Shown: positions 1-64,000 of the stretch, piece by piece
Layout of the letters: each line of letters begins with the position of its first letter
How positions within the stretch are numbered: the first letter of the stretch is position 1
Assembly (NCBI RefSeq): GCF_947503795.1
Contig: NZ_CANNEZ010000001.1
Location: 611,001 to 675,000 of the forward strand
Length of the DNA stretch: 64,000 bases
Direction: 5' to 3'
Source of the DNA: an uncultured Jannaschia sp.
Lineage (GTDB): Bacteria > Pseudomonadota > Alphaproteobacteria > Rhodobacterales > Rhodobacteraceae
Notes under the pieces: model-generated
The model's input: the letters and a program-made list of their open reading frames with translations, nothing else
Database searches by the model: none
What the model was told of the DNA's origin: nothing
Made by a program: the position numbers and the translations under genes

Positions 1-200
1 CCGCGCCCGCCGTGACGGCCAATGTGGTCGGCGCGGACGTGCAGGTGAGCTTCGGCGATCAGGTGGTCATGACCGTTCTCGGCACGACCGACACGGCCGC
101 GGTGCTGGCCGCGATCGAGGTGATCGACGGGACCTCGGCGGCGGCCATGCCGACCGCCACGGCCTTTGCGCCGCCAGCGCCGGTCCTGCCGCTCCCCTGA
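1..200 (+). CDS. C-terminal fragment of an unidentified acidic protein
   Basis: The reading frame is open from the left edge and stops at 198-200, so this is the 3' end of a gene that starts outside the window. The visible 60-odd residues are acidic and hydrophobic with no Lys or Arg. They contain a beta-like stretch (VQVSFGDQVVMTVLG) followed by an Ala/Pro-rich tail. This resembles the end of hemolysin-type (RTX) secreted proteins, whose last segment often reads 'D..I.FG.GD.L.L.G'. That assignment is only a resemblance. A GTG at position 12 is in frame but need not be a start. A strong hairpin follows at 226-253. Confidence 0.4.
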   Translation, partial: APAVTANVVGADVQVSFGDQVVMTVLGTTDTAAVLAAIEVIDGTSAAAMPTATAFAPPAPVLPLP

Positions 201-225
201 CGGCCCGATCTCTGCTGCGCAGTCC

Positions 226-253
226 ACGCCCCCGGCCCATATGCCGGGGGCGT
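226..253 (+). terminator. Hairpin terminator after the left-edge gene
   Basis: A perfect 11-bp inverted repeat (226-236 with 243-253) is closed by a six-base loop (CCATAT). It lies 26 bases after the stop codon of the left-edge gene and ahead of the DUF3072 gene. There is no clear T-run, so it may act as a weak terminator or as a 3' stabilising hairpin. Confidence 0.6.
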
Positions 254-318
254 CGTGCGTTCGGGAACCGTCTGTCGCGCGGAACGTTACCGGAACATCC
301 ACATCCGAGGAGGATCCG

Positions 319-540
319 ATGACGCAGATGACCGACACCCCGAAGCAGGACGCGCCCGGCAACGCGGACAAGGATCCCGACGATTGGGTCACCGGCGACG
401 AGGCGATGACCGGCGCGCAGGCCAGCTATCTCAAGACGCTGTCGGAAGAGGCGGGCGAGCCGTTCGATCCGGGTCTCAGCAAGGCCGATGCGTCCAAGCG
501 GATCGACGCGCTGCAGGCCGAGACGGGGCGCGGCGCCTGA
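319..540 (+). CDS. DUF3072 domain small protein
   Basis: This is a 73-residue hydrophilic protein. The core GAQASYLKTLSEEAGEPFD followed by KADASKRIDALQ matches the DUF3072 family, found in many bacteria and of unknown function. The N-terminal third is acidic and probably disordered. The ATG at 319 is chosen because GAGGAGG at 307-313 sits six bases upstream; an in-frame extension back to 166 has no such site. It is followed after about 200 bases by the hsp20 gene, and the two may share stress expression, but nothing in the sequence proves that. Confidence 0.8.
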   Translation: MTQMTDTPKQDAPGNADKDPDDWVTGDEAMTGAQASYLKTLSEEAGEPFDPGLSKADASKRIDALQAETGRGA

Positions 541-619
541 CAGCCGGCCCGCGTAGCGGGGTCGGTGGGCGATGTCCTGCCGACCCGTCCGCCACCGGTC
601 CGCGGGGGCAGCGACGCCC

Positions 620-648
620 CTTGAACGCGCGCCTTCCGGTTCCCAGAT
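620..648 (+). promoter_or_regulatory. Possible heat-shock sigma (RpoH) promoter for hsp20
   Basis: CTTGAA at 620-625 and CCCAGAT at 642-648, 16 bases apart, resemble the -35 (CTTGAA) and -10 (CCCCAT-like) elements of sigma-32 promoters. Transcription would start near 655, just before the folded leader of the hsp20 gene. The -10 match is imperfect, so this is an inference from position and partial motif. Confidence 0.4.
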
Positions 649-655
649 CAGTCGC

Positions 656-742
656 GTCGGAGGCCGGTTCCGGGTCCGACGTCGAACGCCCCGTCCGCGC
701 ATCGGAGGGGCACAACCTGTATCGCTTCACGTGAGGATGCAC
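656..742 (+). promoter_or_regulatory. ROSE-like RNA thermometer in the hsp20 leader
   Basis: The leader folds into three consecutive hairpins. Hairpin 1 pairs 656-661 with 675-680. Hairpin 2 pairs 688-692 with 707-711 and 694-697 with 703-706, with G693 bulged. Hairpin 3 holds the Shine-Dalgarno AGGA (734-737) against UCGCU (722-726) with G724 bulged, and extends outward through 718-721 with 738-741. A pyrimidine-rich UYGCU pairing with AGGA around a bulged G just before the start is the hallmark of ROSE elements, which control small heat-shock genes in alpha- and gammaproteobacteria. Heat would melt the last hairpin and free the ribosome site. The fold was derived by hand. Confidence 0.65.
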
Positions 743-1210
743 ATGCGTACCTATGATTTCACCCCGCTCTACCGTGCCAGCGTCGGTTTCGACCGCATGG
801 CCAATCTCGTCGACCGCGCCATGACGGCGGATACGGCGACGACCTATCCCCCCTACAATATCGAGAAGCTGGGCGACGACGCCTACCGCATCTCCATCGC
901 CGTCGCGGGCTTCACCGCCGACGATCTGAACATCGAGGCGCGGGAAAACGCGCTGACGATCACCGCCAAGAAGGCGGGCGAGACCGATGGCCGCACCTAC
1001 CTGCATCGCGGCATCGCGACGCGCGCCTTCGAGAAGACCTTCCAGCTGGCCGATCATGTCCATGTGACCGGCGCCAGCCATGCCGACGGCATGCTGCATG
1101 TCGAGCTGGAGCGTCAGGTGCCCGAGGCGCTCAAGCCGCGCCGCATCGAGATCGCGCCCGGAGCCAAGTCCGACGCGATCGAAGGGACGTCCGAGACCGT
1201 CGAGGTGTAA
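743..1210 (+). CDS. Small heat-shock protein, Hsp20/IbpA family
   Basis: This is a 155-residue small heat-shock protein, an ATP-independent holdase that keeps unfolding proteins soluble in the cytoplasm. The N-terminus [19 protein letters not shown] is typical of the IbpA/HspH group of alphaproteobacteria. The alpha-crystallin domain spans about residues 35-125 ([20 protein letters not shown] onward, ending in a VELERQVPE beta strand). ATG 743 is preferred over ATG 737 because AGGA at 734-737 is correctly spaced for 743, whereas 737 overlaps that site. It appears to be a single-gene unit with a possible RpoH promoter, a ROSE-like leader and a strong terminator. Confidence 0.93.
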
Positions 1211-1246
1211 TCCTTCCCCGAGACTGTGCCTTGAGGTTACGGACCG

Positions 1247-1279
1247 GCGCGCGCCCCCAGACGGGGGCGCGCGCTTTTT
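1247..1279 (+). terminator. Intrinsic terminator of hsp20
   Basis: A perfect 12-bp GC stem (1247-1258 with 1263-1274) carries the four-base loop AGAC and is followed at once by TTTTT (1275-1279). It ends the hsp20 transcript and separates it from the convergent gene at 1287-1772. Confidence 0.93.
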
Positions 1280-1286
1280 CATGGGA

Positions 1287-1772
1287 TCAGGTGCGGCGGA
1301 GCATCTGCATCACGGCGACCATGACGATCCCGTAGACGACGTGCCCGACCAGCGCGACCCAGGTGATCCCCGTAAAGTTCAGGAAGAACGGCAGGCCCGC
1401 GATCGCGGTGATGCCGCCGATGGCGAAGACCCAGAGGCCGAAGCCGTAGATCGCCGACGGGACGAACCAGTGCATGTCGCCCACGATCCGCGTCCAGACC
1501 GGCTTGAAGATGAACAGCCATCCGATCGGGTAGCCGATCAGGCCGACGAGATAGAAATGCACGAAATAGCCCGCGAAGTCGCCATTGGGCAGGCCGAACG
1601 TGCCCAGGAGACTCTTGGCCAGGCCATGCGGCGACAGGTTCGCAAAGCCGAGCCCCGGACTGATGAGCTGCCCCCAGAGATCGAAGGCGCAGGTTGCGAC
1701 GAACCCGGATATGAACATCAGCCCGAGGGTCTGCGCGTTCAGCCCCGGCCGGGCAGGTGTGGTGTCGGTCAT
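1287..1772 (-). CDS. Four-helix membrane protein of unknown function
   Basis: This 161-residue protein has four likely membrane segments (about residues 14-32, 68-90, 102-126 and 134-156) and a short polar N-terminus. It is rich in Gly, Phe and Trp with scattered His residues ([19 protein letters not shown]). I do not recognise a named family with certainty; YagU-like DUF1440 proteins are a loose possibility. The ATG at 1772 follows a GGAG-type site on the minus strand; an in-frame extension upstream lacks one. It lies 117 bases downstream of the gene at 1890-2756 on the same strand. Confidence 0.75.
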
Positions 1773-1889
1773 GTCGTGCTCCGTGTGTTGCTGCGATCCG
1801 GGTGTGACACGTTGTCCCGCCGCGTGGCGACACACGTTCACCCCACGCGGCCTCACGAGATCGGGGGCAAATGTTTCAGTCGTTCGGCG

Positions 1890-2756
1890 TCAGAACCACT
1901 GGCCCGGCTCCATCAACCCGAGATCCATCATCTGCTGCGCCCGCCATTCGAAGCGGACCGATCCGTCCCAGCGAAAGCCCTTGATCGCGGCGCGCGAGCC
2001 GGGGTTCGTGGCCAGAGCCTTGGCCGCCCTGAAGGATGCGACCGTGGCCGTCATCGAATGGTGCCACGGGCAGGCATAGGTATTCATCTCCTCGACCGAA
2101 AGCGTGTGGTCGGGCCGCAGCACAAGGTCGGGCCGCGCCCGGAACAGCGCCGCACGGTCGATGCGGCGGCGGTCGGCCGGGACATGCTCGTCGAACCGCC
2201 AGCGCAGACCGCCGAAGAAGTCGAGCTGCCGCTCCTTCGGGCCGCTGTCGTCGTGGCTGTCGCGGCGGAGCGCGAAATACCCCGCCTCGTCCATCCATGC
2301 ATCCTCGCGGTCCACGCCGACGGACCCTTCGTCGAGCGTGCCGCCATAGAGATCGATGACGAAGCACAGGATCGCGTCGCGCCGTTCCTCGGTGCAGAAG
2401 GCCATCGCCTCGCCGATCCGGCGTGTCTCGGCAAACGGATGGAACAGGTATTCGGCGTTGTAGGCATAGCCCGTCCAGGCCCCCGCCGGTCGCGCCCGGA
2501 TCAGCGCGTTGACGCAGACCGTGGTCATCGCCGTCGGGCGGCGATCCAGCGAGAGGCGGTGAACCCCCTCCGGCAGCGGATCGGGCAGGGCGATCCCGGG
2601 GGGCACGGCCAGCACGATTGCCCCGAACCCCGCTGCGAGGTGATGCTGGATCGTACTTCCGATCTCGACCTCGTCCTCGCAGATCAGCATCAGCGCGGGG
2701 CCGGCCCCCAGCGCGCCGCCGCGCGCGGCGAGATCCTCGATCGAGGTGAAGTCCAT
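1890..2756 (-). CDS. Possible family 2-like glycosyltransferase
   Basis: This is a 288-residue soluble protein. Near the N-terminus, [20 protein letters not shown] resembles the 'N/E-E..I...V.YHL..G' opening of the Glyco_tranf_2_4 group of GT-A fold enzymes. The central [12 protein letters not shown] would supply the acidic metal-binding site. Later parts ([28 protein letters not shown]) are conserved-looking but not diagnostic to me. The start at 2756 begins [14 protein letters not shown]. The frame extends upstream into miaB antisense and is rejected there. It is divergent from miaB with 123 bases between. Substrate and pathway are unknown. Confidence 0.5.
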
Positions 2757-2879
2757 GCGGCCCGTCCCGTGTTTCGCGGCACATTCGTGCAAGCCCCGCC
2801 CCCGCGCAACACCCCCGCGTTGTGGGCCGGGCCGCGCTGCGCTATTGCCGCCACGCATGCCCGCCCCCGGAGATCCGTG

Positions 2880-4199
2880 ATGACCGCGCCGAAGAAGCTG
2901 CACGTCAAGACCTATGGCTGTCAGATGAATGTCTATGACAGCGAACGCATGGCCGAGGCGCTGGCCCCGTCCGGCTACGAGGTGACGGACCGGCCCGAAG
3001 ATGCGGACCTGATCCTGCTGAACACCTGCCACATCCGCGAGAAGGCCGCCGAGAAGGTCTATTCCGACCTCGGCCGCCTGCGCCCGCTACGGGACGCAAA
3101 GCCCGGCCTCAAGATCGGCGTCGCGGGCTGCGTGGCTCAGGCCGAGGGCGCCGAGATCGTGGCCCGCCAGCCGCTCGTCGACCTCGTGGTCGGGCCGCAG
3201 ACCTATCACCGCCTGCCGGACATGGTGCGCGCGGTCGAGGGCGGGGCGACCGCCATCGACACGGACATGCCCGAGGAGGACAAGTTCGACCACCTGCCCA
3301 CGATGCGCACGCCCTCCGCACGGCCGAGCGCCTTCCTGACCGTGCAAGAGGGTTGCGACAAGTTCTGCGCCTTCTGCGTCGTGCCCTACACGCGCGGGGC
3401 CGAGGTCTCGCGCCCCGTGGACCGGCTTCTGGGCGAGGCGCGGGCCCTCGTGGCGCGCGGCGCCCGCGAGATCACGCTCTTGGGCCAGAACGTCAACGGC
3501 TACCACGGCGACGGGCCCGGCGGCGTCTGGAGCCTTGCCCGCCTGATCCGCGCGTTGGCGGGGATCGACGGGCTGGACCGCATCCGCTTCACGACCTCGC
3601 ACCCGAACGACATGACGGATGACCTGATCGCGGCCCATGGCGAGGTGCCCGAGCTGATGCCTTACCTGCATCTGCCGGTGCAGTCGGGCTCGGACCGGAT
3701 CCTGAAGGCGATGAACCGCAAGCATACGGCCGCGAGCTACGTCGCCATCGTCGAGCGCCTGCGCGCCGCGCGGCCGGATCTCGCGCTGTCGGGGGATTTC
3801 ATCGTGGGCTTCCCTGGCGAGACTGAAGCCGATTTCGAGGCGACGCTCGATCTGGTGCGGCGCGTGCGCTACGCCGCCGCCTACACCTTCCGCTACTCGG
3901 CGCGGCCGGGCACACCCGCCGCCGAGAAGGACGCGCCCGAGCAGACCGTCGCCGTCGAGCGTCTGCACCGGCTCCAGGCCCTGATCGCCGAACAGCAGGC
4001 CGAGGCGCAGGCCGCGATGGTAGGCCGCGAGACGACGGTCCTGTTCGAGAAGGCGGGCCGCGAGCCGGGCCAGTTGGTCGGCAAGTCCGAGCACCTGATG
4101 GCCGTCCATGCCGACGCGCCGGACGCACTGCTGGGGCGGATTGCCCGCGTGCGGATCACCGAATCGAAGGCGAATTCACTGGCGGCGGTCCTCGTCTGA
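2880..4199 (+). CDS. miaB: tRNA-2-methylthio-N6-isopentenyladenosine synthase MiaB
   Basis: This 439-residue radical-SAM methylthiotransferase adds the 2-methylthio group to i6A37 of tRNAs reading UNN codons. The N-terminal MTTase domain carries the three auxiliary-cluster cysteines C14 (YGCQMN), C50 (NTCHIRE) and C84 (AGCVAQAE). The radical-SAM triad is C159, C163 and C166 (GCDKFCAFC). A TRAM RNA-binding domain occupies roughly the last 65 residues. ATG 2880 has GGAG seven bases upstream. It opens the classical miaB-phoH-ybeY-corC-lnt block, here separated from phoH by three small exported proteins. Confidence 0.96.
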
Positions 4200-4393
4200 C
4201 CTGCTCGGGGCCCGCGCCGCGTCGCGGGTTCGGAACCAATCGACGCCCGACGGCGGCAGCGTTTCGCAGATTGCGGGTTGATTAACGTTTTGTTCACACA
4301 TTGCTTTCCCGGCTCGGCGAAGGCGGCCATAGTCGAACCGTTCTGTCTTGGTCCGCCCTGCCGGCGGCCTGTATCCCGTTCGGAGTCTGCCCC

Positions 4394-4738
4394 ATGTCCG
4401 TCTGTTTTCCCGTTCCCACCCTCGCCGCGGCCATCGGTGCGCTGTGCCTGTCTTTCGCCGCCGCGCCGCAGGCCGGGGCGACGGGCCATGCCCGTGCGGC
4501 AAAGGCCCCCGTCTCGATCCAGGTCAGCTGCGCGCGCTACGCCCTGCCGGGCGTGATCTGGGACCGCCCGATGGGTGTGTTCCTCGATGACCTGACGAAG
4601 GCGGGCTACAGCTCGGACCGGGCCTGGGCGATCGGAAACCGGATCTGCCGCGACGAGCGCTATGTCGGCAACACTGCCGCGATGGGGCAGGCGATGCAGT
4701 ACATCCTCGCGACCGAGCCGCCGCTGCGCCGCCGTTGA
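4394..4738 (+). CDS. Small exported protein of unknown function
   Basis: This 114-residue protein has a clear signal peptide (hydrophobic residues about 8-24, cleavage likely after the AAPQAGA region). The mature part has two cysteines (VSCARYALPG and NRICRDERYVG) that could form a disulfide in the periplasm. I recognise no named domain. The ATG at 4394 begins the signal peptide. An AT-rich stretch (4277-4310) upstream is a plausible promoter region. It sits between miaB and a pair of related exported proteins. Confidence 0.7.
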   Translation: MSVCFPVPTLAAAIGALCLSFAAAPQAGATGHARAAKAPVSIQVSCARYALPGVIWDRPMGVFLDDLTKAGYSSDRAWAIGNRICRDERYVGNTAAMGQAMQYILATEPPLRRR

Positions 4739-4884
4739 TTCCGGCGCATGCGACGGGTTTTGGGGTTTGCACCCCCGGCATCTTTGCTAGTGTTTCCCAA
4801 GGGCCGCCTGCCAGCGCCCGGTATCTGCCGGATCTGCCGAAGGCTCGTGCCCGTGACCCAGGGTTTCACAAGGGGGGCCGCCGC

Positions 4885-5241
4885 GTGTCTCGTCACGGAT
4901 CTTCAACCATCAGGACGGTCGCCGCCGTTCTCGTCGCCGCCGTCGCGACGCTCACGGCCCCGGCATCCGCACAGAATGTCGGCGACGTGGGCCAGGACGG
5001 CAGCGGCAATGTCTGGACCTTCATGCCCGGCCCCAACGGCGAAGGCATCTGGCGGCGGGGCCGCATCGCGCCCGGCGGCACCGAACGGCGCATCCTCGCG
5101 GAACGCTACACCCCGACGATCTGGATCGATCCGGACGGGTGCGAGCACTGGGTCATGGATGACGGTGTCGAGGGATACATGACGCCGCATCTGCGCGGCA
5201 ACGGCAGGCCCGTCTGCGCCGGCGCGCCGAAGGGGCATTGA
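4885..5241 (+). CDS. Exported protein with a 'DGC..W..DDG.EGY' domain
   Basis: This 118-residue protein starts at GTG 4885, supported by a G-rich ribosome site at 4871-4877. A signal peptide ends near ASA-Q (residue about 29). The C-terminal 40 residues read IWIDPDGCEHWVMDDGVEGY with a second Cys near the end (RPVC), which suggests one disulfide. The same module recurs in the next gene, only two bases downstream. In Rhodobacteraceae a similar segment precedes OmpA-type domains (from memory, unchecked), so this may be a stand-alone form of a cell-envelope module. Function is unknown. Confidence 0.75.
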   Translation: MSRHGSSTIRTVAAVLVAAVATLTAPASAQNVGDVGQDGSGNVWTFMPGPNGEGIWRRGRIAPGGTERRILAERYTPTIWIDPDGCEHWVMDDGVEGYMTPHLRGNGRPVCAGAPKGH

Positions 5242-5243
5242 GC

Positions 5244-5555
5244 ATGAAGACCACGCATTTCCTCGGGCTCGCCGCCTGTATCGGCGTCCTCGCCGCCTGC
5301 GACACCGACAACAGCCGCGACAAGACGGTCGATGGCCAGCTGATCGGCCGCTCCTCGCTGCAGGAGCTGACGCCCGGCATCTGGGTCGATCCGCGCGGCT
5401 GCCAGGCCTGGCTGATTGACGACGGGGTCGAAGGCTACCTGTCGACGCGCTACGACCCACAAACCGGCCTCCCTGTTTGCAACGAAGCCGTGGCACCCCC
5501 GGAATACGTGACCGGCCCGTTTCGGGCGGGTTCGGATATCAACGACCCGATTTGA
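5244..5555 (+). CDS. Lipoprotein paralogue with the same 'DGC..W..DDG' domain
   Basis: This 103-residue protein has a lipoprotein signal: hydrophobic residues 6-18 followed by the lipobox L16-A17-A18-C19. The core IWVDPRGCQAWLIDDGVEGY followed by LPVC closely matches the upstream gene. The two genes are therefore tandem paralogues, one with a cleaved signal peptide and one lipid-anchored. The genes are two bases apart and surely cotranscribed. No enzymatic motif is visible; an envelope or binding role is a guess. Confidence 0.78.
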   Translation: MKTTHFLGLAACIGVLAACDTDNSRDKTVDGQLIGRSSLQELTPGIWVDPRGCQAWLIDDGVEGYLSTRYDPQTGLPVCNEAVAPPEYVTGPFRAGSDINDPI

Positions 5556-5677
5556 TCATGCGCCGGACGCCTGAAATCGGGGCCGCGGCGGAGACGTCGC
5601 GGCCCTGTCACGTTCGGGGTATCGGATCGCGGCGCGACACCCCATATCACCAGCCTGCCCCTGACGAGGAATGACAT

Positions 5678-6705
<1,028 letters not shown>

Positions 6706-6709
<4 letters not shown>

Positions 6710-7071
6710 TCGGCGCGCTGGTCGCCGGCGCCATCGCGGCGATCTGGGCCGCGGTCCATGTCGTGATCGGCGGGCGCCAGGTGGCACGCCCCCTGCGCGA
6801 GGATCGTACCCTGCCGCCGATCGTCCGAGAGACGATGTGGATGTGCTGGCACATGGTGACGGCGGCGCTCGTCTCGATGGCGGCGCTGCTCCTCTGGGGC
6901 GGCTGGTCGGGCCGGGCGGATCTGGTGCTGGCCGGGACGCTGCTTGCGGCGGCCGTGTCGGTGGCCGGCATTGTGGCGATACCGGTCCTGGGCACGACGA
7001 TCCGCCGCCTGCCGCAAGGCCTGCTCTTCCTGCCCGTCGTGGCCCTGGGCGTACTGGCGCTCGTCGGATGA
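6706..7071 (+). CDS. Small four-helix membrane protein
   Basis: This 121-residue, very hydrophobic protein has about four membrane segments (residues 1-22, 47-66, 72-95, 102-121) and a basic cytoplasmic loop (GRQVARPLREDRTLPP). The start overlaps phoH by ATGA and the end overlaps the next gene by ATGA, so it is translated within the phoH-ybeY operon. I do not recognise the family. Its place between phoH and the RraB-like gene suggests only shared expression. Confidence 0.75.
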
Positions 7072-7409
7072 GCGGGTTCGACCCCGCCGCGCAGGACGCC
7101 GAGACCAAGCGGCAATGGGCTGCGTTCTCGGCCGACCCCCGAATGCCCGCCGCCGCGCGGCTGGATCTGCATTTCGTGCCCGGCCCGGAGGCGGATGCGA
7201 CCGAATTCATCGGCTGGCTCGAGGATCGGGGCTTCGAGATCGAGCATTACGAGGCGGACGAGGACAGCGGCGAGGCCGAGGTGATCGAGGCCCAGACGCC
7301 GACAATGGACCTGACGCTGGACGCGATCCGTGCCGAGGAGGTGCGGACGACCGAGGCCGCGCTCCGCTATGGCTGGGTGCCGACGGGGTGGGGGTTCATG
7401 GTCGAATGA
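7068..7409 (+). CDS. RraB-like ribonuclease E regulator
   Basis: This is a 113-residue acidic protein. The pattern LDLHFVPGPEADATEF then DRGFEIE and a C-terminal ALRYGWVPTGWGF fits the RraB (DUF1260) fold, a ferredoxin-like protein that inhibits RNase E in E. coli. The similarity is from memory of the family pattern, so the exact function is uncertain. It is translationally coupled on both sides (ATGA overlaps with the membrane protein and with ybeY), which fits an RNA-metabolism operon. Confidence 0.6.
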   Translation: MSGFDPAAQDAETKRQWAAFSADPRMPAAARLDLHFVPGPEADATEFIGWLEDRGFEIEHYEADEDSGEAEVIEAQTPTMDLTLDAIRAEEVRTTEAALRYGWVPTGWGFMVE

Positions 7410-7891
7410 GCGTCGATGTGCTTGTCGAGGACCCGCGCTGGACTGATCTGGAGCGGCTGGCTGGTATCGCGGTGCCCGCAGCACTGACGGCCGGCGGCCT
7501 AGACCCCGACGCCCATGAGGTGGCCGTCCTGGGCTGCAACGACGCGCGCATCGCTGACCTCAACGCCGATTTCCGGGGCAAGCCGGTGCCGACCAACGTG
7601 CTGAGTTGGCCGTCGGAGGAGCGTCATCCCGACCGCGCGCCACGCGACCCCGAACTGGGCGATATCGCGATCGCCTTCGAGACCTGCAGGCGCGAGGCGG
7701 AGGCGCAGGGCAAGTCCTTCGACGCCCATGTCACCCATCTTCTGGTGCATGCGGTGCTGCACCTTCTGGGCCACGATCACGAGGATGACGACGAGGCCCG
7801 GCGCATGGAAGCGGCGGAGGTTCGCATCCTAGCCGAATTGGGCCTTCCCGATCCCTATGCAGACGATATATTGAACCCAGTCGGCGGTTGA
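7406..7891 (+). CDS. ybeY: Endoribonuclease / rRNA maturation factor YbeY
   Basis: This 161-residue zinc-dependent endoribonuclease is needed for 16S rRNA 3'-end maturation and 70S quality control. The signature H-x3-H-x5-H is at H115, H119 and H125 (HAVLHLLGHDH). The central TNVLSWPSEE and the ELGDIAIA strand are typical. The start ATG 7406 overlaps the preceding stop. It lies downstream of phoH, its usual partner, and 30 bases before corC. Confidence 0.95.
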   Translation: MSVDVLVEDPRWTDLERLAGIAVPAALTAGGLDPDAHEVAVLGCNDARIADLNADFRGKPVPTNVLSWPSEERHPDRAPRDPELGDIAIAFETCRREAEAQGKSFDAHVTHLLVHAVLHLLGHDHEDDDEARRMEAAEVRILAELGLPDPYADDILNPVGG

Positions 7892-7921
7892 GCCGACCTT
7901 GATGGAGGGCCGACGGGTCCA

Positions 7922-8803
7922 ATGGACAACGACGGATCGTCTAGCGCCGCGCCCGGCGCGCAGGACGACACTCAGAGCGACGCCGAACCCGCCAATATGA
8001 GCGGCCGCCCCGGCTTCTTTGCCCGCGTATTCGGCGGGTTGACCCCCGATCCCCGGAGCGATGCCGACGACGGCGCGGAGGCGGCGACGCCGATGCCGGG
8101 CCTCCTCAACCTGCGTCTCAAGCGGCTGGACGACGTGCTGATCCCGCGCGCCGAAGTCGTGGCCGTGCCCGTCGATATCTCGCTGCCCGATCTGGTGGCA
8201 CGGTTTCGCGACAGCGGCCTGACCCGGATTCCGGTCTTCGAGGGGACGCTGGACGACCCGGTCGGCATGATCCACCTCAAGGATCTGGCGCTGAACCACG
8301 GGTTCAACGGCGACCGCGAGAAGCCCTTCGACATGCGGCCGCTGCTGCGCACCCTGATCTACGCGCCGCCCTCGATGCCGATCGGCGTGCTGCTGACCAA
8401 GATGCAGACCCAGCGCATCCATATGGCGTTGGTGATCGACGAATACGGCGGCGTGGACGGGCTGGTGACGCTCGAGGACCTGATCGAACAGGTGCTGGGC
8501 GAGATCGAGGACGAACACGACCAGGACGAGGGCAAGTTCTGGCGGCAGGAGAAATCCGGCTGCTACCTCGCGATGGCGCGGACGCCCATCGACGACTTCC
8601 AGGACGAGATCGGCTTCAAGCTGGTCGCTCCGGAGGACGAGGAGGAGATCGACACGCTGGGGGGTCTCGTCTTCATGCTCGCCGGACGCGTGCCCGAGCG
8701 GGGCGAGGTCATTCCCCATCCCTCGGGCGCCGAGATCGAGGTGGTCGACGCCGATCCCCGCCGCATCAAGCGCCTGCGCCTTCGGATGCCCGCCGCCGCC
8801 TGA
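7922..8803 (+). CDS. CorC/HlyC-type CBS domain protein
   Basis: This 293-residue cytoplasmic protein has a polar N-terminal tail (about 55 residues), a CBS pair at roughly residues 70-200 (LIPRAEVVAVPVDI; IPVFEGTLDDPVG; VIDEYGGVDGLVTLEDL) and a CorC_HlyC domain at about 215-290. It belongs to the YbeX/CorC group associated with Mg2+/Co2+ efflux and ribosome-linked functions. It overlaps lnt by one base (TGATG), as in the standard ybeZ-ybeY-ybeX-lnt operon. Confidence 0.92.
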   Translation: MDNDGSSSAAPGAQDDTQSDAEPANMSGRPGFFARVFGGLTPDPRSDADDGAEAATPMPGLLNLRLKRLDDVLIPRAEVVAVPVDISLPDLVARFRDSGLTRIPVFEGTLDDPVGMIHLKDLALNHGFNGDREKPFDMRPLLRTLIYAPPSMPIGVLLTKMQTQRIHMALVIDEYGGVDGLVTLEDLIEQVLGEIEDEHDQDEGKFWRQEKSGCYLAMARTPIDDFQDEIGFKLVAPEDEEEIDTLGGLVFMLAGRVPERGEVIPHPSGAEIEVVDADPRRIKRLRLRMPAAA

Positions 8804-10269
8804 TGCTCGTTCTACGCTCGATGGTGCCCGTCGCGGCTGGTCTGGTCGCGGCCCTCGGGCAGGCGCCGTGGTCACTCTGGTGGGTGGCGATCCCGGCCTA
8901 TCTGCTCGGGGTGTCGGCCATCGCGCAGCTCCGCTGGCCCTTCCTTGCCGGGCTCGCCTTCGGCTCCGCGCATTTCGCCATCGCCCTTCTCTGGATCACC
9001 GAGCCATTCCAGGTGGACGCGGCGGCGACCGCTTGGCTGGCGCCGGTGGCGCTGGGTGGTGTCGCGCTTGGCTTCGGGCTGATGTGGGGCATCGCCGGCT
9101 GGTTCGGCGCGCGCGTCCTCGGCGGGCCGGTCGGCGTGGCGGTGGCGCTCGCGGCGGTCGAGCTTCTGCGGTCCTACCTCCTGACCGGATTTCCGTGGGC
9201 GCTGCCGGGCCATGTGCTGATCGGCTCGCCCGCGCTGCCCGCCGCCGCCCTGATGGGCGCGCACGGGCTGGGGATCGCCATTCTCCTCGGCGCCGGCCTG
9301 ATCGCGACGCGGCGGGCGGTCGCGATCGCGCTGGGCCTGGCACTCTGGGTGCTCCCCTTCGGGGTCGCGGCGGTCCTGCCGCCCGCGCCGGAGACGGCGG
9401 CGGACGCGCCCGTTATTCGGCTGGTGCAGCCGAACGCGCCCCAACACCTGAAATGGGACCCGGACTGGGTCGGCACCTTCTTCCGCCGTGGCCTCGAGGA
9501 GACGGCATCCGCCGGCGAGATCGACGCGGTCGTCTGGCCCGAGACCGCGCTGCCGCAGCTGCTTCGCTACAGCGAGGACGTGCGCCCGATGATCGCATCG
9601 GCCGCTGGCGGCCTGCCGGTCGTGGTGGGCGCGCAGCGCTACGACGCGGACGGCGCGCCCCGCAACACCATGGTCCTGCTCGACGGGGCGGGCGAGGTGA
9701 CGCTGACCTATGACAAGCACAGGCTCGTGCCGTTCGGGGAGTTCCTGCCGGCCGCCGCGCTCTTCGACGTGATCGGCATCGGGCCGCTGGCCGCGCGGCT
9801 GGCGGGGGTCTACGCGCCCGGTCCGGGTCCGATCACCTTCGATCTGCCCGGCGTCGGATCGGTCATCCCCATGATCTGCTACGAGGCGATCTTCCCGCAG
9901 GACCTTCGGCGCGTCGATCGGCCCGCCGCGATCCTGCACCTGACCAACGATGCGTGGTTCGGCACCCGCTTCGGGCCGCAGCAGCACCTGGCCCTTGCCC
10001 GGCTGCGCGCCGCCGAAAGCGGGCTGCCGTTGCTCCGGGCGGCCAATACCGGCGTCTCGGCCGCGATCGACGCGCGCGGGCGCCTGCTCGCGGCGTTGCC
10101 TCTGGGCGAGGCGGGCCATCTCGACGTGGCGCTGCCGGGCGAGCTGCCGCCGACGCCCTACATGGCCACCGGCGACTGGGCGCCGCTTCTGTTGCTCGTG
10201 GCCCTCGCGGGCGCGCTTTTCACCGTTCGACGCCGGAATGCGGTTGAACGGACGGGGGAACGCACATAG
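8803..10269 (+). CDS. lnt: Apolipoprotein N-acyltransferase Lnt
   Basis: This 488-residue inner-membrane enzyme adds the third acyl chain to the N-terminal cysteine of lipoproteins. The first about 195 residues hold six membrane segments, then a periplasmic nitrilase domain, and a last membrane helix near 465-482. The catalytic triad is E247 (VWPETALP), K305 (YDKHRLVPFGEFLP) and C359 (PMICYEAIFP). It is the final gene of the miaB-lnt block. Only 63 bases separate it from metK, and these hold the riboswitch. Confidence 0.95.
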   Translation: MLVLRSMVPVAAGLVAALGQAPWSLWWVAIPAYLLGVSAIAQLRWPFLAGLAFGSAHFAIALLWITEPFQVDAAATAWLAPVALGGVALGFGLMWGIAGWFGARVLGGPVGVAVALAAVELLRSYLLTGFPWALPGHVLIGSPALPAAALMGAHGLGIAILLGAGLIATRRAVAIALGLALWVLPFGVAAVLPPAPETAADAPVIRLVQPNAPQHLKWDPDWVGTFFRRGLEETASAGEIDAVVWPETALPQLLRYSEDVRPMIASAAGGLPVVVGAQRYDADGAPRNTMVLLDGAGEVTLTYDKHRLVPFGEFLPAAALFDVIGIGPLAARLAGVYAPGPGPITFDLPGVGSVIPMICYEAIFPQDLRRVDRPAAILHLTNDAWFGTRFGPQQHLALARLRAAESGLPLLRAANTGVSAAIDARGRLLAALPLGEAGHLDVALPGELPPTPYMATGDWAPLLLLVALAGALFTVRRRNAVERTGERT

Positions 10270-10283
10270 CGGTGTGCTCCACT

Positions 10284-10327
10284 GCCCCAACGGCTTCCTG
10301 ACGGGGCGCGCCTAGAATACCGGAGCA
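10284..10327 (+). promoter_or_regulatory. SAM/SAH riboswitch upstream of metK
   Basis: The sequence matches the SAM/SAH riboswitch known from Rhodobacterales metK leaders. Stem P1 pairs 10284-10288 (GCCCC) with 10303-10307 (GGGGC). The loop holds the conserved AACGGCTTCCTGA (10289-10301), and the ribosome site GGAGCA (10322-10327) pairs with GCTTCC of the loop to form an H-type pseudoknot. S-adenosylmethionine binding stabilises the pseudoknot and hides the Shine-Dalgarno, lowering MetK synthesis. The element ends six bases before the start codon. Confidence 0.93.
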
Positions 10328-10332
10328 CCCCA

Positions 10333-11517
10333 ATGTCATCGCGCAAGAACTTCTCCTTCACCTCGGAATCCGTCTCCGAGGGCCACCCGGACAAGGTCTG
10401 CGACCGGATTTCGGATGCCGTCCTCGACGCCTTCCTCGCCGAAGAGCCCGAGGCGCGCGTCGCCTGCGAGACCTTCGCCACCTCGGGCATGGTCGTGGTC
10501 GGCGGCGAGGTCGGTCTCTCGGACCAGGAGCGGCTCAAGGACTACATGGGCCGCATCTCGGGCATCGCGCGCGACTGCATCAAGGACATCGGCTACGAGC
10601 AGGAGAAGTTCCACTGGAACACCTGCCACGTCATGAACTTCCTGCACGAACAGTCCGCCCATATCGCGCAGGGCGTGGACGCGAAGGCCGACAAGGACGA
10701 GGGCGCGGGCGATCAGGGCATCATGTTCGGCTATGCCGTCGACGAGACGCCCGAGCTGATGCCAGCCCCGATCCAGTACAGCCATGCGATCCTGCGGCGG
10801 CTGGCCGAGGTCCGCAAGGACGGGACCGAGACCGCCCTGCGCCCCGACGCGAAGTCCCAGCTGACGCTCCGCTACGAGGACGGCAAGCCGGTCGAGGTCA
10901 CGTCCATCGTGCTCTCGACGCAGCACGAGAGCGAGGACCAGAGCTCGGACGACATCCGGGCCATCGTCGAGCCGTATATCCGCGAAGTCCTGCCGTCGGG
11001 CTGGATCACCGAGGGGACCGAATGGTGGGTCAACCCGACCGGCACCTTCGTCATCGGCGGGCCGGATGGCGACGCGGGCCTGACGGGGCGCAAGATCATC
11101 GTCGACACATATGGCGGGGCCGCGCCCCACGGTGGCGGCGCATTCTCGGGCAAGGATCCGACCAAGGTCGACCGCTCGGCGGCCTATGCGGCGCGATACC
11201 TGGCCAAGAACGTCGTGGCCGCCGGGCTGGCCACGCGCTGCACGCTGCAGCTGAGCTATGCGATCGGGGTGGCCAAGCCGCTTTCGATCTATGTCGATAC
11301 CCACGGCACCGGCGAGACGCCCGAGGCCGAGATCGAGCGCGCCGTCGCATCCGTCATGGACCTGACGCCGCGCGGCATCCGCGAGCATCTGGGTCTCAAC
11401 AAGCCGATCTACCAGCGGACGGCGGCCTATGGCCATTTCGGGCGTTCGCCCGATGCCGATGGTGGCTTTTCGTGGGAGCGGGTGGACCTGGCGGATGCGC
11501 TGAAGGGCGCGCTCTGA
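10333..11517 (+). CDS. metK: S-adenosylmethionine synthetase
   Basis: This 394-residue methionine adenosyltransferase makes SAM from ATP and methionine in the cytoplasm. Diagnostic blocks are [19 protein letters not shown] near the N-terminus, the [12 protein letters not shown] hexapeptide region (about residue 125) and the P-loop-like [19 protein letters not shown] (about 270). The start ATG 10333 uses the GGAG inside the SAM/SAH riboswitch, so the product controls its own translation. It converges on ribD, with a hairpin between. Confidence 0.97.
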
Positions 11518-11536
11518 CGCACGGACCCTTCGGGCC

Positions 11537-11564
11537 GGATCAGGTGGCGGGCGCCGCCTGATCC
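11537..11564. terminator. Hairpin between metK and ribD
   Basis: A 13-bp inverted repeat (11537-11549 with 11552-11564, one G-T pair) covers the last codons of ribD and lies 20 bases after the metK stop. It is placed to end both convergent transcripts, though neither side has a T-run. Confidence 0.5.
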
Positions 11565-12646
11565 CCGGCCTGCCAGCGATGTAGCACGTCCGACCCGAGC
11601 GCGCGCACGTCCCGAAGCCGCAGGCGCGGCGCATCGGCCAGCGCGCTGAGGCCCATCGCCCCGAGCGCGGGCACGCCCTCGGCGCCGATCGCGGCGCCGG
11701 CGGTGTAGACGTCCAGCCGATCCACCAGCCCGGCCGCCAGGAGCGACGCGGCGAGGGAGCCGCCCCCCTCACAATAGACGCGCGTGAGCCCCCGGTCGCC
11801 CAGCACCCGCAGCGCCGTCTCCAGCTCGATCTGCCCGCCCGCGCCGGTGGGGCAGGGCAGAAGCGTCGCCCGATCCTCAAGCGCGCGCATCGCCTCGGCG
11901 GGGGCGGCCCCGTGCAACAGCCAGACCGGCGCCCCCGTCCCGTCGAAAAGCCGCGCGCCCGCGGGCAGTGACAGCCGCCGCGACAGCACCACGCGCACCG
12001 GTTGCGGCAGGGTCCCCATGCCGCGCACGTCGAGCCTCGGGTCGTCGGCGCGCACCGTTCCCGCACCCACCAGCACGGCGTCGTGACACGCGCGCTGGGC
12101 GTGGACATGGGCGCGGGCGACCGGCCCGGTGATCCACCGGCTCTCGCCGCTGGCCGTCGCGATCCGCCCGTCGAGCGTGGCCGCGAGCTTCAGCGTCACC
12201 ATCGGGCGGCCCCGCCTGATCCGGCTGAGGAACCCGGCCTGCTGGGCGGCCGCCGCGGCTTCGCGCACCCCGAGCGTCACCGCGATCCCGGCCGCGCGCA
12301 GCCGCGCGATCCCGCCACCATCTACGCGCGGATCGGGATCCTGCTGGGCGATGACGACCCGCGCGATCCCGGCGGCGATCAGGGCCTCGGCGCAAGGCGG
12401 GGTTCGGCCATGATGGGCACAGGGTTCAAGCGTCACGTAAGCCGTGGCGCCCCGCGCTTCGTCCCCGGCCTGCGCCAGCGCGACGGTTTCGCCATGGGGC
12501 CGGCCGCCATCCGCAGTGACGCCCCGACCGACGACGCGGCCCCGGGCGACGATCACGCAGCCGACCGCCGGGTTCGGCCAGACGCGCCCGAGGCCCCGCG
12601 CGGCCAGGGCCAGCGCGGCGTCCATCCAGGCGGCGTCGCCCCTCAT
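11540..12646 (-). CDS. ribD: Bifunctional riboflavin deaminase/reductase RibD
   Basis: This 368-residue enzyme performs the second and third steps of riboflavin synthesis. The N-terminal zinc deaminase domain has H51-x-E53 and C76/C85 ([11 protein letters not shown]); the usual HAE reads HGE here, with the catalytic Glu kept. The C-terminal reductase domain starts near residue 148 ([15 protein letters not shown]) and binds NADPH around [13 protein letters not shown] and [11 protein letters not shown]. It overlaps nrdR by four bases. The rest of the riboflavin genes are not in this window. Confidence 0.94.
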
Positions 12647-13107
12647 GCGTCGGTGTCGGGCGGGCGCAGCTTCTCGACGAAATCCTCGAAATCGTCGGCG
12701 GCCTGGAAATTCTTGTAGACGCTGGCGAAGCGCACATAGGCGACGGTGTCGATCCGGGCGAGGCTCTCCATCACGATCTCGCCGATGGATTTCGACGGGA
12801 TATCCGTCTCGCCCATGCTTTCCAGCCGCCGCACGATCCCCGAGATCATCTGGTCAATCCGCTCGGGGTCGACCGGGCGCTTCTGCATCGAGATGCGGAT
12901 CGAGCGCTCCAGCTTGTCGCGGTCGAACTCCTCGCGCTTGCCGTTGGTCTTGATGACCACGAGGTCGCGCAGTTGCACCCGCTCGTAGGTGGTGAACCGG
13001 CCGCCGCAGGCCGGGCAGAAGCGCCGCCGCCGGATGGCGACGTGATCCTCGGCCGGGCGGGAATCCTTCACCTGGGTGTCGACATTTCCGCAGAACGGGC
13101 AGCGCAT
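12643..13107 (-). CDS. nrdR: Transcriptional repressor NrdR
   Basis: This 154-residue zinc-ribbon / ATP-cone repressor controls ribonucleotide reductase genes. The zinc ribbon cysteines are C3, C6, C31 and C34 (MRCPFCG and FCPACGG), followed by the ATP-cone ([16 protein letters not shown] onward). The ATG at 13107 has GAAGGAGA upstream. It forms an operon with ribD through an ATGA overlap, a common arrangement. Confidence 0.96.
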
Positions 13108-13200
13108 GGGCGTCTCCTTCGGCGACCCCGAGATGTGGGGGGCGCGACCAGCATTGGATGCGGCGCCACTCTGCCCCCCCATCGGTTGTGAGGCAAGGCG

Positions 13201-13614
13201 TCAGTCTGCCCGGAAATGCAGCACGACTTCGCGCCGATGCGGCCGGTCGCGATGTTCCCAGAGATAGATCCCCTGCCATGTCCCGAGGCGCATCCGTCCC
13301 GCCGTGACCGGGATCTGGAGCGAGACCGGCAGGAGGGACGCCTTGATATGCCCCGGCATGTCGTCGGGCCCCTCGTAGGTATGGGTCAGGTCTGCCATCG
13401 CCGGGTCGGTGGTCGGTGGCACGGTCCGGTGCAGCCAGGTCTGGAGGTCGGTCTGCACCTCGGGGTCGGCATTCTCCTGGATGAGGATCGAGCAGGAGGT
13501 GTGTCGCACGAACAGGGTCAGGAGGCCGTCACGCTCCGGAAGCCAATCCGCCACGCGGTCGGTAAACTCGGTCAGCCCGGGACCGGTCGTGGCGATCGAC
13601 AGCACGGTCTGCAT
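13201..13614 (-). CDS. YjbQ family (UPF0047) protein
   Basis: This 137-residue protein of the YjbQ/UPF0047 family forms trimers, and E. coli YjbQ has weak thiamine-phosphate synthase activity. The conserved blocks are LFVRHTSCSILIQENADPEV (about 34-53), DDMPGHIKASL (about 84-94) and LGTWQGIYLWEHR (about 110-122), carrying the His/Cys/Asp residues of the active-site cleft. It starts one base inside the upstream stop (TGATG), so it is coupled to the DUF4166 gene. Confidence 0.9.
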   Translation of the reverse strand: MQTVLSIATTGPGLTEFTDRVADWLPERDGLLTLFVRHTSCSILIQENADPEVQTDLQTWLHRTVPPTTDPAMADLTHTYEGPDDMPGHIKASLLPVSLQIPVTAGRMRLGTWQGIYLWEHRDRPHRREVVLHFRAD

Positions 13615-14132
13615 CAGGCGGGCGCCAAGGTGCCGTGGTACCGGATGACGCGGCCGAGACCCGGGGCGCGGCCCGAGACATCGAACCGGACGCCGTCCCC
13701 CTCGACCGTTTCCATACCCCCGCCCCGCCCGGCGAGCCATGCCGGGGCGATGACCGCCCCGAGGCCCGCGCCGACGATCCGGAGGTGCAGCCCGCCGGGG
13801 ACGGGTTCGGGCCGCATCCGGACGCGGAGCGCCCCGATCCGTTCGAGCACGGTGCCGTCGGGCCCGGGGCCGAGATACGACCGAAAGACGTGGGGCCCGA
13901 AGCGCCGCGTCCAGACCTCGCCCGTCCCGTCCGGTTGGATCTCGAGGCTGAACGGGACGGTGCCGGCCTCGGACGGCAGGCCGATCGCTAAGGCCAGGCG
14001 CCGGGCGACCGCGCGCCCCGTCTCGACCGTTACCGTCCCGCGCCAGAGCCCGCCCGCGCCGTGCAGCGCGCGCAGTGGCGCCGGCAGACCGTCGAAGGCC
14101 GGTCCCATCCCGCGCGCGATCAACCCCGTCAC
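13614..14132 (-). CDS. DUF4166 domain protein
   Basis: This 172-residue protein matches DUF4166: GLPAPLRALHGAGGLWRGTV near the N-terminus, then VWTRRFG and MRPEPVPGGLHLRIVGAG, ending RVIRYHGTLAPA. The start is taken as GTG 14132, which overlaps the DCC-protein stop (GTGA); an internal ATG eight codons later is possible. DUF4166 domains are often paired with DCC-type thiol oxidoreductases, as here. The function is unknown; lipid or envelope modification has been guessed for such pairs. Confidence 0.8.
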   Translation of the reverse strand: MTGLIARGMGPAFDGLPAPLRALHGAGGLWRGTVTVETGRAVARRLALAIGLPSEAGTVPFSLEIQPDGTGEVWTRRFGPHVFRSYLGPGPDGTVLERIGALRVRMRPEPVPGGLHLRIVGAGLGAVIAPAWLAGRGGGMETVEGDGVRFDVSGRAPGLGRVIRYHGTLAPA

Positions 14133-14590
14133 GCGGCCCGGTCCAGGTCGAGGAACCGCGCGCGGACATCGGGCGCCGGGATCATGCACAGGTCCGTCCG
14201 TCCGAAGATGCGATACCGGTTGCGGGCGATCGCGTGGTAGAGCCCAGATCTCAGCGGCTCGGGCACGAAGCGCGCCGCCGCCAGCGCCCGCCACGGCCCG
14301 CCGAGCGCCGACATCGCGGCCGCGAAGGCGTCGAGGCGCTCGTGGATGCGCCCGTCCACGATCACGAGGTTCGTCTCGAAGGCGTCGGTCGGCAGCCCGA
14401 GGTCGCGGTAGAGCGCCTGCCCCAGCGCCGACTGCGCCGTCACGAAGTGGAAGCGCCCCGCCGCATCGTGACGCAGCACGAAGCGGAAGAACCCCGAGCA
14501 GAGCACGCAGACCCCGTCGAAGACGACCACGTCGCGGTCGCCGAGCGCCGCGCGCACCGGGGCGGAGAGGATTTGGACGTCGCGGGTCAC
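14129..14590 (-). CDS. DCC-family thiol-disulfide oxidoreductase
   Basis: This is a 153-residue DCC-family (DUF393) protein. The family signature D-x-x-C-x-x-C is present as FDGVCVLCSGFFRF (about residues 24-37). Further conserved parts are FVTAQSALGQALYRDLGLP and a C-terminal YRIFGRTDLCMIP with a further Cys. The thioredoxin-like fold suggests a redox role. The start is uncertain: GTG 14590 fits the usual length of the family, but no clear ribosome site is seen. It is the first gene of a three-gene overlapping set with DUF4166 and YjbQ. Confidence 0.82.
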   Translation of the reverse strand: MTRDVQILSAPVRAALGDRDVVVFDGVCVLCSGFFRFVLRHDAAGRFHFVTAQSALGQALYRDLGLPTDAFETNLVIVDGRIHERLDAFAAAMSALGGPWRALAAARFVPEPLRSGLYHAIARNRYRIFGRTDLCMIPAPDVRARFLDLDRAA

Positions 14591-14711
14591 GGAGGGCGAG
14601 CCTAGGCATCGGCGGAGCCAGGGTCCAGAACCCTCCGCCATGCCGGGCGCGTTGACGCAGCGCGGGCGAGGGCGCAGGCTGACGGCCTCCAAGAAACAAA
14701 GGACGAGTCCC

Positions 14712-14915
14712 ATGAGCATCGCACGCGTGACCGAGATTTCCGCCACCTCCGACGTCAGCTTCGACGACGCCGTCGCCCAAGGCGTCGCCCGCGCCAACGA
14801 GACGCTGCGCAACGTGCAAAGTGCGTGGGTGAAAGAACAATATGTCCGGGTATCCGATGGCAAGGTCGATCACTACCAGGTCAACATGATGGTGACCTTC
14901 ATCCTCGAGGACTGA
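14712..14915 (+). CDS. Dodecin flavin-binding protein
   Basis: This 67-residue protein has the dodecin pattern: RVTEISATSDVSFDDAVAQG, then NETLRNVQSAWVKEQYV and a final beta strand HYQVNMMVTFILED. Dodecins assemble as hollow 12-mers that store or buffer flavins. The conserved Trp (W39) that stacks on the flavin and the following Gln are present. The ATG at 14712 follows GGACGAG. It is a single gene with a hairpin downstream. Confidence 0.93.
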   Translation: MSIARVTEISATSDVSFDDAVAQGVARANETLRNVQSAWVKEQYVRVSDGKVDHYQVNMMVTFILED

Positions 14916-14930
14916 TCGTCGCAGGTCGCG

Positions 14931-14958
14931 CGGGCCGGGGAACCGATCCCCCGGCCCG
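14931..14958 (+). terminator. Hairpin after dodecin
   Basis: A perfect 10-bp stem (14931-14940 with 14949-14958) with an eight-base loop begins 15 bases after the dodecin stop. No T-run follows. Confidence 0.55.
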
Positions 14959-15015
14959 ACGGGTTGCACCCCTGACGATCGCGGCCGTGCTGGCCGTATC
15001 GAAGGGAGGACGACC

Positions 15016-15276
15016 ATGCGGACGACCCGAACCGGCCCCACCCGCCCCAATTCCGATGACGCGCGGCCGGTCCCGGCCGAGAGCGATATCGGTACGACCT
15101 ACGACCCCAATTCGGTAACCAAAGGCGCGGCGGGCGCGCCCGCGAACCGGCAATCGCCGCAGCCCGACGACGGCCCGACGACCCGGCCCGATCCCGATCC
15201 GGGTGCGCGGACGGACCCGGCCTACAAACCCGACCGCACGCCGGACCGTCGTCATGTCGGGACGCCGGATCGCTAG
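15016..15276 (+). CDS. Small Pro/Asp/Arg-rich disordered protein
   Basis: This 86-residue protein consists almost only of Pro, Asp, Arg, Thr, Gly and Ala, with no Trp, Cys or Phe and no hydrophobic stretch, so it is probably disordered. The AGGGAGGA at 15003-15010 is well placed for ATG 15016, which is the main support for a real gene. I do not recognise a family. Confidence 0.6.
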   Translation: MRTTRTGPTRPNSDDARPVPAESDIGTTYDPNSVTKGAAGAPANRQSPQPDDGPTTRPDPDPGARTDPAYKPDRTPDRRHVGTPDR

Positions 15277-15291
15277 GGGCGCGGCCGGGGT

Positions 15292-16203
15292 CTAGCCCTT
15301 CGCGCGCGCCGTCTCGGTCGGTCGCTTGCCATCCGGTCGCGCGAAGATCGTATGGAAGCTTTCCCGCAGCGCGGTCATCACGGTCTGCACGCGGCGCAGT
15401 TCCACGGTGTCGGGATGAGCGTGGAGATACATCACACGGCGCAGATGCACGGCATTCGGCCCGACGCTTTCGAGTTCGGCGCAATTCTCCGCCAGGCAGA
15501 TCGGCAGGATCGCACGCCCGAGGCCGGCCCGCGCGGCGTCGAGCACGTCGCGCGCATCGGTGGAGGTCAGGCGGATCCGCTCCTCGTCGGTTGCACGGAT
15601 GCGCTGGTGCCACCTGAGCGGGGCACGGCGGGGACTATCCTCGTCGAAGAAGGACACCCAGGGCAGGCGGTCCGGATCGGTACCCCGTGCCGCGTAGACC
15701 GCGTAGTCGACCTCACCCAACGGGACGGCGAATTCGCCGGGCCGCGGCGCGCGCTCGAACCAGACCGCAAGCGTCGCCTCGCCGCGCATGGGCGACCGCG
15801 GCTCGTGCGCGATGAGGCGCAGGTCGATGCCCGGATTGGCCCCGAGAAGATCCGGCAGCACCGAGCGCGTCAGCGCGTTCAGAACCCACGGATTCCCGAG
15901 AAGGCGCAGTAGGCCGCGCGGCCCCGACGCGGTCTCGGCCACGTCGTCGCCAAGCCGCGCCACCCTGCGTTCGATTTCATGCGCGTGATCCAGTGCCCGT
16001 TGCCCCGCCTCGGTCGGCGAGAGGCCGCTGCGGCTGCGCACGAAAAGCGGAAGCCCGAGTTGTCCTTCCAGCATCGAGAGACGGCGGCTGGCCGTCGACT
16101 GGTCGATATCCAGAAGCAGCGCCGCCCGCGACAGCGAGCCCGTCCGCGCGATGGCGAGTGCAACCTTTAGGTTGTCCCAGACGAACATGCTGGCGTCGAT
16201 CAT
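15292..16203 (-). CDS. LysR-family transcriptional regulator
   Basis: This is a 303-residue LysR-type regulator. The winged helix-turn-helix is at about residues 8-65 (MFVWDNLKVALAIARTGSL; DIDQSTASRRLSMLE), followed by the LysR substrate-binding fold, in which a cysteine lies in ICLAENCAELES. The start is taken at ATG 16203 (MIDASMFVWDNL); ATG 16215 or 16188 are alternatives. It is divergent from the lipoprotein gene at 16394 with 190 bases between, but no clear T-N11-A operator was picked out. The ligand is unknown. Confidence 0.9.
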   Translation of the reverse strand: MIDASMFVWDNLKVALAIARTGSLSRAALLLDIDQSTASRRLSMLEGQLGLPLFVRSRSGLSPTEAGQRALDHAHEIERRVARLGDDVAETASGPRGLLRLLGNPWVLNALTRSVLPDLLGANPGIDLRLIAHEPRSPMRGEATLAVWFERAPRPGEFAVPLGEVDYAVYAARGTDPDRLPWVSFFDEDSPRRAPLRWHQRIRATDEERIRLTSTDARDVLDAARAGLGRAILPICLAENCAELESVGPNAVHLRRVMYLHAHPDTVELRRVQTVMTALRESFHTIFARPDGKRPTETARAKG

Positions 16204-16393
16204 CGCGGCCCCCATCCTGCGGTTCCCGCACCGTAGCATGATATTGGTGCCGGGTTCCCGCGTTTGCGCATAACCCTCCTGCGCGCGTTCCGGTTCGCAG
16301 GCCGTCGGTCACCCGCTAGCGAGAGCGCGACGGGCGCAGGCATGCTGATACGCGAGCTGCCGCCCCGATCGCCACGCAACGAAAGGGAAAACG

Positions 16394-16726
16394 ATGGGAC
16401 TTCAGATGAATATCGGCGGCGGGCTCGTTCTGGCCGTCGTGCTCGCGGGCTGCGCGCCGCCGCAGGTCGCGCCCCGCATCGTGGCCGAGCCGGTTTTCAG
16501 CAAGATGGGGGCCGTCGTCGGTTGCACCGATGGCCGTGACCCGACACCGGTCGCCGGGACCGCGACCGTGCCGGTGAACCCCTGCCTCCCGCCGGAAGAA
16601 TGCGAGCCGGGCACCACCGCGACGGCCGCGACATTGCCCTGTACCCCGCTGCCGAGCCGTGGCGACGATCGCGATAGCGGCACGCCAGCCGGCGGTGGCG
16701 GCACGCCCGGACGCGGACGTCCCTGA
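16394..16726 (+). CDS. Small lipoprotein of unknown function
   Basis: This 110-residue protein has a hydrophobic stretch (residues 7-18) and lipobox LAGC, so it should be a lipid-anchored periplasmic protein. The mature part has four further cysteines (GCTDGRD, NPCLPPEEC, LPCTP) and ends in a Gly/Arg-rich tail, which suggests a small disulfide-bonded domain. I recognise no family. It ends before a hairpin shared with the convergent HlyU gene. Confidence 0.7.
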   Translation: MGLQMNIGGGLVLAVVLAGCAPPQVAPRIVAEPVFSKMGAVVGCTDGRDPTPVAGTATVPVNPCLPPEECEPGTTATAATLPCTPLPSRGDDRDSGTPAGGGGTPGRGRP

Positions 16727-16745
16727 GCGAGGGGCCAATCGGGAA

Positions 16746-16776
16746 GGGGGTGGACGGACCCAAGCCGTCCATCCCC
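16746..16776. terminator. Bidirectional hairpin between lipoprotein and HlyU genes
   Basis: A 12-bp stem (16746-16757 with 16765-16776, one G-T pair) with a seven-base loop lies in the 61-base gap between two convergent genes and is well placed to end both transcripts. Confidence 0.65.
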
Positions 16777-16787
16777 GTCTCGCGATC

Positions 16788-17048
16788 TCAAAAGATGCGG
16801 TCGCCCTGTTCGTCGATGACCTGCCGCGCCTTGGCGAGCGACGCGTCGATGGCGGTCTCCCAGTCCCGGATGGTGTCGGCGCGGATCAATTCGTGCTGCT
16901 GTCCATCCTTCTCGATCAGCGCCGCGATGCGGAATCCGTCCGACGTCTTCGTCGGCTGCGGCGTGATCGTGAAGCCCTGATATTCGGTCGTCGGTGTCGC
17001 GGGCGGCGAGGCACTGCCGCCGCCGAACAGGCGGGAGAGGATGGACAT
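16788..17048 (-). CDS. HlyU-family protein
   Basis: This 86-residue protein fits the HlyU family: YQGFTITPQPTKTSDGFRIA, then ELIRADTIRDWETAIDASL and the conserved end KARQVIDEQGDRIF. The family is named after a Vibrio transcriptional activator, but these short alphaproteobacterial members have no DNA-binding motif that I can see. The ATG at 17048 is the first Met of the conserved part. Confidence 0.82.
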   Translation of the reverse strand: MSILSRLFGGGSASPPATPTTEYQGFTITPQPTKTSDGFRIAALIEKDGQQHELIRADTIRDWETAIDASLAKARQVIDEQGDRIF

Positions 17049-17158
17049 GACGCGGCTCCGGTAAGGGGATCGGGTGATCCGTCGAGTATAGGACGCCGCG
17101 CTGCGATTTGAAGTCGATGCCGGGTCGGATGGCCTGGGCGGCGAGGCCCGAACGCGAG

Positions 17159-17181
17159 CGGGCCGCCCCGAAGGCGGCCCG
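17159..17181 (-). terminator. Hairpin after rpoD
   Basis: A 9-bp GC stem (17159-17167 with 17173-17181) with a five-base loop lies 22 bases downstream of the rpoD stop on the minus strand. No T-run follows. Confidence 0.55.
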
Positions 17182-17203
17182 TCGATCACGCGGCTGCCCG
17201 AGT

Positions 17204-19201
<1,998 letters not shown>

Positions 19202-19284
19202 CGCCTCGCGCTCCTTCGGGGAGTGGTTCTTATGGGCTGTCTCGACGAATCAGTAGACCGATTCGCCGGGAGCCGCATCCCGAA

Positions 19285-21234
19285 TCACTTCTTCTTCGTT
19301 TTCTTCCAGACTTCTGTGTCCAGCAGGCCCTGCAGGTAATCCGACATTCCCGCAGCGTCCTCTCCGGTCGCATCATCCGTGGTTCGCGCCCTCTGGGCGG
19401 CATCGTGGCGGCGCGCGGCCTCGGCCAGGCGCCATGTCAGGGCCTCACCGGCCCCATCGTTGAAATCCTCCATCGCCTCGCGGCGTTCGCGGTCCGCACC
19501 GCGCCGGGCCGCCAGCCGCGTCACCGCATCCTCGACGCAGAGGCGTGCCGGTTCGGCGCCGCGACGGACGGGCGAGATGCGGACATGGCTTTGCGCCAGA
19601 AGCGATTCAAGGGTCTCGGGGTCGAGCCGGTCCTGCAACATGTCCGAATCGATGCCCGGTGGCATCCGCAGAAGGGCCGCGGCGAGCGATCCGTGTGGTC
19701 CCGACCAACTCATGGCCTCCAGACGATCGGCGAAGGTCTCGATCAGCTCGGGATGCAACACCAGCCCCGCGAGGATGACCTGCTCCAACACGAGGTCGGG
19801 GGCTGCGCCGGAGGCGAGCACGGAGCTGCGCGCACTGGTGCTGGCGGGTCGGGGGGCGTTGCGGCGCGCGCGAAACTCGGATGCGGGCACCCACGGACGG
19901 GCGGAGCGATCCGGCACGTCCGGCGGGGCGGGGGCCATGGGCGCGTCGAGCGGCAGGCCGAAGAGTTCGGCCCGACGCCGCTTGACGTCTTCGGCGTAGT
20001 GCTTGCGCAGGCGCGTGTCCTTGATGCGGCCGATCACGGCGAGAAGGTCTCGGTCGAGCGCGGCGCGCCGTTCTGGGCTGTCGAAGGACTTCCCCTCGAT
20101 CTCGCGGGCCCAGAGCAGCGCCAGCATGGGCCGCGCGTCGTCGATGACGGCCTGCATCGCGGCGCGTCCCTCGGCGCGGATCAGGTCGTCGGGGTCCTGA
20201 CCCTCCGGCAGCACCGCGAAGCGCAGGGAGTGCCCCGCCTCGATGAGCGGCAGCGCGAGGTCCGCGACCCTTAGGCCCGCGCGCTGGCCCGCCGCGTCGC
20301 CGTCGAGCGCGATCAGCGGCTCGGGGGTGACGCGCCACATCAGTTGAAGCTGCCGCTCGGTGACGGCGGTCCCCAGGGGCGCGACGGCGGCCTCGAAACC
20401 GGCCTGATGCAGCGCGATCACGTCCATGTACCCCTCGGCCACGAGGAAGGGCTGGCCCTGACCTGCGGCCGTGCGGGCGGGGCCGAGATTGTAGAGGTTG
20501 GCGCCCTTGTCGAAGAGCGCCGTCTCGGGCGAGTTCAGGTACTTCGCGGGCGAATTCGGGTTCATCGCGCGCCCGCCGAAGCCGATGCAGCGGCCGCGCG
20601 CGTCGCGAATGGGGAAGATGATGCGGTTGATGAAGCGGTCACGGCGGCGGCCGTCCTCTTCGGCCACGCCAAGACCCGCGCCCTCGATCAGGTCCCAGGC
20701 GATGCCTTGGTTCTGTAGATGCTGCAGCAACGCGTCGCCAGTGTCCGGCGCGTACCCCAGCTCGAACGTCTCTTGTGATGTCTCCGTTAGCGCGCGTCCC
20801 GCGAGGTAGTCCCGTGCACCGGCGGCGGCGTTCGTGCGGAGCTGCAGGCGGAACCATTTGACTGCCAGTTCCGTGACCTCGGCCAGTCGCGTTCGCAGAT
20901 CGGCCTTCTCGGCGGCGCGGGGGTCCTTGGCGGGCATCTCCATCCCGGCTTCGGCGGCGAGGATCTCGACCGCTTCCATGAAGCCCACGTTCTCGGTCTC
21001 CTGCACGAAACCGAACAGGTTGCCCTTCGCCTGGCAGCCGAAGCAGTAATAGAACCCCTTCCGGTCATCGACGTGAAAGCTGGCCGTCTTCTCCTGATGG
21101 AACGGGCAGGGCGCCCACCAGTCGCCCTTGGCCTGGTTGGTCTTCTTCATATCCCAGACGACTTTCCGCCCGACCACGGCCGATAGGCTCAGCCGGTTGC
21201 GGAGATCGTCGAGGAAACTGTCGGGCAGGCGCAT
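19285..21234 (-). CDS. dnaG: DNA primase DnaG
   Basis: This 649-residue primase synthesises RNA primers for replication. The N-terminal zinc finger uses C43, H46, C64 and C67 ([18 protein letters not shown]). The TOPRIM catalytic core contains [15 protein letters not shown] and [14 protein letters not shown]. The C-terminal helicase-interaction domain spans about the last 150 residues and ends in a lysine-rich tail (WKKTKKK). It lies upstream of rpoD and 51 bases downstream of soxG, possibly receiving read-through from the sox operon. Confidence 0.97.
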
Positions 21235-21285
21235 GGCCTAGATATCGGGTCGCGCCGGTGGAGAGTCGAGGGGCGCTCGCGGTGC

Positions 21286-21789
21286 TCAGGCGTCGCGCCG
21301 CGCAGCGACACCCTTCATCGCGCGCTCGATCTCGTGAACGGCGCTGGCCGCCATCGACCGGAACACCATGATGCGAAACGTGTTCGGCCCGATGCGGTGG
21401 AACAGCGCGTTCATGTGGCCGAGCAGACTGCGCGCCGTGTGGCCGGGCTTCAGGATCGCGGGGTTCAGGTCGAGCGGCGTGAGTCGGGCGAGAACGTCTG
21501 CCGCATCCGGCCCGTCCAACCGCATCACGCACCACGCATCGGTCTGGTCGCAGCCAACCGTCCCGTTGGGTGGGTCCACGGGGCCGAAGGCCATGGCCTG
21601 TCTTCGTCCCGACCAGAGCAGCGTCGCTTCGCCCTGCGTCGCCGTCTCCCCCGGCGCGGGCAGGTCTGCGCCGTCCGACAAGGCCGAGAGCGCGGTAATC
21701 GCCTCCGGCCATTCTTCGGTCAGCGCACACTGACCGATTGTTTGGGGCAGCAATCCTTCGGCAGGCGAGCGTGCGGTGAGATCAGCCAC
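21286..21789 (-). CDS. soxG: Sarcosine oxidase gamma subunit
   Basis: This 167-residue protein is the smallest GcvT-like subunit of heterotetrameric sarcosine oxidase. Typical sequence is WCVMRLDGPDAADVLARLTP followed by LDLNPAILKPGHTARSLLGHMNALFHRI and FRIMVFRSMAASAVHEIE. It overlaps soxA by eight bases and is last in the soxBDAG order. Confidence 0.92.
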   Translation of the reverse strand: MADLTARSPAEGLLPQTIGQCALTEEWPEAITALSALSDGADLPAPGETATQGEATLLWSGRRQAMAFGPVDPPNGTVGCDQTDAWCVMRLDGPDAADVLARLTPLDLNPAILKPGHTARSLLGHMNALFHRIGPNTFRIMVFRSMAASAVHEIERAMKGVAARRDA

Positions 21790-24718
21790 GGGCGCGTCCT
21801 CCGTCGGGGTCGAACTGGACCGGATCGACGATCACCACCTCGCTTGAATTGTCGTTCAGGCGGTCGACCAGTTCCAGCCGCTCGCCGATCCGCGCCCGTC
21901 CGTTGCGCACGAACCCCAGCGCGATGTGCCCGCCCAGCGCGGGCGAGATGCAGGGCGAGGTGACGTAGCCCTGATCGTTGGCCGGGATGATGTCGGCGTC
22001 TTTGGTAAACAGATGCGCGCCGGCGGTGATGAAGCTGTCCTCCTCGGCCCCGCGCAGGCCGACCAGCTCCTCGCGGTCGGTCAGCATGGCCGGCCGGCGG
22101 GATGCGTCCTTGCCGATGCAGTCCTTCTTGGCGCTGATCATGCGGTCCATTCCGATGTCGAAGGCGGTGACGCGGCCCGTGATCTCGGCATGGGTGATGA
22201 AGCCCTTCTCGATCCGGAGCACGTTCAGCGCCTCCATCCCGTAGGCGCCGCCGCCGAGGGCTTCGGCGCGGGTGACCAGATCGTCGTAGAGCGCAGCACC
22301 ATAGCGCGACGGCACCGCGATCTCGTAGGCATGCTCGCCCGAGAAGGAGATGCGGAAGAGACGGCCCGGCACGCCATGCACCGTGACCGGCCCGCAGCCC
22401 ATGAAGGGGAAGGTCTCGTCGGTGACCGGCTCGGCCACGAGGCCCGCCACCAGCTCTCGCGCCTTCGGGCCCGCGACCGAGAACTGCGCCCAGGCTTCGG
22501 TTGCCGAGACGATGCCGACGCGCCAGTCGGGGTGCAGGCACTGCGTGACGAATTCCAGATGGCGCATGACCTGACCGGCGGCGGCGGTGGTTGTCGTCAT
22601 CACGTAATGCTCGGGGCCAAGGCGCGCGGTGGTGCCGTCATCCATGACGAACCCGTCCTCGCGCAGCATCAGTCCATACCGCGCGCGGCCCTCCTTCAAG
22701 GTCGAGAACATGTTGGTGTAGACGAAATCCAGAAGGGCGGCCGCGTCCGGGCCCTGGATGTCGATCTTGCCCAGCGTGCTGACATCGGCGACACCCACCG
22801 TCTCGCGCACCATCGCGGCTTCGCGGCTGCAGGCGGCGCGCCAGTCCTCGCCGTCCTTCGGGAACCAGCCGGGGCGATACCAGAGGCCGGTCTCGATCAT
22901 CGGTGCCCCGCGGGCCGCGCTGGCCGCATGGCTGGTGGTCAGCCGCTCGGGCGCGAATCCCGCGCCGGTGGCGCCCGCGCCCATCGCACCCATCGGGACG
23001 GGCACGAAGGGTGGACGGAAGGTCGTGGTGCCGGTCTCGGGGATGCTGCGCCCGGTCGCGTCCGCGAGGATCGCCAGCGCCGCGACGTTCGAGGTCTTGC
23101 CCTGATCGGTCGCCATGCCCTGCGTGGTGTAGCGCTTCATGTGCTCGACCGAGGCGAAGTTCTCGCGCGCGGCCTGGACCACGTCCTTGGTCGTGACGTC
23201 GTTCTGGAAATCGAGCCAAGCGCGGTGCCGGGCCGTCTTCGGCGCGTCCACGGCCCAGAGCGGCGCGATACCGCCCGCCGTCTGCGGCGCGTCTGGCAGG
23301 GTCACGGGCGTGATCGTGCCCGTCATCGACCCGAGGGCGCGCGCCGCCGCGTCCTGCCCACCGGACAGCGCAGCGGCGGTCGAGAAATCTCCGTTCGCGG
23401 CACCCGCGACCTCGAGCCCCGGAACCGCGTCGGGGGTGGGGCGGAAGGCGGCGATGGCATCGTCCCAGACGGGGCGGGCGCCGGTATGGCACGTCAGATG
23501 GACGGACGGGTTCCAGCCGCCGGACACCCCGAGGATGTCGCAGTCGATCCGATGCGCGCCGCCGCCCGCACGGCGAACCGTGATGCCGGTCAGCCCGAGG
23601 CGGCCATGGGCGCGGGTGACATGGCCCCGAATGACCTCGTAGTCGCCCCGCGCCTCGACCCCCTCGCGCGGATCGATCACGGCGGCGCCGCGCACGCCCG
23701 CGTCGATCAGGTCGGTCGCGGTGCGGTGGGCGTCGTCGTTGTTGGCGAAGATCGCGACGCGCGCGCCGCCGACCGCGCCCCAGCGGTTGAGATAGGCGCG
23801 GACGGCCCCCGCGAGCATCACGCCGGGCCGGTCGTTCATCGGGAAGGCGATGGACCGCTCCAGCGCGCCCGCCGCCAGCACCGCGCGCCGCGCCGAGATC
23901 CGCCAGAAGCAGTCGCGCGGCAGGTCGGGATGGGGCTGGGCGATGTGGTGCGACACCCGCTCCAGCGCGCCGAAGGTGCCGCCGTCATAGGCGCCGGTCA
24001 CGGTGGTGCGGGTCATCACGCGGACGCCCGCATCCCGGAGCGCGTCCGCCTGCACGTCGATCCAGGTGGTGGCGGGTTTCCCGGCCAGCGTCTCGGTCTC
24101 GCACAGGAGGCGCCCGCCCAGCCGGTCGCCCTCGTCACAGAGGATGACGTCGGCACCTGACCGGGCCGCGGTGAGCGCGGCGACGAGGCCCGCAGGCCCA
24201 CCGCCGATGACGAGGAGATCGCAATGCGCGAACGCCTTCTCGGAGCGCCACGGATCGGGCGCGCCCGAGAGCGCGCCGAGGCCCGCCGCGCGGCGGATGA
24301 TCGGCTCGTAGAGCTTTTCCCAGGCCGCGCGGGGCCACATGAACGTCTTGTAGTAGAACCCGGCGCCGAGGAACGGCGCGGCGAGGTCGTTGACCTCCAT
24401 CGCGTCGAATTTCAGCGAGGGCCAGGCGTTCTGGCTGCGGACCTGAAGGCCGTCGAACACCCCCTGCGTGGTGGCGCGCACGTTCGGGATGGCATGGGCG
24501 CCGGAATGGGTCGTGACCAGCGCGTTGGGCTCGGCGCTGTCATGGGTCAGGGGGCCGCGCGGGCGGTGATACTTGAAGCTTCGGCCCATGAGCCGCGTTC
24601 CCTCGGCCAGGAGCGCCGACGCGACGGTGTCGCCTGCGCGCGCCTCCACGACGCGGCCGTCGAAGGTGAAGCGCAGGCGCGCGTCGCGGTCGATCAGGCC
24701 GCCGGTCTCGGTCCTCAT
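21782..24718 (-). CDS. soxA: Sarcosine oxidase alpha subunit
   Basis: This 978-residue subunit binds NAD+ and tetrahydrofolate and transfers the methyl group of sarcosine as methylene-THF. The N-terminal ferredoxin-like part (LRFTFDGRVVEARAGDTVASAL) is followed by the NAD-binding GGGPAGLVAALTAARSGADV near residue 170 and a C-terminal aminomethyltransferase (GcvT) domain (from about residue 600; ARYGLMLREDGFVMDDGTTARL). The start ATG 24718 overlaps the soxD stop (ATGA). Sarcosine oxidase lets the cell use choline or betaine breakdown products. Confidence 0.96.
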   Translation of the reverse strand: MRTETGGLIDRDARLRFTFDGRVVEARAGDTVASALLAEGTRLMGRSFKYHRPRGPLTHDSAEPNALVTTHSGAHAIPNVRATTQGVFDGLQVRSQNAWPSLKFDAMEVNDLAAPFLGAGFYYKTFMWPRAAWEKLYEPIIRRAAGLGALSGAPDPWRSEKAFAHCDLLVIGGGPAGLVAALTAARSGADVILCDEGDRLGGRLLCETETLAGKPATTWIDVQADALRDAGVRVMTRTTVTGAYDGGTFGALERVSHHIAQPHPDLPRDCFWRISARRAVLAAGALERSIAFPMNDRPGVMLAGAVRAYLNRWGAVGGARVAIFANNDDAHRTATDLIDAGVRGAAVIDPREGVEARGDYEVIRGHVTRAHGRLGLTGITVRRAGGGAHRIDCDILGVSGGWNPSVHLTCHTGARPVWDDAIAAFRPTPDAVPGLEVAGAANGDFSTAAALSGGQDAAARALGSMTGTITPVTLPDAPQTAGGIAPLWAVDAPKTARHRAWLDFQNDVTTKDVVQAARENFASVEHMKRYTTQGMATDQGKTSNVAALAILADATGRSIPETGTTTFRPPFVPVPMGAMGAGATGAGFAPERLTTSHAASAARGAPMIETGLWYRPGWFPKDGEDWRAACSREAAMVRETVGVADVSTLGKIDIQGPDAAALLDFVYTNMFSTLKEGRARYGLMLREDGFVMDDGTTARLGPEHYVMTTTTAAAGQVMRHLEFVTQCLHPDWRVGIVSATEAWAQFSVAGPKARELVAGLVAEPVTDETFPFMGCGPVTVHGVPGRLFRISFSGEHAYEIAVPSRYGAALYDDLVTRAEALGGGAYGMEALNVLRIEKGFITHAEITGRVTAFDIGMDRMISAKKDCIGKDASRRPAMLTDREELVGLRGAEEDSFITAGAHLFTKDADIIPANDQGYVTSPCISPALGGHIALGFVRNGRARIGERLELVDRLNDNSSEVVIVDPVQFDPDGGRARG

Positions 24719-24978
24719 GCCGCGCCCTCCCGCGCGAGGTGGACAGACCGGATCTCGTGGGTGACGGTGTCGCGCTCGACCAGGAGCCATGCGCCGCACC
24801 CGGCCTCGTGCTGCCAGAGGTCGCGGGTCGGCCCGGCGGGGTTGTCGCGGTTGTGCAGGTAGTCGTCCCAGGCGGCGACAGGCGCGCCCGCCTCGGGCCG
24901 GTCGAGATAGGTCTCGTGACCGAGATAGTAGAACTCGCGGCGATCCCGGTCGCCACAGAGCGGACAGGTCAGGCGCAT
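24715..24978 (-). CDS. soxD: Sarcosine oxidase delta subunit
   Basis: This 87-residue subunit binds zinc through C5, C8 (CPLCG), H57 and C61 (WQHEAGC), the pattern known from sarcosine oxidase delta. Other conserved parts are REFYYLGHETYLDRP, WDDYLHNRDNPAGP and RDTVTHEI. It lies between soxB and soxA. Confidence 0.95.
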   Translation of the reverse strand: MRLTCPLCGDRDRREFYYLGHETYLDRPEAGAPVAAWDDYLHNRDNPAGPTRDLWQHEAGCGAWLLVERDTVTHEIRSVHLAREGAA

Positions 24979-25054
24979 GGCGGAGCTCCCCTGTGTGCCG
25001 CGGACTCGCCCGCGGCGGGTCCGGAGCCGGACGCGATATGTGGACCTGTTGCCA

Positions 25055-26305
25055 TCAATGAAGATTGTGCTGCGATCCGGTCGCTTCTTCGTCGATCATG
25101 TCGCCACGGGCGAACCGGTCGAGACGGAAGCGTGCGGCGGGCGCGTGATGATTGCCGGTGGCGATCAGGTGCGCGGTCGAGAAGCCCGAGCCGGGGACGG
25201 CCTTGAACCCGCCATAGCACCAGCCCGCATTGACGATCAGGCCGTCCACGGGTGCGTGGTCGATGATGGGCGAGCCGTCGGGCGTCATGTCCATGATCCC
25301 ACCCCAACTCCGCAGCATCCGGGCCTGTCCGATCATCGGCATCATCGCGATCCCGGCCTCCATGACATGTTCGGCCATGGGCAGGTTCCCGCGGGCGGCA
25401 TAGCTGGCGTAGAAGTCGAGATCGCCGCCGAAGACGAGGCCGCCCTTGTCGGACTGGCTGATGTAGAAATGACCCATGCCGAAGGTCACGACATGGTCGA
25501 GGCAGGGCTTCAGCCCCTCGGTCACGAAGGCCTGGAGGATATGGCTTTCGATCGGCAGGCGCAGCCCCGCCATCGCGGCCGTCTGGCTGGAGCGGCCGGC
25601 GGTGACCAATGCCACCTGCTTGGCCCGGATCGCCCCGCGCGAGGTCTTGACGCCGCGCACGCGCCCGCCCTCGATGTCGATGCCCGTGACCTCGCAGTTC
25701 TGGATGATGTCGACGCCGCGCATGTCGGCGCCCCGCGCGAAGCCCCAAGCCACCGCATCGTGGCGCGCGGTGCCGCCCCGCCCGTGATAGAGCGCGCCGA
25801 GAACCGGGAAGCGGGCGTTGTCGTGGTCGAGCATCGGCAGGCGGGCGCGGACGTCGTCGCGGCTGAGGAGCTCGGCGTCGTCGCCCTGGGTCACCATGGT
25901 GTTGCCACGGCGGACATAGGCGTCGCGCTGCCCGTCGGAGTGAAAGAGGTTGTAGATGCCGCGCTGGGACATCATCGCGTTGTAGTTCAGCTCCTGCTCG
26001 AGCCCCTCCCAGAGCTTGAGGGAATGGGAATAGAATTGGGAGTTGCCGGGCATCCCGTAATTGGCGCGCACGATCGTGGTGTTCCGGCCCACGTTGCCGC
26101 CGCCGATATACCCCTTCTCGAGGACGGCGACATTGGTGATGCCGTGTTCCTTGGCCAGGTAGAACGCGGTCGCGAGCCCGTGGCCGCCGCCGCCGACGAT
26201 GACGACGTCATAGGCGTCCTTCGGCTCGGGCGAGCGCCAATGGGGCGTCCAGCCCGTGTTGCCGCGCAGGCCCTGGCGAAGGATTTCTAAGGCGCTGAAG
26301 CGCAT
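25055..26305 (-). CDS. soxB: Sarcosine oxidase beta subunit
   Basis: This 416-residue flavoprotein oxidises sarcosine. The FAD-binding Rossmann motif is at about residues 33-46 (DVVIVGGGGHGLATA). The strongly conserved EKGYIGGGNVGRNTTIVRANY follows; it belongs to the region near the FAD and the covalent FMN interface. The C-terminal half ends with the D-amino-acid-oxidase-type GWCYGGFKAVPGSG. It is first in the soxBDAG operon, with a 76-base gap to soxD. Dimethylglycine or glycine oxidase relatives lack the SoxD/G partners. Confidence 0.96.
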   Translation of the reverse strand: MRFSALEILRQGLRGNTGWTPHWRSPEPKDAYDVVIVGGGGHGLATAFYLAKEHGITNVAVLEKGYIGGGNVGRNTTIVRANYGMPGNSQFYSHSLKLWEGLEQELNYNAMMSQRGIYNLFHSDGQRDAYVRRGNTMVTQGDDAELLSRDDVRARLPMLDHDNARFPVLGALYHGRGGTARHDAVAWGFARGADMRGVDIIQNCEVTGIDIEGGRVRGVKTSRGAIRAKQVALVTAGRSSQTAAMAGLRLPIESHILQAFVTEGLKPCLDHVVTFGMGHFYISQSDKGGLVFGGDLDFYASYAARGNLPMAEHVMEAGIAMMPMIGQARMLRSWGGIMDMTPDGSPIIDHAPVDGLIVNAGWCYGGFKAVPGSGFSTAHLIATGNHHAPAARFRLDRFARGDMIDEEATGSQHNLH

Positions 26306-26447
26306 CTGGCGTGATCCCCGGTCGTCCCTCGGGGCAGCCTAGCGGCAGGGCGGGTCGGGGCAAGCCCCCGGCGGCGACACGGGGCGGTCGATCTGCGACT
26401 GCGCCGGGTGTCAGGTGCGACGATATTCCGCTTCCGATGTCGCGATC

Positions 26448-27377
26448 TCAATCGTCGTCATCGTCATCGTCATCGTCGCCACGGTCGCGGTCACCCGTTT
26501 CGGCCGCGCCTCCGGCATCGGCGACTTGCTGGGGCTGGCTGCCGATGAAGGCGAACCACCATTCGGCGAGACGCGCCCAGAAGCCGGACTGCGTTTCGTC
26601 GCCCGCGGCAATCGCGTCCTGATAGGCCGCGTTTGCGGCCGCGATGACCTCGGCGGAGGTCTCTTCCTCGTAGGCGGCCTCGGTCGCGGCGACGACCGCG
26701 GGCGACGTGAGGTCCATGCCGCAACCGATGCCGGCGGCGGTCAGGATGCTGAAGCTGTTGCCCATGTCGGGCCCCGCCTCGGAGCAGTCTCCGCTGATGC
26801 TGACGTCGGCCACGCCGGTGGGCAGGACGGTCGGGTCCATGTCGAGCCGCGGCCAGTACCGCTGCCGGGTCGTCACGAAAGTGTCGAAGACGCGCGGCTC
26901 GATGCCCATGCCGTAGAAGGCTTCGAACTCGGTATAGGTCTCGACGGCCACGACCCGCTCGTTGGCGGCAAGCGTCGGGATGCGTGGCAGGAACTTCAGA
27001 AGACGCGTGTCGGTAAGCGCGGGGTTGCCCTCGCTGGCATAGGACCAGATGACGGCGAGCTTATCACCCTGGCGCTGGATCTCGCTGACGCGGATCCACG
27101 ACTTGCCTTCCGAGAAGGTCATCGTCTCGAACATGTCGGTCATGCCCTGAAGCTGCGCCGGCGTGGTCGAGGAATTGGTGATCCGCGAGAGCACGTCGCC
27201 CAGCGCATAGGCCGCCTTCACCGTCGCGCCTTCCTTCCGGTAGGCGTCGAAATAGGAGAACCCGGCGAGGAACGCGACGATGAGAGCGGGCATCATCACG
27301 GTCGCCTCGACCGAGACGGCGCCGTCGTCGCGGCGCAGAAACGCCGGAACGGGCAGGCGATCGAACAGGCGGCGCAT
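26448..27377 (-). CDS. TadE-like exported protein with poly-Asp tail
   Basis: This is a 309-residue protein. The N-terminus has the TadE-type signal: basic residues, then RRDDGAVSVEATVMMPALIV and a hydrophobic helix (about residues 22-43). The rest is periplasmic, with two cysteines (ISGDCSEAG, AAGIGCGMD). The extreme C-terminus is a run of nine aspartates encoded by GAC/GAT repeats. TadE/TadF proteins are minor pilins of Flp pili. It starts one base inside the previous stop (TGATG). Confidence 0.82.
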   Translation of the reverse strand: MRRLFDRLPVPAFLRRDDGAVSVEATVMMPALIVAFLAGFSYFDAYRKEGATVKAAYALGDVLSRITNSSTTPAQLQGMTDMFETMTFSEGKSWIRVSEIQRQGDKLAVIWSYASEGNPALTDTRLLKFLPRIPTLAANERVVAVETYTEFEAFYGMGIEPRVFDTFVTTRQRYWPRLDMDPTVLPTGVADVSISGDCSEAGPDMGNSFSILTAAGIGCGMDLTSPAVVAATEAAYEEETSAEVIAAANAAYQDAIAAGDETQSGFWARLAEWWFAFIGSQPQQVADAGGAAETGDRDRGDDDDDDDDD

Positions 27378-27988
27378 CACACGGGCTCCACGATGAAGGC
27401 GGTCGAGGTGACCATGCGGATGGTGCCGTCGATATCGTTCACGAGATCGGCGCCGAGGCCGAACGGAATGATGGGGTCGACGGAATAGCAGGCGCGCATC
27501 AGGATCAGCTTCTCGGCGCGGTTCGTCACGTAGGCGGCCGTTTCGGTGCCCGCGACGCTGAAGTCCTGGCAGGGCGTGTCGGAGGTCGGCATGGCCATCG
27601 TCGCGACGTTGATCTGGGTCAGCTCGACCAACAGGTTCGACTGGCAATTGGGCAGGATCCGCGCGCGCGCACAGATCTCGTCGCGCAGGTCGTCCTGGGA
27701 GATCGAGCCGACGCCGTCGAGGCGGATGTCGCGCGTGGCCATGTCGACGCCACGCTCCAGCATGACCTGCCGCGTCATCAGCATCGAGGTCTCGAAGGAC
27801 GCGAGGAAGATGCCCAGGAAGACGGGCAGCAGGATCACGAACTCGACCGTGGCCCCGCCCCGTTCGCGGGCGGAATCCGGGTGGTCGTCATCGCCCAGGC
27901 CGACGCTCCGGTCGAACCGGTTCATCACCGGTGTGGCGATCAGGCTCCAGATCGCGCCGATGGTGCGTAGGATGCGGCTCGCACTCAT
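27377..27988 (-). CDS. TadE-like pseudopilin
   Basis: This is a 203-residue protein. After a 41-residue cytoplasmic leader comes RERGGATVEFVILLPVFLG and a hydrophobic helix (about 42-68), the hallmark of TadE-like minor pilins, followed by a periplasmic domain with four cysteines (DEICARARILPNCQ, DTPCQDF, RACYSVD). It is the middle gene of three; the start overlaps the VWA gene stop by ATGA. The prepilin peptidase and secretion ATPase genes are not in this window. Confidence 0.85.
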   Translation of the reverse strand: MSASRILRTIGAIWSLIATPVMNRFDRSVGLGDDDHPDSARERGGATVEFVILLPVFLGIFLASFETSMLMTRQVMLERGVDMATRDIRLDGVGSISQDDLRDEICARARILPNCQSNLLVELTQINVATMAMPTSDTPCQDFSVAGTETAAYVTNRAEKLILMRACYSVDPIIPFGLGADLVNDIDGTIRMVTSTAFIVEPV

Positions 27989-29796
27989 TGCGTGAGCCTC
28001 AGGCGGTTCATTGAGGTGAAGATCTCGTCGAAGGCGCTGGCGGGATCGAGGCCGTTCACGTCGAAGTAATTGCCTGCGTAGTCGTCGCCCGCACAATCGC
28101 GCATCGCATCTTCGCCCTCCGAGGGGGCGCTGACGGCGATCGTGTAGATGATGATGCCCGCATCGCGCGCGGCCTTGCATGCCGCCGAGAGGTTGTCATC
28201 CGCGACGGTCGCGTTGGCGACGTTCTCGTAGGCATAGCGATAGGTCTGACGGTCGGACCAGGGCATTCCGTTGGTCAGTCGCGCGTAGATGTAATCCGTC
28301 GATATCAGGGAATAGAGGTCGGAATTGTCGATCTCGACAGCGTTCGAACCACCGTAGGGCGTGCTGCGATACTCGTCGTAATAGCCCTTGCGGCGGACCA
28401 TGTAGCTGTTGTTGGTCGGCGACCAGATGGACAGGATCGTGTCCGACCCGAGCTTCTTGTCAAAGGACTTGGCCGGGTAGGGGCGCGGCTCGCCGTTCTT
28501 GTTCAGCCCGAAGACGAGCCCGGCATAGGGCGGGGTCGGCGGCGTGGCGTCGGGATCGACGAGACAGGTGCCGTCTTCGTTGAGGCTCGTCGTGTACGTG
28601 GTATCGCCGCCCCGTCCGTGACCATAGGCGTGTCCCGACGCGCCGATCGCGCAGTCGCCGGTCTCGTTTTCCGAGGGCCAGAAGGGGCTGTCCGAACTGA
28701 TCGCCCAGTCGGGATTGTAGGCAAAGATACCCGACCCGCCGGTCCGCTGGGCGTCCTTCAGGTCGTATTGGTTCGTGTTCTTGCCGTCCGTCATCACGAC
28801 CATCACCTTGCGGACGCCGGGCGTGCGGTGGTCGTACGGGCGACCGGTGAAGATCGAGGGCACATCGCCATCCGCGATCATCGACGAGGCTTCTTCGCGC
28901 AAGGTCGGGTCGAGCAGGGCCAGACCCCACTTCACGCCCAGATCCATGGCGGTATTGGAATGCGCGGTCAGGCTGTTGATATGGGCCGTGATTGCACCCA
29001 CGTCGTTCGACCAAGGCAGGATCCGGCCTTCGTCGCTCGCCTGGCATTGCGGCCGTGCCACGAGGCCTGTCGCGTTGCCGTCATCGTCGTCGGTCCACGG
29101 GTCGAAATGCGCCAGACGCTGCAGGACTGTGCCCGCGGCGATGCCGGTGCTGGTGTATTCGGTTCCATCGAAGATGACGCAGTTCGAGTTCGCGTGTTCG
29201 CCCGTCAGACGAAACTTCGACGCCAGATCCTCGCCCAGATTGACGACGTGGTTATACGGCACGACCGAGATCGTCGTGACCTGTTCACGGTCCTTCAGAA
29301 GCTTGGTGACGAAGTCGTTCGCCGCCGTCTTGAGGTTGGTCAGCTTGCTGCCGCCCATCGAGCCGGACCGGTCGAGCACGAGCGCGATCTCGATCTCGGT
29401 CTGCTCTTCCTTGGCCTCGGACGAGACCGGCGTGATGATCGTGTCGACGCCCAGCATGTTCATGAAGAGGCTCTGGGTCTCGACCTCGGAGGCGACGGCG
29501 ATGCGGCTGTTGAAGCCGTTATTCTCGGAGATGACGCGCACCGCGTCCTCGGGATAGCCGGCGGCGCGCAGGTAGTCCTGCACGATCTCGCGGCCGTCGC
29601 GCGTGTTGTCCAGCGAACCCGCGGCGAGCACGGCGCGATCGACGGTATATTGCAGCTCGGTGCGGTTCACCTCGGCGCGCATCAGGTCGAGCGCGATGCC
29701 GCCCCCGACCAGCATCAGGATGAAGATGAACAACCCGAAAATGGTCATCGCACCGTCTTCCGATGCGTGAAACGCGTCTTGAGGTCGGGTGGACAT
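27985..29796 (-). CDS. TadG-like VWA domain protein
   Basis: This is a 603-residue protein with an N-terminal TadG/TadE-type membrane anchor (SEDGAMTIFGLFIFILMLVG, about residues 12-31) and a large extracytoplasmic von Willebrand A domain. The MIDAS metal site is D142-x-S144-x-S146 (LDRSGSMGGS), with a later VMVVMTDGKN strand. The ATG at 29796 is chosen; a TTG two codons upstream (29802) is better spaced to GGAAAGG and cannot be excluded. It heads a three-gene operon that likely makes a surface or pilus-associated complex. Confidence 0.87.
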   Translation of the reverse strand: MSTRPQDAFHASEDGAMTIFGLFIFILMLVGGGIALDLMRAEVNRTELQYTVDRAVLAAGSLDNTRDGREIVQDYLRAAGYPEDAVRVISENNGFNSRIAVASEVETQSLFMNMLGVDTIITPVSSEAKEEQTEIEIALVLDRSGSMGGSKLTNLKTAANDFVTKLLKDREQVTTISVVPYNHVVNLGEDLASKFRLTGEHANSNCVIFDGTEYTSTGIAAGTVLQRLAHFDPWTDDDDGNATGLVARPQCQASDEGRILPWSNDVGAITAHINSLTAHSNTAMDLGVKWGLALLDPTLREEASSMIADGDVPSIFTGRPYDHRTPGVRKVMVVMTDGKNTNQYDLKDAQRTGGSGIFAYNPDWAISSDSPFWPSENETGDCAIGASGHAYGHGRGGDTTYTTSLNEDGTCLVDPDATPPTPPYAGLVFGLNKNGEPRPYPAKSFDKKLGSDTILSIWSPTNNSYMVRRKGYYDEYRSTPYGGSNAVEIDNSDLYSLISTDYIYARLTNGMPWSDRQTYRYAYENVANATVADDNLSAACKAARDAGIIIYTIAVSAPSEGEDAMRDCAGDDYAGNYFDVNGLDPASAFDEIFTSMNRLRLTQ

Positions 29797-30044
29797 GGCC
29801 AAGGTCGCCTTTCCGCCGGGTATGACACCCCCGGTGCAATAGTTAACGAATCAAGGCGGACAGCGTGCCCGCGACGATTTTTATGTCAGGCCGATGCGGA
29901 GGATAGCGGGCAGATTTGTGGTGTTTCGATGGCCGGATCGGTCGAATTGAGAACAGTCCGCCGCGGAATGGTTCTGTCGTTTCCGGATCGGGCCGTTAGG
30001 GTCACCCCATTGGCGGAATGATCCGTCGAAGGGAGGACAGGAAT

Positions 30045-31472
30045 ATGGCGGACATGCACGGCGGTTTCAGCGCATCTGTTAACGCAATGTACGATCAGGC
30101 GGTGGCCCTGATGGATCTGAGCCCCGGACTCGCGCAGAAGATCCGGGTCTGCAACGCGACCTACACCGTGCGCTTCGGGGTCCGCCTCCGGGGGGCGATC
30201 CATACGTTCACCGGCTATCGCTCGGTCCATTCGGAGCACATGGAGCCCGTGAAGGGCGGCATCCGCTATTCCCTCGCGGTGCATCAGGACGAGGTCGAGG
30301 CGCTGGCCGCGCTGATGACCTACAAATGTGCCCTGGTCGAGACGCCGTTCGGCGGCTCGAAGGGCGGGCTGTGCATCGATCCGCGCGAATGGGAGCCGCA
30401 TGAGCTCGAACAGATCACCCGCCGCTTCGCCTACGAGCTGATCAAGCGCGACATGATCAACCCCGCCCAGAACGTGCCCGCCCCCGATATGGGTACGGGC
30501 GAGCGCGAGATGGCGTGGATCAGCGACCAGTATCAGCGGATGAACACCACCGACATCAACGGCCGCGCCTGCGTCACCGGCAAGCCGCCCCATGCGGGCG
30601 GCATCGCCGGTCGGGTCGAGGCGACGGGCCGGGGCGTGCAATATGCCTTGCAGGAGTTCTTTCGCCATCCCGAGGACATCGCCAAGGCGGGGCTTTCGGG
30701 CACGCTCGACGGCAAGCGCGTCGTGGTGCAGGGCCTTGGCAATGTGGGCTGGCACGCGGCGCAGTTCCTCTCGACCGAGGACGGCTGCAAGATCACCGCG
30801 GTGATCGAGCGGGACGGGGCCGTCCAATCCGATGACGGCCTCGATGTCGAGGCGCTCCGCGCGCATATCCAGTCGACCGGCGGCGTGAAGGACTTCCCCG
30901 GTGCCACCTACGAGGCGGACGGCTCGAAGCTTCTGGAGGCCGAGTGCGATATCCTCATCCCGGCGGCCCTCGAGGGCACCATCCACGAGGGCAACGCCGC
31001 CCGCGTGCAGGCGCCGCTCATCATCGAGGCGGCCAACGGGCCCGTCACCGCCGAGGCGAACGCCATCCTTCTCGAGAAGGGCACGGTCATCATTCCCGAC
31101 CTCTACGCCAATGCGGGCGGCGTGACGGTCAGCTATTTTGAATGGGTCAAGAACCTCAGCCATATCCGCTTCGGCCGGATGCAGCGCCGCGCCGAGGAGG
31201 CGCGCCACCACGTCCTCGTCAACGAGCTGGAGCGGCTGTCGAAGAACCGCGACGTGGCCTGGACCCTCTCGGACGACTTCAAGAAGAACTACCTGCGCGG
31301 CGCGGGCGAGCTCGAGCTCGTGCGCTCCGGCCTCGATGACACGATGCGCGGCGCCTACCAGTCGATGCGCGAGGTCTGGCATGACCGAAGCGACGTCCAC
31401 GACCTGCGGACGGCCGGCTTCATCGTCGCCATCAGCCGGATCGCCGCCACCTATCAGGCCAAGGGCCTCTGA
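30045..31472 (+). CDS. Glu/Leu/Val-type amino-acid dehydrogenase (glutamate dehydrogenase)
   Basis: This is a 475-residue ELFV-family dehydrogenase. Catalytic and substrate-binding lysines are at K70 (MEPVKGGIRY), K94 and K106 (PFGGSKGG). The Rossmann motif VVQGLGNVGWHAAQFL lies near residue 235. It most likely interconverts glutamate and 2-oxoglutarate; coenzyme preference cannot be read with confidence. ATG 30045 is chosen because GGGAGGA at 30031-30037 is eight bases upstream, rather than the in-frame ATG at 30018. The 248-base region to the divergent VWA gene is relatively AT-rich and should hold promoters for both. Confidence 0.93.
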   Translation: MADMHGGFSASVNAMYDQAVALMDLSPGLAQKIRVCNATYTVRFGVRLRGAIHTFTGYRSVHSEHMEPVKGGIRYSLAVHQDEVEALAALMTYKCALVETPFGGSKGGLCIDPREWEPHELEQITRRFAYELIKRDMINPAQNVPAPDMGTGEREMAWISDQYQRMNTTDINGRACVTGKPPHAGGIAGRVEATGRGVQYALQEFFRHPEDIAKAGLSGTLDGKRVVVQGLGNVGWHAAQFLSTEDGCKITAVIERDGAVQSDDGLDVEALRAHIQSTGGVKDFPGATYEADGSKLLEAECDILIPAALEGTIHEGNAARVQAPLIIEAANGPVTAEANAILLEKGTVIIPDLYANAGGVTVSYFEWVKNLSHIRFGRMQRRAEEARHHVLVNELERLSKNRDVAWTLSDDFKKNYLRGAGELELVRSGLDDTMRGAYQSMREVWHDRSDVHDLRTAGFIVAISRIAATYQAKGL

Positions 31473-31534
31473 CGGGCGCGCGGTCGCGGTCGCACCGCCT
31501 TCCATCCCCCCGGTCCGTCCCCTAGACCGGATGG

Positions 31535-33469
31535 ATGGAAAGCTTTCTCGTCCAGGCGGCGATCTACCTCGCGGCGGCCACGCTCTGCGTGCCGCTTGCG
31601 GTGCGCTTCGGCTTGGGCTCCGTCCTCGGCTACCTGATGGCGGGCATCCTGATCGGCCCGGTCGCGGGTCTTGTGGGATCCGAAACCGAGAGCCTTCAGC
31701 ACTTTGCCGAATTCGGCGTTGTGATGCTGCTCTTCGTGATCGGCCTCGAACTCGAACCGCGGGCGCTGTGGGACATGCGGATGCGGCTCGTCGGGCTCGG
31801 GGTGGGGCAGGTCGCGTTGACCATGGCTGCCGTCGCCGGGATCGCGGTGGCCTTCGGCTTCGCCTGGCAGACGGCGACCGCCATCGGCATGGTCTTCGCG
31901 CTCTCCTCGACGGCCATCGTGATGCAGACCTTGCAGGAGCGGAACCTGACCGCGACGCGCGGCGGCCGCTCGTCCTTTTCGGTGCTGCTCGCTCAGGACA
32001 TCGCGGTGATCCCGATGCTGGCGCTGATGCCGCTGCTGGCGCTGGCACCGGCGGCGGTCGGCGGCGGCGATCATGCGGAACCGGCCATCGGCGACGGGTC
32101 GGCGGCGACCATGGCCGCGGATGTCGGCCACTGGGTGGACACGCTGCCCGCCTGGGGTCTGACCGCGCTGACGGTGGCGGCGGTCGCCTTCGTGATCGGG
32201 GCGGGTGTCTTCCTGACGCGTCCGATCTTCGCCTTCGCCGGACAGGCCCGCCTGCGCGAGATGCACACCGTCGTGTCCCTGCTCTTCGTGATCGGGGTCG
32301 CGGTCCTGATGATCCTCGTCGGGCTGTCGCCCGCGCTGGGCACTTTCCTCGCCGGCGTCGTCCTCGCCAATTCCGAGTTCCGGCACGAGCTCGAGGCCGA
32401 TATCGAACCCTTCAAGGGTCTCCTTCTCGGGCTCTTCTTCATCACCGTGGGCGCGGGCATCGATTTCGGCACCTTCCTTGCGCAGCCGATCGTCATCCTC
32501 GGGGTGACGCTGGGGCTGATCGCGCTCAAGGCTATCATCCTCTTCGCGCTGGCCATCGCCGCGCGGCTGAGGGGCACCGATCGCATCCTCTTCACCCTGT
32601 CGCTGGCGCAGGCGGGCGAATTTGGCTTCGTGCTCGTCTCGGTCGGGGTGTCGGACGGGGTGTTCGGTCGCGAGCTGTCGGGCGTCCTGCTGCTGGCGAT
32701 CGCGCTCTCGATGCTGGCGACGCCGCTCCTCTTCATCCTGCACCAGAAGCTCACCGAGCGGATGCAGACCGGCGAGAGCCATCCCGACGACGAGATCGAC
32801 GAGGAGGGGCATTCCGTCATCATCGCCGGTGTCGGGCGCTTCGGGCAGGTCGTGCACCGGATGCTGCAGGCGGCGGGCGTCAGGGCCGTCGTGCTCGACC
32901 GCGACATCGAGACGATCCGGCTGCTGCGCAGCTTCGGGATCAAGACCTATATGGGCGACCCGACCCGGCCCGAACTGCTGGAGGCGGCGGGGCTGGCGAC
33001 AGCGAAGGTGCTGGTGATCGCGCTGGACGACCGGGCCGACGCGGTGCGGCTGACCAAGCTCGCGCGGGCGTCGAACCCCGATATCCACATCGTCGCGCGG
33101 GCCTATGACCGGGTTCATGTCTACGAGCTTTGGCGGGCGGGCGCGCGGCAGATCGTCCGCGAGATGTTCGACTCGAGCCTGCGGGCCGGGCGCTACGTGC
33201 TTGAGGATCTGGGCTGGTCCGAGACCGAGGCGTTCCAGGCCCGCGAGGCGTTCTTCCGTCACGATCGCGAGGCGCTGAAGGACCTCGCCTCTCTGTGGGA
33301 GCCGGGCCTCCCGATCGACCAGAACCCGGCCTATCGGGCGCGGGCGCAGGAATACAATCGCGACCTTGAAAGCGCGCTCCTGTCGCGGTTCGGCGAGGAT
33401 GCCGAGGCCGTCGCCGCCGAGGCCGAGCCGCTGCCCGAGCCGCCCGCTCCCCGCCCGTCCGGGGCCTAG
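31535..33469 (+). CDS. KefB-type monovalent cation:proton antiporter
   Basis: This 644-residue CPA2-family transporter has about 12 membrane segments in the first 400 residues (LGYLMAGILIGP, LLFVIGLELEP, the S/T-rich ALSSTAIVMQ) followed by a TrkA-N/RCK regulatory domain (HSVIIAGVGRFGQVVHRML, near residue 430) that binds a nucleotide. It probably exports K+ in exchange for H+. A Glu/Pro-rich tail ends the protein. The stop codon shares CTAG with the convergent Lrp gene. Confidence 0.93.
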   Translation: MESFLVQAAIYLAAATLCVPLAVRFGLGSVLGYLMAGILIGPVAGLVGSETESLQHFAEFGVVMLLFVIGLELEPRALWDMRMRLVGLGVGQVALTMAAVAGIAVAFGFAWQTATAIGMVFALSSTAIVMQTLQERNLTATRGGRSSFSVLLAQDIAVIPMLALMPLLALAPAAVGGGDHAEPAIGDGSAATMAADVGHWVDTLPAWGLTALTVAAVAFVIGAGVFLTRPIFAFAGQARLREMHTVVSLLFVIGVAVLMILVGLSPALGTFLAGVVLANSEFRHELEADIEPFKGLLLGLFFITVGAGIDFGTFLAQPIVILGVTLGLIALKAIILFALAIAARLRGTDRILFTLSLAQAGEFGFVLVSVGVSDGVFGRELSGVLLLAIALSMLATPLLFILHQKLTERMQTGESHPDDEIDEEGHSVIIAGVGRFGQVVHRMLQAAGVRAVVLDRDIETIRLLRSFGIKTYMGDPTRPELLEAAGLATAKVLVIALDDRADAVRLTKLARASNPDIHIVARAYDRVHVYELWRAGARQIVREMFDSSLRAGRYVLEDLGWSETEAFQAREAFFRHDREALKDLASLWEPGLPIDQNPAYRARAQEYNRDLESALLSRFGEDAEAVAAEAEPLPEPPAPRPSGA

Positions 33470-33918
33470 ATCGGCAGTGGTCCGTCGCGTTTGGGCTGAG
33501 CCATGACGATCTGGCTCTGGACCCGTGCGACGGCGGGATGGGGCAACAGGACGTTGTGCACGAGGTCGTTCAGGCTTCCGAGGTCCGGGCACCAGACCCG
33601 CAGAAGGTAGTCGGCCTCGCCCGTCAGGGTCCAGACAGAGGCCACGCGCGGCTCGGTCTCGAGTTGGCGCAGAAGGGCGCGCGCGCCTTCGGGGGCGTGG
33701 CTCGCCATCTGGACCTGCACGAAGGCCTGCACGTCGAGCCCGAGCCGCGTCGGGTCCAGCCGCGCCGTGATCGACCGGATGTAACCTTCCGCCTCCAGCC
33801 GCGCCCGCCGTCGCCGCACCTGGCTGGCCGAAAGGTTCAGCCGCTCCGCCAGACGGTCCGAGGCGAGGCTTGCGTCGCGTTGCAGAAGGTCGAGCAGGTT
33901 GCGGTCGATAGCGTCCAT
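33466..33918 (-). CDS. Lrp/AsnC-family transcriptional regulator
   Basis: This is a 150-residue regulator with an N-terminal winged helix-turn-helix (DRLAERLNLSASQVRRRRARL, about residues 21-41) and a C-terminal RAM ligand domain (AFVQVQMASHAPEGARALL; TGEADYLLRVWCPD). An in-frame ATG at 33954 is possible, but the shorter start is preferred. It gives the family's usual length and leaves the repeat at 33931-33945 outside the coding region. Divergent from hppD, it likely controls that tyrosine-catabolic gene and itself. Confidence 0.9.
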   Translation of the reverse strand: MDAIDRNLLDLLQRDASLASDRLAERLNLSASQVRRRRARLEAEGYIRSITARLDPTRLGLDVQAFVQVQMASHAPEGARALLRQLETEPRVASVWTLTGEADYLLRVWCPDLGSLNDLVHNVLLPHPAVARVQSQIVMAQPKRDGPLPI

Positions 33919-33930
33919 CACCGCAGGATG

Positions 33931-34008
33931 CACAGTTTGCGCAGCTATGTCCATTTACGTGCGCTGAGCGGTCGGCTTTGAGGTAGAGAATGGCACAGAT
34001 TGCGCAGC
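33931..34008. promoter_or_regulatory. Pair of in-phase direct repeats between lrp and hppD
   Basis: CACAGTTTGCGCAGC (33931-33945) recurs as CACAGATTGCGCAGC (33994-34008), with 14 of 15 bases identical. They start 63 bases apart, six helical turns, so both lie on the same DNA face. This is the arrangement expected for cooperative binding by an Lrp octamer in the shared control region. The assignment to the neighbouring Lrp protein is an inference. Confidence 0.55.
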
Positions 34009-34054
34009 CTGCGCCCGGCGGATGGCCTATATCATCCGAAAGAGGAGATGTCCC

Positions 34055-35146
34055 ATGGGTCCGTTCCCCCACCACGCCCCGTATGCCGAGATCAGCGACG
34101 CCAATCCGGCGGGCACCGACGGGTTCGAATTCGTCGAGTTCGCGCATGAGGATCCGCAGGCCCTGCGCGATCTCTTCACGCGGCAAGGCTACGCCCATGT
34201 CGCGACCCACAAGACCCGTGCGGTCGAGGTCTGGCAGCAGGGCGACATCACCTATCTCATCAATGCCGAACCGGGCAGCCACGCGATGGATTTCGTGGCC
34301 GAGCACGGCCCCTGCGCCCCTTCGATGGGCTGGCGCGTCGCAGACGCCGACCACGCCTTCCGCCATGCCGTCGAGAAGGGTGCCGAGCCCTACGAGGGGA
34401 CGGGCAAGGTGATGAACGTGCCCGCGATCGTCGGCATCGGCGGCAGCCTGATCTACTTCATCGACCAGTATCGCGACGCCTCGCCCTACAACGCCGAGTT
34501 CGAGTGGATCGCGCAGGCGCATCCCGAAGGCGTCGGCTTCCACTACCTCGATCACCTGACGCACAACGTCCACAAGGGGAACATGGATGTCTGGTTCCGC
34601 TTCTACGGCGAGCTATTCAACTTCCGCGAGATCCGGTTCTTCGATATCGAGGGCAAGTTCACCGGACTCCTGAGCCGCGCGCTGACTTCGCCTTGCGGCC
34701 GTATCCGCATCCCGATCAACGAGGACCGGGGCGAGACGGGGCAGATCGTCGAATACCTCAAGCGCTACAAGGGAGAGGGCATCCAGCACATCGCGGTTGG
34801 GGCCAAGGACATCTACGCCGCCGTCGACGCCATCGCCGAGAACGGCGTCACCTTCATGCCGAAGCCGCCCGAAACCTACTATCCGCTGTCGCGGGAGCGC
34901 GTGACGGGTCACGAGGAGCCGCTCGACGCGCTCGAGAAGCACGGCATCCTGATCGACGGCGAAGGCGTCGTCGGCGGGGGCGAGACGCGCATCCTGCTGC
35001 AAATCTTCTCCAAGACCTGCATCGGGCCGATCTTCTTCGAGTTCATCCAGCGCAAGGGCGATGACGGCTTCGGCGAGGGCAACTTCAAGGCTCTGTTCGA
35101 GGCCATCGAGCAGGACCAGATCGAGCGCGGCGTCCTGAACGGCTGA
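34055..35146 (+). CDS. hppD: 4-hydroxyphenylpyruvate dioxygenase
   Basis: This 363-residue non-haem Fe(II) enzyme converts 4-hydroxyphenylpyruvate to homogentisate in tyrosine breakdown. The iron ligands are H167 (LDHLTHNV), H245 (IQHIAV) and E329 (IFFEFIQRKG). The two vicinal-oxygen-chelate domains and the C-terminal helix (FGEGNFKALFEAIE) are typical. ATG 34055 follows AGGAG (34043-34047); the upstream in-frame ATG at 34022 has no such site. It is divergent from an Lrp-type regulator. Confidence 0.96.
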   Translation: MGPFPHHAPYAEISDANPAGTDGFEFVEFAHEDPQALRDLFTRQGYAHVATHKTRAVEVWQQGDITYLINAEPGSHAMDFVAEHGPCAPSMGWRVADADHAFRHAVEKGAEPYEGTGKVMNVPAIVGIGGSLIYFIDQYRDASPYNAEFEWIAQAHPEGVGFHYLDHLTHNVHKGNMDVWFRFYGELFNFREIRFFDIEGKFTGLLSRALTSPCGRIRIPINEDRGETGQIVEYLKRYKGEGIQHIAVGAKDIYAAVDAIAENGVTFMPKPPETYYPLSRERVTGHEEPLDALEKHGILIDGEGVVGGGETRILLQIFSKTCIGPIFFEFIQRKGDDGFGEGNFKALFEAIEQDQIERGVLNG

Positions 35147-35249
35147 GCGCGGTCGCGGGGCGGGTGCCCGCGCGCCCGAGCCACGGCCCCGACCGCGCCG
35201 TTCGATCCGTCGAATTTGCGGGATTCCGGGTTTTCTTGGAACCTTAGAC

Positions 35250-35402
35250 CACGCGCTCCCGTTCGTCTTGTGAACCACCGAGTCGGGGCCGCGGTGCCTC
35301 GTCACGCCCGCATCTGCCGCACCGGACCAGACCGAGATTGCGGGTCCAGTCGCGGCTCCGCTCGGTGGTTTCGACCAAGATCGGCCCCCCGGCCATCGCG
35401 TG
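35250..35402. ncRNA. Candidate structured small RNA (long nested hairpin)
   Basis: This lies in a 534-base gap without a credible gene. Four nested helices form one extended rod: 35250-35255 with 35397-35402 (6 bp), 35266-35270 with 35376-35380 (5 bp), 35273-35282 with 35361-35370 (10 bp, perfect) and 35285-35293 with 35351-35359 (9 bp, one G-T). A GGACC/GGTCC hairpin (35324-35328 with 35343-35347) lies near the tip. A rod with internal loops recalls 6S RNA, but I cannot match its sequence to that family, and the strand is not fixed. A hairpin followed by TTTGTT (from 35491) would suit the + strand. Confidence 0.4.
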
Positions 35403-35490
35403 ACCCGTCGCGCCCGAGACCGGGATTCGGCCCATCGACTCCGGGCGCTTCCCGGTGGTTGTGCGGTGCGGGGAGTGTCCGTTTGAGCGG

Positions 35491-35520
35491 CGCCCCGGTC
35501 TGATACAGGCCGGGGCGTTT
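35491..35520 (+). terminator. Hairpin terminator in the hppD-35681 gap
   Basis: An 8-bp stem (35491-35498 with 35510-35517) is extended by a G-T pair and CTG/CAG around an ATA loop, then followed by TTTGTT. It could end hppD read-through or a small RNA encoded in the gap. Confidence 0.65.
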
Positions 35521-35680
35521 GTTCGTCCGGCCGTCCGATCCCGAACCTCCCGAGAAAAATCGTCCACCGCCGCGTAGGGCCGGGGGATCGCCTGCGTATC
35601 CCTTTGTAGCCGGCGCGCGTCATACGCGGGGCGGGACCATCCAACCGGGTCGCGGCGCGACCCCCAGGCGAGGACATGAC

Positions 35681-36058
35681 ATGTTCAGATCGACCCTCAT
35701 CGCGGCCACCGCCCTTCTGATCGGTGCGGCGGCCCAGGCCCAGACCGTGACCGTAACCAACTCCAACGGCGGCAGCGTCGTCACCGACCGGAGCTGCGCC
35801 CCGAGCGGCGGCCGCACGCTCGATTGCGTGGCGACATCAACGATCACGGGCCGCGAGGGGCGCGTGTTCCTGCGCGACCGCACCTGGTCGGGCAACCGGA
35901 GCGGCGCGACCGGCAGCACGGTGCTGACCGACGCGCAGGGCCGGACCTATCTGCGCGACCGGACCCGCGTGTCCAGCCCGGCCTCCGGCACGGTCGTCAC
36001 CCAGCGCACCGGACCCCGCGGCAACACCGAAACCCGGACCGTTACGCGCACGCGCTGA
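35681..36058 (+). CDS. Small exported Ser/Thr/Arg-rich protein
   Basis: This is a 125-residue protein with a clear signal peptide (cleavage likely after AAAQAQ, about residue 20). The mature part has one cysteine pair (DRSCAPSGGRTLDC) and repeated beta-like motifs: GREGRVFLRDRTWSG recurs as AQGRTYLRDRTRVS, so the protein holds two copies of a short repeat. The end is basic (TETRTVTRTR). ATG 35681 follows GAGG at 35670-35673. It is possibly an outer-surface protein; I recognise no family. Confidence 0.72.
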   Translation: MFRSTLIAATALLIGAAAQAQTVTVTNSNGGSVVTDRSCAPSGGRTLDCVATSTITGREGRVFLRDRTWSGNRSGATGSTVLTDAQGRTYLRDRTRVSSPASGTVVTQRTGPRGNTETRTVTRTR

Positions 36059-36133
36059 GCGCAGCCCGGTCGAAGACGAGGCTGGCCCCGGCGGGCGGAG
36101 CCGTGGATGCTGGGGCGAACCGGAGGGGGCGGC

Positions 36134-36715
36134 TTGGCAGAGGCGACCGAGACGGAGACCCGAGCCCAAGCCGCCCTCGCCGCACTTGCGGCGGGGGAGA
36201 CGGGGGCGTTGGACGACTTGATGTCGCTGCTCGGGGCGCCGATGACCGGGTTCCTCGCGCGCTTTCTGGGGTCCGACGACGCGGCCCGCGACTGCACGCA
36301 GGACGTCTTCCTCGCGATCTGGAGGTCCGCCGCGCGGTACGATCCCGCGCGAGGCGGCGCGCTCTCATGGATCTACGCCATCGCGCGCAACAAGGGCCGC
36401 GACGCGCTGCGCCGCCGCCGCCTGCGACAGGTGATCGGCCTCGAGCCTCTGGGCGATGTGCTGGCCAGCGACGCGCCGGGTCCCGAGCGGGTGGCGATGG
36501 CGCGAAGCGACGTGGACAGGACGCGCGCCGTGATCCACGATCTGCCCGATCGGCAGCGCATGGCCCTTCTGATGTCGGTCGTGGCCGGGCTCAGCACGGC
36601 GGAGATCGGGTCGGCGATGGGCCTGTCGAACGGGGCGGTGGAGCAGCTTCTGGTGCGCGCGCGGCGACGCCTGCGCGACGTGCTGAGCGGGGAGGGCAAA
36701 CGGGATGACGGGTGA
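36134..36715 (+). CDS. ECF sigma factor
   Basis: This is a 193-residue sigma-70 family factor of the extracytoplasmic-function type. Region 2 (FLGSDDAARDCTQDVFLAIW; ARGGALSWIYAIARNKGRD) covers about residues 40-95 and region 4 (LPDRQRMALLMSVVAGLSTAEIG) about 135-185. TTG 36134 is chosen because GGAGG (36122-36126) is seven bases before it; ATG 36107 is in frame but lacks a site. It overlaps the next gene by 11 bases, a typical sigma/anti-sigma layout. Confidence 0.9.
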   Translation: MAEATETETRAQAALAALAAGETGALDDLMSLLGAPMTGFLARFLGSDDAARDCTQDVFLAIWRSAARYDPARGGALSWIYAIARNKGRDALRRRRLRQVIGLEPLGDVLASDAPGPERVAMARSDVDRTRAVIHDLPDRQRMALLMSVVAGLSTAEIGSAMGLSNGAVEQLLVRARRRLRDVLSGEGKRDDG

Positions 36716-36938
36716 ACGGGATCGGGGAACACTTGACGGGCTGGTCCGCCGGGCAAGCGCCGCCGCGCCGCCGGATCGACCGCTTCCAAGGCCCGCGCGC
36801 CGGGGACCGGACCCGGCGGTCGCGATCACGGTCCTGCTCGTCGTGCTGCTGTTCGGAGCCGCGCTTCTGGCCGCCTACGCGCTCGACCCGGTGGACCTCC
36901 TCCAGAGCATCGCGACGGGCGCCGGGGTGATGCCATGA
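36705..36938 (+). CDS. Small membrane protein, likely anti-sigma-like
   Basis: This 77-residue protein has a basic, Pro/Arg-rich cytoplasmic N-terminus of about 37 residues, one membrane helix (about 38-60) and a short periplasmic end. It overlaps the ECF sigma gene, and the following metal-sensor-like gene starts four bases before its stop. Size, topology and place suggest a membrane partner of the sigma factor, but no known anti-sigma motif (such as HxxxCxxC) is present. Confidence 0.68.
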   Translation: MTGERDRGTLDGLVRRASAAAPPDRPLPRPARRGPDPAVAITVLLVVLLFGAALLAAYALDPVDLLQSIATGAGVMP

Positions 36939-37306
36939 GGTCGGAGCGCGCCATTCGCATCGGACTGCGCGTCGTGCTGGCAGTGTCACTTCTGCTGAAC
37001 GCGGCGGCGCTGGGCGCGGTCTGGGCCGTGCTGTCCTTCCGCGCCGACTATAATTTCGAGAACGTCGCCCTGCCGCGCCCCGAGCGTCGTGCCATCCGGG
37101 CCGCGATCCGGGACCGGCGGGACGAGGTGCGCGCCCCGCTAATGGCGGTGGCCGCGGCGCGCCGGGCCTTCGTGGCCGCCGCCGAGGCCGAACCCTACGA
37201 TCCCGCCGCGGCGCGCGCGGCACTGGCCGAGGTGCGGCAGCGCTCCACCGAATTGCAGAGCGCGCTCCAGGGCATCATGCTCGACGCCCTGGAGGCCGAC
37301 CGCTAG
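36935..37306 (+). CDS. Periplasmic heavy-metal-sensor-like protein
   Basis: This 123-residue protein has an N-terminal membrane helix (about residues 10-32) and a helical periplasmic part: [43 protein letters not shown] and a QALQ-like C-terminal helix ([14 protein letters not shown]). This is the fold and arrangement of Metal_resist / CnrR / CpxP-like sensors. In CnrR-type systems the periplasmic sensor holds the sigma factor through a membrane partner, as in this three-gene unit. The stop shares CTAG with the convergent pntB. Confidence 0.8.
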
Positions 37307-38820
37307 TCGATCTTGGGCATCAGCGTGTCGAGCGAGGCCTTGGCGTCGCCGTAGAACATCCGCGTGTTGTCCTTGTAGAAGAGCGGGTTCTCGATCCCCG
37401 AATAGCCGGTTCCCTGACCGCGCTTGGACACGAAGACCTGCTTGGCCTTCCACACCTCCAGCACCGGCATCCCCGCGATGGGAGAGTTCGGGTCGTCCTG
37501 CGCCGCCGGGTTCACGATGTCGTTCGAGCCGATGACGATCACCACGTCGGTGTCGGGGAAGTCGTCGTTGATCTCGTCCATCTCGAGCACGATGTCGTAG
37601 GGCACCTTTGCTTCGGCCAGAAGCACGTTCATGTGGCCGGGCAGGCGGCCCGCGACCGGGTGGATCGCGAAGCGCACGTTCTTGCCCTTGGCGCGCAGCT
37701 TGCGGGTCAGTTCGGCCACCGCCGACTGCGCCTGCGCCACCGCCATGCCGTAGCCCGGCACGATGACGACGCTATCGGCCTCGTTCAGCGCGGTGGCCAC
37801 GCCATCGGCATCGATGGCGACCTGCTCTCCCTCGACCGCCATCTGCTCGCCCGCGGGGCCGCCGAAGCCGCCAAGGATCACGCTGACGAAGGACCGGTTC
37901 ATGGCCTTGCACATGATGTAGCTGAGGATCGCGCCCGAGGAGCCGACCAGCGCGCCGACCACGATCAGGAGATCGTTGCCCAGCGAGAAGCCGATCGCGG
38001 CGGCGGCCCAGCCCGAGTAGCTGTTCAGCATCGAGACGACGACCGGCATGTCCGCGCCGCCGATCCCCATGATGAGATGGTAGCCGATGAAGAGCGCGGC
38101 CAGCGTCAGGATCGCGAGGGCCAGGGCGCTCCCCGATCCGAGATACCAGACGAGGCAGATCACCGAGATCGCCGCCGCCGCAGCGTTCAGGGCGTGGCCG
38201 CCCGGCAGCTTCTTGGCCGCCGTGTCGATCTTGAAGGGCAGGAGGCTCGAGTTGCCCGACAGCTTGCCGTAGGCCACGACCGAGCCCGTGAAGGTGATCG
38301 CGCCGATCCAGACCCCGAGGGCCAGTTCGATCTGCAGGATCGTGATCTCGACCGGGATCTTCTTGGCGACGACCGTGCCGAAGCCGCGGAATTGGTCGAC
38401 CACGAGGGCCGAGGCCAGCGCCACGTCGGGCGCCTCGGCGTAGCCGCGCGGGAACGGGAGGCCGGCCTCGGCGAAGGCCGCGGCGACGCGCCCGATCTCG
38501 ATATGGGCGTTGAGGCCCACGAAGACCGCCGCGAGGCCCACGAGCGAGTGCATCGCGGCCACGAGCTCGGGCATCTGGGTCATCTGGACGCGTGTGGCCA
38601 ACAGGTAGCCGATCGCGCCGCCGAGCCCGATGAGGATGATCGAGAGCGGCCAGAGCCCCGCGCCGGGCCCGACGATGGTGGCGATGACGGCCAGCGCCAT
38701 CCCGACGATGCCATACCAGATGGCGCGCTTGGCGCTTTCCTGGCTCGACAGACCGCCGAGCGAGAGGATGAAGAGGACGCCTGCGACGACATAGGCCGCG
38801 TTGGTGAATCCGAGTTCCAT
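37303..38820 (-). CDS. pntB: NAD(P) transhydrogenase subunit beta
   Basis: This 505-residue inner-membrane protein has about nine membrane segments in the first 270 residues and a C-terminal NADP(H)-binding domain III ([50 protein letters not shown]). With PntA it couples proton entry to hydride transfer from NADH to NADP+. It lies 12 bases downstream of pntA. Confidence 0.97.
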
Positions 38821-38832
38821 GATGCGTGCCCC

Positions 38833-40407
38833 TTACGACTTCTGGAACATGGCGAGCATGCGCCGTGTCACGAGGAAGCCGCCGAAGATGTTGATGCCGG
38901 CCATGAAGACCGAGAGCGCGGCGAGGATGATCACGAGCCACGAGCCGCTGCCGATCTGCAGGAGCGCGCCGAGGATGATGATCGAGGAGATAGCGTTGGT
39001 GACGGCCATCAGCGGCGTATGCAGCGAATGCGCGACGCCCCAGATCACCTGGAAGCCCACGAAGCAGGCCAGCGTGAAGACGATGAAATGCTGCATGAAG
39101 CTGGCCGGGGTGAAGAGCCCGGCCAGCAGCAGGAGCGCGCCGCCGACGGCCAGCAGGCCGACCTGGAACTTCGTCTCGGACTGGAAGGCGGCGACTTCGT
39201 TGGCGCGCTTCTCCTCGGGCGTCAGCTCCTTGGGCTTTTCCCTCTTCTGCACGGCGATCGCCGCGACCTTGGGCGGGGGCGGGGGCCATGTCGTCTCGCC
39301 GGAATGCGCGATGGTCGCGCCTCGGATGACGTCGTCTTCCATGTTGTGCACGACCTGTCCGTCCTTCTCGGGGGTCAGGTCGGCGATCATGTGGCGGATG
39401 TTGTTGCCGTAGAGCGTCGAGGATTGCGCGGCCATCCGGCTGGGGAAGTCGGTATAGCCGACGATGGTGACGCCGTTCTCGGTGACGATCTTCTCGTCCT
39501 TGACGGTCAGCTCGCAATTGCCGCCGCGCTCGGCGGCGAGGTCGACGATGACCGAGCCGGGCTTCATCGCCTTGACCATGTCCTCGGTCCACAGGACCGG
39601 CGCGGGGCGGTTGGGGATCAGCGCCGTCGTGATGACGATATCCATATCGGGCGCAAGCTCGCGGAACTTCTCGAGCTGCTTGGCCTGAAATTCGGGGCTG
39701 GAGGGCGGGGCGTAGCCGCCGGACTCGGCGCCGTCCGGCAGCTCGCTGTCCTCGAATTCGAGATAGACGAACTCGGCGCCCATCGATTCGATCTGCTCGG
39801 CCACCTCGGGGCGGACGTCGAAGGCGTAGGTGATCGCCCCCAGCGACGTCGACGTCCCGATGGCTGCAAGGCCCGCGACGCCCGCGCCGACGACCAGCAC
39901 CTTGGCCGGGGGCACCTTGCCCGCCGCCGTCACCTGCCCCGTGAAGAACCGGCCGAAATTGTTGCCCGCCTCGATCACGGCGCGATAGCCCGCGATATTG
40001 GCCATCGACGAGAGCGCGTCCATCTTCTGCGCGCGGCTGATGCGGGGGACCATGTCCATCGCGACGACGCTGGCACCCTTGTCGCGCGCCAATTCCATCA
40101 GCGCCTCGTTGGAGCCAGGATAGAAGAACGAGATCAGAGTCTTGCCGTGGGTCAGGCGCTTGACCTCGGTCTCGGATGGCGGCTGCACCTTGACGATGAC
40201 GTCGGCCATCTTGAAGATCTGCGCGCCGGTCTTGACGACCTCGACATCGGCCGCGCGGTAAGCGTCGTTCGTGAAGCCCGCCGCCTCGCCCGCGCCGCTC
40301 TCGATCAGCACCTCGTGGCCGAGCTTCTGGAGATGCCCCGCGCTTTCGGGCGTGATGGCGACGCGGTTCTCGCCGGGCTGGACCTCTTTCGGTGCGCCGA
40401 TCTTCAT
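38833..40407 (-). CDS. pntA: NAD(P) transhydrogenase subunit alpha
   Basis: This is a 524-residue subunit. Domain I binds NAD(H) ([52 protein letters not shown]) over about 380 residues, then a Pro/Lys-rich linker, then about four membrane helices (from about residue 425). This is the E. coli-like two-subunit form, not the three-gene split form seen in some alphaproteobacteria. ATG 40407 has GGGGAGAA upstream. The 110 bases up to the divergent SDR gene hold the shared promoter region. Confidence 0.97.
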
Positions 40408-40517
40408 TGCATGTTCTCCCCGAGGCGTGACGTGCTGTGCGTCCATATAGGCGGCTGCAACCTTCCTCAAGGCCAGCCGCCACGTCACGACATTATCTTG
40501 CGCGAAGGAGGTTGCCC

Positions 40518-41264
40518 TTGGGGAAGACACTGGAGGGGCGGCACGCGCTCGTTACCGGCGGGGGCACGGGCATCGGGCGCGCCATCGCCGAGGCGCTGCT
40601 GGCCGAGGGCGCGGCGGTCACGGTGACCGGCCGCCGGGCGGCGCCGCTGGCCGAGGTGCAGGGCGCGTATCCCGTCGAAATGGACGTGTCCGACGAGGCA
40701 TCGGTCGTGGCCGGCATCGCCGCGGCGCGCGACCGACACGGCCCGGTGACGATCTGCGTGCCGAATGCCGGCATCGCCGAGGGCGCGACGATTCCGAAGA
40801 CCGACGCCGAGATGTGGCGGCGCATCATGTCGATCAACCTCGACGGCGCGTTCCACACGATCCGCGCCTGCCTGCCCGACATGGACCCCTGGGGCCGCGT
40901 CATCGCGGTCTCGTCGATCGCTGGGCTGAAGGGCCTGAAGGGTGCGGCGGCCTATACCGCGTCGAAGCACGGCATGATCGGCCTGATCCGGGGGCTGGCG
41001 GCGGACCATCTGGGGCGCGGCGTGACGTTCAACGCGCTTTGCCCGGGCTATGTCGACACGGCCATCATCGACCAGAACGTCGATCGCATCAGCGCGCGGA
41101 CGGGCATGTCGGATGCCGACGCGCGCGACGTCATGGTGGGCCTGAACCCCCATCGGCGCCTGATCGAGGTGGACGAGGTCGCGGCTGCCGCCCTATGGCT
41201 CTGCTCGGACGCGGCACGCTCGGTGAACGGGCAGGCGATCCAGATCGCCGGAGGGGAGTATTGA
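40518..41264 (+). CDS. Short-chain dehydrogenase/reductase
   Basis: This 248-residue classical SDR starts at TTG 40518 with GGAGG six bases upstream. Cofactor motif TGGGTGIG (residues 13-20), NAG (83-85), catalytic Ser near 133, Y146 and K150 (YTASK). The C-terminal [13 protein letters not shown] and ASLW-like [22 protein letters not shown] are typical. It resembles 3-hydroxybutyrate-type dehydrogenases. It overlaps kynureninase by one base, so it may act in the same catabolic route; the substrate is unknown. Confidence 0.9.
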
Positions 41265-42463
41265 TGGACTGGCAGGCACTTCGGGACCGCTTCGTGCTGC
41301 CCGACGGGGTAATCTATCTCGACGGCAATTCGCTGGGGCCGATGCCGAAGGGCGTGCCTGCCGCGATGGAGCGGGTGCTAGGCGAATGGTCCGAGCTTCT
41401 GATCCGGGGCTGGAACGCGGGCGCGGGCGGCGAGGGCTGGATGGGATGGCCGACACGGCTCGGCGACCGGATCGGGCGGCTGATCGGGGCCGCGCCGGGG
41501 TCGGTGACCTGCGGCGACACGCTCTCGATCCGGGTCTATCAGGCGCTGGCCTCGGCGATCCATATGGCGGGCGACGGCCGCCGCGTGATCCTGTCCGACA
41601 GCGGCAATTTTCCGACCGATCTCTACATGGCCGAGGGTCTGATCGCGACGCTGCGCGATGGCTGGATCCTGCGGGTCGTCGCGCCCGAGGACGTAGCCGA
41701 TGCCCTGACGGAGGAGGTCGCCGTGCTGATGCTGACCACCGTCGACTACCGGACCGGGCGGCTGCACGACATGGCCGGGCTCGACCGTCGGGCCACGGCG
41801 GCGGGCATCGTCACGGTTTGGGATCTGGCCCATTCGGCCGGCGCGCACGAGGTGGATCTTGCCGGTGCGGGTGCCGATTTCGCCGTGGGCTGCACGTACA
41901 AGTATCTCAACGCGGGGCCGGGGGCGCCCGCCTTCGTCTATGTCCGCCCCGACCTTCAGGATGCCGTTCGGCCCGCGCTCTCGGGCTGGCTGGGCCATGA
42001 CGCGCCGTTCGCCTTCGACCTCGATTACCGCCCCGGCGCGGGGATCGAGCGGATGCGCGTGGGCACGCCACCGGTCCTGCAACTCGCCGCGCTGGAGGCG
42101 GCGCTGGACGTCTGGGACGGGATCGACATGGCCGCTGTCCGGACGCGGTCGCTGGTCCTGTCGGCGCGCTTTGCCGAGGGCGTTGCGACCCGGTGCCCCG
42201 ACCTCGCGCCCGCGCTTGCGATGGATATCCCGCGCGGCAGTCAGGTCAGCCTGCGCCACCCCGAGGGCTATGCCATCGTCCAGGCCCTGATCGCCCGCGG
42301 CGTGATCGGCGATTTCCGCGCGCCCGATATCCTGCGCTTCGGGTTCACGCCGCTCTTCATCGGCGAGGCCGAGGTCGACGCCGCCATCGATCACCTGGCC
42401 GCAATCATGGACCAGCGCGCCTGGGACCGGCCCGAATTCCACGCCCGGCAGGCCGTGACCTGA
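41264..42463 (+). CDS. kynU: Kynureninase
   Basis: This 399-residue PLP-dependent enzyme cleaves kynurenine to anthranilate and alanine in tryptophan breakdown. Conserved parts are YLDGNSLGPMP near the N-terminus, DSGNFPTDLYMAEGL, the PLP aspartate in VWDLAHSAGA (D187) and the Schiff-base lysine K213 (CTYKYLNAGPG). The C-terminal RFGFTPLFIGEAEVD is typical. ATG 41264 overlaps the SDR stop. No tryptophan dioxygenase or formamidase gene is nearby. Confidence 0.95.
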   Translation: MDWQALRDRFVLPDGVIYLDGNSLGPMPKGVPAAMERVLGEWSELLIRGWNAGAGGEGWMGWPTRLGDRIGRLIGAAPGSVTCGDTLSIRVYQALASAIHMAGDGRRVILSDSGNFPTDLYMAEGLIATLRDGWILRVVAPEDVADALTEEVAVLMLTTVDYRTGRLHDMAGLDRRATAAGIVTVWDLAHSAGAHEVDLAGAGADFAVGCTYKYLNAGPGAPAFVYVRPDLQDAVRPALSGWLGHDAPFAFDLDYRPGAGIERMRVGTPPVLQLAALEAALDVWDGIDMAAVRTRSLVLSARFAEGVATRCPDLAPALAMDIPRGSQVSLRHPEGYAIVQALIARGVIGDFRAPDILRFGFTPLFIGEAEVDAAIDHLAAIMDQRAWDRPEFHARQAVT

Positions 42464-42533
42464 AAGCCGCCATGCACCGGCATACCGCGCGGGCCGCTTG
42501 GCAGCCCGGCGCGGGGTGCTAGCTGGACCTCCC

Positions 42534-43811
42534 ATGCTGACCGATCACCCCCGTCGATACGAACTGGCCAACGAGCTGCATGCGCGGCCCTTCCCGGCGC
42601 TGATGGCCCCGTGCCGCGCGGCGTTCGTTGCCATCAAGCGCGAGACCGATGCCGCGACCCGCGACCGCGGGCTCGACCGGGCGCATCTCGACGCGCTGCT
42701 TGACCGGTTCGGGGCCCAGCGGCCGGCGCCCGGCGCCACGCACTTCTTCGGCCAGCTCGGGAAGCATCGGCTGAAATGGGAAAGCCATACGGAGTTTGTG
42801 ACCTACACGCTCTTCTCGGACGGCGTGGCCGACCAGCCGTTCGACGGGCGCATGTTCGAGGTGTTCCCGGCCGACTGGTTGGCCGAAGCGCCGGGGCTGC
42901 GGGTCACCTCGGCCCTGATCCGGGTCGAGGCGGAGACGCCAAGCGAGGAGATCGCGCCGAAGCTGGACCAGTGGTTCGTGCCCGAAAGCCTGGCGTGCAG
43001 CCGGGTGCTCGATGGCTCGGCGACGATCGCCTCGGACTTTCGCATCGATACGAACGGCCATGTCCGCTTCGCCGTATTCACCACCGCCGAGACCGGCCAG
43101 CGGCGGGTTGGACGCATCGTGCAGCGCCTGACCGAGATCGAGACCTACAAGACGATGGCGATGCTGGCCCTGCCGCGGGCGCGTGCCCTTTCCGCCGATC
43201 TCGGTGTCATGGACGGCACGCTGTCCGAGCTGGTCGGCGGCCTGCGCGAGGGGCGGAGCCAGACCGAAGAGACGCTGAGCGGGCTGCTGACCATCGGGTC
43301 CGACCTCGAGACGATGCTCGCGCGCTCCTCGTTCCGCTTCGGTGCGATGGAGGCGTACGAGGCCCTCGTCCAGCAGCGCATCGAAGTCCTGCGCGAGGAG
43401 CGGTTCGGCGGGCGCCAGACCTTCGCGGAATTCATGATGCGCCGGTTCGATCCCGCGATGCGGACCTGCCGCAGCGTGCAGCGCCGGATGGAGGCGCTGG
43501 CCGAGCGGGCCAAGCGGGCAGGGGACCTTCTGTCGACGCGGGTCAATGTCGATCGTGCCGATCAGAACGCGCGGCTCCTGCGCTCGATGGACGAGCGGTC
43601 GGCGGCGCAGCTTCGTCTCCAGAAGACGGTCGAGGGCCTGTCGGTCGTTGCGATCAGCTACTACGCGCTGGGGCTGGTGGCGTCGCTGCTCTACCCGTTG
43701 GGCGTGCGGATGGGCTGGTCCAAGGAGATGGTGATGGCCGCCGTGGTGGTCCCCGTCGTCCTTGCGGTCTGGTGGGCCGTTCGCCGGGTGCGCAAGGGCA
43801 TCGACCGCTGA
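42534..43811 (+). CDS. DUF3422 membrane-anchored protein
   Basis: This is a 425-residue protein of the DUF3422 family (ELANELHARPFP near the N-terminus; FFGQLGKHRLKWESHTEFVTYT). It has a predominantly helical cytoplasmic part, a coiled-coil-prone region (about 300-370) and two C-terminal membrane helices (about 376-420). The function of the family is unknown. The ATG at 42534 starts the conserved region. Confidence 0.88.
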   Translation: MLTDHPRRYELANELHARPFPALMAPCRAAFVAIKRETDAATRDRGLDRAHLDALLDRFGAQRPAPGATHFFGQLGKHRLKWESHTEFVTYTLFSDGVADQPFDGRMFEVFPADWLAEAPGLRVTSALIRVEAETPSEEIAPKLDQWFVPESLACSRVLDGSATIASDFRIDTNGHVRFAVFTTAETGQRRVGRIVQRLTEIETYKTMAMLALPRARALSADLGVMDGTLSELVGGLREGRSQTEETLSGLLTIGSDLETMLARSSFRFGAMEAYEALVQQRIEVLREERFGGRQTFAEFMMRRFDPAMRTCRSVQRRMEALAERAKRAGDLLSTRVNVDRADQNARLLRSMDERSAAQLRLQKTVEGLSVVAISYYALGLVASLLYPLGVRMGWSKEMVMAAVVVPVVLAVWWAVRRVRKGIDR

Positions 43812-43916
43812 GAGCCCGGCCCGTTCGGGGCATCGAGCCCCGTCCGTCCCGGCGAGAGGCGCTGCCTCGCGCGCTCTTCGGCATATTTCCGGACCATCGA
43901 GGGCCCGCGCGCGCCC

Positions 43917-44783
43917 TTAGGCCAGCCGGATCAGGCTGCCCGCGCCGTGTTCGGTGAAGAGTTCCAGCAGCACCGCGTTTGGCACCCGTCCGTCGAGGAT
44001 GACCACGGCCCGCGTGCCGCCCTCGAGCGCGGCCAGCGCCGTCTCGGTCTTGGGGATCATGCCGCCCGCGATGACGCCCTCGTCCGTCAGCGCGCGCACC
44101 TGCGCCGCCGTCAGCGCGGTCAGCACGCGGCCGGTCGCGTCCTTCACCCCGGCCACATCGGTCAGGAGGAGGAGCCGGTCGGCGTTCAGCGCGGCCGCGA
44201 CGGCCCCGGCCGCCGTGTCGCCGTTGATGTTGAACGTCTCGTCGTTCCGGCCCGTGCCGATGGGGGCGATGACGGGGATCATTTCGTCGCGAAAGAGACT
44301 GTGGAGCAGGCGGGCATCGACCTCGGACGGGGTGCCGACGAAGCCGAGATCGGGGTCGGTCTGCTCGCAGGTAATCATGTCGGCATCCTTGCCGGTCAGC
44401 CCGACGGCGCGCCCGCCGGCGGTGTTGATCGCCTGCACGATCCGCTTGTTGACCTCGCCCGCGAGCACCATTTCGACGACGCGCATCGTCTCGGCATCGG
44501 TAACGCGCTTGCCGCGCACGAATTCGGATTTGACGCCCAGCCGCTCCAGGAGCTGGTTGATCATCGGGCCGCCGCCATGGACGATCACCGGGTTGATGCC
44601 GACCGTGCGCATCAGCACCACGTCGCGGGCGAAGCTGGCCATGCCGTCATCCGAGCCCATGGCGTGCCCGCCGAGCTTGATGACCACGACGGCATCGTCG
44701 TAGCGGGTCAGGTAGGGCAGGGCCTCGTTGAGGGTGCGGGCGATGGCGGCGTTGTCGCGGGTCATGTCGTCTCGGGTCTTCAT
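43917..44783 (-). CDS. argB: Acetylglutamate kinase
   Basis: This 288-residue amino-acid kinase phosphorylates N-acetylglutamate, the second step of arginine synthesis. K36 and the following GGH (VIKLGGHAM) and the substrate loop [15 protein letters not shown] (69-83) are diagnostic, as are [18 protein letters not shown] and the C-terminal [13 protein letters not shown]. The ATG at 44783 has GGAG eight bases upstream; ATG 44765 is an alternative. It is the last gene of the yidC-engB-argB run. Confidence 0.96.
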
Positions 44784-44843
44784 GGGGGCGGCTCCGGGTG
44801 TTCGGACAGCCTTATCGCAAGCGCGTCGCCGAATCCCGCGCTT

Positions 44844-45497
44844 TCACGCGATATGCGCGATCGTGCTGCGCAGGGTCGGGATGCCCCAACCCTTCTCGCT
44901 CGAGGTGACGATCAGTTCGGGAAAGGCCGCCGGATGCTTGGCGAGTGCCTCGCGGGTCTGGTCGAGCGCGCGGGCGCGGGCATCTTCCTTCACCTTGTCG
45001 GCCTTGGTCAGCACCGTCTGGAAGGTCACGGCGGAGGCGTCGAGCAGGGACATGATCTCCTCGTCGACGGCCTTCACGCCATGGCGCGCGTCGATCAGGA
45101 CGAAGGCGCGGCGCAGGCTGGGGCGGCCCGAGAGATAAGATTTCAGCAACGCCTGCCACTTGGCGACTTCGGGCTTCGGGGCCTTCGCGAAGCCGTAGCC
45201 GGGCAGGTCGACGAGGTAATGGCTGTCCGCGAGCGTGAAGAAATTGATCTCCTGCGTGCGGCCCGGCGTGTTCGAGGCGCGGGCGAGCGACCGGCGCCCG
45301 GTCAGCGCGTTGATCAGGGTGGATTTACCGACATTCGAGCGGCCCGCGAAGCAGACCTCGACCCGGTCGGCGGGGGGCATGCCGGACATCGCGACGACGC
45401 CCTTGAGGAATTCGCCGCCGGTGGCGAAGAGCTTGCGGCCCGTCTCCTCGGCATGGGGGTCGGGCGCGTCGGCGACGGGAAAGGGCAGGCGTGTCAC
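44844..45497 (-). CDS. engB: Ribosome biogenesis GTP-binding protein EngB/YsxC
   Basis: This 217-residue GTPase is needed for assembly of the large ribosomal subunit. G1 is GRSNVGKST (52-60), G2/G3 follow (TPGRTQEINFF; DLPGYGFAKAP) and G4 is TKADKV. Start GTG 45497 overlaps the acetyltransferase stop (GTGA), so expression is translationally coupled. Confidence 0.95.
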   Translation of the reverse strand: MTRLPFPVADAPDPHAEETGRKLFATGGEFLKGVVAMSGMPPADRVEVCFAGRSNVGKSTLINALTGRRSLARASNTPGRTQEINFFTLADSHYLVDLPGYGFAKAPKPEVAKWQALLKSYLSGRPSLRRAFVLIDARHGVKAVDEEIMSLLDASAVTFQTVLTKADKVKEDARARALDQTREALAKHPAAFPELIVTSSEKGWGIPTLRSTIAHIA

Positions 45498-46138
45498 GTG
45501 GCGGCCTCGAGTGCGGCGATGTCGGCGCCGCGGATGGCGTCGAGGTTCCGGGTGATCCGTGCCACGTCCCAGTCCCACCACGCAACCCGCAGCAGTCGAT
45601 CGACCGTGGGCGCGTCGAAGCGCCTGCGCACCTCGCGCGCGGGATTGCCCGCGACAACCGCGTAAGGCGCGACGTCCTGCGTGACCATGGACCCGGCCGC
45701 GATGATGGCGCCTGGCCCGATGGTGACGCCGGGCATGATCGTGGTGTGGTCGCCGATCCAGACATCGGCGCCGATCACCGTGTCGCCCTTCTGCCCGGCC
45801 TCCCAGCTTGCGGGATCGAAGCCGACCTCCCAGCCGTGGCCGAAGATGTTGAAGGGAAAGGTGCTGAACCCGTCCATCGCGTGGGTGCCGCCATTCATGA
45901 CGATGCGCGTGCCATGGGCGAAGGCGCAGAACGGACCGATGGTCAGGTGGTCGCCGATGAAATCGTAATGGTGCAGCACGTTGCGGTCGAAGAAGTCGCG
46001 CGTCCCGTCGCGGTCGTCATAGTAGCTGTAGCGTCCGACGGTGACGTTCCCGCGGCCCCCGGCCAAAGGCCGCAGGAAGACCGTGCCGTCATAGGCGGGC
46101 GCCATGGGCGCGAGGGTGTCGGGGTCCGGCCCGGTCAC
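45494..46138 (-). CDS. CatB-related O-acetyltransferase (hexapeptide repeat)
   Basis: This is a 214-residue xenobiotic/chloramphenicol acetyltransferase-like protein of the left-handed beta-helix type. Opening TGPDPDTLAPM is typical of the CatB group, followed by NVTVGRYSYYDD, FIGDHLTIGPFCAFAHGTRIVMNGGTHAM (catalytic His region) and the hexapeptide coil IGADVWIGDHTTIMPGVTI. GTG 46138 overlaps the MOSC stop. The natural substrate is unknown; resistance is not implied. Confidence 0.86.
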   Translation of the reverse strand: MTGPDPDTLAPMAPAYDGTVFLRPLAGGRGNVTVGRYSYYDDRDGTRDFFDRNVLHHYDFIGDHLTIGPFCAFAHGTRIVMNGGTHAMDGFSTFPFNIFGHGWEVGFDPASWEAGQKGDTVIGADVWIGDHTTIMPGVTIGPGAIIAAGSMVTQDVAPYAVVAGNPAREVRRRFDAPTVDRLLRVAWWDWDVARITRNLDAIRGADIAALEAAT

Positions 46139-46875
46139 GGCAAGGTCACCGTGTCGCCGACCGCAATCCGACCGCCTTCGATAACTTCGAGGGCGATGGT
46201 GAAGTCGCGGTGCCCGAATGCGTCCAGAACCGACAGGAGGTCCGCGTCGCGGCGCCCCGTCTCGGGGCTGGCCGAGGTCGCTTCGCAGCGTTCGATCCGT
46301 TCCGTTGCCCGAAGCGTCGCCGTGCCGATGCGGAGCTCGCGCCCGATCAGGTCGAACTCCTCCCACGGGGCGAGCCCGTCTACCCAGAGGTTGCAGCGCC
46401 AGCGGTGGAGCGACACGTCCCGTCCCAGCCGTTGCGCGACGATGCGGTGACTGGTCAGGTTGCCCAGCGAGATCGTGGGCTGCGGCGTATCGGTCATGCC
46501 GTGTCCGGCGGGCGCGCGGACGACGCGGGCCGGGCGCGCGCGGCCCTCGGCCACCAGCGGGTCGAGCCATGCCACCAGCGCCGCGCCATCGGTCTCCGGA
46601 TTGACGGTCAGTGGGGGCCGGTCGGGATGGGTCAGATGGACCGTCGCGCCATCGGTTCGCGCCTCGATCGCCATTAGGGCGGGCGACGATCCGGCGCGGA
46701 TGAAGGCGGCGCAGCGCGTCCAGGTGTCGTCCCCGGCCGGAGAGGCTTCGTGGGCCACGGCCCAGACCCGGTCGCCCGGCAGCGTGGCGCCGGCGGTCAG
46801 GGTGGCCGCGTCCACCGCCTCGCGTCCGACCGCCTTGATCGGGTGCCGCCATATGGAGGCGAGCGTCGGGGTCAC
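46135..46875 (-). CDS. MOSC domain protein
   Basis: This is a 246-residue protein with an N-terminal beta-barrel (MOSC_N-like: LASIWRHPIKAVGREAVDAA) and a MOSC C-terminal domain (VSLHRWRCNLWVDGLAPWEEFDLIGRELRIGTATLRATERIERCEAT). The conserved cysteine in ERIERCEAT is the residue that would bind the molybdenum cofactor sulfur. GTG 46875 overlaps the yidC stop, linking it to yidC. Confidence 0.88.
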   Translation of the reverse strand: MTPTLASIWRHPIKAVGREAVDAATLTAGATLPGDRVWAVAHEASPAGDDTWTRCAAFIRAGSSPALMAIEARTDGATVHLTHPDRPPLTVNPETDGAALVAWLDPLVAEGRARPARVVRAPAGHGMTDTPQPTISLGNLTSHRIVAQRLGRDVSLHRWRCNLWVDGLAPWEEFDLIGRELRIGTATLRATERIERCEATSASPETGRRDADLLSVLDAFGHRDFTIALEVIEGGRIAVGDTVTLP

Positions 46876-48869
46876 TTCGGCTCCGGCTTGCGATCCTTAC
46901 GCGGCCGGCTCCGGCGGGGTGTCGGGCCGGGCTTGGTGGCGGCGGGCGCCTTGGGGTCGTTCGAAGCCCCCTCGGCGATCGCCTCGGCGGCTTCGGACTT
47001 CACGGGCTTGGCCTTCGGGCCCACGCCCGGCTCGGCCGCGGGCTTCTTCTTGAAGCTCGACCGGATGTTCCCAAAGAGATCGGGCTTCGAGCCGTGGGAC
47101 AGCATGATCGAATATTGCTGGATGAAGGTGATCGTGTTGTTCGCGATCCAGTAGACCACGAGGCCCGACGCGAAGCTGCCCAGCATGAACATGAAGACCC
47201 AGGGCAGCCACGCGAAGATCATCGCCTGCGTCGGATCGGTCGGCGCGGGGTTCAGCTTCTGCTGCAGCCACATCGAGATGCCGAGCAGAAGCGGCAGGAT
47301 GCCGATGAACACGAGCGCCATGATGCTGCCCGGCTCGGGGCCGGCGAAGGGCAGAAGGCCAAAGAGGTTCATGATCGAGGTCGGATCGGGCGCGCTGAGG
47401 TCCTGGAACGGACCGAAGAAGGGCGCGTGGCGCAGCTCCAGCGTGACGAAGATCACCTTGTAGAGGCTGAAGAAGATCGGGATCTGCAACAGGATCGGCA
47501 GACAGCCCGCGGCCGGGTTCACCTTGTTCGTCTTGTAGAGCTCCATCATCCCCTGCTGGAGCTTCTGGCGGTCGTCGCCCGCCTTCTCCTTGAGCTTCTC
47601 CATCTCGGGCTGAAGCTCCTTCATGCGGGCCATCGAGACGTAGGACTTGTAGGCCAGCGGCAGCAGGATCGCCTTGATCCCGAGGGTCAGGACGATGATC
47701 GCGACGCCCATGTTGCCGATCACGCCGTTCAGCCAGTGGAGCGCCGCGAAGATCGGCTTGGTCAGGAAGTAGAACCAGCCCCAGTCGATCGAGTCGATGA
47801 AGCCCGCGACGCCGGTTTCGGGGTCGTTCTGGTAGGCGCGGATCGTGGCCCATTCCTTGGCCCCGGCAAAAAGACGGCTTTCCGAAACCGAGGTCTGGCC
47901 CGGCTCGACGGTGCGCGGCGGCAGGCGCGTCTCGGTCTGGTAGATATCGGCGCTGTCGACATATTTGACGACCTCGGTGAAGGGCACGCCCGCGCTCGGG
48001 ATCAGGGTCGTCATCCAGTACTTGTCGGTGAAGCCGATCCAGCCATCCTCGGAGGCTTCGGTGATCTGGATGCGCCCGCCCTCGGCGGCCACGGGGTCGA
48101 GATCGGTGACATCGTCGTAATCGAGTTCGGCCAGCTCGCCATCGGACCGGGCGACGACGCCTTCGTGCAGGATGAAGAAGTTGACCGTCTCGGGCTCGCC
48201 ATGCCGCGCGATCAGGCCATAGGGCGCCAGCCGCACCGGGGCGCCGGTGGTGTTTTCGACGGCCTGCGCGACACTGAACATGTAGTCGTCATCGACTGCG
48301 ATCGTCTTTGTGAAGACGAGGCCGCCGCCATTGTCCCAGAGCAGCGTCACGGGCGTCTCGGGCGTCAGCACGGCCCCCGCGGGCGCGCTCCATTGCGTCG
48401 TCGCGGTCGGTACGTCGTCGAAGGTCAGCGCGCCGCCGGGCACCCAGCCGTGCAGCGCATAATAAGCGTCGCCGCTGCCCGAAGGGGTCAGGAGCGTCAC
48501 GATCGGGGAATCGTCGTCCAGCGTCTCGCGATAATCCTTGAGCGCGAGGTCGTCGAGCCGCCCACCGGCCAGCGAGATCGAGCCGGTCAGTCGAGGCGTG
48601 TCGACGACGATCCGATCCGTGGCTGCCAGCGCGGCCTCGCGGCTTTCGGCGGGGGTGACGGCGACGGCGCCCGGCGTGGCGGCCAGGGGATCGCCGCTGG
48701 CCGGCGGCGGCGTCAGCGCGCCGTCGACCGGCTGCGCGATGCCGTCATTGGTGTCGACCTCCGCCACGGTCGGAGCCTGCTGCTCGGGCGGGAAGAGGAA
48801 GAACCAGACCAGGAGGACCAGCGCCGAGAGCGCGGTCGCGAGGATCAGGTTCTTGTTCTGGTCATCCAT
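46872..48869 (-). CDS. yidC: Membrane protein insertase YidC
   Basis: This 665-residue insertase has an N-terminal membrane helix (about 8-24, ILATALSALVLLVWFFLFPP), a large periplasmic domain (to about 360) and five C-terminal helices that form the insertion groove (FAALHWLNGVIGNMGVAIIVLTLGIKAILLPLAYKSYV onward). The C-terminus has a long Lys/Pro-rich tail, which may bind ribosomes. It is the first gene of the yidC-MOSC-catB-engB run. In many relatives it directly follows yidD. Confidence 0.96.
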   Translation of the reverse strand: MDDQNKNLILATALSALVLLVWFFLFPPEQQAPTVAEVDTNDGIAQPVDGALTPPPASGDPLAATPGAVAVTPAESREAALAATDRIVVDTPRLTGSISLAGGRLDDLALKDYRETLDDDSPIVTLLTPSGSGDAYYALHGWVPGGALTFDDVPTATTQWSAPAGAVLTPETPVTLLWDNGGGLVFTKTIAVDDDYMFSVAQAVENTTGAPVRLAPYGLIARHGEPETVNFFILHEGVVARSDGELAELDYDDVTDLDPVAAEGGRIQITEASEDGWIGFTDKYWMTTLIPSAGVPFTEVVKYVDSADIYQTETRLPPRTVEPGQTSVSESRLFAGAKEWATIRAYQNDPETGVAGFIDSIDWGWFYFLTKPIFAALHWLNGVIGNMGVAIIVLTLGIKAILLPLAYKSYVSMARMKELQPEMEKLKEKAGDDRQKLQQGMMELYKTNKVNPAAGCLPILLQIPIFFSLYKVIFVTLELRHAPFFGPFQDLSAPDPTSIMNLFGLLPFAGPEPGSIMALVFIGILPLLLGISMWLQQKLNPAPTDPTQAMIFAWLPWVFMFMLGSFASGLVVYWIANNTITFIQQYSIMLSHGSKPDLFGNIRSSFKKKPAAEPGVGPKAKPVKSEAAEAIAEGASNDPKAPAATKPGPTPRRSRPRKDRKPEPK

Positions 48870-49405
48870 GGGAGGCCTGTCGCGCGCGATGTCGGGATTG
48901 CGGGCCGTTCAACAGAGGCGGGGCGGGACAGTCAAGGCGAAAGGGCGCCGGCATGGGGTCGGGCGGGACCGGGCCGGCCGCAACAGCGCATAGCGAGACG
49001 GCGACAGACGCGCGGGGCGGGGCGGTTGGTATCGGGGGCCGGTTCCTGCGCTGATGCCTCCGCGAAAGGCTGCGCGGTCATACGCATCCCATGTTGATGC
49101 CGATGCGACTGCCTAAGCCCGCACCGTGCGGCGATACCGCTGCCTCGGCCTGCGCCCCTGCATCGTAAGATCCCGTGCGGAGATATGCCGAGTGCTCGGG
49201 CGCCACGGATTGCCGTGATCGGCATTGGGCGCGCCGCGACCTTGCGGCGGTTGGCCGCGCCGTCTCCGTCGGCGGGCGGCCATTCGTTGCGCGCCCCGGA
49301 CGGAACCCAGGTGCCAGTCTGACCTGCATCGCACTGGATCTCGGGGGATCAGGACATTGTGGGTCAGTTATCGGGGGAACATCTCCGCAGCCCCTGGGGA
49401 CATGC
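48870..49405. other. 536-base gap: no gene or RNA recognised
   Basis: The gap lies between yidC and the EAL gene (both - strand). The only candidate reading frame on the minus strand is short (48932-49081, 49 residues, Arg/Pro-rich) with a weak site; it is not supported. A GC-rich palindrome (around 49125-49137) is present. The region probably contains the yidC promoter and the end of the EAL transcript. Confidence 0.5.
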
Positions 49406-50965
49406 TCAGGCCGTGCCCCGCGGCTCCATCCCGCGCAGGGCGCCGTTGCCGTCGAGCGGTCGGGCGAGCGCCCAGGTCACCGTATCCGACAGCGGCATCG
49501 GGCGGGCCACGACGTAGCCCTGGATATGCGGGCATCCGAGGCTGGCCAGGACGGCCTGCTCCTCGGTGGTTTCGACACCTTCGGCCAGCGTTTCGATGTC
49601 GAGCTGGTGCGCGAGCCCGAGGATGGCCGCGACGATCCGGCGCTTGTCCGCACTGGCATCGAGGCCCGACACGAAGCTTCGGTCGATCTTGATGCGGTGG
49701 ACGCCGAAGCGCGCGATATGGGCGATCGAGGCCGCACCGGTGCCGAAATCATCGAGGTCGAGGCGGAAGCCCGTCGCGCGCAGCGTCTCGATGTTGTGGA
49801 CGATGGTCTCGTCGCCTTCGCGCAAGGTGACCGTCTCGAGGATCTCGATGGCGATGCGCGTCGGTGCGATATCGTGGCGATCCAGCTGCCAGATGATGCG
49901 CTCGGCCAGACGGGGGTCCGCCAGTTCCTCGAGCGAGATGTTGACGCCGACGCAGGGCACGGCGATGCCCGCGTCGTCCCAGAGGCGAAGGGCCTCGAGG
50001 CTGGCGCGCAGGATCTGGTCGCCCATGTCTGCGGATCGGCCCGCGGCTCCGACGGCCGCGAGAAAGTCGCCCGGCGAGAGCATCCCGAGTTCGGGGTGGT
50101 CCCAACGCGCCAAGGCCTCGAACCCCGAGAGCGCCCCGGTCCGGGTGTCGATCTGGGGCTGGAACCAAGGCCTGATCTGGCCGCGATCCAACGCCTCGTC
50201 GATCTGGGTGGCGAGACGGTGATCCGTCTCGACGCGGGCCTGGATGTCGGGGGTGAAAGTTCGCACCGCGTCGCTGCCGCTGCGCCGCGCGAGGCGCAGC
50301 GCGCAATCCGCCGCCGCCAAAAGGGCCGCGCCGGTGCGGGCAGGGGCACTGGCCGCGCTGCAGATCCCGATGCAGCACTGCACCCGGATCGAGCGTCCGT
50401 CGATCGAGATCGGCTCGGCCACTGCGGCCTGGATCCGGTCCACGATGTTCATCACCACGTCGAGGTCCGCCCGCCGCGTCGGGTTCAGGACGATGGTCAG
50501 CCCGTCATCACCCGACCGGACGACGATATCCTGGCCACGCATCGCCGTCGCGACGCGCTGGATCACGCGATCCATGACCGTCTGCGCGATTTCGGCGCCC
50601 CATTCCCCATCGGTGATGTGAAGATCGTCGATCTGGACCTGGAGGACGGCCGTCGTGCGTTCGCGCCGCTCGCAATCGGCCAACACGTCTTCGACGGTGC
50701 GCTGGAGTACGCTGCGCGGGACCATGGCGCCCATCGGGTATCCGTCGTCGAGCCCGACGGGCCGGCGCGGCATCCGCTGACGGTCGAGCGCGATCAGCGT
50801 CGGCAGCACCACGGCAAAGGCGAGGACGAGCGCGTCAAGGCCGAAGCCCCACGCGATGGCGGCGACCGCCGGAAAGAGCCAGATCCAGTCGATCCGCGCC
50901 AGCCGCTTGCGAATCCGGTGACGCAGATGCGTGCGATCGGGTGCGACGGCGGGGGCGTCCGACAT
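49406..50965 (-). CDS. EAL-domain protein with degenerate GGDEF
   Basis: This is a 519-residue protein. Residues 26-60 are two membrane helices. A degenerate GGDEF domain follows, in which the signature GGDEF reads SGDDG (151-155), so diguanylate cyclase activity is unlikely. The EAL phosphodiesterase domain (from about 265) keeps E283-A-L, the DDFGTG loop and KIDRSFV, so c-di-GMP hydrolysis is likely. Membrane-bound regulation is expected. It lies 53 bases after ttcA on the same strand. Confidence 0.9.
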   Translation of the reverse strand: MSDAPAVAPDRTHLRHRIRKRLARIDWIWLFPAVAAIAWGFGLDALVLAFAVVLPTLIALDRQRMPRRPVGLDDGYPMGAMVPRSVLQRTVEDVLADCERRERTTAVLQVQIDDLHITDGEWGAEIAQTVMDRVIQRVATAMRGQDIVVRSGDDGLTIVLNPTRRADLDVVMNIVDRIQAAVAEPISIDGRSIRVQCCIGICSAASAPARTGAALLAAADCALRLARRSGSDAVRTFTPDIQARVETDHRLATQIDEALDRGQIRPWFQPQIDTRTGALSGFEALARWDHPELGMLSPGDFLAAVGAAGRSADMGDQILRASLEALRLWDDAGIAVPCVGVNISLEELADPRLAERIIWQLDRHDIAPTRIAIEILETVTLREGDETIVHNIETLRATGFRLDLDDFGTGAASIAHIARFGVHRIKIDRSFVSGLDASADKRRIVAAILGLAHQLDIETLAEGVETTEEQAVLASLGCPHIQGYVVARPMPLSDTVTWALARPLDGNGALRGMEPRGTA

Positions 50966-51018
50966 GGGTGTCTCCGGCTGGGGTCGGTCCAGCTAGACGC
51001 CGCGGGGTGACCGCGACC

Positions 51019-51912
51019 TTAACGCAGCCGTGGAATGTCCGTCGAATTGTCGCGGTCCGCCGGGATATCCCTATCCGGCACGGTCCCCGCGAGGCCCGCG
51101 AAATCGAACAGCGCCGGGTCCAGCATGTGGGACGGGCGCACTTGTCCCAGCGCCGAGAACATCTTCGCCCGACGCCCCGGCGCCTTCGCCTCCCAGCCGT
51201 CGAGCATCGCCTTGATCGCCTGCCGCTGGAGGCCGTCCTGACTGCCGCAGAGGTCGCAGGGGATGATCGGGTACCCGAGCGCGGCGGCGAAGCGTTCGCA
51301 ATCGGCCTCGGCGACATGGGCCAGCGGGCGTAGCACCTGCAGGTCGCCTTCGTCATTGACCAGCTTGGGGGGCATCGTCGCGATTTTGCCGCCGTGGAAC
51401 AGGTTGAGGAAGAACGTCTCGAGGATGTCGTCGCGGTGATGTCCGAGCACGACGGCCGAACAGCCTTCCTCTCGCGCGACACGGTAGAGATTCCCGCGCC
51501 GGAGCCGAGAGCAGAGCGCGCAGAAGGTGCGCCCGGCGGGGATCTTGTCGGTCACGATCGAATAGGTGTCGGCATACTCGATCCGGTGGGGCACGCCCAT
51601 CCGTTCGAGAAATGCGGGCAGCACCGTGGCGGGGAAATTCGGCTGACCCTGATCGAGGTTGCAGGCCAGGATGTCGACCGGAAGAAGCCCGCGCCATTGC
51701 AGCTCGGTCAGGACCGCGAGCAGCGTGTAGCTGTCCTTGCCGCCTGACAGGCACACCAGCCAACGCGCGCGGGGGCCGGTCCGGTCGACCATGCCGTAGC
51801 GGTCGATCGCCTCGCGCGTTTCGCGGACGATGCGCTTTCGCAGCTTGCGGAACTCGGTCGTCCGGGGGGCGCCGTGGAACAGCGGATGGATGTCGTCGGC
51901 CTCGTCGAGCAT
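51019..51912 (-). CDS. ttcA: tRNA 2-thiocytidine synthetase TtcA
   Basis: This 297-residue enzyme makes s2C32 in tRNA. The PP-loop is SGGKDS (56-61), and the [4Fe-4S] ligand pairs are C131/C134 (CALC) and C219/C222 (CDLC). The ATG at 51912 has GGAGG just upstream; the longer frame to 51981 does not. It stands alone between the EAL gene and a DUF1127-like gene. Confidence 0.94.
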
Positions 51913-51990
51913 GGATGCCTCCGGAAATGCGCTCCGAGCCGTCTTAGCGGCCCGGAGCGCGCGCCGCCATGGGCGCCGCATCCGCGTGGG

Positions 51991-52212
51991 TCACAGCGGC
52001 AGGTCGGGGCGCGACGGCGCGGGCGGCAGGGGCGGCAACCCGATATCCCGCCGCAGATGCGCGGGCAGGCGGCTCGCATCGGGTGGGCGGGCGGGCCGAT
52101 GCAGCAACGCGCGCAGGGCGGCCCGCAGGACGCGGGACGCACCATGCGTGGCGATGGCGGCGTCGATCAGGTCGCGCGACGGCGGGGGCGGGATCAGGCG
52201 CAATACGGTCAT
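51991..52212 (-). CDS. Small DUF1127-like protein
   Basis: This is a 73-residue basic protein. The C-terminal LPAHLRRDIGLPPLPP is close to the DUF1127 signature (LP.HLRRDIGL), found in small alphaproteobacterial RNA-binding or regulatory proteins. The N-terminal part is helical (RDLIDAAIATHGASRVLRAALRALL). The start ATG 52212 has a GGGG site that is buried in a hairpin (52221-52238). A longer frame from 52296 is possible. The gene lies 78 bases upstream of ttcA. Confidence 0.65.
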   Translation of the reverse strand: MTVLRLIPPPPSRDLIDAAIATHGASRVLRAALRALLHRPARPPDASRLPAHLRRDIGLPPLPPAPSRPDLPL

Positions 52213-52220
52213 GGACTTAT

Positions 52221-52238
52221 CCCCGGTCGAAACCGGGG
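52221..52238 (-). promoter_or_regulatory. Hairpin hiding the ribosome site of the DUF1127-like gene
   Basis: On the minus strand a perfect 7-bp stem (52221-52227 with 52232-52238) has a UUCG loop. Its 3' arm contains the GGGG that would serve as the Shine-Dalgarno, eight bases before ATG 52212. Translation would be low unless this opens. Confidence 0.55.
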
Positions 52239-52353
52239 CCTCTTGGGTGGAGATGGTGGAGACCGGGCGCGGCGCGTGGACCGCGGCAGCGGCCATCGAG
52301 GCGGGATCGGTCAGGGGTTGGATGCAGCCGCCCGACGGGGCAGCGGAGCGTCG

Positions 52354-52428
52354 TCAGCCTTGGCGCAAGCCTGCGGCGACGCGTCCGGACCACGAGAGCG
52401 GGCAGCGGGCGTAACGATATACGATCAT
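52354..52428 (-). CDS. Possible leader peptide ORF (24 codons)
   Basis: A 24-codon frame (MIVYRYARCPLSWSGRVAAG and four more residues) starts at ATG 52428 with a strong GGAGGG ribosome site and ends before the hairpin-controlled DUF1127-like gene. It is too short to judge by family. It may be a leader peptide whose translation affects the downstream hairpin. No gene was seen in the remaining part of the gap (52429-52533). Confidence 0.35.
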   Translation of the reverse strand: MIVYRYARCPLSWSGRVAAGLRQG

Positions 52429-52533
52429 GATAGCCCTCCTGCGTTCGCGTGGCATCCACGGGCGGCATAGTCGAAACCGAGCGCATTCCAAAGCCCGAAT
52501 TTCAGGCGACCGCGAATGGGTGGATTGGTGCCG

Positions 52534-52755
52534 TCAGTCCGGGACGTCGTCGATACCTGACCCGCCCCAGGGATGGCAGCGTGCGATGCGCCGCGCGGCC
52601 AGCCATCCGCCCTTGAGCGCGCCGTGCTTTTCAAGCGCCTGCAGCGCGTAGGCCGAGCAGGTCGGATCGAACCGGCAGGTGCGGCCGAGCCATGGCGACA
52701 GCACGAGGCGGTAGGCATGGACCGGCAGCGCGAGGAGGCGGGCGAGCGGGCTCAT
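52534..52755 (-). CDS. yidD: Membrane protein insertion efficiency factor YidD
   Basis: This 73-residue protein has the YidD pattern: HAYRLVLSPWLGRTCRFDPTCSAYALQAL, then HGALKGGWLAARRIARCHPWGGSG, with the three conserved cysteines. It assists YidC in membrane insertion. It lies between rnpA and the small DUF1127-like gene; yidC itself is 3.7 kb away. Confidence 0.95.
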   Translation of the reverse strand: MSPLARLLALPVHAYRLVLSPWLGRTCRFDPTCSAYALQALEKHGALKGGWLAARRIARCHPWGGSGIDDVPD

Positions 52756-52804
52756 GACGCGGACCGCGCCGGGTGGGGGGCGGGCGGATCGACGGGCCCG
52801 AAGT

Positions 52805-53182
52805 TCACCGGTGGGCCTTGGCCAAGGCCGCGCGCAGATCCGAGGTCAAAGCGTCGAAGGGACGCGCGGCGGTCGCGTCCCGGCGGCCGATCAGGGCGTA
52901 GTCCCAGCCGGGTCGCGCGGCACCGGGCAGCACCAGGCGCGCCACCTCGCGCAGGCGGCGCTTGGCGCGGTTGCGGGCGACGGCGTTGCCGACCTTCTTG
53001 GAGCAGGTGAAACCAACCCCTACGGCCGGGTCGTCGTCGCGGCGATCGCGCGCCTGCAGAAGGAACGCGGGCGCGGGGACCCGGCGCGCGGCGTTGAGCG
53101 CGAGGAACTGGGGCCGCACCGTCAGCGCACGCAAAGACGCCGGAGGGGGCGACCCCTCCGGCGTCCGGCATTCGTCAACCAT
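52805..53182 (-). CDS. rnpA: Ribonuclease P protein component
   Basis: This 125-residue protein supports RNase P in tRNA 5'-end processing. The RNR signature is R70-N71-R72 (VGNAVARNRAKRRLREVARL). The N-terminal 20 residues lie over a strong hairpin (53136-53165). An alternative start at TTG 53134 or GTG 53119, past the hairpin, would give a protein of about 104-109 residues. It starts 9 bases after rpmH. Confidence 0.92.
   Translation of the reverse strand: MVDECRTPEGSPPPASLRALTVRPQFLALNAARRVPAPAFLLQARDRRDDDPAVGVGFTCSKKVGNAVARNRAKRRLREVARLVLPGAARPGWDYALIGRRDATAARPFDALTSDLRAALAKAHR
53136..53165 (-). terminator. Attenuator-like hairpin between rpmH and rnpA
   Basis: A perfect 13-bp stem (53136-53148 with 53153-53165) with a four-base loop lies 26 bases after the rpmH stop on the minus strand, and its 3' arm is followed by TTT. 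It sits within the annotated 5' end of rnpA. It may limit read-through so that L34 is made in excess of RnpA. Confidence 0.65.
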
Positions 53183-53191
53183 GGACGGCGC

Positions 53192-53326
53192 TCAGGCCGA
53201 CAGCGACTTCCGACCGCGGGCGCGGCGGGCGTTCAGGATCTTGCGCCCGGCCTTGGTGGCCATGCGGGCACGGAAGCCGTGGCGGCGCTTGCGAACGAGA
53301 TTCGAGGGCTGGAAGGTGCGCTTCAT
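53192..53326 (-). CDS. rpmH: 50S ribosomal protein L34
   Basis: This 44-residue protein reads [20 protein letters not shown] followed by [20 protein letters not shown] and SLSA, an exact fit to L34. Start ATG 53326, stop 53192-53194. It opens the rpmH-rnpA-yidD unit. Confidence 0.97.
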
Positions 53327-53399
53327 GGCCTTCACTCCGACGGGTTGGGCCGGGGATTCGCATCGGGCGACCCTGACCGGGGAAACTGGAAGCCGCCGT

Positions 53400-54551
53400 C
53401 TAGGTCAGCCCGTCAGGGGTGTCAACGCTCTCGGGCGGGGTTTCGGGCATGTCGGCCGGGTCCTGCAGACGCACCTGTTCGGGCACCGGGACATAGGCCG
53501 CCCCGCGCGCCCGGCCCACCCGCGCCAGACGGCGGGCGAGGCGTCGTGGCACCGGGTCGGACCAGCCGCCGGGCGCATCGAGAAAGCCCGCCGCCCGCAG
53601 CGCGCCTTCCGCGGCCGGGAAGTCCAGCTCGGCCAGCATGTGGAACATCGCGCTGCCCTCGGCGATCCGGGCGGCGGGCGCGTGGGCGCGACGGACGGCG
53701 TCGATCGCGGTGGCCTCGGCCCCGAAGGCGCGGGCCTGCAACGCGAAGGCATCGGCGAAGAACGCGCGCCGCGCGAGGATCGCCATGCGGGTGCCGGGAC
53801 CGGCGGCCATCGCCGCCAGGTGAAGGGCCGAGCCGTCGACCCCGACGATCCGCCATGCCGCCCGGTAGGCCGCGACCTGATCGGACAGCGACCGGGTCTG
53901 GGGGTGGAACACGGCGTAGCCCTGCGCGGCCATGTAGCCTTCGAGCCGGTCCTCGAAGAGAAGCCCCGCCTTGCCGGGCGCGATCCCCGTCCGGCTGATA
54001 TAGAGATCGGGGCCCTCCGGCGCCCCGTCGATCCGCGCAAGCCGGGCGGCCATGAAGGCGCGCCATGCGGCCGTGCCCGCGAAGAGATCCGCCGCCGTCG
54101 AGACGCCCTGCGCCGGGACGACCAGGCGCTCCACCATTTCGGGGGCGCCGACCGTGACGACCGGACAGTCGACGCCGAGCCACGACAGAAGCCTCTCGAC
54201 ATGGGCCGTCGCGCCGGGTCGCGTCTCGCCCCGGTCGTCGCGCGCGAGAAACAGGATGCCGTCCACATTCGTCCGGTCGAGCGCCCAGAGCCGCGCGAGC
54301 GAGAAGATCAGCGCATGACCGAAATGGCCGTAGGCGATACCGCCATAGAGCCAGCGGCCCGTGCGTCGGGGCAGGTGGCCGCCGGGCGGCGCACCGGGCA
54401 GGGTCAGCACCCCGATCCGGGCCCGCATATCGGCCAGCGCCACGCGCGCGCCCTGGCGGTCGTACACGCCCGCCACCTGCCGCATGCCCCGGCCCTCGCC
54501 GGGCTGCGTCGGGCGCAGGCGCGCCTCGTCGAGGATCAGGAGGTCCGACAC
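53400..54551 (-). CDS. Glycosyltransferase family 61-like protein
   Basis: This 383-residue protein resembles the DUF563/GT61 group: [19 protein letters not shown] replaces the usual 'NYYHWL.E' motif, and the C-terminal half has [28 protein letters not shown] and [20 protein letters not shown]. The start is assumed at GTG 54551 ([12 protein letters not shown]); no clear ribosome site is seen, so it is uncertain. Its role in surface polysaccharide is only an inference. Confidence 0.62.
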
Positions 54552-54743
54552 GGCGCCGATGCTAGGGTGGGCGAGGCGGTCGCGAAAGGCCGCACTGTTA
54601 CAGATCGCGCCGCACGGCCTGTAACATTCGCGCTCCGAGGGGCGCTTCCCCACACGGGCCGACACGTGCCCGTGAGGTGGGATATCCAGACGCGCTTCAT
54701 CCGTTCATGTCGGATCCCAAGCGAGGTGCCGCACCCGGCGCCC

Positions 54744-55502
54744 ATGGACAAACGGATGGATATCATGGCCGATCAAACGATGACCGACACCAACCACAAG
54801 GCGGGCTGGACCCGCTTTCTGCCGCTCGCCGCCATCGGCGCGGTGGCGCTCGCGGGGGCGTTTTTCCTGCGCGACTATCTCAGCTTCGAGGCGCTGGCCG
54901 AGAACCGCGAGGCGCTTCTGGCGTTCCGCGACGCCAACTACCTCCTGACGGTGCTGGCCTTCCTGGCGGCCTATATCGTCATCGTCGCCTTCAGCCTGCC
55001 GGGTGCCGCGATCGCGACGCTGACGGGCGGCTTTCTCTTCGGGCTCTTTCCCGGCGTCCTCTTCAACGCGGGCGCGGCCACCATCGGCGCGACGATCATC
55101 TTCCTTGCCGCCAAATACGGCCTCGGCGATCGGCTGGCCGCGCGGATGGACGCGTCGGGCGGGGCCGTCAAGAAGATCAAGGACGGCATCCGCGAGGACG
55201 AGACGTCCTATCTCTTCGTGATGCGCCTCGTGCCCGCCGTGCCGTTCTTCGTGGCGAACCTGATCCCCGCCTTCGTCGGCGTGGGCCTCCTGAAATACGT
55301 GGCCACCACCTTCTTCGGCATCCTGCCGGGCGGCCTCGTCTACACTTGGGTCGGCGCCGGGCTGGGCGAGGTGTTCGCCCGCGGCGAAACCCCTGATTTC
55401 GGAATCATCTTCGAGCCGCAGATCCTCGGGCCGATCCTCGGGCTGGCCGTTCTGGCGCTCCTGCCCATCGTCATCAAGAAAATCCGGGGGGCGAAGCAAT
55501 GA
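54744..55502 (+). CDS. TVP38/TMEM64 family membrane protein
   Basis: This 252-residue membrane protein has the VTT (SNARE-associated) domain: FSLPGAAIATLTGGFLFGLFPG, GATIGATIIFLAAKYGLG, a charged loop (AARMDASGGAVKKIKDGIRED), and MRLVPAVPFFVANLIPAFVGV. ATG 54744 is used; ATG 54765 is an alternative. Its end overlaps the start of an in-frame extension of the downstream flavoprotein gene, an association seen in other bacteria. Confidence 0.87.
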   Translation: MDKRMDIMADQTMTDTNHKAGWTRFLPLAAIGAVALAGAFFLRDYLSFEALAENREALLAFRDANYLLTVLAFLAAYIVIVAFSLPGAAIATLTGGFLFGLFPGVLFNAGAATIGATIIFLAAKYGLGDRLAARMDASGGAVKKIKDGIREDETSYLFVMRLVPAVPFFVANLIPAFVGVGLLKYVATTFFGILPGGLVYTWVGAGLGEVFARGETPDFGIIFEPQILGPILGLAVLALLPIVIKKIRGAKQ

Positions 55503-55549
55503 ATGCGCTGACCCGTCCCGACGAACTGCTGCGCGCGAAGGAGCCCGCC

Positions 55550-56962
55550 ATGGAAGAGATCAAGACAGACGTGCTGGTGATCGGCGCGGGCTCCGGCGGG
55601 CTGAGCTTTGCGGCCGGCGCCACCCAGATGGGCGCCGACGTGACGCTTCTCGAAGGCCACAAGATGGGCGGCGACTGCCTCAACTTCGGTTGCGTCCCGT
55701 CGAAGGCGCTGATCGCCGCGGGCAAGCAGGCCCACGCGATGCGCCACGGTGCAAAATTCGGTGTCACGCCGGTCAAGCCCAAGGTCGATTATGCCGATGC
55801 CAAGCGTCACGTTCACGACGTCATCGCCACCATCGCCCCCGTCGACAGCCAGGAGCGGTTCGAGGGCATGGGCGTTCGCGTCATCCGCGAATACGGCCGC
55901 TTCGTCGATGCCGACACCGTCGAGGCCGGGCCCTACCGGATCAAGGCGCGCCGCGTCGTCATCGCCACCGGCTCCTCGCCTCTCGTGCCGCCCATCGACG
56001 GGCTGAAGGACGTCCCCTTCGAGACCAACGAGACGATCTTCGACCTGATGGAGAAGCCCGCCCACCTGATCGTGGTGGGCGGCGGTCCCATCGGGATGGA
56101 GATGGCGCAGGCCCATGTCCGTCTGGGCTCGAAGGTCACGGTGCTCGAAGGTCAGAAGGCTATGGGCAAGGACGACCCCGAGATGGCGGAGGTCGTGCTG
56201 AAGCGCCTCCGCGAGGAAGGCATCGAGATCGTCGAGGGCGCGCAGGTCGAGCGGGTGTCCGGCAAGGCGGGGGCCATCAAGGTCCACACGTCTTCGGGCG
56301 ACTTCGCGGGCACGCATCTCCTGATGGCGGTGGGACGGAAGGCCAATATCGACCGGCTCGACCTCGAAAAGGCGGGCATCGCCCATGACCGCGCGATCCA
56401 GGTCGGCGCGGACCTGCGGACGACCAACCGCCGCGTCTATGCCATCGGCGACGTGGCGGGCGGGTTCCAGTTCACCCATGTCGCGGGCTACCACGGCGCG
56501 ACCGTGATCCGTCCGATCCTCTTCGGTCTGCCCGCCAAGGCGCGCACCGATCACATCCCTTGGGCCACCTATACCGACCCCGAACTGGCGCAGGTCGGCC
56601 TGACCGAGGCGCAAGCCCGCGAGAAACACGGCGACAAGCTGGAGGTTCTGCGCTTCCCGTACCACGAGAACGACCGCGCCATCGCCGAGGGCAAGACCGA
56701 GGGCCTCATCAAGGTGATGGTCGTCAAGGGACGCCCCGTGGGTGCATCCATCGCGGGCGCACAGGCGGGCGAGCTGATAGGGCTCTGGGCGCTGGTGCTG
56801 GCCAACAAGCTGAAGATCGGGGCCGTCGCCGCGATGGTCGCGCCCTATCCGACGCTGGGCGAGATCTCCAAGCGCGCGGCCGGCCAGTACTACGTCCCCC
56901 GCCTCTTCGAGAGCGACATGGTCAAGCGGGTCGTGGGCTTCGTCCAGAAATACATGCCCTGA
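55550..56962 (+). CDS. FAD-dependent NAD(P)-disulfide oxidoreductase (MerA/LPD-like)
   Basis: This is a 470-residue flavoprotein. FAD motif IGAGSGGLSFAAGA, redox-active disulfide C43/C48 (GGDCLNFGCVPSKAL), NAD motif IVVGGGPIGMEMA. In the C-terminal interface the His-Pro-Thr of lipoamide dehydrogenase is replaced by Tyr-Pro-Thr (YPTLGEI), so the catalytic His is missing and lipoamide activity is unlikely. It is probably a mercuric-reductase-like or unknown reductase. ATG 55550 has GGAG at 55540-55543; ATG 55499 (overlapping TVP38) is possible. Confidence 0.85.
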   Translation: MEEIKTDVLVIGAGSGGLSFAAGATQMGADVTLLEGHKMGGDCLNFGCVPSKALIAAGKQAHAMRHGAKFGVTPVKPKVDYADAKRHVHDVIATIAPVDSQERFEGMGVRVIREYGRFVDADTVEAGPYRIKARRVVIATGSSPLVPPIDGLKDVPFETNETIFDLMEKPAHLIVVGGGPIGMEMAQAHVRLGSKVTVLEGQKAMGKDDPEMAEVVLKRLREEGIEIVEGAQVERVSGKAGAIKVHTSSGDFAGTHLLMAVGRKANIDRLDLEKAGIAHDRAIQVGADLRTTNRRVYAIGDVAGGFQFTHVAGYHGATVIRPILFGLPAKARTDHIPWATYTDPELAQVGLTEAQAREKHGDKLEVLRFPYHENDRAIAEGKTEGLIKVMVVKGRPVGASIAGAQAGELIGLWALVLANKLKIGAVAAMVAPYPTLGEISKRAAGQYYVPRLFESDMVKRVVGFVQKYMP

Positions 56963-56968
56963 GCCATC

Positions 56969-56997
56969 GCCCCTGTCCCGAAGGCGGGGCAGGGGGC
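56969..56997 (+). terminator. Hairpin after the flavoprotein gene
   Basis: A GC-rich stem of about 12 pairs with one bulge (56969-56980 with 56985-56997) lies right after the stop codon. No T-run follows. Confidence 0.5.
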
Positions 56998-57029
56998 ATA
57001 ACGGCATCGCAACCACGAACGGCGCGACC

Positions 57030-58412
57030 ATGCTCACCACCCTGTCCGGGCGATTTCTGATCCTTACCGTCATCTTCGTGATGCTGGCGGAGGTTCTGAT
57101 CTTCGTGCCCTCCATCGCGCGGTTCCGTCTGGATTACCTGACCGACCGGATGGAGCGTGCGCAGATCGCATCGCTGGCGCTTCTGGGCGCGTCCGAGATG
57201 ATCTCGCCCGATGTCGAGGCCGAGCTTCTGGACAACGCGGGCGTCCTCAATGTCGTGCTGCGGCGGGACTCCATGCGCCAGCTGGTGCTGTCCTCGGACC
57301 TGCCCGGCCCCGTCTCCCGCACCGTCGATTTGCGCGACCCGCCGGCCTGGGTGCTGATCCGCGACGCCGTCAGCCGCTATTTCATGCCCGGCGGCGATGT
57401 CATCCGGGTCATCGCCGAGCCCGCGCGCGGCGGCGGCATGCAGATCGAGGCGGCGCTCGACACCACCGACCTCAGGGCAGCGATGATCGATTACGGGATC
57501 AACATCCTGATGCTGTCGCTGGCCATTTCGATCATTACCGCGGTGTTCCTCTTCCTTGCCGTTCGCCGGCTGATGGTCCTGCCGATCCGGGGGCTCGTGG
57601 GTCAGATGAAGCGCTATGCGGAGGCGCCCGAGGATGCGCGCCGCGTGATCGAGCCGCGCTCGGGCATCCGCGAGTTGCACGAGGCCGAAACGACGCTTCG
57701 CGACCTCGAGACCCAACTCACCGGCAGCCTGCGGCAGAAGGAGCGGCTGGCCCAGCTCGGCGGGGCGGTTGCCAAGATCAGCCACGACCTGCGCAACATC
57801 CTGACGACCGCGACCCTCCTGGCCGACCGGATGGAGCGGGTGGACGACCCGACGGTCAAGCGTGTCGGGCCAAAGATCGTCGCCTCGCTGACGCGCGCGG
57901 TGAACCTGACCGAGGGCACGCTTGCCTTCGGGCGCGCCGAAGAGGCGCCGCCCGCCCTGACGCGCATCGACGCCCAGACATTCCTCGAGGAGGTGTGCGA
58001 GGCCGAGGCCCTCGCGGCGGGCGAGATCGACATCCGCTTCGACGCGCCGCCCGGCATGTGGTTCCGCGCCGACCCCGAGCAGATGTACCGCGTGGTCGGC
58101 AACCTCATTCGCAACGCCCGCCAGGCCATCGCCGCCACCGGCCAGCCCGGCGTGATCGAGGTGAAGGCCGCCGAAGACCCGACAGCCTGGCATATCCGCG
58201 TCTGCGACACCGGACCCGGCCTGCCGCCGCGCGCGCAGGAAAACCTGTTCCAGGCGTTCCAGGGCAATGTCCGAAAGGGGGGCACGGGCCTCGGCCTCGT
58301 GATCGCGCAGGAGCTGGTGCGGGGGCATGGCGGCGAGCTGGCGCTGGAGCGGACGGACGAGGCCGGAACGGTGTTTTGCATCCGCCTCCCGCGCGAACTC
58401 GACGGGGCGTAA
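57030..58412 (+). CDS. Membrane sensor histidine kinase
   Basis: This is a 460-residue kinase: membrane helix about 8-28, a periplasmic domain (29-155), a second helix (about 156-178), HAMP (about 178-231), and the H-box with phospho-acceptor H252 (VAKISHDLRNIL). The N-box (NLIRNARQAI), G1 (DTGPGLP) and G2 (GGTGLGLVIAQEL) complete the ATP-binding domain. No response regulator is adjacent, so it is an orphan kinase. The signal is unknown. Confidence 0.92.
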   Translation: MLTTLSGRFLILTVIFVMLAEVLIFVPSIARFRLDYLTDRMERAQIASLALLGASEMISPDVEAELLDNAGVLNVVLRRDSMRQLVLSSDLPGPVSRTVDLRDPPAWVLIRDAVSRYFMPGGDVIRVIAEPARGGGMQIEAALDTTDLRAAMIDYGINILMLSLAISIITAVFLFLAVRRLMVLPIRGLVGQMKRYAEAPEDARRVIEPRSGIRELHEAETTLRDLETQLTGSLRQKERLAQLGGAVAKISHDLRNILTTATLLADRMERVDDPTVKRVGPKIVASLTRAVNLTEGTLAFGRAEEAPPALTRIDAQTFLEEVCEAEALAAGEIDIRFDAPPGMWFRADPEQMYRVVGNLIRNARQAIAATGQPGVIEVKAAEDPTAWHIRVCDTGPGLPPRAQENLFQAFQGNVRKGGTGLGLVIAQELVRGHGGELALERTDEAGTVFCIRLPRELDGA

Positions 58413-58430
58413 GGCGGGATCGGAAAGCCC

Positions 58431-58459
58431 TTGCTCTCGCCTGCCGCCGGGGCTATCTG
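58431..58459 (+). promoter_or_regulatory. Promoter of tRNA-Arg
   Basis: TTGCTC (58431-58436) and TATCTG (58454-58459), 17 bases apart, resemble sigma-70 elements and lie 12 bases before the tRNA. Confidence 0.5.
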
Positions 58460-58471
58460 CCGCCCCGTAGT

Positions 58472-58548
58472 GCGCTGGTAGCTCAGTTGGATAGAGTACT
58501 TGACTACGAATCAAGGGGTCGGGGGTTCGAATCCTCCCCAGCGCGCCA
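58472..58548 (+). tRNA. tRNA-Arg (anticodon ACG)
   Basis: A complete 77-base cloverleaf: acceptor GCGCTGG (58472-58478) pairs with CCAGCGC (58538-58544), followed by G and encoded CCA (58546-58548). D-arm GCTCAGTTGGATAGAGT, anticodon stem CTTGA / TCAAG with loop CTACGAA, and T-arm with GGTTCGAATCC. The anticodon ACG would be edited to ICG and read CGU, CGC and CGA. Confidence 0.98.
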
Positions 58549-58578
58549 TATCCCCCAGATCGACGATCCGACGCGCCG

Positions 58579-58848
58579 TCAGTCCGCGCGCGTGACGACC
58601 TTTGCCGGGCGCCGCCCCTTCTTCGCGGCCCGTGCCAGATAGGCCGACCGCCAGTGGCCGTAGCGCCCCATCGCGGCCTGTTGCGCCATCACGAGGGCGA
58701 TGAACCCCTCGCGCGCGGCCTTGGATTTCGCCTGTTTCGCCAGCGCCTTCTGAGCCTTCGTCATCGAGCAGGCGAGGCAGTGCCGCCCGGCTGGTCCGGC
58801 ACGCCTATAGGTGCAGATGCCGAGGCAGGGGGACTGGGTCTTGGCCAT
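58579..58848 (-). CDS. Small four-cysteine protein (DUF1289-like)
   Basis: This is an 89-residue basic protein. Four cysteines C8, C12, C24 and C27 (SPCLGIC and HCLAC) may bind a metal, similar to DUF1289. The C-terminal two thirds are Lys/Arg/Ala-rich. It lies 38 bases downstream of the RNA methyltransferase gene on the same strand. Confidence 0.65.
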   Translation of the reverse strand: MAKTQSPCLGICTYRRAGPAGRHCLACSMTKAQKALAKQAKSKAAREGFIALVMAQQAAMGRYGHWRSAYLARAAKKGRRPAKVVTRAD

Positions 58849-58886
58849 GATGACACAGATGGATTGCGCGGCAGCTCTGCCCAGCC

Positions 58887-60005
58887 TCAGGTTTTCTGAC
58901 CCAACGCTTCGGTTCGCCAGAGGCGCACGCGCAGGCCACCATGGGCGATGGGCGGGCCGGGGGACAGGAGGGGCAGGCCGGTCGCCTGCGCCAGCGACGC
59001 CTCGGTCGTCACGATCCCGACGCGCCAGCCCGCGAAACGGTCCATTAGTGCGGCGCCCAACGCGCCGTGCAGGCCGTAGAGCGGTTTGCGATCCCCGACC
59101 CGCCGGCCGTAGGGCGGATTGACGATCACGAGGCCGGGCGGCCCATCCGGGGGCGCGATCTCGGACACGGCGCGCTTCTCGAAGGACACGAGTTCCGCGA
59201 CGCCCGCCCGCTCGGCATTGGCGCGGGCGGCGGTGAACGCGCCCGCATCCCGATCGGAGCCGTGGAACCGAACGGCTGGAACGGCGGCATCGGCGGGCGC
59301 GCGCATCGCCGACCAGGCGGCCGCGTCGAAGGTCGCGAGGTCTTCGAACGCGAAGCTGCGCGCGCGGCCGGGATGCAGGCCAGCCGCGATCTCGGCAGCC
59401 TCGATTACGAAGGTGCCGGAGCCGCACATCGGGTCGAGTACCGGCTCGGCCCCGCGAAAGCCGCATTCGCGCAAGAGGAGCGCGGCCATCGTCTCGCGCA
59501 TCGGGGCCTTGCCGACGGCCTGCTTGTGCCCGCGCTTGTGCAGGCCCTCGCCGGAGGTATCGACGCTGAGGACGACGAGATTGTCGTCGATCCGCGCCTT
59601 GACCGTAACCGGGGCATCGGCGGCGATGGGGGCGCCCAGCTCCTCGGCGATGGCGGTCTCGATCCGCTGCTGGGCGGCGCCGGCATGGTAGATCTTGGAC
59701 TTCCGGTTGGTCGCCACTTCGACCCGCACGGGCACATCGGCGCGCAACACGTCGCCCCAGGGAAACTTGCGCGCCCGCTTGTCGAGCTGTGCCAGGTGGA
59801 ACGCCCGGAACGAGCCGATCCGCGCCAGCACACGGCCTGCGCCGCGAAGCACGAGATTGGCGCGCCAGATCTCCGGCCAGCCCCCTTCGATCGTGACGCC
59901 GCCCGGCACCGTCGCGGGCGCGTCGAATCCGGCCTCGGCCACCTCGGCGGCCAGCGCGGACTCCAGCCCCGGCGGGGCCATCAGAAAGATCTCGAACCGG
60001 TCCAT
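58887..60005 (-). CDS. THUMP-domain RNA methyltransferase (RlmL-like)
   Basis: This 372-residue SAM-dependent methyltransferase probably acts on rRNA guanine. A THUMP domain spans about 45-155. The catalytic domain has VLDPMCGSGTF (about 189-199) and NPPYG (296-300). It resembles the N-terminal half of RlmKL (m2G2445), but the exact target is not certain. Confidence 0.88.
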   Translation of the reverse strand: MDRFEIFLMAPPGLESALAAEVAEAGFDAPATVPGGVTIEGGWPEIWRANLVLRGAGRVLARIGSFRAFHLAQLDKRARKFPWGDVLRADVPVRVEVATNRKSKIYHAGAAQQRIETAIAEELGAPIAADAPVTVKARIDDNLVVLSVDTSGEGLHKRGHKQAVGKAPMRETMAALLLRECGFRGAEPVLDPMCGSGTFVIEAAEIAAGLHPGRARSFAFEDLATFDAAAWSAMRAPADAAVPAVRFHGSDRDAGAFTAARANAERAGVAELVSFEKRAVSEIAPPDGPPGLVIVNPPYGRRVGDRKPLYGLHGALGAALMDRFAGWRVGIVTTEASLAQATGLPLLSPGPPIAHGGLRVRLWRTEALGQKT

Positions 60006-60118
60006 CGCGTGGCTCTAGCCCGGATGCGGGATGCCGTCAGCGGCAATCGACCGATCGGGATGTGGACTTCGCGGCCATGCGACCCATTTCGACCCCGAGG
60101 ATCTTGAGGGATGGACCG

Positions 60119-60361
60119 ATGAAAGCCCATGACATGACCGAATGGCACCGCGCGCAACTGGACGCGCAGCAGGCCCATGCGCGGGACCATCTCGACCGCC
60201 GCACCGCCGCCGCGCGCCAGTTCGGCACCACCGCCCCCGCCGGCGATCCGGACGATCCCGAGATGAAGCTTTGGAACATCGGCGGCTATTGGGCGATGCT
60301 GTTCTGCATCTGGTTCGTGTTCATCGCGCCGATCGTCCTGGTCCTGACGCTCTGGGACTGA
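60119..60361 (+). CDS. Small single-helix membrane protein
   Basis: This is an 80-residue protein with a charged, helical N-terminus (HRAQLDAQQAHARDHLDRR), a Pro/Asp linker and one C-terminal membrane helix (about residues 54-76). ATG 60119 has GAGGG eight bases upstream. It converges with prs at 10 bases. Family unknown. Confidence 0.65.
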   Translation: MKAHDMTEWHRAQLDAQQAHARDHLDRRTAAARQFGTTAPAGDPDDPEMKLWNIGGYWAMLFCIWFVFIAPIVLVLTLWD

Positions 60362-60371
60362 CGGGCGGCCC

Positions 60372-61400
60372 TCAGCCGTCGAGTGCCAGCCCCGGATAGA
60401 GCGGCTCGTAGATCGGCTCCAGCGTCTGCGTGTCGAAGAGGCTCGAGACGCTCGTGCCGTTCCAGATGTTCAGGATCGCCTGCGTGAACATCGGCGCCGT
60501 CGGCACGATGCGGATATTGGCGCATTCCTTCACCGGCTCGGTCGGCGCGATGCTGTCGGAGATCACGAGGCTTTTCAGCTGCGACTTGGTGATCCGTCCC
60601 ACGGCCGGGCCCGAGAGGACGCCGTGGGTGATGTAGGCATGGACTTCGGTCGCGCCCGCGTCGATCAGGACATCCGCCGCCTTGCAGAGCGTTCCGGCCG
60701 TGTCGCAGATGTCGTCGACGATGATGCAGCGCTTTCCCGCGACCTCGCCGATGACGGTCATCTCGGCCACTTCGCCCGCCTTCTCGCGGCGCTTGTCCAC
60801 GATCGAGAGGGGGGCCTTGATGCGCTGGGCCAGTTCGCGCGCGCGGGCCACGCCGCCGACATCGGGGCTGACGACCATGACGTCGTCCATCGCGCCCTTG
60901 AAGTGGTGCAGGATGTCGAGCGCGAAGATCGGCGAGGCGTAGAGGTTGTCGACCGGGATATCGAAGAAGCCCTGGATCTGGGCCGCGTGCAGATCCATCG
61001 TCAGCACGCGCTCGATGCCGGACCCTGCGATCAGGTTGGCGACCAGCTTGGCCGAGATCGGCGTGCGCGCCTTGGTGCGGCGATCCTGCCGGGCATAGCC
61101 GAAATAGGGGATCACGGCGGTGATGCGCGCCGCCGAGGAGCGCCGCAGCGCGTCCGCCATGATCAGGAGCTCCATCAGGTTGTCGTTCGCCGGGTTCGAG
61201 GTCGACTGGACGATGAACATGTCCTCGCCGCGCACGTTCTCGAAGACCTCGACGAAGATCTCGCCGTCGTTGAACCGTTCGACCCGCGCGTCGACCAGCC
61301 CGACCTGAACCCCCCGATGCATCGACATCCGGCGGGCAATCCCCTTGGCCAAAGGTCGGTTGGCGTTTCCGGAGATGATCTTCGGGTCGGGGCTTGGCAT
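60372..61400 (-). CDS. prs: Ribose-phosphate pyrophosphokinase
   Basis: This 342-residue enzyme makes PRPP from ribose-5-phosphate and ATP. Catalytic H138 ([12 protein letters not shown]), the PRPP-binding loop [13 protein letters not shown] (226-238) and the ATP region YGYARQDRR-like ([10 protein letters not shown], 99-108) are present. The start ATG 61400 begins [17 protein letters not shown]. Confidence 0.97.
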
Positions 61401-61511
61401 GGGCGCTTCTCTCGAATCGGGGGCGCGAAGGGGTGACGTTCGCGTAGCACCCGGTGGGGCTTGGGCAAAGAAGGGCTTGTCCGACGGGTGCAATCCCGTG
61501 ACGAATGGTCC

Positions 61512-62393
61512 ATGGCCCACGCCGTCCTCATCCAGAACCCGATCTCGATCTACGACGACGCGCATGGTGAGCGGTATCACTTCCCGCGCCGCTATCTCGG
61601 GCGACTCGAGGCGTGCGTCGGCGACTGGGTGATCTTCTACGAAGGCAAGGCGGGCGCGCTGGGGTACACCCATGTCCAGAAGGTCGCCGGCATCCGGCCG
61701 GACCCGGCCGATCCCACGCATTTCTACGCCGATCTCGACCTGTCGACGCTGCTCGGGTTCGAGGCCGGGGTCGTGCCGCGACAGCGCCCCGATGGCCGGC
61801 GCTACGAGACGGGCCTTCCCGCATCGGGCGGCAGCAACGTCTCGGCGGTGCGCTCGATCTCGCAAGCGGAGTTCGCCGCGATCGTGGAGGCGGGCCTCGC
61901 GCCACGCGCGGATGCCGACGCGCATCCCCGCACCGGACCGCTCTTTGACGGGTTGCAGGACGTGCCGCAGGCGCGTCTGGCAGGCGATCGCCTCCAGGTC
62001 CTGACCTCCCGACCGCTCCGCGACGCGCAATTCGCGCGGATGGTGAAGCGGGCCTATGACGGGCGCTGCGCGATCTCCGGGCTGCGGCTGCGGAACGGTG
62101 GCGGGCGCGCGGAGGTGCAGGCCGCGCATATCCGGCCCGTGGCCGACGGTGGGCCGGATGTGGTGCCGAACGGGCTGGCCCTTTCGGGGACGCTGCACTG
62201 GATGTTCGACCGTGGCCTCGTCTCGGTGGCCGAAGATCACCGCATCCTCGTCAGCCACAACAAGGTCGACGCCGAGACGGCGCGTCGACTCTTTGCGCCG
62301 GACATGAGGCTGCGCCTGCCCGCCGACCCCCGGATGCGGCCGCACCCCGACTACCTCGCCTATCACCGCGAGGAGGTGTTCGGCCGGGCGTGA
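61512..62393 (+). CDS. HNH endonuclease with N-terminal reader-like domain
   Basis: This is a 293-residue protein. The C-terminal HNH_2 domain has H206 (AAHIRPV), N220 (PNGLAL) and H229 (LHWMFDRG). The N-terminal 130 residues ([24 protein letters not shown] and GYTHVQKV) look like a PUA-type (EVE/SRA-like) module that in other proteins reads modified DNA bases. A modification-dependent nuclease function is an inference. There is no neighbouring methyltransferase. Confidence 0.82.
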
Positions 62394-62449
62394 TTGCCTG
62401 CGGCCCCGGGCGCGCCTACCGTCCGCGGGAGCCCAACGGAGCCCGTGCC

Positions 62450-63043
62450 ATGCAGATCGACTATTACCTCGCGACCATCTCGCCCTTCACCTATCTTGCC
62501 GGGACCGATCCCGCCGCGATCGCGGCAAGGCACGGCGCGACGCTCAACTACAAGCCGCTCGACATCATGGGGCTCTTCGCGCGCACGGGCGGGACGCCCC
62601 CGAAGGACCGCCACGAGAACCGCAAGGCATATCGCCTGCAGGAGATCCGGCGCACGGCCGCGGCGCGCGACATGCCGATCAACCTGCACCCGGCGCATTG
62701 GCCGACCAATCCCGCGCCGTCGTCCTACGCGCTCATCGCGGCGATGGCGGATGGCACCGGCGATGTGGCGGCCCTTCTGGCCGGGCTGACCCGTGCCTGC
62801 TGGGCCGAGGAGCGCGACATCGCCGATGACGCGGTGATCGCCGACTGTCTCGCTGCGGCGGGCTTCGATCGGGCGCTCGCGTCGCGCGGGATGATGGCGG
62901 GGGCCGAGCAATACGCGCGCAACCTCGAGGACGCGGTCGCCGCCGGGGCCTTCGGCGCGCCGTTCTTCATCGTCGGAGAGGAGCGGTTCTGGGGCGTGGA
63001 TCGTCTGGACCAGCTCGACGCGCATCTCGCCGCCACCGCGTGA
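62450..63043 (+). CDS. 2-hydroxychromene-2-carboxylate isomerase-like protein
   Basis: This 197-residue DsbA-fold protein is of the HCCA isomerase / kappa-GST type. ISPFTYLAG (10-18) replaces a CxxC, as in this family, and [21 protein letters not shown] near the end is typical. The GSH-binding Ser is S11. The substrate is unknown. It overlaps the next gene by four bases (GTGA). Confidence 0.87.
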
Positions 63044-63753
63044 GGGAGCCGATCCTCGCGCTTCACTGCATGCTGGCCTCGGGGGCGGCATGGCGCGGCG
63101 TGCGCGCGGCCCTGCCGGAGCGGATGATGATCTGCCCGGACCTGCCCGGCCACGGCGCGGACGGCTGGGACGGCACCGGCGCCTATATGGACGCGGCGCT
63201 GGAGGTGGCGCGGCGCGCCATGCCCGAGGGGGCCGTCGACGTGGTCGGCCATAGCTATGGCGGCTGCGTGGCCCTGCGGATGCTGGCCGAGGACTCCGGC
63301 CGCATCCGCAGCCTCACCCTGATCGAGCCGGTGATGTTCGCGGCCGCACCCGAGGCGGAGCGGCTTGCCCATGCGCGCGACATGGCCGGCTTTCACGCGG
63401 CACTGGATGCCGGCGCGCGCGAGGCGGCGGCCCGCCAGTTCACCGGCCTATGGGGCGACGGGCGCGCCTGGGACGCCCTGTCGGACCGCCAGCGCCTCTA
63501 CATCACGGAGCGCATTCACCTGATTGCCGCGTCTGGACCGGGGATCGTCGACGACATCCACGATATCCTCGACCGCCTCCCGACTGCACCGCCGCCCGTG
63601 ACGATCGTGACGCGTCAGGATCCGCCCCCGATCACCGACGGGATCGCACGCGGTCTTGCGGCCCAATTGCCCGGCGCGGTGGTCCGGCGGCTGGGCCATG
63701 GCCACATGATCCCGATGGAGATGCCGGCAGAGACGGCGGCGCTGCTGCGCTAA
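63040..63753 (+). CDS. Alpha/beta hydrolase
   Basis: This is a 237-residue hydrolase. Nucleophile S72 (VGHSYGG), an early HCMLASGAAWRG oxyanion region, LPGHGADGW and a catalytic His in LGHGHMIPME. Start GTG 63040 overlaps the upstream stop. The substrate is unknown. Confidence 0.88.
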   Translation: MREPILALHCMLASGAAWRGVRAALPERMMICPDLPGHGADGWDGTGAYMDAALEVARRAMPEGAVDVVGHSYGGCVALRMLAEDSGRIRSLTLIEPVMFAAAPEAERLAHARDMAGFHAALDAGAREAAARQFTGLWGDGRAWDALSDRQRLYITERIHLIAASGPGIVDDIHDILDRLPTAPPPVTIVTRQDPPPITDGIARGLAAQLPGAVVRRLGHGHMIPMEMPAETAALLR

Positions 63754-63776
63754 CCTTGCCTGCCTGAAACGAACGA

Positions 63777-63800
63777 CGCCCCCGCCCGGAGGCGGGGGCG
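63777..63800 (+). terminator. Hairpin terminator after the hydrolase gene
   Basis: A perfect 10-bp GC stem (63777-63786 with 63791-63800) with a CGGA loop lies 23 bases after the stop. There is no strong T-run. Confidence 0.7.
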
Positions 63801-63845
63801 CTGTGACGATGAACCGCGGCGACCGTCCGGCATTCATTCCCGAGG

Positions 63846-63861
63846 ACCTGTATGTACAGGT
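63846..63861. repeat. Perfect 7-2-7 palindrome
   Basis: ACCTGTA (63846-63852), TG, TACAGGT (63855-63861) is a perfect inverted repeat in the non-coding right end, which contains no recognisable gene. The half-sites are those of the lux box, but the spacing is two rather than six bases. Confidence 0.5.
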
Positions 63862-64000
63862 GGGCGCCAGGTAGCATGACCAGGGCCATACCAGAGCCAG
63901 CTCCCTCGGAATTGCTTAAGGCCACCGGAATTTAGCCGTGATGACAAGAAGCGCAGAAGCATCGTCCCGACAGCATCTAGGCCTCGCCGGCCCCTCGGAC

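Follow-up and report, generated by a model that had tools for sequence, protein, structure and literature searches.

We find that, in an uncultured Jannaschia sp. (Rhodobacterales), the leader that precedes a small heat-shock gene of the ibpA type is very probably a ROSE-type RNA thermometer, judging from its sequence and from the corresponding leaders of its relatives. The gene lies near the beginning of the 64,000-nucleotide stretch of DNA analysed here (contig NZ_CANNEZ010000001.1, positions 611,001 to 675,000 of the forward strand; hereafter the window, whose own numbering is used throughout unless stated otherwise). A leader of about 90 bases, predicted to form three hairpins, is kept before hsp20 in almost every one of the 99 leaders compared among the relatives, and from it we infer that translation of hsp20 would be under heat control. 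A sequence-only reading of the window had proposed such a ROSE-type element, and the proposal is now well supported by the conservation of the leader, by covariation, by the places found with the Rfam model RF00435 and by the match of a model built from relatives to the ROSE element of E. coli. The element is real but ordinary: it leaves the understanding of thermosensing unchanged, and its significance is that, on sequence evidence, a well-known kind of RNA thermometer is extended to almost all of the 99 ibpA-type leaders studied in the relatives.

Table 1 Features of the hsp20 locus, in window coordinates
Feature	Position	Strand	Basis
Predicted heat-shock (RpoH/sigma32-type) promoter	CTTGAA 620-625, CCCAGAT 642-648	+	Pattern; predicted start ~655
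Hairpin I of the leader	655-681	+	Fold; pair changes in relatives
Hairpin II of the leader	688-711	+	Fold; pair changes in relatives
Hairpin III, presumed thermosensing; UGUAUCGCU (718-726, bulged G724) with AGGAUGCA (734-741), predicted to mask the Shine-Dalgarno	718-741	+	Sequence; fold of 655-745; core in 97/99 leaders; anchored pair counts; covariation
Anti-Shine-Dalgarno UCGCU, ROSE signature U(U/C)GCU	722-726	+	Sequence and leader comparison
Shine-Dalgarno AGGA	734-737	+	Sequence and leader comparison
hsp20 gene, IbpA type, 155 aa	743-1210	+	Pfam HSP20; reading frame; start from orthologs

The product of the gene is an Hsp20 (Pfam PF00011, E 7e-19) that shares 49% identity over 137 amino acids with E. 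coli IbpA, and the gene is intact. Because the mechanical open reading frame is already open from 572, the start of hsp20 was placed at the codon 743-745 on the basis of its orthologs and of E. coli IbpA. With this start, the hairpins occupy the 5' leader of a small heat-shock gene of the IbpA type, as is characteristic of ROSE-like elements.

Direct reading of the sequence gives UGUAUCGCUUCACGUGAGGAUGCA for hairpin III. In its core, U722 pairs with A737, C723 with G736, C725 with G735 and U726 with A734, leaving G724 unpaired, and the stem is extended by pairing of 718-721 with 738-741, including one U-G pair. Folding of 655-745 yields the three hairpins listed in Table 1, with G724 bulged. 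The sequence-only reading had described a UCGCU/AGGA helix around a bulged G724, an extension of this helix and two hairpins upstream of it; the helix is correct base for base, and the extension and both upstream hairpins are found where Table 1 places them. This anatomy agrees with published descriptions of the ROSE-like type. A passage of PMC11342760 defines it by the pairing of U(U/C)GCU with the Shine-Dalgarno around a bulged G, passages of PMC4288164 and PMC11342760 state that the conserved G is needed, and a passage of PMC4166951 gives the number of hairpins as two to four. Correspondingly, the signature of the window pairs with its Shine-Dalgarno around G724, and the three hairpins, conserved with covariation among the relatives, end with the one that would mask the ribosome binding site.

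That the element is more than chance would not follow from the sequence of the window alone; it is the comparison with relatives that decides. The window contains four copies of the motif TCGCT-N4-10-AGGA where 3.84 are expected, which is chance level, and the fold energy of 640-760 is unremarkable (z = -1.33), both of which would suit a functionless patch that merely happens to be complementary near the Shine-Dalgarno. Followed by an ATG, the same motif occurs at 21 places genome-wide versus 3 for the reversed pattern, and two of the 21 are the leaders of the two hsp20 genes of this genome.

For the comparison, a genus set of 20 Jannaschia genomes, including the window's own, was assembled, and the gene is present in 20/20. 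A protein search confirmed at least 591 places, the best 80 of which were kept, nearly all of them with Rhodobacterales names. The resulting 99 leaders consist of the 20 from the genus and 79 others, Jannaschia rubra having been dropped as a duplicate of a genus row. U(U/C)GCU-N2-14-AGGA is present in the last 45 bases of 97/99 leaders (window included) versus 11/4783 random 45-mers from the same loci. The two exceptions differ in kind. A Rhodobacterales MAG (L097) carries ACGCU with AGGU: the core U-A pair has become A-U by compensatory change, and the Shine-Dalgarno is altered too. L019 carries UAGCU with AGGA and has lost one core pair, with A opposite G; in one of the alignments (A2), its row is misaligned in hairpin I.

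When the 20 genus leaders are aligned by sequence, two-sided changes that keep pairing are seen at 10 of the 26 pairs, a count reached by 0/500 shuffles, while structures slid along the alignment give 0-4. These changes are spread unevenly over the hairpins (I 3/9, II 6/9, III 1/8), and five of the eight pairs of hairpin III never vary within the genus. Compensatory support for hairpin III consequently comes from the wider set. With a covariance model built from the genus leaders (R1), matches at E up to 1 were obtained in 76 of the 79 named leaders, and all of these matches end at the start codon; the leaders without an R1 match at E 1 are L033, L071 and L088. In the 76 sequences from other genera (75 distinct), two-sided changes occur at 20/26 pairs, distributed as 7/9 in hairpin I, 9/9 in hairpin II and 4/8 in hairpin III, in an alignment that was fitted to the structure. 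Again 0/500 shuffles reach this count, and slid versions give 9-14; as the shuffle controls of both sets ignore relatedness, the covariation counts are not to be read as probabilities.

Hairpin III was also placed in a further, structure-free alignment, for which GCU and AGG were the only anchors. Every anchored row (99/99) carries the G of GCU; the anchor itself requires GCU, yet all rows were caught. Of 98 rows, 59 close the loop with C-G, 25 with U-A and 11 with U-G. At the two outermost positions, pairing is seen in 57% and 65% of the rows, compared with 35% and 39% when shuffled; at the next outer position (A-U, G-U), pairing in the anchored alignment is not above that of the shuffles. 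Compensatory change in the Shine-Dalgarno hairpin is therefore found in three forms: the variants of the loop-closing pair, the core swap of L097 and the outer positions. The sequence-only reading had asked whether pairing is kept across related genomes and had named a lack of covariance as evidence against the element; pairing is kept, with covariation in the aligned leaders, and the feared lack did not come true. Retention of the motif near the start codon in 97/99 leaders, together with covariation in both the genus and the wider sets, refutes a chance origin, which we regard as exceedingly improbable.

Upstream of the hairpins, CTTGA-N13-18 followed by a C-rich minus-10 box is found in 90/99 leaders versus 2/1801 control stretches. 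The distance from the end of the minus-10 box to the ATG is 84-109 bases, and the pattern was widened after the leaders had been viewed. A looser variant of the pattern matched 71 of the 80 named loci. We take this pattern to resemble that of RpoH promoters. A scan for sigma-70 promoters found none, and a sigma-70 promoter for the hsp20 leader was dropped from consideration. From the position of its two boxes in the window (Table 1), the predicted transcription start lies upstream of 718. A start downstream of this position, which the sequence-only reading had named as counter-evidence, did not appear as far as the promoter pattern can tell. Just 5' of the predicted promoter, at 319-540, lies a gene for a small DUF3072 protein (Pfam E 3e-31).

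The Rfam ROSE covariance models, proposed earlier as a check, find nothing in the leader itself: the window holds no match at the gathering score and none in 560-800 even at E 10, so that membership in RF00435, RF01832 (ROSE_2) or RF02523 (ROSE_3) at cut-off was rejected. The relatives were represented by 149 genomes from the order, all of which belong to the window's own family. At E up to 1, RF00435 finds 34 places in 33 of these genomes, and 30 of the 34 adjoin the start of the orthologous hsp20; the other 116/149 genomes have no match at E 1. Only one genome (G176) exceeds the RF00435 cut-off, and there the match lies before a different Hsp20. ROSE_2 reaches its cut-off in 0/149 genomes; at E up to 1 it finds 34 places, 13 of which adjoin a window-type hsp20 or overlap its first 20 bases. 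ROSE_3, a model linked to Pseudomonas, likewise exceeds its cut-off in 0/149 genomes, with matches in 50/149 at E up to 1; its best place (32.6 bits, G004) is before a second hsp20.

A model built from the leaders of 76 relatives (R2) connects these leaders to the known elements more directly. With filters off and five chosen loci searched, R2 matches the ibpA leader of E. coli K-12 over the full model length and with 37.1 bits; by Rfam, the same leader is ROSE_2, with 100.4 bits. Class-wide at E 0.01, R2 matches in 74/289 genomes versus 18/289 for RF00435 (one of them above cut-off), and 8 of the 18 RF00435 places are also R2 places. Across the class, R2 finds 77 places in addition to that of the window, and among the 19 that were fetched an Hsp20 lies directly behind in 19/19. 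Adjacency to hsp20 was obtained directly for L159, whereas it was calculated from a partial match for L154. For the RF00435 loci of the class, hsp20 lies behind 16/18. One locus, L139, gives no match to the hsp20 profile used, yet encodes an Hsp20 of another kind. Two loci of other alphaproteobacteria (L173 and L179) show weak Rfam ROSE matches in which UUGCU...AGGA is kept, with no match to the hsp20 profile behind them.

We therefore count the element among the ROSE elements on grounds of anatomy and, probably, of ancestry, since the RF00435 places lie at hsp20 and R2 finds the ROSE element of E. coli. At their cut-offs, the three Rfam ROSE models miss the ibpA-type leaders of the relatives, and a model of the R2 type would be useful for annotation.

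Comparison with individual elements places the window's leader among them. The ROSE element of E. coli ibpA resembles it in the type of gene and in the order of the hairpins, and its hairpin II is nearly identical to that of a Sulfitobacter locus (L034); the difference lies in the Rfam model for the E. coli type, whose cut-off none of the related genomes reaches. The RF00435 type, first described in rhizobia according to a passage of PMC4166951, shares with the window a 3' hairpin that masks the Shine-Dalgarno before a small heat-shock gene. However, the RF00435 loci of the class mostly have UUGCU where the window has UCGCU, and the best genus ortholog (G002), with 38.3 bits, does not reach the cut-off of 45.

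The predicted response to temperature is gradual. In folds of 655-745 between 20 and 55 °C, the probability that the Shine-Dalgarno is unpaired rises from 0.04 at 25 °C to 0.10 at 45 °C, with no sharp opening. For the E. coli ibpA leader alone, the values at 25, 37 and 45 °C are 0.01, 0.02 and 0.04; addition of 33 coding bases brings those at 37 and 45 °C to 0.14 and 0.18. Since the E. coli leader behaves likewise in the energy model, we do not count the gradual opening predicted for the window against a thermometer.

Inclusion of coding sequence brings a competing fold into view. When 18-58 coding bases are folded with the leader of the window, the Shine-Dalgarno region 734-740 prefers 745-752 (codons 1-4), and the probability of hairpin III is about 0.1-0.3. 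This preference is what would be expected if the Shine-Dalgarno were masked mainly by codons 1-4 and not by UCGCU, any temperature control then acting via the hairpin between Shine-Dalgarno and coding sequence or via a switch of folds. At 37 °C with 33 coding bases, such pairing has a mean of 0.31 in the 20 Jannaschia leaders and exceeds 0.5 in 4/20, but in the 79 other leaders it averages 0.06, compared with 0.61 for the core pairing of hairpin III. Moreover, masking by the codons leaves the 5' strand UAUCGCU, which is kept in nearly all leaders, with no other evident role. As the main masker, the hairpin with the coding sequence was set aside because it is not conserved through the 99 leaders, and we consider that reading very unlikely; where it is predicted in the window, we see in it either a local peculiarity or a shortcoming of the energy model. 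A likewise very unlikely variant is a two-state switch, mainly of this genus, in which the hairpin of the Shine-Dalgarno with codons 1-4 would compete with the ROSE hairpin for the ribosome binding site; if so, translation would depend on which of the two folds forms. We favour more than this switch the idea that the ibpA ROSE elements of alpha- and gammaproteobacteria are one ancestral element, of which each Rfam ROSE model would catch a part.

Taking the leader as a ROSE-type thermometer, we propose the following course of events. The hsp20 mRNA would be made from the heat-shock promoter just upstream, and at normal temperature hairpin III would hide the ribosome binding site. Upon heating, hairpin III would open at its weak region of bulged G and U-G pair, with hairpins I and II remaining folded; ribosomes could then bind to the opened leader, and IbpA would be made. 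Both transcription and translation of hsp20 would in this way respond to heat.

A structured leader might instead serve mainly mRNA stability or the binding of a protein, with no direct sensing of temperature. Hairpins I and II, the stable parts of the leader and those that covary most, are what such a role would lead one to expect, and a passage of PMC10474464 states that E. coli IbpA represses its own mRNA through the 5' UTR, which provides an example of self-repression at an ibpA leader. However, a role of this kind leaves unexplained the conserved bulged G and the motif that pairs with the Shine-Dalgarno, which are common to ROSE elements (passages of PMC11342760 and PMC3669281), and stability or protein binding is in any case compatible with thermosensing. 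As a replacement for the thermometer, we judge it highly improbable.

The sequence-only reading had also suggested that the element could be a first instance in its group, which is not borne out at the level of the order. A passage of PMC3230580, published in 2011, states that in the Roseobacter-clade bacterium Nautella sp. R11 both ibpA and hspD are preceded by typical ROSE-like motifs; the group thus already has a record, in the form of a prediction. Like the window's genome, Nautella sp. R11 has two small heat-shock genes, each with a motif, and the gene type is the same by name; it differs in being of another genus, and in the passage concerned (PMC3230580) the prediction occupies one sentence. 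Among open-licence PMC papers, none was found that joins Jannaschia and an RNA thermometer. Short ROSE-like elements of two hairpins are described for Pseudomonas ibpA in a passage of PMC3669281; as in the window, U(U/C)GCU pairs with the Shine-Dalgarno in the last hairpin. This two-hairpin form (PMC3669281) resembles the leader of the second Jannaschia hsp20, whereas the window element has three hairpins.

This second hsp20 of the same genome (locus L180, Pfam HSP20) has a shorter leader, in which one hairpin is followed by UCGGAUCGCU...AGGACCCGA before the ATG. This ROSE-type leader, of two hairpins, was noted at C1:2254264-2254291 of genome G000 (L180:465-492). The outer stem differs from that of the window element but keeps its pairing register, apart from one A-C mismatch. 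Within the window's genome, R1 matches only the leader of hsp20 743-1210, and that of the second hsp20 is not found by it. Across the genus, U(U/C)GCU...AGG is detected by pattern at 15/19 loci of the second hsp20, and in the remaining four (L028, L180, L182 and L183) GGATCGCT...AGGACCCG is recognised by eye.

Elsewhere in the window, a SAM/SAH riboswitch (RF01727, 46.2 bits) is present at 10279-10327, directly 5' of the S-adenosylmethionine synthetase gene at 10333-11517, which is an ordinary arrangement.
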